49,518 bases of DNA from Rhodospirillaceae bacterium (GTDB taxonomy: Bacteria; Pseudomonadota; Alphaproteobacteria; CACIAM-22H2). The notes under the pieces are model-generated. The model was given only the letters and a program-made list of their open reading frames with translations, was not told the DNA's origin and made no database searches. This document shows positions 1 through 49,518 of the stretch, in pieces. The position numbers and the translations under genes were made by a program. The stretch covers positions 1-49,518 of the forward strand of contig JALHMR010000037.1 in the NCBI GenBank assembly GCA_022843945.1, given 5' to 3'. Every line of letters starts with the position of its first letter. Position 1 is the first letter of the stretch.

Positions 1-2457
1 CCGCCGACGCCGGCTGAGCGCAGCGCCGCTTTCCAGGAAGCGAGCCGGGCCCGCACCGCGCAGCGTGTCGCCGCCACCGAGGCGCGTGCCCTGGGTCCCG
101 CCGTTCCGGTCGTGCGCTCCGAAGGGCAGGGCCTGCGCTTCAAATGGCCCGATCCGGTGACCGCGGCCGCCTTCACGCGCGGGGCCTACATCTTCCTCGT
201 CTTCAACAAGCGCGCCCCGCTCGATCTCACGGCGGTGCGCAGCCCGCCGCCCGAGGACCTGGTCGGCGACATCACGCAGGTGACGTCCGAGGGCACGACC
301 GTGCGCCTCATGCCGCCACCCAATACCTATTATGCGATCCGCGCCGAGGGTAACGAGTGGGTCATCGAGATGACGCGTCGGCCGCGCCGGCCCGACGTGC
401 CGGCGATCATCGAGACCAAGAACGAGAACGACCCGCTGGCGGCGCGCGTGCTGGTGACCATGCGCGGCGGCCAGGCAGTGGTCACGCTCAAGGACCCCGA
501 GGTCGGCGACGAGATCAAGATCGTGCCCACGGCGGTTGCTGGGGCCGGCGTCGACGAGAGCTACGATTTCCCGCAGTTCAAGATCCTGGCCAGCGCCCAG
601 GGGCTCGTCGTCGTGCCCGAGGCTGACGGCGTCGCCGTTCGGCCGCTCGGCCCGGTGATCGAGATCTTCTCGCCCAAGGGGCTGCTGCTCTCCGCCCCCG
701 ATGCGGTGCCCAACCGCGCCGATCCCAGCCTCGACCCCGACGCGCTGCCGCGCATCTTCAATTTCGCCGAGTGGGCCCGCGACGACGGCCGCCCCTACCT
801 GACGCGCAAGCGCGAGCTGGAGACCGCTCTCTCCTCATCGCCACCCAACAACCGCAACCCGGCGCGCCTGGCGCTGTCGCGCTTCCTGTTCGCCAACGGC
901 TACGCGGTGGAGGCCGAAGGCGGCCTCGAGACGATGGCCCTGCAAACGCCGGCAATCTCCAATACGCGGCTTTACCGCTCGCTGCGCGGCGCCACGGCGC
1001 TGATGGCGGGCAATCTCGACGTCGCCAGCCAGAACCTGCGTCACGCCACGCTCGACCGCGAGCCGGAGATCGCCATGTGGCGGGCGGCGCTGGAGATGGC
1101 CGAAGGCAATCCGCGCGGTGCCATCGACCAGATCGCCAAGGGCCCGGACCTGACCAAGGACTATCCCTCGCCGTACAACAACCGCATCGGCCTGGCGATC
1201 GCCGAGGCGCTCATCGAGCTGGGCGACATCCCGGCCGCGCGCGACCGCATCGAGGCGGTGATGGCCAGCGGCCCGACCCCGGGCGAGGAGACCCAGGCGC
1301 GCTATCTGCGCGGCCGCCTCGCGCTGCTCGAAGGCAAGCCGGGCGAGGCCCAGGCTATCTGGTCGGCTCTCGAGCGCGGGGCGATCTATTCGCCGGCGCG
1401 CGTGCTCGCCGCCATGGCGCTGGTCGAGCTCGAGCTCAAGGAAAACCGTCTGACCATGGCACAGGCGGCGCAGCGCATCGAGCGCCTGCGCTATGCCTGG
1501 CGCGGCGACGACATCGAATTCGCGGTGCTGCGCAAGCTCGGCGAGCTCGAGCTCAATTCGGGTGACGTGCGCAAGGGGCTGGCCAGCCTGCGCGACCTGA
1601 TCGCGCTCAAGCCCGATAGCCGCGAGGTCACCGCCGTCACCAGGCAGATGTCCAACGCCTTCCAGAAGTTCTTCCTGGAAGGTGGGGCCGACAAGCTGTC
1701 ACCGATCGTCGCCATCGGCATGTTCAAGGAGTTCGAGTATCTGATGCCGAGCGGGCCGGCGGCCGACATCCTGGTTCGCAACCTTGCCGACCGCCTGATC
1801 AAGATCGATCTCCTCGACCAGGCCGCCGAGCTGCTCGAAGGCTTGATCCGCAGCAAACTCGACGGCGAGGGCAAGGCTGAAGCCGGGGCGCGGCTGGCTT
1901 TCACCCGCCTGCTCGACGGCAAGCCGGCCGAGGCCGTGGGTGCCATCAACGAGACCGAGGTGCCGGGCACCTCCGAGGCCATCCAGCGCGATCGCAATCG
2001 CCTGGCAGCCCGCGCGCTCGCCGATCTCAACAGCGGCGCCGCGGCCTTGCGGCGCATCGCCGACGACCCGGGCCCGGAAGCCGACATGCTGCGCGCCGAG
2101 ATCAGCTGGAAGATGGAGGAATGGATGGGCGCCGCGCAGGCGCTCGGCCGCCTGGCCGGCGAGCCGCCAGCAGGCGACGCGGTGATCTCCGAGGATCAGG
2201 CGAACCTCGTACTGCGCTATGCCGCGGCCCTGGCTCTGGCCGGTGACCAGGCGGGCCTCGATGGGGTGCGCGCCAAGTACGGCGCGGCCATGGCCAAGGG
2301 GCCGCTCAAGGATGTCTTCCCGGTGATTGCGAGCGACGCCGCGGGCCGGATGGCCGATGTCCGCGATATCGCGGCGCGCCTGCCCAGCACGGCGCCGTTC
2401 CAGGGCTTCCTGGCGGCCTATCGCGCCCGCTTCGCCAACGGCGCGCCGCGCACCTGA
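1..2457 (+). CDS. TPR-containing protein, 5' end outside window
   Basis: The reading frame is open from base 1 and ends with TGA at 2455-2457, so the gene is cut by the left edge; 818 residues are visible. A GTG at 112 exists, but coding continues upstream in the same frame and it is unlikely to be the start. The first 150 or so visible residues are a beta-rich region (GLRFKWPDP, AAFTRGAYIFLVFN, TYYAIRAEGNEWVIEM) that resembles AMIN-like domains by pattern only. The rest is helical with recurring tetratricopeptide-like units (for example ARLALSRFLFANGYAVEAE, EAQARYLRGRLALLEGKPGEA-type segments), which normally make protein-binding scaffolds. The substrate or partner is unknown. It may lie in the periplasm, but any signal peptide is outside the window. 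Confidence 0.75.
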   Translation, partial: PPTPAERSAAFQEASRARTAQRVAATEARALGPAVPVVRSEGQGLRFKWPDPVTAAAFTRGAYIFLVFNKRAPLDLTAVRSPPPEDLVGDITQVTSEGTTVRLMPPPNTYYAIRAEGNEWVIEMTRRPRRPDVPAIIETKNENDPLAARVLVTMRGGQAVVTLKDPEVGDEIKIVPTAVAGAGVDESYDFPQFKILASAQGLVVVPEADGVAVRPLGPVIEIFSPKGLLLSAPDAVPNRADPSLDPDALPRIFNFAEWARDDGRPYLTRKRELETALSSSPPNNRNPARLALSRFLFANGYAVEAEGGLETMALQTPAISNTRLYRSLRGATALMAGNLDVASQNLRHATLDREPEIAMWRAALEMAEGNPRGAIDQIAKGPDLTKDYPSPYNNRIGLAIAEALIELGDIPAARDRIEAVMASGPTPGEETQARYLRGRLALLEGKPGEAQAIWSALERGAIYSPARVLAAMALVELELKENRLTMAQAAQRIERLRYAWRGDDIEFAVLRKLGELELNSGDVRKGLASLRDLIALKPDSREVTAVTRQMSNAFQKFFLEGGADKLSPIVAIGMFKEFEYLMPSGPAADILVRNLADRLIKIDLLDQAAELLEGLIRSKLDGEGKAEAGARLAFTRLLDGKPAEAVGAINETEVPGTSEAIQRDRNRLAARALADLNSGAAALRRIADDPGPEADMLRAEISWKMEEWMGAAQALGRLAGEPPAGDAVISEDQANLVLRYAAALALAGDQAGLDGVRAKYGAAMAKGPLKDVFPVIASDAAGRMADVRDIAARLPSTAPFQGFLAAYRARFANGAPRT

Positions 2458-2691
2458 CGCGGTCGGCGCCCGGCGCCGTCACTATCCTTCGTTCTCCGGC
2501 GGCCCGCCTTCCGGGAGGGTCTGCGTTCTCAAACGGACGGGGCGGGCGGTATCCGCCGCATATCTGGAAATTTTTCGTTTCTTCTGTGAAGCGGCTCACA
2601 GTCCGCCGCAGCAGGCCTCGTCATCGTGACGGGGCGCTGTCGTTTCGCGCGTCGGCCAGGGAGCTGCCGCACGGATAAGGCGGAGAGAGCC

Positions 2692-3030
2692 ATGGTTTCT
2701 TATGCACGCGTCGGGGCGCTGGCCGCCCTCATGCTGGTCGCCGGCGCCGCGCCCGTTCCCGCGGCCGAAACGGACTACACAGAGTTCATGCCGGAGGCTT
2801 GCGCCGAGGCGGAGAGCGTCGCCGCCAGGCGCCTGCGTATCCTGTTGATGCGCAGCGACGTTCGCGCCACCTGGCTGCTTGGCAGCAATATCACCACGCT
2901 GAAAGCGGCGCGCGGTCATTGCCTGTCCGGGAACCCGGAGCGGGCGATTCTGCTCTATCGCCACATCATTGAGACGCTGCGCGACGAAGAGGTGCGGCTC
3001 GAAAGTGAGCTCGCCGAGACCGGCTATTAG
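2692..3030 (+). CDS. Small exported protein of unknown function
   Basis: A 112-residue protein starting at ATG 2692 after a purine-rich GGAGAGAG stretch. The first 25 or so residues (MVSYARVGALAALMLVAGAA...AAE) look like a Sec signal peptide cleaved near PAAE. The mature part is mostly helical with two cysteines (EACAEAES and GHCLSG) that could form a disulfide in the periplasm. An in-frame GTG at 2626 would place extra charged sequence before the signal peptide and is less likely. No family is recognised. The preceding 234 bases (2458-2691) contain nothing identifiable beyond a probable promoter region. The next gene, Crp-like, is on the opposite strand and converges on this one. Confidence 0.6.
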   Translation: MVSYARVGALAALMLVAGAAPVPAAETDYTEFMPEACAEAESVAARRLRILLMRSDVRATWLLGSNITTLKAARGHCLSGNPERAILLYRHIIETLRDEEVRLESELAETGY

Positions 3031-3069
3031 GGGATACCCCGTTGGAGGCAGGTGAGGTGGGCACGGCGC

Positions 3070-3780
3070 TCAATCGTCGTCGTGCTCGCTTTCCTGCGCC
3101 AGCGCGGCGGCATTACGGATCGTGATCTGCCCACCGTCGAGCCGGATGAGGCCACGCTTATGCCATTCCCGCAGCTGCTTGTTGATGCTCTCGCGCGTCA
3201 GTCCCGTCATGTTGCCAATCTCGCGCTGCGACAATTTGAGGTCGATCTGCCGGCCCGCCGGCATGGCGCGTCCGTGCGACTGGCTGAGGCGCAGCAGGGT
3301 CTTGGCCAGGCGAGCGCGAAGATCGAGGAACAGGACATCCTGCAGCTGCTCGCTGGTCCGGCGCAGGCGCTCGCACAGGATCTCAAGCAAGCGTACGCCG
3401 ATCCGCGGATGGGACTCGAGGAAGGGAACGAAGTCGCGGCGGTCGATGACCATCAGTTCGGACGGGGCGATGGCCGTCGCGTCGGCGGCGCGCGGCTTGC
3501 CGTCGAGCAGGGCGATCTCGCCGAAAACCTCGCCGGGGTTGATGATGTTGAGGACGACTTCCTTGCCGTCCGTCGCCGGCGAGCTGATCTTAACCCGCCC
3601 GCTGAGCACCGCCATGAGGCCGTGACCGGGAGAATCCTTGCGAAAAATCACTTCGTTGGCCTTGCGCTGCTCGATCCGGGCGCGGGCCAGAAGAGACGTT
3701 AACTCCTCCGGGGAGAGGTGGCGGAACAGGAAATGACCCACCAAGGCTTGACGTTTATCGATGGAAGTCGATGCAGCCAT
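3070..3780 (-). CDS. Crp/Fnr-family transcriptional regulator
   Basis: A 236-residue protein with the usual Crp layout: an N-terminal cyclic-nucleotide-binding beta-barrel (residues about 15-130, with GEVFGEIALLDGKPRAAD as the phosphate-binding cassette), a long dimerisation helix, and a C-terminal winged HTH (about 165-225, LSQREIGNMTGLTRESINKQL). The recognition helix keeps the Arg-Glu pair of E. coli CRP (TRES against SRET) and has Lys where CRP has its second Arg, which fits TGTGA half-site recognition. In the cassette the Ser/Thr that usually follows Arg and contacts cAMP phosphate is Ala (PRAAD), so ligand affinity or identity may differ. No iron-sulfur cysteines typical of FNR are present. 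The gene is divergent from the adenylate cyclase at 3892, with a CRP-like site between them, suggesting autoregulation. Confidence 0.9.
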   Translation of the reverse strand: MAASTSIDKRQALVGHFLFRHLSPEELTSLLARARIEQRKANEVIFRKDSPGHGLMAVLSGRVKISSPATDGKEVVLNIINPGEVFGEIALLDGKPRAADATAIAPSELMVIDRRDFVPFLESHPRIGVRLLEILCERLRRTSEQLQDVLFLDLRARLAKTLLRLSQSHGRAMPAGRQIDLKLSQREIGNMTGLTRESINKQLREWHKRGLIRLDGGQITIRNAAALAQESEHDDD

Positions 3781-3804
3781 GCGCAGCGCGCCTGCCCGGA
3801 GGGG

Positions 3805-3820
3805 TGTGACCTAGTTCATA
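3805..3820. promoter_or_regulatory. CRP-like operator between crp-like and cyclase genes
   Basis: TGTGACCTAGTTCATA matches the TGTGA-N6-TCACA consensus at 9 of 10 half-site positions. It matches the symmetrical E. coli CRP site TGTGATCTAGATCACA at 13 of 16 positions. It lies 25 bp before the start of the Crp-like gene and about 70 bp before the proposed cyclase start, in the shared divergent promoter region. Binding by the neighbouring regulator is inferred. Confidence 0.55.
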
Positions 3821-3891
3821 CGCCGATTCCAAAACTTGGCCTAGCGTGTCGTGCGCTCGACAAGGACCCGGGCGAGGGGGCTGACGCACGC

Positions 3892-5844
3892 ATGGCACGG
3901 TACGCCCAAAGCACCGCCGCCGCGCTCCGATCATTTCCGGTCGGCAAGCTGCGCCATGCGCCACGCCTCCTGCAATCGGCTAACGCTCCCCGGCCAGCAG
4001 TGCTATCAATAGTTGCCTGGCAAAGCGATGTCAGTCGGGGGCCCAAATCCTTGTCCTCGCAAGCCGATAGCAATGGGAGCCGGCGAGAGCCGTTAAACCG
4101 TCGTCTGGCGGCTATCGTCGTTGTCGACGTCGTCGGCTACACGCGTCTCATGGAGAGCAACGAGACGGAGACCCACGCGCTATGGAAGGAAATGGCCAGC
4201 GGGGTGATCGCCGAGGAAGTCGTTCGCCACCGCGGGCGGATCGTCAAGAGCACCGGCGACGGGTTCCTCCTGGAATTCGCCAGCATCGTCGATGCGGTGA
4301 TCTGGTCTTTCGAGGTCCAGGAAAGGTTTGGCGTTCGCGAGGTAGAGAGGCCGGAAGCAGCCATCCGCCTGCGGATCGCGGTCAACGTCGGCGACATCAT
4401 CCACGAGCCCGAGGATATCTTCGGTAGCGGCGTCAACATCGCGGCTCGCCTCCAGGAATTTGCCGAACCCGGCGGCATCGTCATTTCCGGCCTCGTGCAC
4501 GAACAGGTCCAGCCGGTCATTCGTTATCAGGCGCGCGATCTCGGCCTGGTGCATCTGAAGAATATCGATCGGCCGGTCCGCGCCTACGCGGTCAACCGGG
4601 ATGCCCGCCCCGGCAAGATGGAATCAGGAAGCCTGGCGCAGGACCGTCGGCACCGGCCGTCGATTGCCGTTCTGCCCATTCGCAGCCTGGGCGGCGGTGC
4701 CCCGGACGACTATTTCGCCGAAGGCATCGTGCACGACATCACTGCGTCGCTGGCCAATCTGAAGGAGCTGTTCGTCGTTTCCAGCAGCTCGACCATCTGC
4801 TTCCGCGCCACCGATATCGACCCGGCGGTGATCGGCCGCCAGCTCGGCGTGCGCTACCTCGTGACCGGTAGCATGGTCCGCGGCATGGATCGCCTGCGCA
4901 TGAACGTGCAGCTCTCGGATACCGATACGCGCAACGTCGTCTGGGCCGGGCGTTACGATGTGCTCGAGACAGATTTGTTCACCACCCAGGACACGATCGC
5001 CGCCCAAGTCGCCCAAACCCTGGTGCCGCATCTGCGGCGCACCGAGCACCAGCGCGCTCTGCGCAAGAGGCCCGAGAGCATGGATGCCTACGAGACGTTC
5101 CTGCAGGGACTGTACCGGCTGTATCGGCTCGAGCCGGGAGATTTCGACGGCGCGCGCGAGCTCTTGCTCCAGGCGATCGAGCGCGATCCGCATTTCGCCG
5201 CGCCTTACGCCTACATGGCCAAATGGCACATCATCAACATCGGCCAGGGCTATATCCCGCATCATCGCAAAGGCGCCGAAGAGGCGTTGCGTTACGCCGA
5301 GCTCGCGCTCGAGCGCGACGATTCCGATCCCCTGGCGCTGGCCGTCTACGGCCACACCATGTCGTTCCTCCTGCGCCGCTACGATGAGGCGTTGGCGGCG
5401 TTCGAACGAGCGATCGAAATCAGCCCGAATTCACCGGTCACCTGGGGCCTCAGCAGCCCGACCTTCGCCTATACCGGCGACGGAGCGCAGGCGGTCATCC
5501 GCGCTGAAGAGGCGGTCCGGCTGACGCCCCTCGATCCCTACGCATTCTTCTATCAGACGGTCCTGACGGTCGCCTACTACACGCACGGCAACTACGAAGA
5601 CGCGGTGCGTTGGGGCTATCGCGCCATGGCCGCCAACCGCCGGTTCACCGCCAGCCCCAAGGCGCTGATCGTCAGCCTGGTGGCGATGGACCGTCTCGAC
5701 GAGGCTCGGCAGGTCGCCAAGACGCTGCTCGAGCTCGAGCCGGGGTTCCGTATCGAACCTTACTGCGCCTGGTACCCAATCAGGGATCCGGAGGCGCTGA
5801 AGCTCTACGCGCAGAGATTGGCCGCCGCGGGATTGCCGTCCTGA
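3892..5844 (+). CDS. Class III adenylate/guanylate cyclase with TolB-like and TPR regions
   Basis: About 650 residues from ATG 3892, which has GAGGGGG about 11 bases upstream. The frame stays open back to 3718, but that would overlap the divergent regulator; TTG 4051 is an alternative start. Residues 70-235 form a class III cyclase domain: metal-binding Asp79 (VVDVVGY) and Asp123 (STGDGFLLEF), then GVNIAARL with the transition-state Asn and Arg. Next comes a TolB/AglZ-like segment (about 245-385, SIAVLPIRSLGGG...DDYFAEG) and then helical TPR-type repeats to the end. This architecture is a common soluble cyclase type in alphaproteobacteria; it makes cAMP or cGMP from the nucleoside triphosphate. 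No membrane segment is seen. Divergence from a Crp-family gene strongly suggests a cAMP signalling pair. Confidence 0.88.
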   Translation: MARYAQSTAAALRSFPVGKLRHAPRLLQSANAPRPAVLSIVAWQSDVSRGPKSLSSQADSNGSRREPLNRRLAAIVVVDVVGYTRLMESNETETHALWKEMASGVIAEEVVRHRGRIVKSTGDGFLLEFASIVDAVIWSFEVQERFGVREVERPEAAIRLRIAVNVGDIIHEPEDIFGSGVNIAARLQEFAEPGGIVISGLVHEQVQPVIRYQARDLGLVHLKNIDRPVRAYAVNRDARPGKMESGSLAQDRRHRPSIAVLPIRSLGGGAPDDYFAEGIVHDITASLANLKELFVVSSSSTICFRATDIDPAVIGRQLGVRYLVTGSMVRGMDRLRMNVQLSDTDTRNVVWAGRYDVLETDLFTTQDTIAAQVAQTLVPHLRRTEHQRALRKRPESMDAYETFLQGLYRLYRLEPGDFDGARELLLQAIERDPHFAAPYAYMAKWHIINIGQGYIPHHRKGAEEALRYAELALERDDSDPLALAVYGHTMSFLLRRYDEALAAFERAIEISPNSPVTWGLSSPTFAYTGDGAQAVIRAEEAVRLTPLDPYAFFYQTVLTVAYYTHGNYEDAVRWGYRAMAANRRFTASPKALIVSLVAMDRLDEARQVAKTLLELEPGFRIEPYCAWYPIRDPEALKLYAQRLAAAGLPS

Positions 5845-5891
5845 TGCTGCCCGGTATTTCAGTAAGACCTAGCCCGAAGGGGGAGAAAGCC

Positions 5892-6782
5892 ATGAGCGCT
5901 GGTGTAGGCGTAGGGGTGGGAGTTGGTGTGGGCGTTGGTGTTGGTGTCGGTGTCGGTGTCGGTGTGGGAGTGGGAGTTGCTGCCCCGGGCGCCTTGCCGG
6001 CGGAGCGTGGCTTCCGGCCGCTCACGCTGCATTTTACCGCCCCGGGGTCCGCCGGCTCGTGGCCCGATCATCCCGCTCCCCGTCGTGTCCTGCCACTCGA
6101 GCAGGTTGCCTGGCGCAACCAGGATTGGGAGGCGGGCGTCTACGCCGTGCTGGTGGTCGGCGAGTTCGCGGCGACGGCGTGGCGCGATCTGCGGATATCC
6201 GAGGAACTGCTCAAGTGGCAACCCCACAAGCCCAACGCGGCGCGCGAGGTGGGCAAGGAGATCGAGCTGCTGCTCAACATGATGGCCGACCAGCGCGAGC
6301 GCTACCTCGCGGAGATCGTCGACCAGCAGGATAACGCGCCGCTTGCCTGGGTCGCGGTGATGGGCATGGATCGCGCGGCCCGCACGGCGACCTTGCGGTT
6401 GATGAACTGCGCGCTGCGGGTCGGCGAGCTGGTCGCTATCCATTTCAAGGCGAAGTATGGGCGCCCGCGGCCCTCGGCCCTGTGTCCGGCGCTGCGCCCG
6501 CCCTTCGGACCGCCGGGACACCCGGCATTTCCCAGCGGACATTCGACCCAGGGCTGGCTGCTGACCCTGTGCCTCAAAGAGGCCGCGCCGCAGTTCGCGC
6601 CGGATCTCGAATGGACGGCGGCGCGCGTCGCCGTCAATCGTGAGCGTGCCGGGCTCCACTATCCCAGCGATAGCGCCGCCGGAAAGGAACTGGCGGCCGG
6701 CATCTTCGGCCTGCTCAACAATGCGTCGCTCTGCCCGCTTTTCGCCAAGGTGATGGCCGACGCCAAGAAGGAGTGGCGGTAA
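5892..6782 (+). CDS. PAP2-superfamily phosphatase/haloperoxidase-like enzyme with (GV)13 N-terminus
   Basis: 296 residues from ATG 5892, which is preceded by GGGGGAG at good spacing. After MSA come 13 Gly-Val dipeptides (5901-5978) and then the enzyme. The acid-phosphatase signature is complete: K186-x6-R193-P194, PSGH at 214-217, and R250-x5-H256-x3-D260 (NRERAGLHYPSD, with Asn where Ser is usual before Arg). These residues bind phosphate or vanadate in the PAP2/vanadium haloperoxidase superfamily. Long hydrophobic helices typical of lipid phosphatases are not obvious, so a soluble, bacterial haloperoxidase-like or acid-phosphatase role is possible; the substrate is unknown. The gene stands 47 bases after the cyclase gene on the same strand and could be co-transcribed. 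Confidence 0.82.
   Translation: MSAGVGVGVGVGVGVGVGVGVGVGVGVGVAAPGALPAERGFRPLTLHFTAPGSAGSWPDHPAPRRVLPLEQVAWRNQDWEAGVYAVLVVGEFAATAWRDLRISEELLKWQPHKPNAAREVGKEIELLLNMMADQRERYLAEIVDQQDNAPLAWVAVMGMDRAARTATLRLMNCALRVGELVAIHFKAKYGRPRPSALCPALRPPFGPPGHPAFPSGHSTQGWLLTLCLKEAAPQFAPDLEWTAARVAVNRERAGLHYPSDSAAGKELAAGIFGLLNNASLCPLFAKVMADAKKEWR
5901..5978 (+). repeat. Hexanucleotide repeat encoding (Gly-Val)13
   Basis: Thirteen in-frame GGN-GTN units follow codon 3 of the PAP2-family gene. Third positions vary (GGT, GGC, GGG, GGA; GTA, GTG, GTT, GTC), so the peptide is better conserved than the DNA. A core of GGTGTC units is the most uniform part and could slip during replication. Confidence 0.9.
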
Positions 6783-6789
6783 CGATCGT

Positions 6790-6865
6790 GCGCCGCCGGC
6801 CCAAGTCTTTCTTCGCGCCCGTCGCGGGCTTTGAAAGCCCGCGACGCAGCGCAAGCCGGCGGCGC
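6790..6865. terminator. Nested inverted repeats between convergent genes
   Basis: The 84-bp gap between two convergent genes is almost filled by two nested palindromes. The inner one (6820-6846) has CGTCGCGGGCTTT facing AAAGCCCGCGACG around a single central base. The outer arms GCGCCGCCGGC (6790-6800) and GCCGGCGGCGC (6855-6865) are perfect 11-bp complements. No T-run follows on either strand, so it is a strong bidirectional hairpin rather than a classical intrinsic terminator. Confidence 0.6.
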
Positions 6866-6866
6866 G

Positions 6867-9425
6867 CTACCACTCGCGCATCGCGATATTGTTGTCGAAG
6901 GGCACCAGCTCCTCGACCGGTGTCGGGCCCTCGGCGCAGGCCAGGTTCGCGGATGCTTCGACGTTGGCCGGATCGCCCGGTGCGCCGGCAAAGATCAGCA
7001 CGGCATTCCGCTTCGCCTTCATCGGCCGCCAGGTGAACGGGCCGAGAACCGTCGACTCACCCGGGTCGATCTGGCCGACGACGGGCGGCGTGGTGACCAC
7101 CGGCAGCAGGGGCTGCCAGCCCGGCCAGGTACCGATCGCCGAATCAGCGGCGGCGAAGGCCGAGACGGTGACGTTTGTCGCCCGCCGGGTTCCGCGATTG
7201 CCGACGCGAACGTAGACGAAGTTGTCGACGCCGGTTTTCGGCGGCTGGTCGCTCTCCTTTCCATCGGGTGCGTGGCGGATCCACATGGCGTCGGGCCGCG
7301 CGTGCCAATCCCCGGTGAAGCCATATTCCCCGCTGCGTCCGTCGTCGATATAGATATCGATGCTCTCCGCCGGGCCCGGCTCGTCGAGCGGCGCTGGAGC
7401 GCTGGGCGGATGATAGAGCCCCTGCCGTTCGAAGGCCCAGCGGACCACCTTGTGGATGCGGCCGCCCAGATGGCGGCAACCGTCCGCCATATAGTCGAGC
7501 GTACCGATATCGGCCTGGATCAGCGCGTGGGCAAGATCGTCGACCGTACGCGCCGCCACGCTCTGGCTCGGGCCGAGCAGCCGCAGGCCGCGGACAATCA
7601 AGTGGACGACATGGCGGGCGGCGCGGCGGCGGACGGCGATATCGGGCTCGCCGAGATCCGTCGTCGCGTCGCCACCGATCGCGCGGTAGAGGCGAAACAG
7701 AGAACTCGAGAGGATCTGCTCGGCGTAATAGCCGTCGGGGTCGCGCAGGCGCGGGTTTTCCGGCGGGTTGTGATACGTCCCGCGCCAGCCCCAGCCGTCG
7801 GTGACGTTGCGGTCATGCCGCCGCGAGGGAACGCTGACCCAGGGAAAGGTCATGCCACGCATGGTATTCGCTCCGCCTGCTGTCGTATCGCAGGCAAAGC
7901 GCGATTCGGGGTCGGCCAGGATGGCGGCGAGGGAATCGCCGATGCTGTGGGCGAACTTGAACTCAGGCGAGCCGGTTGCGGCGATCAGCAGCACATGGCC
8001 AAACTCGTGCCACACCCAGCGCGGATCGCAGGCGACGCCGAGCGGACTGCGGGTGTTCGAGAGGTCAGCGAGAGCGAACTTGATCTGGGCGATACGCCGG
8101 CTGCCAGGCTCCTGCAGAACCTGGGCGTTGACGCAGAGACCGTCGGTACAGCCGAACGCGCCAACCACGGCGCGATGGGCGACGCGGACCGGGAACTGAC
8201 CGGGCTCGAAGTACTCGTCCATCGGAAAGCCGAAGTCGGCGATCATCTGGAACATCGCGTCGCAATGATGATAGGCGCTGACCGCGGCGAAATCGTTCGA
8301 CCGCGCCGTGGCGCCGAAATCGAAGGGTGGCCAGGTGCGCTGAGGCGGCGCGATGCCCAGTTCATTTTTGAGATCGAGAGCGACATAGCGGCCGGTCAGG
8401 CTCTGTCGGCCGTTGACCGGCTCGTTAAGCCGCTGAAGTTCGACCTCGACCGCATGCGTATCGAGTGTCGCCGTGGGCAGGCCGGGCGTCCGTGTCGGAT
8501 CGCCGGTGGCGCTCGCAGGATCAAGCGCGAACACCTGGCCCGTGGCGCAGGCGGCCAGCGGCTCGAGATAGACGATCTCCGGGATGCGGGGATCAATGAG
8601 GAGGCGATAGGCGCTGGCGGCGGCCGCCGCGGCACCCTTGAGCAGGATATCGACGCGCAGCACGACAAGGTCGGTGCCGGCGGGCGACGAGGGCGGCAAC
8701 AACGGAGGGAGGGCGTCACAGCCGGCGAATACCTCGCCGCATTTGGCGCGCGGCGCCCGCGCCAGGTCCCGGCGGTCACCGGGCGCCACGCGGTAGACGC
8801 ACCAGTCGAACTGATGCACGGCGATACGGTCGGGCGGCACACCGAGCGCCATCGAGGTGAGCACGACGGCTCCGGCGGCATCGCCACCGGCGAGCGTCGC
8901 CCGGACCGCCGGCGATGAGGCGGCACTGTCCAGCGGCAGTGGCCGTAGTTCGGCCAGCGCCGTCGAATCCGAGCCGGTGACGCGCCGGCTTCGCCGCGTC
9001 GCGTCGGCGTGAATGTAGATGCGCAGGCCGCTTTCCCAGACATCGAGCTGGAGCGGGGGGCCGGCGAAGCCGTCGAAGACGTAAGTCTGCTGAGCCACGA
9101 CCAGGCTGCTCTCGTGCCGGCGGACCGAGCGGATCTCTCCCCAGCGATAGCCCGGCCCGCCGCGCGTGTTGGTCCCGTTGCGCGGTGTCGAGTCGAGCCC
9201 GTGGAGGTCCGCAGGCGAGAGACCGTACAGCGGACCGATCCAGTCGAGATAGGCAGCGGCTAGCTGGCGAAGCGTTCCCTCCGGGTCGGCTTCCGGCCGG
9301 ATAGGGGTGCGATACGGAATTTGCTGACGATACGGAATTCGGTGACGGAGGCCGCAGATACGGCCGTCGCGGCCATGCCGCAACTCGACGTCGCTGGCCG
9401 CGACTGGCAAACCATCAAAGGCCAT
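6867..9425 (-). CDS. Large HEFGH zinc-metallopeptidase-like protein
   Basis: 852 residues if started at the ATG at 9425, which has GAGAGG six bases upstream; ATG 9431 and GTG 9509 are in-frame alternatives with poorer ribosome sites. The centre carries WVWHEFGHVLLIAAT (His about residue 473), a gluzincin-type HExxH motif, followed by HSIGDSLAAIL, which could hold the third zinc ligand as in thermolysin/fungalysin-like enzymes. The upstream part (YLDWIGPLYGLSPADL) recalls FTP-like propeptides. The C-terminal 160 residues (VDNFVYVRVGNRGTRRATNV) look like a CARDB/Ig-type beta-sandwich. No signal peptide or membrane segment is visible, which is odd for such a protease. Peptidase activity and substrate are inferred only from the motif. 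It converges with the PAP2-family gene and stands alone on its strand. Confidence 0.65.
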   Translation of the reverse strand: MAFDGLPVAASDVELRHGRDGRICGLRHRIPYRQQIPYRTPIRPEADPEGTLRQLAAAYLDWIGPLYGLSPADLHGLDSTPRNGTNTRGGPGYRWGEIRSVRRHESSLVVAQQTYVFDGFAGPPLQLDVWESGLRIYIHADATRRSRRVTGSDSTALAELRPLPLDSAASSPAVRATLAGGDAAGAVVLTSMALGVPPDRIAVHQFDWCVYRVAPGDRRDLARAPRAKCGEVFAGCDALPPLLPPSSPAGTDLVVLRVDILLKGAAAAAASAYRLLIDPRIPEIVYLEPLAACATGQVFALDPASATGDPTRTPGLPTATLDTHAVEVELQRLNEPVNGRQSLTGRYVALDLKNELGIAPPQRTWPPFDFGATARSNDFAAVSAYHHCDAMFQMIADFGFPMDEYFEPGQFPVRVAHRAVVGAFGCTDGLCVNAQVLQEPGSRRIAQIKFALADLSNTRSPLGVACDPRWVWHEFGHVLLIAATGSPEFKFAHSIGDSLAAILADPESRFACDTTAGGANTMRGMTFPWVSVPSRRHDRNVTDGWGWRGTYHNPPENPRLRDPDGYYAEQILSSSLFRLYRAIGGDATTDLGEPDIAVRRRAARHVVHLIVRGLRLLGPSQSVAARTVDDLAHALIQADIGTLDYMADGCRHLGGRIHKVVRWAFERQGLYHPPSAPAPLDEPGPAESIDIYIDDGRSGEYGFTGDWHARPDAMWIRHAPDGKESDQPPKTGVDNFVYVRVGNRGTRRATNVTVSAFAAADSAIGTWPGWQPLLPVVTTPPVVGQIDPGESTVLGPFTWRPMKAKRNAVLIFAGAPGDPANVEASANLACAEGPTPVEELVPFDNNIAMREW

Positions 9426-9643
9426 GGCCATCCTCTCGTCGTTGAGATCCCCGACGCCGAGGTGTGTCGGTAGACGAGAGGCATTATGCGCTCCAGTCTG
9501 CGCTTCCACGAGTGGGCTGGATCACATGCTCAAGCCATTGTAAGGATTAGAAAAACCGCCGCTTCGTAAGCGCCCCTGCGGGCGACAGGGTTAATCATTC
9601 ATTCAGCATTTCCGGGCACATTCCGGTATCCGCGACCTCCGGG

Positions 9644-14595
<4,952 letters not shown>

Positions 14596-14599
<4 letters not shown>

Positions 14600-15366
14600 G
14601 TTCCGCCGAAGCTCTGGACCAGCGAGCCGGCGACCAGATACCAGCCGTCGACCAGCACGAAAAAGATCAGCTTGAAGGGCAGGGAGATCATGCTCGGCGG
14701 CAGCATCATCATGCCCATCGACATGAGGATCGAGGCGATCACCATGTCGATGACCAGGAACGGCAGGAAGAGCAGGAAGCCGATCTCGAAGGCGCGGCGC
14801 AGCTCGCTGATCATGAAGGCCGGGATGAGGACGCGCAGCGGCATGGCCTCCGGCCCTTCGACCGGCGGCAGGGCGGCGATATCGGCGAAGAGGCGCAGAT
14901 CCTGCTCGCGGACGTGGCGCATCATGAAGGCGTGAAACGGGCGGATCGAGCGCTCCAGCGCCTCGGTCTCGGTGATCCGGTTCTCGATCAGTGGGGCGAT
15001 GCCCTCGCGATACGCGGTCTCGGCGGTCGGCGCCATGATGAACAGCGTGAGGAACAGCGCCAGGCTGACGACGACCGTGTTAGGCGGCGTGGTCTGCAAG
15101 CCGATGGCGCTGCGCAGGAACGAGAGCACGACTACCAGGCGGATGAACGACGTCACCATGACCAGGATCGAGGGTGCCAGGCTCAGCACCGTCATCAGCA
15201 GGAAGAGCTGAACGATGCGGCCGGTCGAGGTCCCGCCATCGCCGAGATCGAGGGTGAAGCTCTGCGCCAGCCCCGGGCTCGCCCAGAGCAGGGCGAGGCC
15301 GGCGGTAAAGCTGGCGACGAAAGTGAGTGCGGCGCCGAAGGCCGCGCGCTTGAAGGTCTGGGTCAT
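14596..15366 (-). CDS. fliP: Flagellar export gate protein FliP
   Basis: 256 residues with a cleavable signal-like N-terminus and four membrane helices typical of FliP. Family patterns are clear: LVMVTSFIRLVVVLSFLRSAIGLQ, the long periplasmic loop ending in RVLIPAFMISELRRAFEIGFLLFLPFLVIDMVIASILMSMGMMML (quoted in pieces: PAFMISELRRAF and VIDMVIASILMSMGM), and SLPFKLIFFVLVDGW. FliP forms the core pore of the flagellar type III export gate with FliQ and FliR, both encoded on the opposite strand nearby. Its ATG overlaps the fliO stop by four bases (ATGA), indicating translational coupling in a four-gene minus-strand operon. Confidence 0.97.
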
Positions 15367-15680
15367 CGCTCGCCGTTGGTGATGGCGCGTAACGCGGTCG
15401 GCGCGGCTTCCGCCGGCCTGGCGGGAATGTCGGCCTCGACCACCGTGGTGCTGGCCGGCCCGATCACCAGCAGGTGCTCGCGGTCGTCACGCCGCACCAG
15501 GACGAGGCGCGACTTGCCGTCGAGCGCCGCGCTCTCCACGACGCCGAGCCGGCGGCGGCTGGTGGGGCCGATGGTGCCCGTATTGAGATAGCGGCGCGCC
15601 ACCCAGGCGACCCCGCCGATCAGCAGCAGGACGAAGCCGAGGGCGGCGACGAACCGGGCGAGCATCCACAGGTCGATCAT
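15363..15680 (-). CDS. fliO: Flagellar biosynthetic protein FliO
   Basis: 105 residues starting at ATG 15680 (MIDLWMLARFVAALGFVLLL). A single N-terminal membrane helix is followed by a small basic beta-rich cytoplasmic domain (RRRLGVVESAALDGKSRLVLVRRDDREHLLVIG in pieces: LGVVESAALDGKSRLVLVRR). The pattern matches FliO, a scaffold that helps assemble the FliP pentamer. Placement directly before fliP with a four-base ATGA overlap supports the call. A longer frame exists upstream (to 15839), but it overlaps the preceding gene and lacks FliO features. Confidence 0.88.
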   Translation of the reverse strand: MIDLWMLARFVAALGFVLLLIGGVAWVARRYLNTGTIGPTSRRRLGVVESAALDGKSRLVLVRRDDREHLLVIGPASTTVVEADIPARPAEAAPTALRAITNGER

Positions 15681-15994
15681 GGGCGACCGAGCTGGAAGGG
15701 AAAGATGCGCGCCCCGGGATTGCGCCGCATGGCGGCCCACACTGCCGCGGCCAGATCGTCGAGCGCGTTGTTGAGGCGGCCGAGATCGTCGACCAGGGTC
15801 TGTGCCTCGGCGGGCGGCAGGGTCTCGACGGCCCGGCACAGCGCGCCGATGCGCCCGTCAAGCTCATCGAGCAGGATCTCTTCCCCGGCGCCGACCGCCG
15901 CGCGGGCCTCGGTCAAGGCGGCGGCCTCGGCGTCGATCCGGCGGCGGAGGTCGCCGAGGTCGAGGTTGCCGGGAGGCGTGGCGCGCGAGTTCAT
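15677..15994 (-). CDS. Small helical protein of the fliOP operon, unknown function
   Basis: 105 residues, almost all alpha-helical and rich in Ala, Leu, Asp and Arg (LRRRIDAEAAALTEARAAVG, LVDDLGRLNNALDDLAAAV), with no signal peptide or membrane segment. It overlaps fliO by four bases and the upstream flhX-like gene by four bases, so it is translated as part of the flagellar operon. A chaperone- or FliT-like regulator of export is a guess from size and composition; no motif confirms this. Confidence 0.65.
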   Translation of the reverse strand: MNSRATPPGNLDLGDLRRRIDAEAAALTEARAAVGAGEEILLDELDGRIGALCRAVETLPPAEAQTLVDDLGRLNNALDDLAAAVWAAMRRNPGARIFPFQLGRP

Positions 15995-16368
15995 GGCCGC
16001 CCCATCGCGGCGGCGTGGGGGGCCGGCGGCGCCGGATTCCGCGTCCGGTAGACGTAGGAGAGGATCTCGGCGACGGCGACGAAGGCTTCCACCGGGATCT
16101 GGGTCTCGAGCTCCACGGCCGAGAGCAGCTGCACGAGATCCCGATCCTCGCGCACCGACACACCGTGGTCGCGCGCCAGGGCCAGGATCTGTTCGGCGAT
16201 ATCGCCTTCGCCCTTGGCGACCACGCGCGGCGCCGGATCGGCCTTGCGGTCGTAACGCAGGGCGACGGCGCGGCGCTTGTCGTCGCCGGGATCGGGGCGT
16301 TGGAAGGGGGGGCGGGGGGCCACGGAGGTGCTTTTGCGAGGGGGTTCCGGGACTCGGGGGAGGGTCAA
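15991..16368 (-). CDS. FlhB C-terminal-domain protein (FlhX-like)
   Basis: 125 residues if started at TTG 16368; GTG 16323 is an alternative. After a proline-rich leader, residues 32-110 match the FlhB/YscU cytoplasmic domain just after the NPTH cleavage site (RRAVALRYDRKADPAPRVVAKGEGDIAEQI, seen here as AVALRYDRKADPAPRVVAKG), ending in VPIEAFVAVAEILSYVY-type sequence. It has no NPTH and no membrane part. In other bacteria such free FlhB-C paralogs (FlhX) can replace the cleaved half of FlhB in the export switch. A full FlhB is encoded at 19021, so both are available. This is the first gene of the minus-strand flagellar operon. Confidence 0.8.
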   Translation of the reverse strand: MTLPRVPEPPRKSTSVAPRPPFQRPDPGDDKRRAVALRYDRKADPAPRVVAKGEGDIAEQILALARDHGVSVREDRDLVQLLSAVELETQIPVEAFVAVAEILSYVYRTRNPAPPAPHAAAMGRP

Positions 16369-16450
16369 GAATTGTAGCGGACCGGTCGCGCCGGCGCTTA
16401 ACCCGTGCGCGGCGCGACGCGGCCGTTTCCTCTAATTTTACCTATTACGC

Positions 16451-16465
16451 TTAAGATTCGCTTAA
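16451..16465. promoter_or_regulatory. CtrA box, perfect TTAA-N7-TTAA
   Basis: TTAAGATTCGCTTAA is an exact match to the CtrA consensus of alphaproteobacteria. It lies inside an 11-bp-spaced direct repeat of CGCTTAAG (16448-16455 and 16459-16466). It sits about 83 bp upstream of the flhX-like gene and about 208 bp upstream of flgB. Confidence 0.6.
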
Positions 16466-16504
16466 GTGCCGGGCGAGCCGCCGAGGTCTGAAAAATATTG
16501 TATT

Positions 16505-16519
16505 TTAAACAATGGTTTA
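16505..16519. promoter_or_regulatory. Second CtrA-like box, TTAA-N7-TTTA
   Basis: TTAAACAATGGTTTA matches the CtrA consensus at 7 of 8 specified positions, about 154 bp before flgB. Together with the perfect box 40 bp away it suggests paired CtrA sites controlling the divergent operons. Confidence 0.4.
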
Positions 16520-16672
16520 TAGAGGGTTTCCGGGCGGCGGTCGGGGGAGCAGAGGCGGGTGGCAGATTGATTCAGTTTTACTAATTTTTAATGCGTATGC
16601 CGGTAATCTTGGCTGTCGAAAAACCAAAGGCCGAGGCCGGGCAACCGGACCATCGGCCGAAACCGGACTGAG

Positions 16673-17089
16673 ATGGAGTTTCTGAGACAACCGCTCTTCG
16701 CGATGATCTCGCAGCGCCTGGGCTGGCTGACCGAACGCCAGAAGGTGCTGTCCGAGAACGTCGCCAATGCCGACACGCCCGACTACAAGGCGCGTGACGT
16801 CAAAGAGCTCAGCTTCCAGCAGATGCTGCGCGGCTCGACGCACTCGCTTGCCGCGGCGCGCACCTCCAGCAATCACCTGACGTCGGGCAGCTCGCAGCGC
16901 GGCTTCGGCCCGAACGACCTGTCCCGCGAGAAGCAATACGAAACCACCCTGTCCGGCAACTCCGTGACCCTCGACGTCGAGCTGATGAAGGTCTCGCAGA
17001 CGGCGCAGGATCACCAGATGGCCACCCAGCTCTATCGCAAGCACCTCAACCTGTTCCGCACGGTCATCGGCCGCGGCGGCGGCGGCTGA
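16673..17089 (+). CDS. flgB: Flagellar basal-body proximal rod protein FlgB
   Basis: 138 residues starting at ATG 16673. The N-terminus contains the rod/hook-family signature LSENVANADTPDYKARDV, and the middle and C-terminus (GNSVTLDVELMKVSQTAQDHQMATQLY-type, ending in a long helix) match FlgB. It forms part of the proximal rod in the periplasm and is exported through the flagellar type III system. It heads the plus-strand operon flgB-flgC-fliE-fliQ-fliR-flhB and lies downstream of the CtrA-type boxes. Confidence 0.96.
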   Translation: MEFLRQPLFAMISQRLGWLTERQKVLSENVANADTPDYKARDVKELSFQQMLRGSTHSLAAARTSSNHLTSGSSQRGFGPNDLSREKQYETTLSGNSVTLDVELMKVSQTAQDHQMATQLYRKHLNLFRTVIGRGGGG

Positions 17090-17107
17090 TCCCGGGAGTA
17101 GCACGAC

Positions 17108-17518
17108 ATGGATCTCTCCAAGGTGATGATGATCTCGGCTTCGGGCATGTCGGCGCAGACCATGCGCCTGCGGACCATCGCCGAGAACCTGGCCAACGCC
17201 GAATCGCTGGGCGAGACGCCGGGCGCGCAGCCCTACGCGCGCAAGCTGGTGACCTTCAAGAACGTCCTGGACAAGAATCTCGGCGCCCACAAGGTGAAGA
17301 TCGACAAGATCAGCAAGGATCCGGCCGAATTCCAGAAGCGCTTCGATCCGCAGCATCCGGCCGCCGACAAGGACGGCTACGTGCTGACCCCGAACGTCAA
17401 CTCGCTGATCGAGCTCATGGACATGCGCCAGGCCCAGCGCAGCTACGAAGCCAACCTGTCGGTCATCGAAGTCTCGAAGAGCATGGTGGCGCGTACGCTC
17501 GACATTCTGCGCGGCTGA
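17108..17518 (+). CDS. flgC: Flagellar basal-body rod protein FlgC
   Basis: 136 residues from ATG 17108 with GGGAG upstream. FlgC signatures are present: SASGMSAQTMRLRTIAENLANAESL near the start, GYVLTPNVNSLIELMDMRQAQRSYEANL-type sequence near residue 100 (seen as GYVLTPNVN and MRQAQRSYEANL), and the terminal helix with KSMVARTLDILRG. It is a proximal rod subunit assembled after FlgB, 18 bases downstream of flgB. Confidence 0.97.
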   Translation: MDLSKVMMISASGMSAQTMRLRTIAENLANAESLGETPGAQPYARKLVTFKNVLDKNLGAHKVKIDKISKDPAEFQKRFDPQHPAADKDGYVLTPNVNSLIELMDMRQAQRSYEANLSVIEVSKSMVARTLDILRG

Positions 17519-17549
17519 ACCTCATAAACGATAGTCAGGACCCGGACCC

Positions 17550-17855
17550 ATGTCAGTCACCCTCGCCAATGTCGCCGCGACCTACGCCCAGATGCAGAAG
17601 GCCGCCGTGGCGCCCGGCATGGAGGCGCGCTCCGGGGCCTCCGATTTCAGCAAGCTGGTGAGCCAGGCGGCGGAGTCCACGGTCAACACCATGAAGCAGG
17701 GCGAGGCGGCCAGCGTGCTCGGCCTGGCCGGCAAGATCGACCTGTCGCAGGTGGTCACGGCCGTGTCCAACGCCGAAGTGACGCTGCAGGCGGCGGTTGC
17801 GGTACGCGACAAGGTCGTGCAGAGTTACCTCGAAATCCTGCGCATGCCGATCTGA
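17550..17855 (+). CDS. fliE: Flagellar hook-basal body protein FliE
   Basis: 101 residues from ATG 17550, with AGGA upstream. The C-terminal half matches FliE (VVTAVSNAEVTLQAAVAVRD followed by KVVQSYLEILRMPI). FliE joins the MS-ring/export gate to the rod and is the first rod component exported. It sits between flgC and fliQ in the usual order. Confidence 0.96.
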   Translation: MSVTLANVAATYAQMQKAAVAPGMEARSGASDFSKLVSQAAESTVNTMKQGEAASVLGLAGKIDLSQVVTAVSNAEVTLQAAVAVRDKVVQSYLEILRMPI

Positions 17856-17907
17856 TTCGGGCGCTCGCCGCGAATCGCCGGCGCGGGCTGGAGGAGGCTT
17901 CCGGCCG

Positions 17908-17943
17908 ATGACCGCGTCACAACCGACTTTCGCCGGCCCATGA
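17908..17943 (+). CDS. 11-codon leader ORF coupled to fliQ
   Basis: ATG 17908 is preceded nine bases upstream by a near-perfect Shine-Dalgarno GGAGGAGG (17891-17898) and encodes MTASQPTFAGP. Its TGA stop shares bases with the fliQ ATG (ATGA at 17940-17943). fliQ has no ribosome site of its own nearby, so this minigene probably delivers ribosomes to fliQ by reinitiation. The start and coupling are inferred from sequence layout only. Confidence 0.4.
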   Translation: MTASQPTFAGP

Positions 17944-18215
17944 ACGCCAACGACTTCATCGAGATCTCGCGTGAAGCGATCTGGGTGATGCTCAAGCTCG
18001 GCGGCATTCCGATGCTCGCCGGCCTGGCCGTCGGCGTCATCATCTCGCTGATCCAGGCGCTGACCCAGATCCAGGAGATGACCCTGGCCTTCGTGCCCAA
18101 GATCATCACCCTGTTCGTGGTCACCATCCTGGCGCTGCCCTTCATGATCGACATCATGGCCGGCTTCACCAACGAGGTGATGCAGCGCATCGCCGGCATC
18201 GGCACCGCGGGCTAG
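17940..18215 (+). CDS. fliQ: Flagellar export gate protein FliQ
   Basis: 91 residues with two membrane helices. FliQ family sequence is clear (FIEISREAIWVMLKLGGIPML, GVIISLIQALTQIQEMTLAF, PKIITLFVVTILALPFM). FliQ packs around the FliP/FliR pore in the inner membrane. Its ATG overlaps the stop of an 11-codon ORF carrying the only good ribosome site in this gap. Confidence 0.97.
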   Translation: MNANDFIEISREAIWVMLKLGGIPMLAGLAVGVIISLIQALTQIQEMTLAFVPKIITLFVVTILALPFMIDIMAGFTNEVMQRIAGIGTAG

Positions 18216-18233
18216 GCCGGGCGCGGCGCGGCG

Positions 18234-19016
18234 ATGTTCGCTACCTTCGAGCAATGGCTGACGGCGGAGGCCTTCGCCGCCTTCCTGGTCTTCGCCCGGG
18301 TGGGTGCGGCCGTCGCTCTGCTGCCAGGTATCGGCGAAGTCTACGTCTCGACGCGCATCCGGCTGATCTTCGCGGGCGGCCTGGCGCTGCTCCTGGCGCC
18401 GGTGGTGCGGGCCCAGCTGCCCGTCGAGCCCGGCACGCCGGTGGAGCTGCTGATCCTGCTGGCGACCGAGATCGGCATCGGCATCTTCATCGGCAGCGCC
18501 ACGCGCATGACCCTCAACGCCCTGCAGACCGCCGGCGCCATCGTCGGCATGCAGACCAGCCTTTCGGCGGCGATGGCCTTCGATCCCTCGACCGCGCAGC
18601 AGGGCGCCCTGACCGGCTCGTTCCTCGGCGCCGTGGCCCTGATCGTGATCTTCGCCGGCGACTTCCATCACCTGATGATTCGCGCCATCGCCGATTCCTA
18701 CACCCTGTTCCCGCCGGGCGAGACCTGGCCGGTCGGCGACTTCTCGCGGGTCATGGTCCAGCTCGTGGCGTCGAGCTTTTCGCTCGGCGTGCGCATGGCC
18801 GCGCCGTTTATCGTCTTCGGCGTCGTGTTCTTCCTCGGGCTGGGCCTGCTGGCCCGCCTGATGCCGCAGATGCAGGTCTTCTTCGTCAGCCAGCCGGCCC
18901 AGATCCTGCTCGGCCTGATGCTGCTGGCCGCCACGCTGGTCGCCTCGATGCTGGTGTTCATCAACAGCTTCGAGGACACGATGGCGATGTTCATCGCGCC
19001 TCCTCCGGTCCGGTGA
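18234..19016 (+). CDS. fliR: Flagellar export gate protein FliR
   Basis: 260 residues with about six membrane helices, beginning MFATFEQWLTAEAFAAFLVF. The FliR pattern is evident: RVGAAVALLPGIGEVYVSTR, the EIGIGIFIGSATRMTLNALQ-type region with GAIVGMQTSLSAAMAFDPST, and LGLLARLMPQMQVFFVSQPA. FliR completes the FliP-FliQ-FliR export pore. It starts 18 bases after fliQ and ends four bases before flhB, so the three are one transcript. Confidence 0.97.
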   Translation: MFATFEQWLTAEAFAAFLVFARVGAAVALLPGIGEVYVSTRIRLIFAGGLALLLAPVVRAQLPVEPGTPVELLILLATEIGIGIFIGSATRMTLNALQTAGAIVGMQTSLSAAMAFDPSTAQQGALTGSFLGAVALIVIFAGDFHHLMIRAIADSYTLFPPGETWPVGDFSRVMVQLVASSFSLGVRMAAPFIVFGVVFFLGLGLLARLMPQMQVFFVSQPAQILLGLMLLAATLVASMLVFINSFEDTMAMFIAPPPVR

Positions 19017-19020
19017 GAGC

Positions 19021-20151
19021 ATGGCCGAAGACACCGACGATTCCTCCAAAACAGAAGACCCAACGGCAAAACGCCAGTCGGAAGCGCGTGACAAGGGCCA
19101 GGTCGGCAAGTCGCGCGAGATCGATCACTGGATCATGCTGTTCGCGGCGACACTGGCCATCGTCATCTTCGGCCCGAACATGGCCTCGGAGCTGCGGCGG
19201 ATCCTGATCTTCTATCTGGAGCTGCCGCACGCGATCGCGGTCGATCGCAACGCCTTGCCCCTGATCCTGCTCGGCCTGTCGCTGGAGATGGGCCGCGTGC
19301 TGGCGCCGATCGCTGGGCTGCTGATCATCGCGGCGATCGGTTCGGGCATCGTCCAGCACGGCCTGCTTTTCTCGCCGTCGATGCTGCAGCCCAAATTCTC
19401 GAAGATCTCGCCGATGGCGGGCTTCAAGCGCATCTTCTCGACCCGCGGCCTCGTCGAGTTCGCCAAGGGAGCCCTCAAGCTGGCGGTCATCGGCACTTTC
19501 GCCTACTGGCTGCTGCGCGACGATTTCGACCGGCTCGAGAAGTTCATCATGATCGACCACACGCAGACGCTGCAGCTGACGCTGGGTCTGTCTCTCAAGC
19601 TGCTCATCGGCGTGCTGTCGATCCTGGCGATCATCGCCATCCTCGATTTCAGTTTCCAGAAGTACCAGACCTGGCGCGACATGCGCATGACGCGCGAGGA
19701 GGTCCGCGAGGAGTACAAACAGGCGGAAGGCGATCCCATCGTCAAGGGACGCCTGCGCCAGTTGCGCCTGGAGCGTGCGCGCCGCCGCATGATGGCGGAG
19801 GTGCCGAAATCGGACGTCGTCATCACCAACCCAACGCACTTCGCCGTCGCCCTCAAATACGACCAGAGCACGATGGCGGCGCCCAAGCTGGTGGCCAAGG
19901 GCGCCGATCTGGTGGCGCACAGGATCCGCGATCTTGCCGCCGAGCATAACGTGCCGATCGTCGAGAACCCGCCGGTTGCGCGCGCCCTCTATGCGGCCGT
20001 CGACCTCGACCGGGAAGTCCCGCCCGAGCACTACAAGGCGGTGGCTGAGATCATCGGCTACGTGATGAAGCTCAAGAAGGGGCAGGTGGCGACGCCGCCC
20101 AAGCCGCGCGACGAGACCTACGCGGGCGAGGATCCCACCGCCCCGAACTAG
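19021..20151 (+). CDS. flhB: Flagellar export switch protein FlhB
   Basis: 376 residues. The basic N-terminus (SSKTEDPTAKRQSEARDKGQ) and four membrane helices are followed by the cytoplasmic domain with the autocleavage motif NPTH (VVITNPTHFAVALKYD). FlhB cleaves itself between Asn and Pro and switches export from rod/hook to filament substrates. The C-terminal tail (RDETYAGEDPTAPN) is short. A second, membrane-free FlhB-C homologue is encoded at 15991-16368. It ends the plus-strand flagellar operon and converges with the epimerase-like gene 28 bases away. Confidence 0.97.
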   Translation: MAEDTDDSSKTEDPTAKRQSEARDKGQVGKSREIDHWIMLFAATLAIVIFGPNMASELRRILIFYLELPHAIAVDRNALPLILLGLSLEMGRVLAPIAGLLIIAAIGSGIVQHGLLFSPSMLQPKFSKISPMAGFKRIFSTRGLVEFAKGALKLAVIGTFAYWLLRDDFDRLEKFIMIDHTQTLQLTLGLSLKLLIGVLSILAIIAILDFSFQKYQTWRDMRMTREEVREEYKQAEGDPIVKGRLRQLRLERARRRMMAEVPKSDVVITNPTHFAVALKYDQSTMAAPKLVAKGADLVAHRIRDLAAEHNVPIVENPPVARALYAAVDLDREVPPEHYKAVAEIIGYVMKLKKGQVATPPKPRDETYAGEDPTAPN

Positions 20152-20179
20152 TTCTGCGGCCGGCCGCTGGGCCCCGGGC

Positions 20180-21016
20180 TCAGTCGATCCGTGAGGGATC
20201 GCCGGTGAAGTTGTGCGCGCACACGCTGCCGCCGTGGAAGATCGCCGCGATCTCGCCGCCGGGCGTGGCCTTGCCCTCGAGCTCCGCCGCCCAATTCTCG
20301 CCGTTGTCCTCCGGATTATAGCCGATATGGGCGCGCGCCTTGGCGTCGCCGCCCCAGAGCGCGCGCTTGTTGTTGGAGACGCCGTAGAGGACGAGGAAAT
20401 GGAAGGACGGCGCCTCGACGCATTTGCGGGCGAGCTGCGCCATGTCGCGGTGGCTGATCCAGCCGCCGAGCTCGCGCGCATTGCCCGGCTTGGCGCGGAA
20501 GGCGCCGATGCGTAGGGCCGCCACCTCCATCCCGTGCTTGTCGGCGTAGAGCCGGCCCATATGCTCGCCGAACACCTTGGAGAGGCCGTAATGCCCGTCG
20601 GGCCGCAGCAGCACGTCCGGGCCGACCGGAATGTCGGCGCGGTAGAAGCCGATCACGTGGTTGGACGAGGCGAAGATGAAGCGCCGCACGCCGGCCTTGC
20701 GGGCCGCTTCGAACATATTGTGGGTGCCGACGACGTTGGTGGTGAGGATCTGCTCCGGCGTACCGCCGGTCTCGCGCGGTATGCCGGCGAGGTGGATGAC
20801 ACAGTCGACGTCCTTCATCGCCGTGTCTGCGATGCCCGGCGCGATGAGATCGCCGGCCAGGACCTCTTCATCCGCCGCCGCGCCTTCCACGGGGCGGATG
20901 TCGTGCCAGCGCAGCCTGTCCGCTGACCCGCGCAGGGCCGGACGCAGGACAGAGCCGATCTCTCCCGCCGCCCCGGTGAGGAGGAGACGCTTTGGGCGGT
21001 TCATATTTTGTGGCAT
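20180..21016 (-). CDS. NAD-dependent epimerase/dehydratase family, uronate-dehydrogenase-like
   Basis: 278 residues from ATG 21016, which has AGGTG six bases upstream; an in-frame ATG at 21034 lacks this. It is a short-chain dehydrogenase/epimerase: the Rossmann motif LLLTGAAGEIGSVLRPAL, the catalytic Ser in FASSNHVIGFY and the Tyr-x3-Lys pair in HYGLSKVFGE. The SSNHVIGFY segment and the short length resemble uronate dehydrogenase, which oxidises glucuronate or galacturonate with NAD+. It lies downstream of a Bug-type binding-protein gene on the same strand, which fits uptake and use of a sugar acid. Substrate assignment is inference. Confidence 0.75.
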   Translation of the reverse strand: MPQNMNRPKRLLLTGAAGEIGSVLRPALRGSADRLRWHDIRPVEGAAADEEVLAGDLIAPGIADTAMKDVDCVIHLAGIPRETGGTPEQILTTNVVGTHNMFEAARKAGVRRFIFASSNHVIGFYRADIPVGPDVLLRPDGHYGLSKVFGEHMGRLYADKHGMEVAALRIGAFRAKPGNARELGGWISHRDMAQLARKCVEAPSFHFLVLYGVSNNKRALWGGDAKARAHIGYNPEDNGENWAAELEGKATPGGEIAAIFHGGSVCAHNFTGDPSRID

Positions 21017-21035
21017 CGGATCACCTGCATACAAC

Positions 21036-21114
21036 GTGTCATGCCCGCGGAAGCGGGCATCCAGGATTCGTGCGCGCTGGTGGCCCTGGACCCCCGCTTT
21101 CGCGGGGGTGACGA
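21036..21114. repeat. Palindromic intergenic repeat (REP/BIME-like)
   Basis: Two hairpins in opposite order: ATGCCCGCGGAAGCGGGCAT (21041-21060) and CCCCCGCTTTCGCGGGGG (about 21091-21108), joined by about 30 bases and flanked by GTCATG/GTGACG. This layout is a common dispersed repeat in GC-rich proteobacteria, recognisable by its translation PRKRAS...TPAFAGV. It sits between the two minus-strand genes and may attenuate transcription into the downstream one. Confidence 0.75.
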
Positions 21115-21146
21115 CCTTGATTGTGTCTAGAGGAACGTCGCGCTGC

Positions 21147-23372
<2,226 letters not shown>

Positions 23373-23396
23373 CCGCCCTGTGGTAGATTTGAGGGC

Positions 23397-25241
<1,845 letters not shown>

Positions 25242-25402
25242 GCGGCGGCTGACGGCGCTGAGCATGGCGCTGTCGATCCTTTTCCCCGGGAAGAACGATA
25301 CCGCAAAAGATAGTAGACGTTCTGGATAGGTCAACCCCGGAGCGTCGAATAATGATCTTGTAATAACAAGGGCTTAAGTTTTTATTTCCCAGCGCCCATA
25401 AA

Positions 25403-25417
25403 AAGACATAGTGTCTT
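25403..25417. promoter_or_regulatory. Inverted repeat upstream of the terminase genes
   Basis: AAGACA-TAG-TGTCTT is a perfect 6-bp inverted repeat, followed at once by TAGTAGACT, which adds a third alternating AGAC/GTCT half-site. It lies in an AT-rich 206-bp gap, 31 bp before ATG 25448. A repressor operator, or a terminase recognition site, is possible. Confidence 0.35.
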
Positions 25418-25447
25418 AGTAGACTCTCCGCCGTCAAAGGAGAGTCC

Positions 25448-25948
25448 ATGCCCCGTGCCGTCCCCGGCCGCCTGCAGCGGCGACGTGTTTTTCTGCGCAG
25501 CCTGGCGGGTGGCGAGACGGTGGTCGCCGCCTCGCAGGCCAGCGGCCTGCGCCTGGCCACTCTTTATCTCTGGCGGCGCAAGGACGAGAGCTTCCGCCTC
25601 GGCTGGGACGAGGCCGCGAAGGTCGGCGCCGAAGCGCTGGCCGCGCGCATCCAGTCCGAGGTGGTGCGCCGCGCCGTGGAAGGCGTGGACGAGACCGTCT
25701 ATCACGCCGGCGAGCCGGTGGGCACGCGCAAGCGCTATTCCGATCCCTTGCTCATGCTCAGCCTGCGCGAATTTACCCCGGGCAAAGCGGAACGCCCGCC
25801 GCGCCCCGCGGCCCTCCCGCCGCCCGACGAAAACCGGCGCATCACGGTGGTAGTGCGCGAGTTCGGCCCTCCTCCTGAAAGAGTGGCGCCGGAGAAGGGG
25901 GCGGAGAAGGCGTTGCCGGTACCGGAGAAGGAGCGGGGGGATGAGTGA
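25448..25948 (+). CDS. Terminase small-subunit-like protein
   Basis: 166 residues from ATG 25448 with AAAGGAG upstream. The N-terminal part is a helix-turn-helix of the phage packaging type (ETVVAASQASGLRLATLYLWRRKDE), followed by RLGWDEAAKVGAEALAARI and AVEGVDETVYHAGEPVGTRK, a pattern common in small terminase-like proteins that bind the packaging site. The C-terminal 60 residues are proline-rich and charged. It overlaps the large-subunit gene by eight bases, supporting a packaging pair. No portal or capsid genes follow. Confidence 0.7.
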   Translation: MPRAVPGRLQRRRVFLRSLAGGETVVAASQASGLRLATLYLWRRKDESFRLGWDEAAKVGAEALAARIQSEVVRRAVEGVDETVYHAGEPVGTRKRYSDPLLMLSLREFTPGKAERPPRPAALPPPDENRRITVVVREFGPPPERVAPEKGAEKALPVPEKERGDE

Positions 25949-27527
25949 GTCTCATTTGCGTCTCGTACCCCCCACCCTAGCCCTCCCCCGCAAGGGGGGA
26001 GGGGATATGAATGCGCCTCTCCTTACCCCCTCCCCCTCGACGGGGGAGGGTCGGGGTGGGGGTGATGCTTCGCCAACAACGAACGGCATCACCCTCGAAC
26101 TCGAACTCCCCTACCGCTGGCAGCCGCGCCCGCATCAGCTCGGGCTGTGGTCTTTCCTCGAACAGGCGATCAAGAAGGATCCTCCCGGCACGCGCGCCGT
26201 CGCGGTCTGGCATCGAAGGGCCGGCAAGGATTCGGTGGCGGTGAACTTCGCCGCCTGCGCCGCGCACCGGCGCGTCGGCAACTACTGGCACATGCTGCCC
26301 ACCGCCCGGCAGGGCCGCAAGGTGATCTGGGAAGGCATCGACCGCGACGGCCGCCGGCTGATCGACCAGGCCTTTCCGCCGCACCTGCGCAGCGGCAAGT
26401 CAGAGGAGGACATGCTGATCCGCCTGGAGCACGGCTCGACCTGGCAGGTGGTCGGCTCCGACAATTTCGACTCCCTGGTCGGCGCCAATCCGGTGGGCGT
26501 GGTGTTCTCCGAATGGGCGCTGGCCGATCCGCGCGCCTGGGACTACATCCGCCCGATCCTGGCCGAGAACGGCGGCTGGGCGCTGTTCATCTACACGGCG
26601 CGCGGGCGCAACCACGGCGCCAGCCTCTATGACATGGCGCGGCGCACCGAAGGCTGGTTCGCCGAGAAGCTGACGGTCGAGGATACCGGCATCATCGCGC
26701 CCGAGATCATCGCCGCCGAGCGCCGCTCCGGCATGAGCGAGGAGATGATCCGCCAGGAATACTACTGCTCGTTCGAGGCGGCGCTGGCCGGCGCCTATTA
26801 CGGCACCCTGATCGAGACCGCCGAGCAGGAGGGCCGCGTCACCGAAGTGGCGCCCGACCGCACCCTGCCGGTGATCACGGCCTGGGACCTGGGTATCGGC
26901 GATGCGACCTCGATCTGGTTCGCGCAAGCCTCGGGCCGCGAGATCCGGCTGATCGACTACTACGAGGCGTCGGGTGTCGGCCTCGACCACTACGCCCAGG
27001 TGCTGCGCGACAAGCGCGCCCAGCATGACTGGATCTACGGCGAGGCGCTGCTGCCGCACGACGCCATGCAGTCGGAGCTGGGCACGGGCCGCACCCGGCT
27101 GGAGACCTTGCGTAGCCTGGGCCTCGGCCGCACCCGCGTGGTCAAGCGGCTGGCGGTGGATGACGGCATCAATGCAGCCCGAGTCATCCTGCCGCGCTGC
27201 TGGTTCGACGAGCAACGCACCGCGCGCGGGCTGGAGGCGCTGCGGCAATACAGCAGGGCGTGGAGCGAGGAGCGCAAGCTGTTCGGCGAGCGCCCGGCCC
27301 ACGACTGGAGCAGCCACGCCGCCGATGCCTTCCGCTACCTGGCGACGGGCCTGCGCGAGCCGCAGGACGCGGCCTGGGAGGCCACGGTGCGGCAGACCAA
27401 GGCGATCGAGGAGCGGGACCGGCCCGATCCGCATTACGGGCGGACGATTCGAGTGTTCGACGGGCCGGAGATGCAATGCGGCCGCGACGGAACGTGGCGC
27501 GCCACCGAAGCGATCATGGAGGATTGA
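25941..27527 (+). CDS. Phage terminase large subunit
   Basis: 528 residues from ATG 25941, translationally coupled to the small subunit (ATGAGTGA overlap). ATPase features: Walker A-like WHRRAGKDSVAV near residue 92 and Walker B-like VGVVFSEWALAD near 190. The C-terminal nuclease half starts with TAWDLGIGDATSIWF, with the first metal Asp, and ends near HDWSSHAADAFRYLATGL. The motor cuts and packs DNA into proheads. Residues 9-42 are encoded by a palindromic repeat (25967-26063) read in frame, so the native start may have been ATG 26007 or the insertion was tolerated. GC content and codon use resemble the host chromosome. Confidence 0.88.
   Translation: MSESHLRLVPPTLALPRKGGGDMNAPLLTPSPSTGEGRGGGDASPTTNGITLELELPYRWQPRPHQLGLWSFLEQAIKKDPPGTRAVAVWHRRAGKDSVAVNFAACAAHRRVGNYWHMLPTARQGRKVIWEGIDRDGRRLIDQAFPPHLRSGKSEEDMLIRLEHGSTWQVVGSDNFDSLVGANPVGVVFSEWALADPRAWDYIRPILAENGGWALFIYTARGRNHGASLYDMARRTEGWFAEKLTVEDTGIIAPEIIAAERRSGMSEEMIRQEYYCSFEAALAGAYYGTLIETAEQEGRVTEVAPDRTLPVITAWDLGIGDATSIWFAQASGREIRLIDYYEASGVGLDHYAQVLRDKRAQHDWIYGEALLPHDAMQSELGTGRTRLETLRSLGLGRTRVVKRLAVDDGINAARVILPRCWFDEQRTARGLEALRQYSRAWSEERKLFGERPAHDWSSHAADAFRYLATGLREPQDAAWEATVRQTKAIEERDRPDPHYGRTIRVFDGPEMQCGRDGTWRATEAIMED
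25967..26063. repeat. Palindromic repeat inside the terminase N-terminus
   Basis: ACCCCCCACCCT and the matching GGGTCGGGGTGGGGGT form outer arms around two inner hairpins (CCTCCCCCGCAAGGGGGGAGG and CCCTCCCCCTCGACGGGGG-type). This is a typical intergenic palindromic element of GC-rich bacteria, here inside an open frame that it does not break (PPTLALPRKGGG and SPSTGEGRGGG). Confidence 0.75.
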
Positions 27528-27611
27528 TTCGGAAATCCGAAAATTGAATGCAATAATTGTATATGGGAGCCGCGCTGCAACTGAAAGTGACAATGAAAAC
27601 GGGGGGACGAC

Positions 27612-27830
27612 ATGGCCGTTAGTGCCGAATTGCTTCAGGACGCCGTTCGGAACTTATCCGATGCGGCCACCAAATTCGACGCGGCTTTGCCGCTGTTAGA
27701 TCGTTTTGAAATTGAAGAGATCAAGAAATTCGATCCCGACAAACCACTGCATAACAAGAAAGTTCCGGCATTGCGGAGAGGATCGGTAAGGCCACAAGTA
27801 TGTTGGCGACGGCCACCAACGCTGGTTTGA
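27612..27830 (+). CDS. Short hypothetical protein, possibly the front part of a split gene
   Basis: 72 residues from ATG 27612 with GGGGGGAC upstream. The first 50 residues are helical and acidic (MAVSAELLQDAVRNLSDAA, FEIEEIKKFDPDKPLHN) with no recognisable domain. After about residue 52 the composition turns basic and unlike a folded protein (ALRRGSVRPQVCWRRPP). The next gene's frame is readable from just after a TAA at 27752-27754 (SSGIAERIGKATSMLAT), so one indel near 27755-27770 could join both into a single protein. Base composition is lower in GC than the flanking host genes, a sign of transfer. Confidence 0.45.
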   Translation: MAVSAELLQDAVRNLSDAATKFDAALPLLDRFEIEEIKKFDPDKPLHNKKVPALRRGSVRPQVCWRRPPTLV

Positions 27831-28333
27831 CCCATGCCCAGGAAAACCGATTCTCCAAGCTCGATACCGAAGTCTGGTGGGCGGCGGTTGGCGTCTATGT
27901 CTCATATGCCTTGCTGTTTCTAAGCATTAGTCCGCTGGCCGCCTATATCTATGCAAATTGGGGAGTAACACTTCCGTTCGGCGGCGGTTGGGAATACGTT
28001 GCAAATGTTGGCTTGCGCGCAATATTGCTCGCTCCAGCACTTCTCTTCGTCGGCTTTACAAATTTCAACTACGGCCGACTCTTTCGCTTGAAGCACGAAT
28101 ACGGCTTTCGAGCATCATTGGCGGGAGCTGTCGAGGGATTCAGAACCCAAGCTCCTGACCACGGGCAAGACATCGCTGCTGTCGCCTTCTATCAGTTAGG
28201 CCGGAACCCCGCTGAAGCCATTGACGGCCATTCACCAGATCCCGAGTGGTACAAAAAGCTGAAGGAGATTGTTCAGAAGTTCGGCGATCGGTTTGGAAAG
28301 CCGCCAGCTACCCCGCCCACTCAGCCTGGTTAG
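27800..28333 (+). CDS. Two-helix membrane protein of unknown function
   Basis: 177 residues from ATG 27800 (no good ribosome site, and overlapping the previous frame by 31 bases). Two membrane segments are visible, about 27-50 (WWAAVGVYVSYALLFLSISP) and 70-88 (LRAILLAPALLFVGF). They are followed by a soluble tail of about 85 residues (AVAFYQLGRNPAEAIDG, EWYKKLKEIVQKFGD) and a proline-rich end. No family is recognised. Lower GC and relaxed codon use mark it as acquired DNA. It may be the 3' part of a frameshifted gene starting at 27612. Confidence 0.55.
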   Translation: MLATATNAGLTHAQENRFSKLDTEVWWAAVGVYVSYALLFLSISPLAAYIYANWGVTLPFGGGWEYVANVGLRAILLAPALLFVGFTNFNYGRLFRLKHEYGFRASLAGAVEGFRTQAPDHGQDIAAVAFYQLGRNPAEAIDGHSPDPEWYKKLKEIVQKFGDRFGKPPATPPTQPG

Positions 28334-28374
28334 GCGTATTGCCGAAGCGCTGAAATTTGACGATCAGCAGATCG

Positions 28375-29157
28375 ATGTCCCCGATGTGGCTTAGAAGATT
28401 TCGCGACGCTGTTTTTCTCTGGGCTTGGCTAGCGCAGGTGGCGGACAAAGTTGTTCGGCCAATCGCGAAAAGTAGTGGCGTAAGCGATCAGCAGTTCGAT
28501 TACGGCTTTCGAGTCATACGCACCGCGCTTGTGCTGCGCGTTGTGCTGATCATCCTTTTAGGCCTGCTTTCTGGTGTGGGGCTTTTCATCGCGGCGCTTC
28601 AGTATGGCCAAATGAGGCGGCAAACATCAGCGATGCTAGATCAGTCTACCCAAATGCTGCATCAAACCGTGATGAGCAATCGTGCCTGGGTAAGTCCGGT
28701 AGAGGCTGCCTTCGACGGGGAACCTCTGCTTGATAAGCCCATCAAATATTTAATCCGCTATGGCAACACGGGAAAGGAACCGGCTCTCTCTTTCGGAGCC
28801 CAACAGCGGGAGGGTACGGTTGACTACCCCCAAGATCGGTCATGGTATGACGTGTTCAAACCTGACGCTGTTGAAGATATGTGCAGTAGAAGCGGCACGG
28901 GAGATGGCGCTCCGACGATCTATCCATCGCTGCTTCGCGACTACGACTACCGCGTGCAGGCACAAGGAAAAGTGGTGCCGGAGATTTTGGACGGCTCTAA
29001 GGTTCTGTTTGTACAGGGATGCTTCACGTACAAGACTTTCGGAAAAAGGGCGGAAAGCGCGTGGTGCTTTTTGCTGATTCCTCAACTCGATCCAGATACG
29101 AAGAGAGTAACTGGCTTTCGCTCTGGTCGCTGCCCGTATGGTAACAACGCCAACTAA
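28375..29157 (+). CDS. Single-pass membrane protein of unknown function
   Basis: 260 residues from ATG 28375; an in-frame TTG at 28357 is possible. One membrane helix lies near residues 50-72 (VLRVVLIILLGLLSGVGLFI). A short coiled coil (QMRRQTSAMLDQSTQMLHQT) and a C-terminal beta-rich domain of about 150 residues follow (AWVSPVEAAFDGEPL, KYLIRYGNTGKEPALS). The pattern 'helix, coiled coil, then VxNxGxxPA-type beta domain' is common in conserved hypothetical proteins of accessory regions. No catalytic motif is seen. Low GC relative to neighbours. Confidence 0.6.
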   Translation: MSPMWLRRFRDAVFLWAWLAQVADKVVRPIAKSSGVSDQQFDYGFRVIRTALVLRVVLIILLGLLSGVGLFIAALQYGQMRRQTSAMLDQSTQMLHQTVMSNRAWVSPVEAAFDGEPLLDKPIKYLIRYGNTGKEPALSFGAQQREGTVDYPQDRSWYDVFKPDAVEDMCSRSGTGDGAPTIYPSLLRDYDYRVQAQGKVVPEILDGSKVLFVQGCFTYKTFGKRAESAWCFLLIPQLDPDTKRVTGFRSGRCPYGNNAN

Positions 29158-29201
29158 GGCTGTGTGGCGGCGGCCAGTCAGGGCGCCAAGGCGCGCAGAA
29201 C

Positions 29202-29216
29202 TGGGGTCTGACCCCA
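29202..29216. repeat. GGGGTC palindrome
   Basis: TGGGGTC-T-GACCCCA is a perfect 15-base odd palindrome followed by AATTAAAG. Similar GGGGTCAGACCCC motifs occur in dispersed repeats of many proteobacteria. It could also act as a weak terminator for the upstream gene. Confidence 0.4.
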
Positions 29217-29248
29217 ATTAAAGATCATCGAATGCCCGGCTTGCTCCG

Positions 29249-29271
29249 ATATACAAAATCTTGTATATAAT
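29249..29271 (+). promoter_or_regulatory. Promoter with overlapping operator for the toxin-antitoxin operon
   Basis: ATATACAA-AATC-TTGTATAT is a perfect 8-bp inverted repeat (29249-29268). Its right arm runs into a consensus -10 box TATAAT (29266-29271); TTGCTC at 29241 may be the -35. The -10 ends nine bases before the toxin ATG, so the mRNA would be leaderless or nearly so. The operator suits autorepression by the HTH antitoxin. Confidence 0.6.
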
Positions 29272-29280
29272 GGCTGCGCG

Positions 29281-29595
29281 ATGAAACCAGTCGAGTTTCT
29301 CGGCGGTTCGCTGGCGGCGCTGCGGGGCTTTCCCGCATCGGCCCGGCAGCAGGCCGGATATCAACTGGACCGGGTGCAGCGCGGAGTGGAGCCGGTCGAC
29401 TGGAAACCCATGCCCTCCATCGGGCCGGGGGTGCGGGAGATCCGGGTGCGGGACGAGGCGGGCGCCTTCCGCGTGATCTATGTCGCGCACCGGGCCGACG
29501 CGGTCTATGTGCTGCACTGCTTCAGGAAGACGAGCCAGCGCACCAGCCGGTCCGACATCGAGCTGGCGACACGACGGTACAGGAGCTTGCGTTGA
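29281..29595 (+). CDS. HigB/RelE-type toxin (phage Gp49-like)
   Basis: 104 residues. The fold pattern of Gp49/HigB ribosome-dependent mRNA interferases is clear: VEFLGGSLAALRGFPASARQ, GVREIRVRDEAGAFRVIYVA, VYVLHCFRKTSQRTSRSDIE and the terminal ATRRYRSL helix. It has no Shine-Dalgarno and lies right after the promoter. Toxin first, antitoxin second is the higBA order. The operon sits near the right end of the accessory island, where it could stabilise the element. Confidence 0.85.
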   Translation: MKPVEFLGGSLAALRGFPASARQQAGYQLDRVQRGVEPVDWKPMPSIGPGVREIRVRDEAGAFRVIYVAHRADAVYVLHCFRKTSQRTSRSDIELATRRYRSLR

Positions 29596-29885
29596 CGACC
29601 AGGACGAAAAACCGGCGCTTTGCCAGTGTCTGGGAGGCGATCGAGGATGACCGCCCCGCGGCCGCGAGCCTGCGCGCGCGCTCGGCGCTGATGATCGAGC
29701 TGGCCGAGCTGATCCGGCGCAAGGGCTGGACCCAGCGGCAGGCGGCGGCGAAATTCGGCGTGACGCAGCCGCGCGTCTCCGACCTGGCGCGCGGCCGCCT
29801 CGACCTGTTCTCGCTCGATACGCTGGTGAACATGGCCGAGGCCGGCGGGCTCAAGCCGCGCATCAGCGTCAAGCGGGCGGCTTAA
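29592..29885 (+). CDS. XRE/HigA-type antitoxin
   Basis: 97 residues starting at TTG 29592, overlapping the toxin stop (TTGA) with AGGAG seven bases upstream. An N-terminal toxin-binding helix region (FASVWEAIEDDRPAAASLRA) is followed by an XRE-type HTH (LIRRKGWTQRQAAAKFGVTQ, PRVSDLARGRLDLFSLDTL). This should neutralise the toxin and repress the operon through the inverted repeat at 29249-29268. Confidence 0.85.
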   Translation: MTTRTKNRRFASVWEAIEDDRPAAASLRARSALMIELAELIRRKGWTQRQAAAKFGVTQPRVSDLARGRLDLFSLDTLVNMAEAGGLKPRISVKRAA

Positions 29886-29992
29886 GCCAGCGGCCTTTCG
29901 CGGCTAATCGATTTCTGCGGCACGCAGACTGATGATCCGCCGTACACACCGGACGTGCCGGGAGTCCTGTGTGCGCCAGCGGTGACGCGTGA

Positions 29993-30394
29993 CTATTGCT
30001 TTTCGACCTTGGGCACTGAAGCGAGATGATCCACCCAGTGCTGTTGCGAGCGCGTCCAGATTTGGGACCTCGGGATCAGCTGTTCTCGCTGGCGCACGGT
30101 TCCGACCCGGATGAAATAGACCTTCGGCCCATCACCCACGGCTGAGCCAAAGATCGGCGAGCCGCAGCGAGGACAGAATGCCAGCTGGAGCTTGTGTCCG
30201 CTCTCCCCCGTCCTGACATAGATCGTCGGCGTTCCGGACAGACGAAGCGCGTGATCGGCGACCGGAACGAACGTGCGAAACGCGGTGCCCGTCAGCTGTT
30301 GGCAGTCAACGCAGTGGCAGACCCTGGTCTTTTCCGGATCGGCCTCGCCTTCGTAGGTGATGTATCCGCAGTGACATCCGCCGTCGATCTTCAT
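29993..30394 (-). CDS. GFA/CENP-V family zinc protein
   Basis: 133 residues from ATG 30394 with GGGAGG just upstream. The glutathione-dependent formaldehyde-activating enzyme fold is recognised by its zinc cysteines: GGCHCGYITY, VCHCVDCQQLTGTAF and FCPRCGSPIFG. Members bind zinc and some act on glutathione adducts; most have no known substrate. Its ATG overlaps the stop of a truncated CoA-transferase gene (ATGA), showing it was the second gene of an operon whose first gene is now cut. The remaining gap to the antitoxin (29886-29992) contains nothing identifiable. Confidence 0.88.
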   Translation of the reverse strand: MKIDGGCHCGYITYEGEADPEKTRVCHCVDCQQLTGTAFRTFVPVADHALRLSGTPTIYVRTGESGHKLQLAFCPRCGSPIFGSAVGDGPKVYFIRVGTVRQREQLIPRSQIWTRSQQHWVDHLASVPKVEKQ

Positions 30395-30558
30395 CGAGCC
30401 TCCCAGATCACGTTGTCGGCGCGTAATTTGGCGATGGCCCCGCCATCATAGCCGAGCGACGCGAGCACCGCCTCTGTGTGCTGACCCGGTGAGGGTGACC
30501 GGCACGCTGTTCGCCCCTTTGCCAGCCGCGCAAGGCGCTCCAGATCACGATCGCACCC
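30391..30558 (-). pseudogene. 3' stump of a CaiB/BaiF-type CoA-transferase gene
   Basis: On the minus strand the frame ending at TGA 30391-30393 reads SPSPGQHTEAVLASLGYDGG then AIAKLRADNVIWEAR. This matches the characteristic C-terminal tail of class III CoA-transferases (GxHTxxVLxxLGYxxxxIAxLRxxxVI). Reading upstream, the frame runs into the 72-bp cckA repeat at 30559 and no start or catalytic domain exists. The gene was therefore severed exactly at the island's right junction. Confidence 0.6.
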
Positions 30559-30633
30559 AGCACATCCACTTCCTGGCCAAGCCCTTCAGCCTCGATCAGC
30601 TCGCCGGCAAGGTCAAAGAGGTCATGCGCTAGA
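30559..30633 (+). pseudogene. Duplicated cckA tail, right copy of the direct repeat
   Basis: Bases 30559-30630 repeat cckA 25168-25239 with one silent change and preserve the frame (HIHFLAKPFSLDQLAGKVKE then VMR), followed by TAG instead of TGA. No start or upstream kinase domain remains. It is either the displaced original cckA end or an attR-like copy of an integration site. Confidence 0.85.
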
Positions 30634-30764
30634 CAGGTGACGGCTGTTCACCAAAGCCGCCGCCCGGGCTTGCGATCGGGTCGCCGGACCAGGCTATCCG
30701 CAGGCGGCCGAGTCGCTCGCGGAGGGCCTCCTGTAAGGCCCTGGGATGAGGGACATTTCCGGCC

Positions 30765-30792
30765 TTGCTTTTTGGAACAAAACGGGTACAGT
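30765..30792 (+). promoter_or_regulatory. recA promoter with SOS box
   Basis: TTGCTT (30765-30770) and TACAGT (30787-30792) make a plausible -35/-10 pair with 16-bp spacing. Between and overlapping them, GAAC-AAAACGG-GTAC (30775-30789) matches the alphaproteobacterial LexA box GAAC-N7-GAAC with one mismatch. The remaining 312-bp gap before recA also contains a hairpin and a second box (separate entries) and no gene. Confidence 0.55.
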
Positions 30793-30800
30793 GAATCCAT

Positions 30801-30834
30801 CCGCTTTTGGGCGGCTTCCGGCACCCAAAAGCGG
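30801..30834. other. Stem-loop in the recA leader
   Basis: CCGCTTTTGGG (30801-30811) and CCCAAAAGCGG (30824-30834) form a perfect 11-bp stem with a 12-base loop, in the predicted 5' untranslated region. No T-run follows. Confidence 0.55.
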
Positions 30835-30846
30835 AAAGGCTTTAGG

Positions 30847-30861
30847 GAACAAAACATGAAT
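30847..30861. promoter_or_regulatory. Second SOS-like box upstream of recA
   Basis: GAAC-AAAACAT-GAAT is one mismatch from GAAC-N7-GAAC and shares GGAACAAAAC with the first box. It would lie downstream of the predicted transcription start, where LexA could act as a roadblock. Confidence 0.35.
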
Positions 30862-30944
30862 TCGCGGGCTTCGATGATCCTCGGGGAGGCTCGCCAGGGT
30901 CCGCTGTGGCGGATGGGCCGAGGCTGTATAAGGGAGACCGAATT

Positions 30945-32030
<1,086 letters not shown>

Positions 32031-32090
32031 TCCGTCGATCCGAGCGTCTACCCGCCGCGGCTTTTCTTCTTCGCTGCCGGTGGCGGGTTC

Positions 32091-32147
32091 AAAGCGGGCG
32101 GCCGATCCGGTCTCAGGAGCCGGGCCGGTCCGCCCGCTTTGTTTTTT
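32091..32147 (+). terminator. Intrinsic terminator of recA
   Basis: AAAGCGGGCGG at 32091-32101 pairs with CCGCCCGCTTT at 32130-32140, with further imperfect pairing inside, and is followed by GTTTTTT. It ends right at the stop of the convergent minus-strand gene. Confidence 0.85.
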
Positions 32148-33988
32148 CAGGAGCTCGCCAGTTTGCGGAGGGCGGCTTCCAGGTCGCTCACGAAACGCGC
32201 GGCATCGAACAGCGGCGCCGTCTGTTGTGCCGCCGCGAGCTTCGCCTTCGTTGCCCCCGGATCGGCCGCCACGCGGCGGGCGATGGTCAGGTACTCGTCC
32301 GGCGAGGCGGCGATCAGCGCCTCGAGACCGGCGGCCTTGAGCAGGCTGGCGCCGACCCGCGCCGCGAAGCTCCCGCCCTTGAGCGTGACCACCGGCAGGC
32401 CGATGGCCAGCGCGTCGGCGGCCGTGGCGTGGGCGTTGTAGAAGATCGTATCGAGGAACAGATCGGCGGCCCGCTGGCGGGCGAGATGCTCGGCGCGGCT
32501 GGCGGCGCGCGGGGCGAAGATCAGGCGCTGCGCATCGATGCCGCGCGCCTGGGCCTCGCGCCGCAGGTTGTCCTGCGCCGGCCTGGCATCGGCGCGCAGC
32601 CAGAGCACCGAGCCGGGCGTCTCCGCCAGCAGCTTCATCCACAGGCCGAAGCCCAGCGGCTCGATCTTGTGCGGCGCGTTGAAGGCGCAGAACACGATGC
32701 CCTTCTCGGGCAGACCAAGCGAGCTGCGCGGCGGCGCGACGCCGGCCGCCGGCTCGACCGCGACGTAAGCGTGCGGCAGGTGAAGCAGGCGCTCGCTGTA
32801 GTGGGGCTGGTCGCCAGCCGGCGCGGCGATCGTGTCGGCGAGCACGGCATCGAAGAAGTCGGCGCCCGTGGTGCCGGGAAAACCCAGCCAGGTCGCCTGC
32901 TTGCGCGCCGGGCGCTGGGCGAAGATCTCCAGCCGGTTGCCCTGCGTATGGCCGTGCAGATCGATCAGAACGTCGATGCCATCCTGGTGAATGCGCGCCG
33001 CCGCCGCCGCCGGGTCGAGACGCGAGAGATCGACGATCTTTTCGACGCCGGTGACCAGGTTCCGGCGCTCGGCGCTGCCGTCGTCGGCGGTCGTGGCGTA
33101 GGCGGTCACCTCGAAGCCGGCGCGATCGTGCCGTGAGATGAGAGGACCGACAAGGTGCCCGACCGGATGGTCGCCGAAATCCCCCGAGACATAGCCGATG
33201 CGCAGGCGGCCGCCCTCGCGCCGCGGCGGGGGTGAGAAGCGCGGCTGGGCGACCAGGCCGTGGGCCCGCGCGTAGGATCGCGCCAGGGTGCCGAATTCGG
33301 CCGGCGTAACCGCCACGGGCAGCGCCAGGACATCGAGGAGCAGGGGCGGCCGGCTGAAGGCGCCGCGCAAGGCCGGCTCGATGATCTCGGCGCGCAGGCG
33401 GTCGATCCCGGCCCATTGGCACTGCGCCTGGCGCAGCTGGGCCGCAGCACTCCTGGCCGACAGCTCGCGCGGGTCGGCGCGGGCAGCGCCTTCATAGGCG
33501 GCGATGGCGTTATCGAGGCGTCCGGCCGATGACAGCGTCAGGCCGAGGTTGTAGTGGGCCGCCACGAAAGCGGGATCGCGCCGGATGATCTCGCGATAGG
33601 CGGTCTCGGCCTCGCCGAAGCGGCTCAGCGATTGCGCCGCCAGGCCCGTGCGCAGGCGCAGCTCGTTATCGTCCGGCGCCATGTCGAGGGCGGCCGACAG
33701 GCAGTCATGCGCCGCGTCGAAATTGCCGAGCTCCAGCTGCATCTGGCCGAGATTGGCCAGCATGTCGGCTGACTCGGGATTGAGCTCGAGGCCGCTGGTC
33801 AGCGCGTCGATGGCATCCTCGGCGCGGCCCTCGCGGAACAGGGCGAGGCCGCGCAGGTGATGGGCCTCGGCTTCGCCCGGATGCTTGGCCAGCACGGCAT
33901 CGGCGGCTTCGCGGGCGGCGGCGAAACGCCCGGCACCCAGATGTTCGGCGGCGCGGGCGAGGCCGGCGGTGGCGAGGGGATTGGGCAT
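32147..33988 (-). CDS. TPR protein with O-GlcNAc-transferase-like (SPINDLY) domain
   Basis: 613 residues from ATG 33988 (GGAGA nine bases upstream). Residues 1-200 are tetratricopeptide repeats ([39 protein letters not shown]). The rest is a glycosyltransferase family 41 domain: [67 protein letters not shown] with the nucleotide-sugar-binding lysine, and [20 protein letters not shown]. Bacterial members glycosylate proteins or glycans with UDP-GlcNAc or related sugars; the target is unknown. In some alphaproteobacteria related proteins act near flagellin genes, but none lies here. It stands alone on the minus strand, convergent to recA. Confidence 0.85.
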
Positions 33989-34065
33989 GCAAGGTCTCCG
34001 GGGCGGGTGCATCGCCTATCCGTGCGGGATTTGCAAGCCTGCCTGATTTGGTTACGGTCCGGTCC

Positions 34066-35175
34066 ATGAATTCCGGCCCCACCACGCCCCCGTTTCGCAC
34101 CTCGGTCACGACCCTGCCGGCTTTCCGCCCGCCGCCGACGGAGGCGGACGCCGTGCCGGACGGTCGTGGGATGCGTCGGCTTCATCTCAACGAGGGGCCG
34201 TTTGCGCCCAGCCCGCGCGTTGTGCAGGCCATCCAGGCGGCGGCCGGCGAGGTCCACCGCTATCCCGATCCCAGGTGCCGCAAGCTGGCGGCCGCGGTCG
34301 CCGGGCGGATCGGGGTGGCGGCCGAGCGCCTGGTCTTCGGCAACGGTAGCGAGGAGATCCTGTCGCTGCTGCTGGCCATGACCCTGCAGCCGGGCGCCCA
34401 TGCCGTGCTGCCGGTACCGTCGTTTCCGCGCTACCTAGCCGGCGCGCGTTTCGCCGGGGCCGATATCGCCGCCGTGCCGGTGCGCGCCGACGGTGCCAAC
34501 GACGTCGACGCCATGCTCGCCGCCGTGACGCCCGAGACGCGGATCGTCGTGGTGGCGACGCCCAACAACCCGACCGGTGCCATGCTGCCGGCCGATACGC
34601 TGGTGCGCCTGGCGCGCGACATGCCGGCTCAGGCGCTGCTCATGATCGACGAGGCCTATTACGAGTTTGCCCGTCACGCCGGCGGGCCGGACGTGCTGGC
34701 CATCCTCAAGGACTGCCGCGCGCCGTGGGCGGTGCTGCGGACGTTCTCCAAGGCTTACGGACTGGCGGGATTGCGGGTCGGCTATGCGATCTGCGGCGAC
34801 GCCGCGGTGGCCGAGGCGATCAACCGGGTGCGCGGCGTGTTCAATGTCGACAGCCTGGCCCAGGTGGCGGCGCTGGCGGCGCTCGACGATCCCGCGCATA
34901 CGCAAGGATTGCTCGACGACGGGGCGCGCCAGCGCCAGCGGCTGAGCGACGGTTTCGCCAGGGCCGGCTGCGCGCCGCTGCCCAGCGTCGCCAACTTCAT
35001 CGCGGCGCGCATGCCTGTGCCGTCGGCCGAGGCGGTGAAGGCCTTCGCCCAGCGCGGCATCATGATCGGTGCGGTAGGGGCAGCCCCCTTTGATAACCAC
35101 GTGCGCGTGACCATCGGCACGGGCGAGGACACCGATGCGGTGCTCGCGGCGCTCGGCGAGATCGTGAAGCGCTAA
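34066..35175 (+). CDS. HisC-family aminotransferase
   Basis: 369 residues from ATG 34066. A fold-type I PLP enzyme: RRLHLNEGPFAPSPRVVQAI, VFGNGSEEILSLLLAM, TPNNPTGAMLP, MIDEAYYEF, the Schiff-base lysine in RTFSKAYGLAGLRVGYAI, and the arginine near VRVTIGTGED. The pattern is histidinol-phosphate aminotransferase-like, but related enzymes act on aromatic amino acids, and no other his genes are nearby, so the substrate is not certain. It converges with the permease gene, sharing four bases at the stops. Confidence 0.82.
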   Translation: MNSGPTTPPFRTSVTTLPAFRPPPTEADAVPDGRGMRRLHLNEGPFAPSPRVVQAIQAAAGEVHRYPDPRCRKLAAAVAGRIGVAAERLVFGNGSEEILSLLLAMTLQPGAHAVLPVPSFPRYLAGARFAGADIAAVPVRADGANDVDAMLAAVTPETRIVVVATPNNPTGAMLPADTLVRLARDMPAQALLMIDEAYYEFARHAGGPDVLAILKDCRAPWAVLRTFSKAYGLAGLRVGYAICGDAAVAEAINRVRGVFNVDSLAQVAALAALDDPAHTQGLLDDGARQRQRLSDGFARAGCAPLPSVANFIAARMPVPSAEAVKAFAQRGIMIGAVGAAPFDNHVRVTIGTGEDTDAVLAALGEIVKR

Positions 35176-36272
35176 ATCCGCCGCTCGAGGTAGCGGCTAT
35201 AGCGCGACATGCCGTAGCAGAACGCCCAGAAGCCGAGGGCGGCGAAGACATAGCCGCTGGTACGCACGTGCTCGCCGGCCAGCCAGGCGGGATCGGCCAT
35301 GCTGGCCTGGATCGCGGCCAGGAAATCGAACAGGCCGATGACCAGGATCAGCGTCGTCTCCTTGAAGATGCCGATGCAGGTATTGACCAGGGCAGGCAGC
35401 GAGACGCGCACCGCCTGGGGCAGGATGACGAAAGCCATCATGCGGAAATAGCCGAGGCCCACCGCCCGCGCCGCCTCGTACTGGCCGGCCGGCACCGATT
35501 GCAGGCCGCCGCGGAAGACCTCCGCCATGTAGGCGGCGTTGAACAGCGAGAAGGCGACCAGGGCGCGCAGCAGCTTGTCGAATTCCAGCCCTGGGGGAAC
35601 AAAGAGCGGGAACATCACCACCGCCAGGAACAGCACGGCGATCAGCGGCACGCCGCGCCAGAACTCGATGAAGCCGATGCAGAACCAGCGGGTCAGACGC
35701 TTGGGCGAGCGCCGGCCCAGGGCCAGCAGCAGGCCCAGCGGGATCGAGGTGACGATGGCCCAGGTGGCGGCCACCACCGTGAGCATCAGCCCGCCCCATT
35801 CGGTGGTCGGCACGGGACGCAGACCGAAGACTCCCCCGATGAGCAGGGCGAAGGCGAGCAGCGGGTAGGCGGTGAGCAGGGCGGCACCGATCCAGCCCTT
35901 GCGCGGCACGCGCGGCAGCATGAGCAGCGCCACGCCCAGCGCACCCAACGCGAAGACCAGGTCGATGCGCCAGCGTTCGGGTGCAGGATAGCTGCCGTAC
36001 AGCAGGTTCGGCCAGCGCGCCTGAACGAAGACCCAGCAGGCCGCCTCGCGGTCCGGGCAGTCCTCGATGCGGCTGCCGCGCCAGGCCGCGTCGAACACCG
36101 CCCAGTCGAGTAGCGGTGGCACGATCAGGTAAAGGAATGCGAGCGACAGGACCGTTAGCGCGATGTTGAGCGGCGAGGAGAACAGGTTGGCGCGCAGCCA
36201 GACGAGCGGCCCGCGCGGCACAAGCGGGGCACTGCGTTCGCTCATCCATTGATTCTGGGCGGCGGCGGTCAT
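35172..36272 (-). CDS. aapM: Amino-acid ABC transporter permease, AapM-like
   Basis: 366 residues with about eight membrane helices and the permease EAA-type loop (QYEAARAVGLGYFRMMAFVILPQAVR). The long N-terminal region containing RIEDCPDREAACWVFVQARW is typical of AapM/BztC of the general L-amino-acid transporter family. Its ATG overlaps the stop of the upstream permease gene by four bases. The expected ATPase gene aapP does not follow; instead the gene converges with an aminotransferase gene. Confidence 0.9.
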   Translation of the reverse strand: MTAAAQNQWMSERSAPLVPRGPLVWLRANLFSSPLNIALTVLSLAFLYLIVPPLLDWAVFDAAWRGSRIEDCPDREAACWVFVQARWPNLLYGSYPAPERWRIDLVFALGALGVALLMLPRVPRKGWIGAALLTAYPLLAFALLIGGVFGLRPVPTTEWGGLMLTVVAATWAIVTSIPLGLLLALGRRSPKRLTRWFCIGFIEFWRGVPLIAVLFLAVVMFPLFVPPGLEFDKLLRALVAFSLFNAAYMAEVFRGGLQSVPAGQYEAARAVGLGYFRMMAFVILPQAVRVSLPALVNTCIGIFKETTLILVIGLFDFLAAIQASMADPAWLAGEHVRTSGYVFAALGFWAFCYGMSRYSRYLERRI

Positions 36273-37519
36273 GGCGGGCGCTCGCGCAGCGCCACGCGCC
36301 GGTTGTACCAGTTCATGAACCAGGAGATCGCCAGGCTGATGCCGAGATAGACGCCCATGGTCAGGGCCATGACCTCGAAGGGCTGGCCGGTCTGGTTGAG
36401 CACCGTGCCGGCGAAGACATGCATGAGGTCGGGATAGGCGATGGCCGCGGCCAGCGAGGAGTTCTTGGTCAGGTTGAGATACTGGCTGGTCAGCGGCGGC
36501 ACGATGGCGCGCAGCGCCTGCGGGATGACCACCAGCCGGTAGATGGCGCCTTCACGCAGGCCGACGGCGCGTGCCGCCTCGACCTGGCCATGCTGGACCG
36601 AGAGCACGCCGCCGCGCACCACCTCGGCGATGAACGCCGCCGAGTAGGTCGAGAGCGCCACGACCATGGCGACGAACTCCGGGATGACCACGGCGCCGCC
36701 CTGGAAGTTGAAGCCGGCGAGGGCGGGGACATCCCAGCTCAGCGGGAAGCCAGTCGCGGCCGCGGCGACGAGCGGCAGACCGATGACCATCCCGATGGCA
36801 ATACGGCCGCCCGGAGGGCGGTGTCCCATCCGCGCCTGAACCCACCGAGCCCGGACCATCACCGCCGTCGCGGCAAGCAGCGCCAGAAGCAGCGCGACGC
36901 CGACGAGATCCGCGCCGGACTCAAAGATCGGCGAGGGGAGGTAGAGTCCGCGATTGTTGAGGAAGACGGTGCCGCCGAGCGACAGGCTCTGCCGCGGGCC
37001 GGGCAGCGGCCGCAGGATGGCGAAGTACCAGAAGAAGATCTGCAGCAGCAGCGGGATGTTGCGCAGAGTCTCGATGTAGATGGCCGCCAGCCGTGCCACC
37101 AGCCAGTTGCTTGACAGCCGGGCCAGACCGATCAGGAAGCCGAGGATCGTGGCGATGACGATGCCGATGGCCGACAGCACCAGCGTGTTGAGGATGGCCA
37201 CGGCAAAGGCGCGGCCGTAGGTCGAGCGCTCGGTGAAGGGCAGCAGGGTCTGCAGGATGTCGAAGCCGGCCGGGCGCTCGAGGAACTGCAGCCCGACCTT
37301 GATGTTGTAGCGGGCCAGGTTGGCCGCCGTGTTCCAGGCCAGGAAGGCGAACACGGCGAACACGGCTACCGCAAAGAAGGTCTGGATCAGGATCGAGCGC
37401 TGCCGCGGATCGCGCCAGACACTAAACCCTCTCCGCCCGCTTGCAGGGGGAGAGGGTGCCGAGTGTAACGAGGCGGGTGAGGTGGGTGGCACGGCTGGGG
37501 CAGGAATGCCCCACCTCAC
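36269..37519 (-). CDS. aapQ: Amino-acid ABC transporter permease, AapQ-like
   Basis: 416 residues if started at GTG 37519. The protein has about eight membrane helices, the insert with GLYLPSPIFESGADLVGV, and the EAA loop GQVEAARAVGLREGAIYRLVVIPQALR (seen as VEAARAVGLREGAIYRLV). The first 30 residues (WGIPAPAVPPTSPASLHSAP) are encoded by palindromic repeat DNA. No other ATG, GTG or TTG is found in frame between GTG 37492 and the first membrane helix, so the start codon comes from the repeat. The repeat arm also supplies GGAGAGG six bases before GTG 37519. It is the middle gene of aapJQM. Confidence 0.88.
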   Translation of the reverse strand: MRWGIPAPAVPPTSPASLHSAPSPPASGRRGFSVWRDPRQRSILIQTFFAVAVFAVFAFLAWNTAANLARYNIKVGLQFLERPAGFDILQTLLPFTERSTYGRAFAVAILNTLVLSAIGIVIATILGFLIGLARLSSNWLVARLAAIYIETLRNIPLLLQIFFWYFAILRPLPGPRQSLSLGGTVFLNNRGLYLPSPIFESGADLVGVALLLALLAATAVMVRARWVQARMGHRPPGGRIAIGMVIGLPLVAAAATGFPLSWDVPALAGFNFQGGAVVIPEFVAMVVALSTYSAAFIAEVVRGGVLSVQHGQVEAARAVGLREGAIYRLVVIPQALRAIVPPLTSQYLNLTKNSSLAAAIAYPDLMHVFAGTVLNQTGQPFEVMALTMGVYLGISLAISWFMNWYNRRVALRERPP

Positions 37520-37568
37520 CCCGGCCCTCTCCGCCCCTCAGGGGCGGAGAGGGGGAGTGAGGTGGGGC
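37425..37568. repeat. Palindromic repeat cluster at the aapJ-aapQ border
   Basis: It contains a perfect 13-bp hairpin, CCCTCTCCGCCCC (37525-37537) with GGGGCGGAGAGGG (37541-37553), enclosed by GCCCCACCTCAC and GTGAGGTGGGGC arms, and a second hairpin (about 37425-37457). Part of it is translated as the AapQ N-terminus. In the transcript it forms a strong stem between the binding-protein and permease genes. Confidence 0.75.
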
Positions 37569-37576
37569 GCACTCTC

Positions 37577-38593
37577 TTAGCGGAACGGCGGGGCGATCAG
37601 CAGGCCGCCATTGGTCCACAGCGCATTGAGGCCGCGGGCCAGGCCGAGGCGCGTGTTGGGGCCGAGGTGGCGGTCGAACATCTCGCCGTAGTTGCCCACG
37701 GCCTTGATCGCCTGGTAGGCCCAGTCGTCCTTGAGGCCGAGCTTCTGGCCGAGATCGTCGCCCACGCCGAGCAGACGCTTGATCTCGGGATTCTCCGACT
37801 TGGCCTTCATCTCGTCGACATTGGCCTGGGTGACGCCGAGTTCCTCGGCGGCAATCAGGGCCGCGAAGGTCCAGCGCGCGACATGCATCCACTGACTGTC
37901 GCCCTGGCGCACCACCGGGCCGATCGGCTCCTTGGAAATGGCTTCCGGCAGGATGACGTGGTCGGCGCGGTTCTTGAGGCCGAGGCCGCGGGCCGCGAGC
38001 GAGCCAAGGTCGTTGGACCAGGCGTCGCAGCGGCCTTCGTCATAGGCGCGGCGCGCCTCGTCCGGCTCGGCGAAGGTCACCACGCTGTAGCGCATGTTCC
38101 GGCTGCGGAAATAATCGGCGAGGTTGAGCTCGGTGGTCGTGCCCTGGGCCATGCAGACCGAGGCGCCGTTGAGCTCGCGCGCACTCTTCACGTTGAGGCT
38201 CTTGCGCACCATGAAGCCCTGGCCGTCATAGAACAGCGGCATAACGAACTCGATGCCGCCGCCATTGTCGCGGTTGAAGGTCCAGGTGAAGCGGTGGGTC
38301 AGGATATCGACGCCGCCGGTGGCCAGCGAGGCGAAGGCGTCGCGCGGGCCGATCGGCGTCAGCTTGATCTTGGTCGGATCGCCGAAGATGGCGGCGGCCA
38401 TGGCCCTGCACTGGTCGATGTCAAAGCCGCGGCGCTCGCCCTTGTCGTCGGTGAAGGCGTAGCCGGGGATGTTGGGTGCGGTGCCGCAATGGACCACGCC
38501 CCGCTGGCGCACATCGTCCAGGGTGGCGCCGGTTGCCGGCAGCACGGCTGCCACGGCAAGCGCGGCCCCGGTCAGGACTGAATGGAAACGCAT
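37577..38593 (-). CDS. aapJ: Amino-acid ABC transporter substrate-binding protein, AapJ-like
   Basis: 338 residues from ATG 38593, behind GGGGAGGAG. A signal peptide (MRFHSVLTGAALAVAAVLPATG) is followed by a type 2 periplasmic binding protein: TLDDVRQRGVVHCGTAPNIP, DIDQCRAMAAAIFGDPTKIK, SLATGGVDILTHRFTWTFNR, and the C-terminal GLARGLNALWTNGGLLIAPP, which are AapJ/BztA features. It delivers L-amino acids to AapQM. It is first in the operon, separated from aapQ by a palindromic repeat that may protect its mRNA and keep its level above the permeases. Confidence 0.92.
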   Translation of the reverse strand: MRFHSVLTGAALAVAAVLPATGATLDDVRQRGVVHCGTAPNIPGYAFTDDKGERRGFDIDQCRAMAAAIFGDPTKIKLTPIGPRDAFASLATGGVDILTHRFTWTFNRDNGGGIEFVMPLFYDGQGFMVRKSLNVKSARELNGASVCMAQGTTTELNLADYFRSRNMRYSVVTFAEPDEARRAYDEGRCDAWSNDLGSLAARGLGLKNRADHVILPEAISKEPIGPVVRQGDSQWMHVARWTFAALIAAEELGVTQANVDEMKAKSENPEIKRLLGVGDDLGQKLGLKDDWAYQAIKAVGNYGEMFDRHLGPNTRLGLARGLNALWTNGGLLIAPPFR

Positions 38594-38692
38594 GGCGCTC
38601 CTCCCCATCGCCGCCCGCGAACGGGGCAGCTTCGTTGTTTGCCCAAGATTAGTGCAACTCCCTCGCGACGGCCAGTCAGGGCTCCGAAAACT

Positions 38693-39724
38693 TCAGCCGC
38701 CCAGCTCGCGGCGCACGATGGCCGCCCCCTCGACCATGGCCTTCATCTTGCCGAAGGCGGTTTCACGCGGCAGGTATTTGAGGCCGCAATCGGGAGCCAC
38801 GATGATCCGCTCCGCCGGGATGTGGGGCAGGGCACGGCGGATGCGCGCCGCCACCGTCTCCGGCGTCTCGATGCTCTTATCGGAAAGATCCAGAACCCCG
38901 AGCAGCACGGTCTTGCCCGGTAGCTTTTCCAGCACCGCGCAGTCGAGCTTCGACTGGGCGGTCTCGATCGACACCTGCTTGACCGGAGAGTTGGCGAATT
39001 CCGGCAGGAAGGAGTAGCCGGAGGGGCGCTCGTGGATGATCGCGGCATAGCCGAAGCAGATATGCACCGCCGTGGTTCCGCTCACGCCGTCGAGCGCCCG
39101 ATTGAGCGCCTTGAGCCCGTATTCGCGCGCCTTCTCCGGCCGGGCCTGCATGTAGGGCTCGTCGATCTGCACGATGTCGGCGCCGGCGGCGAACAGGTCC
39201 TTGATCTCCTGGTTCACCGCCGCGGCGTAGTCGAGCGCCATCTCCTCCGGGTTCTTGTAGAAATCGTTCTGCGCCTGCTGCGACATGGTGAAGGGACCCG
39301 GCACGGTCATCTTGATCATGCGGTCGGTATTGGCGCGCAGGAATTTGACGTCCTCGACCTCCACCGGGTGCTTGCGGCGCACCTTGCCGGTGACGCGCGG
39401 CACGGGGTTGGGGTGACCGCTGCGGTCGAGGGCGGTGCCCGGGTTGTCGATATCGACCCCTTCGAGCGCGGTGGCAAAGCGGTTGGAATAGCTTTCGCGG
39501 CGCATCTCGCCGTCGGTCACGATATCCAGCCCGGCGCGTTCCTGGTCGCGGATAGCCAGCAAGGTGGCGTCGTTCTGGGCCTGGGCCAGGTACTCGGGCG
39601 GTATCCGCCACAACTCCTTGGCCCGGACGCGCGGCGGGAAGCGTTTGGCTAGCTTTTCACGGTCGATCAGCCAGTCCGGTTGAGCGTAGGAGCCCACCAG
39701 GGTCGTCGGCAGCAGTTTGGGCAT
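38693..39724 (-). CDS. MetE C-terminal-like cobalamin-independent methyltransferase
   Basis: 343 residues with the TIM-barrel of the MetE catalytic half: PTTLVGSYAQPDWLIDR, GLDIVTDGEMRRESYSNRFA, FTMSQQAQNDFY, AGADIVQIDEPYMQARPE, and zinc ligands in VHICFGYAA (His and Cys) and APDCGLKYLP (Cys). It lacks the N-terminal half of MetE. Such short paralogs are annotated as 5-methyltetrahydropteroyltriglutamate-homocysteine methyltransferase-like, but their methyl donor is usually unknown. It starts at ATG 39724 with GGAGGAA immediately upstream, and is divergent from alaS. Confidence 0.85.
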   Translation of the reverse strand: MPKLLPTTLVGSYAQPDWLIDREKLAKRFPPRVRAKELWRIPPEYLAQAQNDATLLAIRDQERAGLDIVTDGEMRRESYSNRFATALEGVDIDNPGTALDRSGHPNPVPRVTGKVRRKHPVEVEDVKFLRANTDRMIKMTVPGPFTMSQQAQNDFYKNPEEMALDYAAAVNQEIKDLFAAGADIVQIDEPYMQARPEKAREYGLKALNRALDGVSGTTAVHICFGYAAIIHERPSGYSFLPEFANSPVKQVSIETAQSKLDCAVLEKLPGKTVLLGVLDLSDKSIETPETVAARIRRALPHIPAERIIVAPDCGLKYLPRETAFGKMKAMVEGAAIVRRELGG

Positions 39725-39764
39725 TCTTGTTCCTCCCGGGCTCGCATATTAGGGGCGCACGTCG

Positions 39765-39816
39765 AGCCCCGCTACCGCGCTGGTTAACCCTTCGGGCGGT
39801 GCTGGACAGCGGGGCT
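39765..39816. other. Stem-loop upstream of alaS
   Basis: AGCCCCGCT (39765-39773) pairs with AGCGGGGCT (39808-39816), and ACCGC (39774-39778) with GCGGT (39796-39800), leaving a seven-base bulge. It lies 47-98 bp before the alaS ATG in the divergent promoter region. It could be a leader RNA structure or a protein-binding palindrome. Confidence 0.4.
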
Positions 39817-39862
39817 AGCGATCTCTAAATCATAGGAAAGCCGATACTTTCCGAGAGCTTCA

Positions 39863-42525
<2,663 letters not shown>

Positions 42526-42529
<4 letters not shown>

Positions 42530-43044
42530 GCCAGGCGCCGCCCCTCGATCTGCGGATCACCCCGGCGACGGTCGACGACGTTCCGCTGATCCGCCAGTTC
42601 ATCCGCAAGCTTGCCGATTACGAGCGGCTGACCCACGAGGTCGTCTGCACCGACGATGACCTGCGCCAGACGCTATTCGGCGAACGGCCTTATGCCGAGG
42701 TGCTGCTGGCGCGAGTCGGCGACGAGCCGGCCGGTTTCGCGCTCTTCTTCCACAACTACTCGACCTTCCTCGGCCGGCCAGGGCTTTACCTCGAAGACCT
42801 GTACGTCGTGCCGAAGTGGCGGGGGAAGGGCATCGGTCGCCGGCTCTTCGCCCGGCTGGCGGCCATCGCCATGGAGCGGCGCTGCGGCCGGCTGGAGTGG
42901 TGGGTGCTCGACTGGAACGAGCCGGCGCTGGAGTTCTACAAACGGCTCGGCGCCCAATCGATGAATGACTGGACCGTGCAGCGCCTCAACGGCGAGGCGC
43001 TGGCGCGGCTTGCGGCCCAGGACGAGACCGACACCGGTGGCTGA
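42526..43044 (+). CDS. GNAT N-acetyltransferase (SSAT/thialysine-type), probable CTG start
   Basis: The GNAT fold needs residues encoded well before the first conventional start (GTG 42700): [20 protein letters not shown] and [19 protein letters not shown] are the beta1-alpha1-alpha2 region. No ATG, GTG or TTG precedes them in frame. CTG 42526, which overlaps the alaS stop (CTGA) with AGAAGG upstream, would give a complete 172-residue protein. The acetyl-CoA motif is [14 protein letters not shown], and [15 protein letters not shown] matches the spermidine/spermine and thialysine acetyltransferase group. The substrate (a diamine or lysine analogue) is inferred. It overlaps the next gene by eight bases. 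Confidence 0.8.
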
Positions 43045-44320
43045 GGATCTTCGCCGCTCGCTGCGCCTGCCCGAACTGATCTTCTATGGTGTGGGCACCA
43101 TGGTCGGTGCCGGCATCTACACGGTTGTCGGCAAGGCCGCGGGTCAAGCCGGTCCCCATCTCTGGATCAGCTTCGTCCTGGCGGGCATCGCGGCCTTTCT
43201 GACAGTGCTCGCCTATGCCGAGCTGGCCTCGGCCTTCCCCAGGGCGGGGGCCGAGTACCAGTTCCTCAAGGCGGCCTTCCCGGAATGGCCGGCGCTGTCG
43301 TTCATGGCCGGCTTCCTCATCGCGCTCAACGCGGCGGCGACGGCGGCGACCGTGTCGCTGGCGTTCGCCGGTTACCTGCGGGTCTTCGTCGAGCTGCCGG
43401 TGCCGCCGATCGCGCTGGCGCTGCTCATTCTCTGCACGGCAGTGAACATCGCCGGCATCCGCGAGGCGACCTGGGTCAGCATCGGGCTGATCTGCATCGA
43501 GGTGGCGGGGCTTCTGCTCGTCGCCGCCGCCGGCATCGCCGGTGGCGATCTGGGGGCCGGTTTCCGGGACCTGTCCTCGGTCAACGTGCCGGGCATCTTC
43601 GCCGCGACCGCCCTGATCTTCTTCGTCTATATCGGCTTCGAGGACGTGGCCAACCTGTCCGAGGAGACGCATGAGCCCAAGAAGACGATCCCGCGCGCCC
43701 TGCTGGCCAGCGTCATCCTGACGTCGGTGGTCTATGGCCTGGTCGCGATATCGGTCAGCGGCCTGCAGCCGCCGCAGGAGCTGGCCGCCAGCGAATCGCC
43801 GCTGACCGCCGCCGCCGGTACGGTGGCGCCCTGGATGGGCGGCGCCGTGGCCTTTGCGGCGCTCTTTGCCACGGCGAGCACGGCCTTGATCTCGCTCATC
43901 AGCATCAGCCGCATGCTCTTCGGCATGGCCCGCGACGGCGACATGCCCGCACCCTTGCGGCGGACCCTGAGTGGTCGGCGCACGCCGTGGGTCGCGGCGC
44001 TGGTGCTCTTTGGCGCCGCCTGCCTGCTGCTGCCGCTGGGCAAGGTCGAGATCATCGCCAGCATCTCGTCGGCCGGCGTCATCCTGGTGTTCATCGCCGT
44101 CCAGGCGGCGATGATCGCGCTACGCTATCGTCAGCCCGGTCTGCGGCGCGGCTTCGTCGTGCCGTTCTCGATCGGCCGGTTTCCGGTCCTGCCAGCTCTG
44201 GGGATCGCCATCGCCCTGGCGCTGCTCACCCAGTTCACGGCGCTGGTTTACGGCATCGTGGCCGGGACGATCGTCCTGGGCGGGGTGTTCTATGGCCTGC
44301 GCCGGCGGCGCAAGGCCTAG
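43037..44320 (+). CDS. APC-superfamily amino-acid permease
   Basis: 427 residues from GTG 43037, overlapping the GNAT gene by eight bases. Twelve membrane helices are expected. The APC signature starts at LRLPELIFYGVGTMVGAGIY; conserved segments include LASAFPRAGAEYQFLKAAFP, FFVYIGFEDVANLSEETHEP and SISRMLFGMARDGDMPAPLR. It imports or exchanges an amino acid or polyamine. Co-translation with an SSAT-like acetyltransferase hints at a polyamine or basic amino-acid substrate, which is inference. Confidence 0.92.
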   Translation: MAEDLRRSLRLPELIFYGVGTMVGAGIYTVVGKAAGQAGPHLWISFVLAGIAAFLTVLAYAELASAFPRAGAEYQFLKAAFPEWPALSFMAGFLIALNAAATAATVSLAFAGYLRVFVELPVPPIALALLILCTAVNIAGIREATWVSIGLICIEVAGLLLVAAAGIAGGDLGAGFRDLSSVNVPGIFAATALIFFVYIGFEDVANLSEETHEPKKTIPRALLASVILTSVVYGLVAISVSGLQPPQELAASESPLTAAAGTVAPWMGGAVAFAALFATASTALISLISISRMLFGMARDGDMPAPLRRTLSGRRTPWVAALVLFGAACLLLPLGKVEIIASISSAGVILVFIAVQAAMIALRYRQPGLRRGFVVPFSIGRFPVLPALGIAIALALLTQFTALVYGIVAGTIVLGGVFYGLRRRRKA

Positions 44321-44526
44321 CGCCGGCTCGGCGGCGCGCCGCGTTGCGCGAACAGGCGGTAATCTGGCGTCCGCTCCGGATGCAGGATGGCATCGGCGTG
44401 CGCCTCGAGGCGGCGGGCGAAGCGTTGGCTGGCCAGGTCGTCGCGCCGGCTGCGCCGGAGGATGGCGGCGACGTCGCGCAGTTTCATCGAGAGTTGGAGC
44501 GGGTCGAAGGGTGTCAGTGTCACCAT
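44317..44526 (-). CDS. Small hypothetical protein
   Basis: 69 residues from ATG 44526. Nearly every codon ends in G or C, as in neighbouring real genes, which supports coding. The sequence is helical and Arg-rich (LRDVAAILRRSRRDDLASQR, HADAILHPERTPDYRLF) with no signal peptide. It is divergent from the carbonic-anhydrase-like gene, and its stop overlaps the permease stop by four bases. No function can be assigned. Confidence 0.5.
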   Translation of the reverse strand: MVTLTPFDPLQLSMKLRDVAAILRRSRRDDLASQRFARRLEAHADAILHPERTPDYRLFAQRGAPPSRR

Positions 44527-44616
44527 ACGGGAAAGATAAGCAGTCCCTTATGACGGCCGTATGACATCGGCATGTTTTGCGTCATTCTTGGCCGATCCGG
44601 CAGCAAGGAGCCCCTC

Positions 44617-45225
44617 ATGCGTTTTCGCCATCGCGGCATCGTTCCTACCGTCGATCCCAGCGCCTACGTGGCGCGCACCGCCGTCCTGGCCGGCGACGTC
44701 CGCGTCGGACCCGGCTGCGCCATCGGCTTCGGTGCCGTGCTCTCCGCCGAGGACGGCGTGATCGAGCTGGGGCGCGACTGTATCGTCATGGAGAACGCCG
44801 TCGTCCTGGCGACGGAGCGGGCCCACACGAAGATCGGGGACAACGTGCTGATCGGCCCGCGCGCCTATCTCACCGGCTGCACGATCGAGGACTGCGTCTT
44901 CCTGGCGACCGGCAGCACGATCTTCAATCACGCGCGCATCGGCCGCGGGGCGGAAGTGCGCATCAATGGCACCGTACATCTGCATACGCATCTGGAGGCG
45001 AATGCGACGGTGCCGATCGGCTGGGTGGCAATCGGTAACCCGGCGCAGATCCTTCCTCCCAACGAGCACGAGAAGATCTGGGAGATCCAGAAGACGCTGG
45101 ATTTCCCCAAGGCAGTCTTCAACCTCGAGCGCCCGCCCAAGGGCCAGACGATCATGCCGGAGCTGACGAGGCGCTACGCGGCGCACCTGCGCGCCCACCG
45201 CCAGGACAAGCCCATCCCTGAGTGA
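44617..45225 (+). CDS. Gamma-carbonic-anhydrase-like hexapeptide-repeat protein
   Basis: 202 residues from ATG 44617, which has AAGGAG at ideal spacing; an in-frame ATG at 44572 lacks it. The left-handed beta-helix is seen as hexapeptide turns (AYVARTAVLAGDVRVGPGCA, VIELGRDCIVMENAVVLATE, TKIGDNVLIGPRAYL), then a C-terminal helix (EIWEIQKTLDFPKAVFNLE). It belongs to the gamma carbonic anhydrase/PaaY-like group, but the His triad is not fully evident (FNHARIG and HLHTHLE carry candidates), so activity is uncertain. Confidence 0.8.
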   Translation: MRFRHRGIVPTVDPSAYVARTAVLAGDVRVGPGCAIGFGAVLSAEDGVIELGRDCIVMENAVVLATERAHTKIGDNVLIGPRAYLTGCTIEDCVFLATGSTIFNHARIGRGAEVRINGTVHLHTHLEANATVPIGWVAIGNPAQILPPNEHEKIWEIQKTLDFPKAVFNLERPPKGQTIMPELTRRYAAHLRAHRQDKPIPE

Positions 45226-45255
45226 GGGGGCTCCGAGTAAGCGAGCTGAAATGAA

Positions 45256-45283
45256 AAGGGCGCCGAGTCACCTCGGCGCCCTT
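45256..45283 (-). terminator. Intrinsic terminator of icd
   Basis: AAGGGCGCCGAG-TCAC-CTCGGCGCCCTT is a perfect 12-bp hairpin. On the minus strand it is followed by TTCATTTC, so it terminates icd; it may also stop plus-strand transcripts from the carbonic-anhydrase-like gene. Confidence 0.8.
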
Positions 45284-45306
45284 GGCAGTTCCGATGAGTG
45301 AGCCGA

Positions 45307-46524
45307 TCAGGCGCCCATCACCTTCTTAAGGTTATTGTCGATCTTTTCGAGGAACTGGGTGGTCGTCAGCCAGGTCTGGTCGGGCGAAACGAGCGCCGCC
45401 AGGTCCTTGGTCATGAAGCCGCTTTCCACCGTGTCGACGCAGACCTTCTCGACCGTCTCGGCGAACTTGGTCACCTCGGGCGTGTTGTCGAAGCGGCCGC
45501 GATACTGCAAGCCGCGCGTCCAGGCGAAGATCGAGGCGATCGGGTTGGTCGAAGTCTCCTTGCCCTTCTGGTGCTCGCGGTAGTGGCGCGTCACCGTGCC
45601 GTGGGCGGCCTCGGCCTCGACGGTCTGGCCGTCCGGCGTCATCAGCACCGAGGTCATCAGGCCGAGCGAGCCGTAGCCCTGGGCGACGACATCCGACTGC
45701 ACGTCGCCGTCGTAGTTCTTGCAGGCCCAGAGGAAGTCGCCGTTCCACTTGAGCGCCGAGGCGACCATGTCGTCGATCAGGCGGTGCTCGTAGGTCAGCT
45801 TCTTCTCCTTGAACTTGTCGACGAACTCGGCGTTGTAGACCTCCTCGAAGATGTCCTTGAAGCGGCCGTCATAGACCTTGAGGATCGTGTTCTTGGTCGA
45901 GAGGTAGAGCGGATAGCCACGCATGTAGGCGTAGTTGAAGCAGGCGCGGGCAAATCCACGGATCGAGTCATCGACGTTGTACATGGCCATGGCCACGCCG
46001 GCGCTCGGGAAATCGAAGACCACGTGGCGGATGTTGCTCTTGCCGTCGGTGCCGGTAAAGGTGATCGACAGCTTGCCGGGGCCGGGCACCTTGAAGTCGG
46101 TGGCGCGATACTGGTCCCCGTAGGAATGGCGGGCGACGACGATCGGCTTGCTCCAGTTCGGCACCAGGCGCGGTACGTTCTTGCAGATGATCGGCTCGCG
46201 GAAGATCGTGCCGTCGAGGATGTTGCGGATCGTGCCGTTGGGCGAGCGCCACATCTGCTTGAGGTTGAACTCCTTCACGCGGCCTTCGTCGGGCGTGATG
46301 GTGGCGCACTTGACGCCGACGCGGAACTTCTTGATCGCGTTAGCCGCGTCGATGGTGATCTGGTCGTCGGTGCGGTCGCGGGCCTCGACGCCGAGGTCGT
46401 AGTATTTCAAGTCGATGTCGAGATAGGGCAGGATCAGCCGCTCGCGGATCATCTTCCAGATGATGCGCGTCATCTCGTCGCCGTCGAGCTCGACGACCGG
46501 ATTGGCGACCTTGATCTTCTTCAT
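45307..46524 (-). CDS. icd: NADP-dependent isocitrate dehydrogenase
   Basis: 405 residues from ATG 46524 ([20 protein letters not shown]). It belongs to the homodimeric, eukaryote-like IDH group common in alphaproteobacteria: [34 protein letters not shown], the metal-binding aspartates in [40 protein letters not shown] and [13 protein letters not shown]. It converts isocitrate to 2-oxoglutarate and NADPH in the TCA cycle. An upstream in-frame extension to 46608 is low-complexity and unlikely. It is monocistronic with its own terminator. Confidence 0.98.
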
Positions 46525-46649
46525 TTCAGCAAACCTCAGCGTTGACGGAAAAGACCGGCCCCCCGGCCGGGAAGGCGGTGTTTTAGCGCATGCCGCGCGG
46601 CCTGTCATGGTTTGCGCGGGGCCGTTTCGGACCCCGGAAACGCCGGGCT

Positions 46650-47297
46650 TTAGAGGCGTTTAGGCCGGGCCCTGAGCCGCGGTCGGGGGGCCGCCCTGAG
46701 CGCCGGCAGCACGTCGTCGACCGATTCCACGACCTTGAACAGGCGGCGGAAGCTGGCCCGGGCGTAGCCGTTGCGGATGATCCAGTCGATCAGCTCGAGC
46801 AGGGAACGCCAATAGCCCGCGCTTTCGACCAGGATGATCGGCTTGTCATGGAAGCGCAGCTGGCGCCAGGTCAGAACCTCGAAGAACTCATCCAGCGTGC
46901 CCGGCCCGCCAGGCAGCACGACAAAGGCGTCCGAGCGCTTGAACATCGCCATCTTGCGCGCGTGCATGCTCTTGGTGACGACCAGGCGTGTCACCCGCCC
47001 GTGCCCGACCTCGGCCTTGATCAGGTCCTCGGGGATCACCCCGGTGACCCGCCCGCCGGCGGACAGCGCCGCGTCGGCCATCAGCCCCATCAGGCCGACA
47101 TGGCCGCCGCCGTAGACGAGTTCGACGCCGGCCGCGGCCAGGCGCTGGCCGAAGCGGATGGCGGCCTCGCGGTGGCTCTTCGGGCCGCGACTGGATGAAC
47201 CGCAATAGACGCAGATCGAGCGGATCCTGGCCCGCGCCTTTGGATCGCGGGCCTTGGGGCGGGTTAACGGGGCACGAGAGGGAAGGCGCGGGCTCAT
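46650..47297 (-). CDS. LOG-family nucleotide 5'-monophosphate phosphoribohydrolase
   Basis: 215 residues. A basic N-terminal extension (about 25 residues) precedes a Rossmann-like LOG domain: [60 protein letters not shown] and the catalytic [16 protein letters not shown] (PGGxGTxxE). LOG enzymes release the base from cytokinin or other nucleoside 5'-monophosphates. The bacterial substrate is usually AMP-like. It is divergent from the cytochrome c' gene. Confidence 0.9.
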
Positions 47298-47464
47298 GGG
47301 TCCGGGCGTCAGAGGGCGGAGGGGCCTGCTAGAGATGGAGGCTGGGGCGCCAGGTTGCGAATCGTCAATCAGCCGATAAGATACCTCCTCAGGAATAAAA
47401 CTTGGGCAATGGTGTTGTTTGGGAGCACAGGTCCGTCAAGGATCGCTATTGGGAGTTTGGGAGC

Positions 47465-47908
47465 ATGAACAAGGGTTTACGTTTTGGATTGGCGGCGGCG
47501 GCCTTTGCTGCGGTGGCCGGGACGGCGCTCATCGCCGATGCCCAGGCTCCCCAGATCGCGGCGCGCCAGGAAGTCATGAAGCAGCAGGCCGGGGCCAACC
47601 GGGTCATTGTGCCGATGGTGCGGGGCGAGCAGCCCTTCAACCTGGCTGCCGGCAAACAGGCGGCGAACACGCTGGTTGCGGCGGCCAAGCAGATCCCCGG
47701 CGCCTTCGGACCGGGCACCGAGGGTGGCAACGCCCTGCCGGCCATCTGGGCGAACAAGGCGGACTTCGACGCCAAGGCGAAGACGCTCGAGGACGCCGCC
47801 ACGCGTCTGGCGGCAGCCAATGACGAAGCGGCGTTCAAGGCTGCGTTCCCCGCAGTCGGCCAGGCCTGCGGCGGCTGCCACACGCCCTATCGCAAGCCGG
47901 CGTCGTAA
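47465..47908 (+). CDS. Cytochrome c' / c556-type protein
   Basis: 147 residues from ATG 47465 with GGGAG upstream. A signal peptide (MNKGLRFGLAAAAFAAVAGT..ADA) leads to a four-helix cytochrome: IAARQEVMKQQAGANRVIVP, LPAIWANKADFDAKAKTLED and the C-terminal heme site CGGCHTPYRKP. The C-terminal CxxCH near the end of a four-helix bundle is typical of class II cytochromes c. It is periplasmic, and is followed 44 bases later by a diheme cytochrome gene, so the two probably work together in electron transfer. Confidence 0.9.
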   Translation: MNKGLRFGLAAAAFAAVAGTALIADAQAPQIAARQEVMKQQAGANRVIVPMVRGEQPFNLAAGKQAANTLVAAAKQIPGAFGPGTEGGNALPAIWANKADFDAKAKTLEDAATRLAAANDEAAFKAAFPAVGQACGGCHTPYRKPAS

Positions 47909-47952
47909 GCGTTCGCCGAAGGGTGCTTTCTGCAGCACAGGACGGACGGCCC

Positions 47953-48834
47953 GTGATCGCTAAGGCGGCGCGGGCCGTCCTGATTCTGGCTCTCGCCATC
48001 GCGGCGCCGGGCGTGGCGCTGGCTCAGGCGCCGGCCCCCGATGCGGTCAAGCGCGGCGAGTACATCTTCAATGCCGCTGGCTGCTTGAGCTGCCACACCG
48101 ACGTCAAGAATAACGGCCAGCCGCTCGCCGGCGGCCGCGAGATGAAGACGCCGTTCGGCAGCTTCTTTGGGCCGAATATCACGCCGCATCCGACCTACGG
48201 CATCGGCCGCTGGACCGAGGCCCAGTTCCGTCGCGCCCTTCGCGAGGGCATCCGGCCCGATGGCGCGCATTACTTCCCGTCATTTCCCTACACCTCGTTC
48301 AGCGGGATGAGCGACGGCGATATCTCGGACCTCTGGGCCTATATGCGCACCGTGCCGCAGGAGGCGCGGCCCAACACGCCGCACTCGATCGGCTTTCCGT
48401 TCAACATTCGCCTGGGCATGATCGGCTGGAAGTGGCTGTTCTTCACGCCGGGCGAGTTCAAGCCCGATCCGGCGCAGTCGGCCGAGGTCAATCGCGGCGC
48501 CTATCTCACCAACCATCTCTCCCATTGCGGCGAATGCCACACGCCGCGTAACTCGCTCGGGGCGCGAGACCGCTCGCGACATCTCGGCGGCGGCGCCATC
48601 CATGAGGGGCCCGCGCCGAATATCACACCGCACCCGACCGGCCTCGGAAAATGGAGCCCGGCGGACCTGCTCGATCTGCTGAAGAACGGCGGCAAGCCCG
48701 ATGGGGATTTCGTCGGTGGCGAGATGGCCGAGGTGGTGAAGGAGACCACGGGCAAGCTCACCGACGCCGATCTGCAGGCTATGCTGGCCTACTTGCGCAC
48801 GGTGCCGCCGCTCGAAAGCCAGCGCCGAAAATAA
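47953..48834 (+). CDS. Diheme cytochrome c
   Basis: 293 residues from GTG 47953 (GTG 47923 in frame is an alternative). The signal peptide (VIAKAARAVLILALAIAAPG..ALA) is followed by two class I cytochrome domains: CLSCHTDVKNNGQPLAGGRE, and CGECHTPRNSLGARDRSRHL in the second half. Axial Met candidates lie in the loops (GMSDGDISDLWAYMRTVP). The layout resembles the cytochrome subunits of membrane-associated alcohol or gluconate dehydrogenases but has two hemes, not three. The partner dehydrogenase is not in the window. Confidence 0.9.
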   Translation: MIAKAARAVLILALAIAAPGVALAQAPAPDAVKRGEYIFNAAGCLSCHTDVKNNGQPLAGGREMKTPFGSFFGPNITPHPTYGIGRWTEAQFRRALREGIRPDGAHYFPSFPYTSFSGMSDGDISDLWAYMRTVPQEARPNTPHSIGFPFNIRLGMIGWKWLFFTPGEFKPDPAQSAEVNRGAYLTNHLSHCGECHTPRNSLGARDRSRHLGGGAIHEGPAPNITPHPTGLGKWSPADLLDLLKNGGKPDGDFVGGEMAEVVKETTGKLTDADLQAMLAYLRTVPPLESQRRK

Positions 48835-48938
48835 CGAGATACGCGGTGCGTCAATACGGCTAGCTATGCGGCCGGCTTGGCGCTGGGGCCGGCATCGACT
48901 ATGCTGCACCGCAACGTTCGCGAATCTTCGGGTCATTA

Positions 48939-49518
48939 ATGCTTCAACGGCCCCTCATCGCCGGATTGATCGGCGTCGGCTTGGTTGCTGTCGGCACCAC
49001 GCTGGCCTGGATGCATCTGCATCAGCAGGACTCCGCCGACGCGTCGTCGGCCGCGGTCGTGGCGCCGGCCTCGACGGCGCCCGCGAATGCCCCGGCCGCG
49101 CCGTCGCAGGCCCGTCCGTCGGCACCGGCGGCCGTGGCCATCAAGCCCAGCTTCGACGTGGTGCGCATCAACCCGCAGGGCGACGCCGTCATGGCCGGAC
49201 GCGCGGCGCCGAATGCGCAGGTGCAGATCTACGACGGCCAGCGCCGGATCGGAGACGTGGTGGCCGACAACCGGGGCGAATGGGTGTTCGTGCCCAACGA
49301 TCCGCTGCCGCCCGGCGCGCGCGAGCTTTCGCTGTCGTCGCGCCTCGGCACCGGCGACACCAGGTCCGAGCAGGTCGTGGTTCTGGTCGTGCCCGAGCGC
49401 GGCCGCGATCTCGCCGGCCGGCCGACCACAGAGGCAACGCAACCGCTGGCGGTCGCCACGCTGCGCGACGGCACGGGCGCCTCGACGCTGCTGCAGGGGC
49501 CGGCGCGCGCCGGCGATG
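48939..49518 (+). CDS. Exported protein of LysM/BON-Ig type, 3' end outside window
   Basis: From ATG 48939 the frame stays open to the right edge (193 residues visible). An N-terminal membrane anchor or signal (MLQRPLIAGLIGVGLVAVGT then TLAW) is followed by an Ala/Pro linker and an Ig-like beta domain (SFDVVRINPQGDAVMAGRAA, VADNRGEWVFVPNDPLPPG, ELSLSSRLGTGD). This start, linker and domain are those of alphaproteobacterial LysM peptidoglycan-binding proteins, whose LysM domain would lie beyond the window. The 104 bases before it contain nothing identifiable. Confidence 0.7.
   Translation, partial: MLQRPLIAGLIGVGLVAVGTTLAWMHLHQQDSADASSAAVVAPASTAPANAPAAPSQARPSAPAAVAIKPSFDVVRINPQGDAVMAGRAAPNAQVQIYDGQRRIGDVVADNRGEWVFVPNDPLPPGARELSLSSRLGTGDTRSEQVVVLVVPERGRDLAGRPTTEATQPLAVATLRDGTGASTLLQGPARAGD

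Follow-up and report, generated by a model that had tools for sequence, protein, structure and literature searches.

Two early flagellar promoters that point away from each other and are each activated by CtrA bound at a separate −35 site very probably occupy the 349-bp intergenic region (positions 16324–16672) between two divergent flagellar gene units in the window, i.e., the whole stretch of 49,518 nucleotides analysed here. The predicted sites are two CtrA-type boxes, box 1 for the leftward unit and box 3 for the rightward unit (Table 1), and these form the conserved pair as far as can be judged from aligned relatives. CtrA-type control of both units, which an earlier note on this DNA had proposed, is well supported by comparative evidence for the predicted sites. 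In the proposed mechanism, CckA and ChpT would phosphorylate CtrA; phosphorylated CtrA would bind box 1 and recruit RNA polymerase leftward for transcription of flhX, the 105-aa ORF, fliO and fliP, and it would bind box 3 and recruit RNA polymerase rightward for transcription of flgBC-fliE-fliQR-flhB. We infer CtrA binding, activation, the transcription starts and the dependence on CckA.

Gene Units Flanking the Intergenic Region

The rightward unit is organized as the earlier note described it, with flgB followed by flgC, fliE, fliQ, fliR and flhB. The leftward unit had been given as fliOP; it begins instead with a gene for a protein that resembles the C-terminal domain of FlhB, labeled flhX here, which is followed by a 105-aa ORF and only then by fliO and fliP. 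FlhX scored 89 bits against TIGR00789, which is under the cut-off of 117.35, and its start codon is uncertain, with position 16368 as a possible alternative. Matches to the 105-aa ORF at 30–43% identity were found in 9 of the 100 loci searched. For fliO, a longer version starting at position 15839 is possible.

Table 1. Coordinates of genes, CtrA-type boxes and predicted promoter elements in the window
Feature	Position	Strand	Remarks
fliP	14596-15366	(-)	PF00813, 267 bits
fliO	15363-15680	(-)	PF04347 above cut-off; TIGR03500 49.2 bits, cut-off 55.25
105-aa ORF between flhX and fliO	15677-15994	(-)	No NCBIfam match
flhX, FlhB C-terminal-domain-like, first leftward gene	15991-16323	(-)	C-terminal part of PF01312, 73.9 bits
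Predicted -10, leftward promoter, TAAAAT	16435-16440	(-)	Placed by position relative to box 1 and by the mapped promoters of PMC6180460
Direct repeat CGCTTAAG, period 11, contains box 1	16448-16466		Copies at 16448-16455 and 16459-16466
Box 1, perfect TTAA-N7-TTAA, TTAAGATTCGCTTAA	16451-16465	(-)	Proposed CtrA site, leftward flhX/fliO/fliP unit
Box 2, one mismatch, TTAAACAATGGTTTA	16505-16519		Middle box
Box 3, TTTAC-N6-TTAA, TTTACTAATTTTTAA	16577-16591	(+)	Proposed CtrA site, flgB unit
Predicted -10, flgB promoter, TAATCT	16604-16609	(+)	Placed by alignment of flgB-side boxes and by PMC6180460
flgB	16673-17089	(+)	PF00460; TIGR01396 69.1 bits, above cut-off
flgC, fliE, fliQ, fliR, flhB	17108-20151	(+)	Pfam
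cckA-like hybrid histidine kinase	23397-25241	(+)	PAS, HisKA, HATPase_c, REC

CtrA-Type Boxes in the Intergenic Region

Both boxes named in the earlier note, a perfect TTAA-N7-TTAA box and a second one that is one base off and about 40 bp away, are present as boxes 1 and 2, with a gap of 39 bp between them. Box 3, which is 111 bp from box 1 and differs from TTAA-N7-TTAA by one mismatch, had been missed. The window contained 1 perfect box, compared to 0.04 expected, and 4 of 100 shuffles equaled this number; 5 matches with at most one mismatch were found, compared to 0.40 expected, and this was equaled by none of the 100 shuffles. Three of these five sites fall in the intergenic region, whose GC content is 0.562 vs. 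0.671 for the window. When the intergenic region alone was subjected to 5000 dinucleotide shuffles, a perfect box appeared in 1.8% of them, and at least three boxes with no more than one mismatch appeared in 0.36%. Thus, the window's own sequence is suggestive of CtrA sites, not conclusive.

The direct repeat around box 1 has the reported period of 11 bp. The accompanying argument, that the period places both half-sites on one face of the DNA, merely restates the N7 spacing: as 4 + 7 bases are built into any TTAA-N7-TTAA box, the period adds no extra evidence. Elsewhere in the window, a one-mismatch box is found at positions 9591–9605, and a large predicted gene (positions 9665–14599) whose end resembles a hybrid kinase starts about 60 bp downstream of it; this box ranked third with the matrix described below.

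Conservation of the Boxes in Relatives

The loci compared were obtained from a flgB search of 23 genomes of the family (own genome included) and from the FliP loci of named genomes (best 80). Among the resulting 100 loci (L011–L110), flgB was divergent from flhX, fliO or fliP in 74, to which the window was added to give 75 regions; the other 26 loci were dropped because flgB was unmatched or matched weakly, or because no divergent partner lay within 1500 bases. Perfect TTAA-N7-TTAA boxes were found in 40 of the 75 regions, while perfect half-site pairs at each of the other spacings (3–6 and 8–12) were found in 1 to 4. After similar regions were grouped, the perfect N7 box was present in 27 of 49 clusters, compared to 0 to 3 for the other spacings, and the flhX-type clusters alone showed the same tendency (8/26 vs. 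0 to 1). By perfect boxes in the 75 regions, the N7 spacing is therefore preferred at the orthologous promoters. At one mismatch, N6 and N7 were found in 16 and 15, respectively, of the 26 flhX-type clusters; this N6 count is partly a matter of register, because TTTAC-N6-TTAA also reads as TTAC-N6-TTAA. Of the flhX-type N6 sites, 16/22 have a half-site in common with an N7 box, and an N6 site without such overlap occurs in 6 clusters. The other spacings were used as control because the reversed sequence, AATT-N7-AATT, proved unreliable for this purpose: AATT and TTAA differ in background frequency, and the count of AATT-N7-AATT exceeded that of the box in 16 of the 23 family genomes.

Each of the 17 loci of the family that have a close flgB contained at least two boxes with no more than one mismatch, where 0.7 was expected; as 11 of them form one similarity cluster, they represent about 7 independent cases. 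Among the named relatives with the divergent layout, 35 of 57 had a perfect box (1.0 expected), and 12 of 57, including Aestuariispira, which headed the FliP search, had no box at one mismatch or less. A matrix search of these 12 loci revealed no clear box; the best scores were reached by 11 of 200 shuffles for L031, 19 for L039 and 21 for L042. The box arrangement is common among the relatives, not universal. Conservation in relatives, which the earlier note had named as a check on its two boxes, holds in part for box 1 and, in a comparison by eye, fails for box 2.

Boxes 1 and 3 Form the Conserved Pair

The site on the flgB side had the form of box 3, TTTAC-N6-TTAA, in 16 of the 17 family loci, and a second site is found on the flhX side, as is box 1 in the window. 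We built a matrix of 41 positions from 51 relatives (18 of flhX type and 33 others), leaving the window out. The flgB-side site met the rule for the matrix in 52 of the 75 regions, and as the rule requires a box, the matrix favors boxes by construction. When both strands of the window were scored, box 3 ranked first (17.4, forward strand) and box 1 second (16.4, reverse strand), which are the orientations expected for flgB and flhX, respectively. The sequence downstream of these two boxes fits the matrix only moderately, with tail percentiles of 0.73 and 0.89. These comparisons point to box 1 (leftward) and box 3 (rightward) as the conserved pair; the pairing of boxes 1 and 2 proposed in the earlier note was rejected, as the relatives and the matrix both favor boxes 1 and 3.

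It is improbable that boxes 1 and 2 constitute a single shared CtrA platform acting jointly on both promoters. Both boxes do lie in the AT-rich middle of the region, and the box part of box 2 alone scores well (14.5 and 15.8 on the two strands); its full-matrix scores are, however, only 1.9 (forward) and 3.6 (reverse), and the sequence downstream of it is poor as a promoter on either strand, with tail percentiles of 0.17 and 0.20. Inspection by eye found no positional ortholog of box 2 among the regions of the relatives. One candidate ortholog, TTAAACATTGGTTTA of L018, was dropped, as its flanks resemble, by eye, those of box 1. Moreover, the boxes keep to their own genes when other sequence intervenes: in L015, the two boxes are separated by a gene of about 288 codons located between flhX and flgB, and in L069 they are separated by additional sequence, yet each box is still near its own gene. 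This argues for two independent sites. Box 2 is probably accessory or fortuitous.

Predicted Promoter Elements

In R. sphaeroides, the mapped CtrA promoters are described as having their start 23 or 24 nt past the box and an A at −11 (PMC6180460). Such an A is present at the expected place for both promoters of the window, for which the predicted starts are at about 16427 (leftward) and 16615 (rightward), the downstream fit to the matrix being moderate in both cases. Among the relatives, an A at −11 was found in 12 of 18 flhX-type and 27 of 33 other regions. A G at −4 was found in 23 of the 33 other regions; because it is rare in the flhX group (3/18), it was not used as evidence of a promoter. 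From the boxes of the own genome, 23 oriented candidate promoters were picked by hand; of these, 9 had A at −11, 10 had G at −4 and 5 had both. The downstream part fails to separate true sites among these candidates. A standard sigma-70 scan of the intergenic region gave no hit, which decides nothing, because promoters that depend on an activator bound at −35 would be expected to give none.

CtrA sites are reported to serve for repression as well as induction (PMC11264516), and box 2, for instance, could be a repressor site for the leftward unit. We give little credence to repression of one promoter by CtrA, as the positions of boxes 1 and 3 both match the distance from which activation is described in R. 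sphaeroides and Caulobacter (PMC6180460). That all the boxes are chance matches in AT-rich sequence to which CtrA does not bind is very unlikely: the frequency of a perfect box in shuffles of the region and the box-less named relatives would fit it, and the spacing-specific conservation and the boxes in every one of the 17 family loci speak against it. Activation of each of the two promoters from its own box is the reading we prefer.

Another element of the flgB promoters is an inverted repeat, GGCA-N5-TGCC, which in named relatives among L043–L109 lies over the predicted −10, at positions 25–37 from the start of the box. An exact copy was found in 21 of 33 relatives outside the flhX type and in none of the 18 flhX-type relatives; the flgB promoter of the window matches it at 5 of 8 positions, as judged by eye. 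This dyad is possibly a repressor site, perhaps for FlbD, and we conjecture that it is linked to the ftr site.

CtrA Relay Genes and Boxes Across the Genome

The genome encodes CtrA, ChpT-like, CckA-like and FlbD proteins. CtrA scored 393 bits against its model (cut-off 350), though the protein given lacked its first residues, and FlbD, whose gene adjoins fliN and flhA, scored 771 bits (cut-off 750). The ChpT-like protein was above the Pfam cut-off and below the NCBIfam cut-offs. For the CckA-like protein, the best NCBIfam model was CckA, with a score of 671 bits that is below the curated cut-off of 1000; the next best match in the genome scored 302 bits.

The box 3 form, TTTAC-N6-TTAA, occurs at 7 sites in the 5.38-Mb genome, three of which precede fliI, flgB and cheA by 72 to 97 bp. 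Two others are upstream of unnamed genes, one is inside a called gene and one has no gene nearby. At L188 and L187 (G000 contig C15), ctrA and fliI are arranged divergently, and chpT lies just before cheA, with a TTTAC-N6-TTAA site in each of these gaps; FliI was above its cut-off, while CheA was the best model for a fragment that scored below the cut-off.

Perfect half-site pairs number 26 at N7, 16 at N6 and 9 at N8 genome-wide, which is a modest enrichment of N7, and perhaps about half of the 26 perfect boxes are background. Outside the window there are 25 perfect boxes, and no called gene contains any of them in full. The neighbors of these boxes were obtained with a simple codon-usage gene caller, and 30 of the neighboring proteins, not every one, were scanned against Pfam; two boxes (L114 and L127) have no gene start within 210 bases, and some of the other called starts belong to ORFs of fewer than 60 codons. 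The neighbors identified included motA, two MCP genes, a HAMP-domain gene, a DUF1217 gene, a pilus-type gene and two PAS_5 genes, as well as genes without evident link to motility, such as those for citrate synthase, an FGGY kinase, DctP, a methyltransferase and a MarR regulator.

In the 23 family genomes, perfect pairs summed by hand were 202 at N7 and 96 at N6. Among the matches listed, which may miss weak CtrA fragments, a close CtrA (at least 82% identity) was found in 16 of the 18 family genomes that have a close flgB, counting the own genome and one fragment, and in 1 of the 5 without; the two flgB-bearing exceptions without a listed close CtrA are G005 (83% complete) and G014 (86% complete). 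For G022, which belongs to the same genus as the own genome, there was no flgB match, no listed close CtrA and no excess of N7 over N6 (7 against 10).

cckA and Its Distance from flhB

The earlier note placed cckA about 7 kb from the boxes, and a CckA-like gene is indeed found there. Its nearness has meaning as a remnant of the flhB-cckA adjacency found in some relatives; it is not proof of regulation here. In the window, three genes at positions 20152–23396 (two reversed, followed by an adenosine deaminase gene) separate flhB from cckA. In 5 of 15 family loci (L140, L141, L143, L148 and L150), which belong to four other genera, the gene directly after flhB matches CckA and begins 14 to 184 bases further along, and a CckA match lies 60 bases after flhB in Caulobacter segnis (L110). 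The other 10 family loci, all of one genus, had no CckA match in the stretch examined. The count covers the 15 family loci, as most named loci end too near flhB.

We conjecture that cckA was once under the flgB promoter as well. It is possible, and we suggest it only tentatively, that in relatives CtrA bound at the box 3 position would drive its own kinase by read-through, that this loop has been cut here by the three genes, and that GGCA-N5-TGCC would be the off-switch, possibly through FlbD.

A 72-bp repeat with one mismatch is found at the 3′ end of cckA (positions 25168–25239) and again 5.4 kb downstream (positions 30559–30630). Genes resembling those for the small and large subunits of terminase and a pair resembling a toxin-antitoxin system lie between the two copies. 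The stretch has the appearance of an element that integrated at the cckA end; among the ten proteins scanned, no integrase was found.

Comparison with Known Systems

The fla2 genes of R. sphaeroides are described as having two divergent promoter regions, flgB2p-fliI2p and fliL2p-fliF2p, and an independent CtrA site for each promoter of flgB2p-fliI2p was shown with mutants and ChIP (PMC6180460). The region studied here resembles it in having divergent flagellar promoters, one of them that of flgB, and a site near −35. It differs in the partner of flgB, which is fliI in R. sphaeroides and an FlhB-C-terminal-like gene with fliO and fliP here, and in spacing, as both functional sites of flgB2p-fliI2p are reported to depart from the consensus (PMC6180460). 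Moreover, CtrA-dependent expression and ChIP are reported for R. sphaeroides, while the region here is known from its sequence.

In Caulobacter crescentus, fliQ and fliF are described as early flagellar promoters activated by CtrA (PMC3930126, PMC6180460). The CtrA site at the −35 of early flagellar genes is a shared feature, and FlbD is encoded in both genomes; the gene pairs are different, and FlbD is reported to repress fliF via ftr4 in C. crescentus (PMC3930126, PMC6180460). An association of the CtrA relay genes with flagellar genes is described for Rhodospirillum rubrum (PMC12363192), where, by that description, ctrA, chpT and cckA are located amid genes for flagella or chemotaxis. This compares with the arrangement here, in which ctrA is paired with fliI, chpT with cheA, and cckA is downstream of the flgB-flhB unit, from which three genes separate it. 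CtrA is also reported to control flagellar genes in all orders studied, including Rhodospirillales (PMC8116508). Our literature searches, which were not designed to prove absence, found no paper on an flhX-flgB region. The region studied here is a further example of the known arrangement of CtrA at divergent flagellar promoters, with a flhX-flgB pair that differs from that of R. sphaeroides.

These results extend the CtrA architecture of independent sites to an alphaproteobacterial family outside the well-studied models, with the exact boxes given. Where flhB and cckA are adjacent, as in some of the relatives, a testable feedback of CtrA on its own kinase is suggested, and the finding as a whole agrees with motility as the old role of CtrA.
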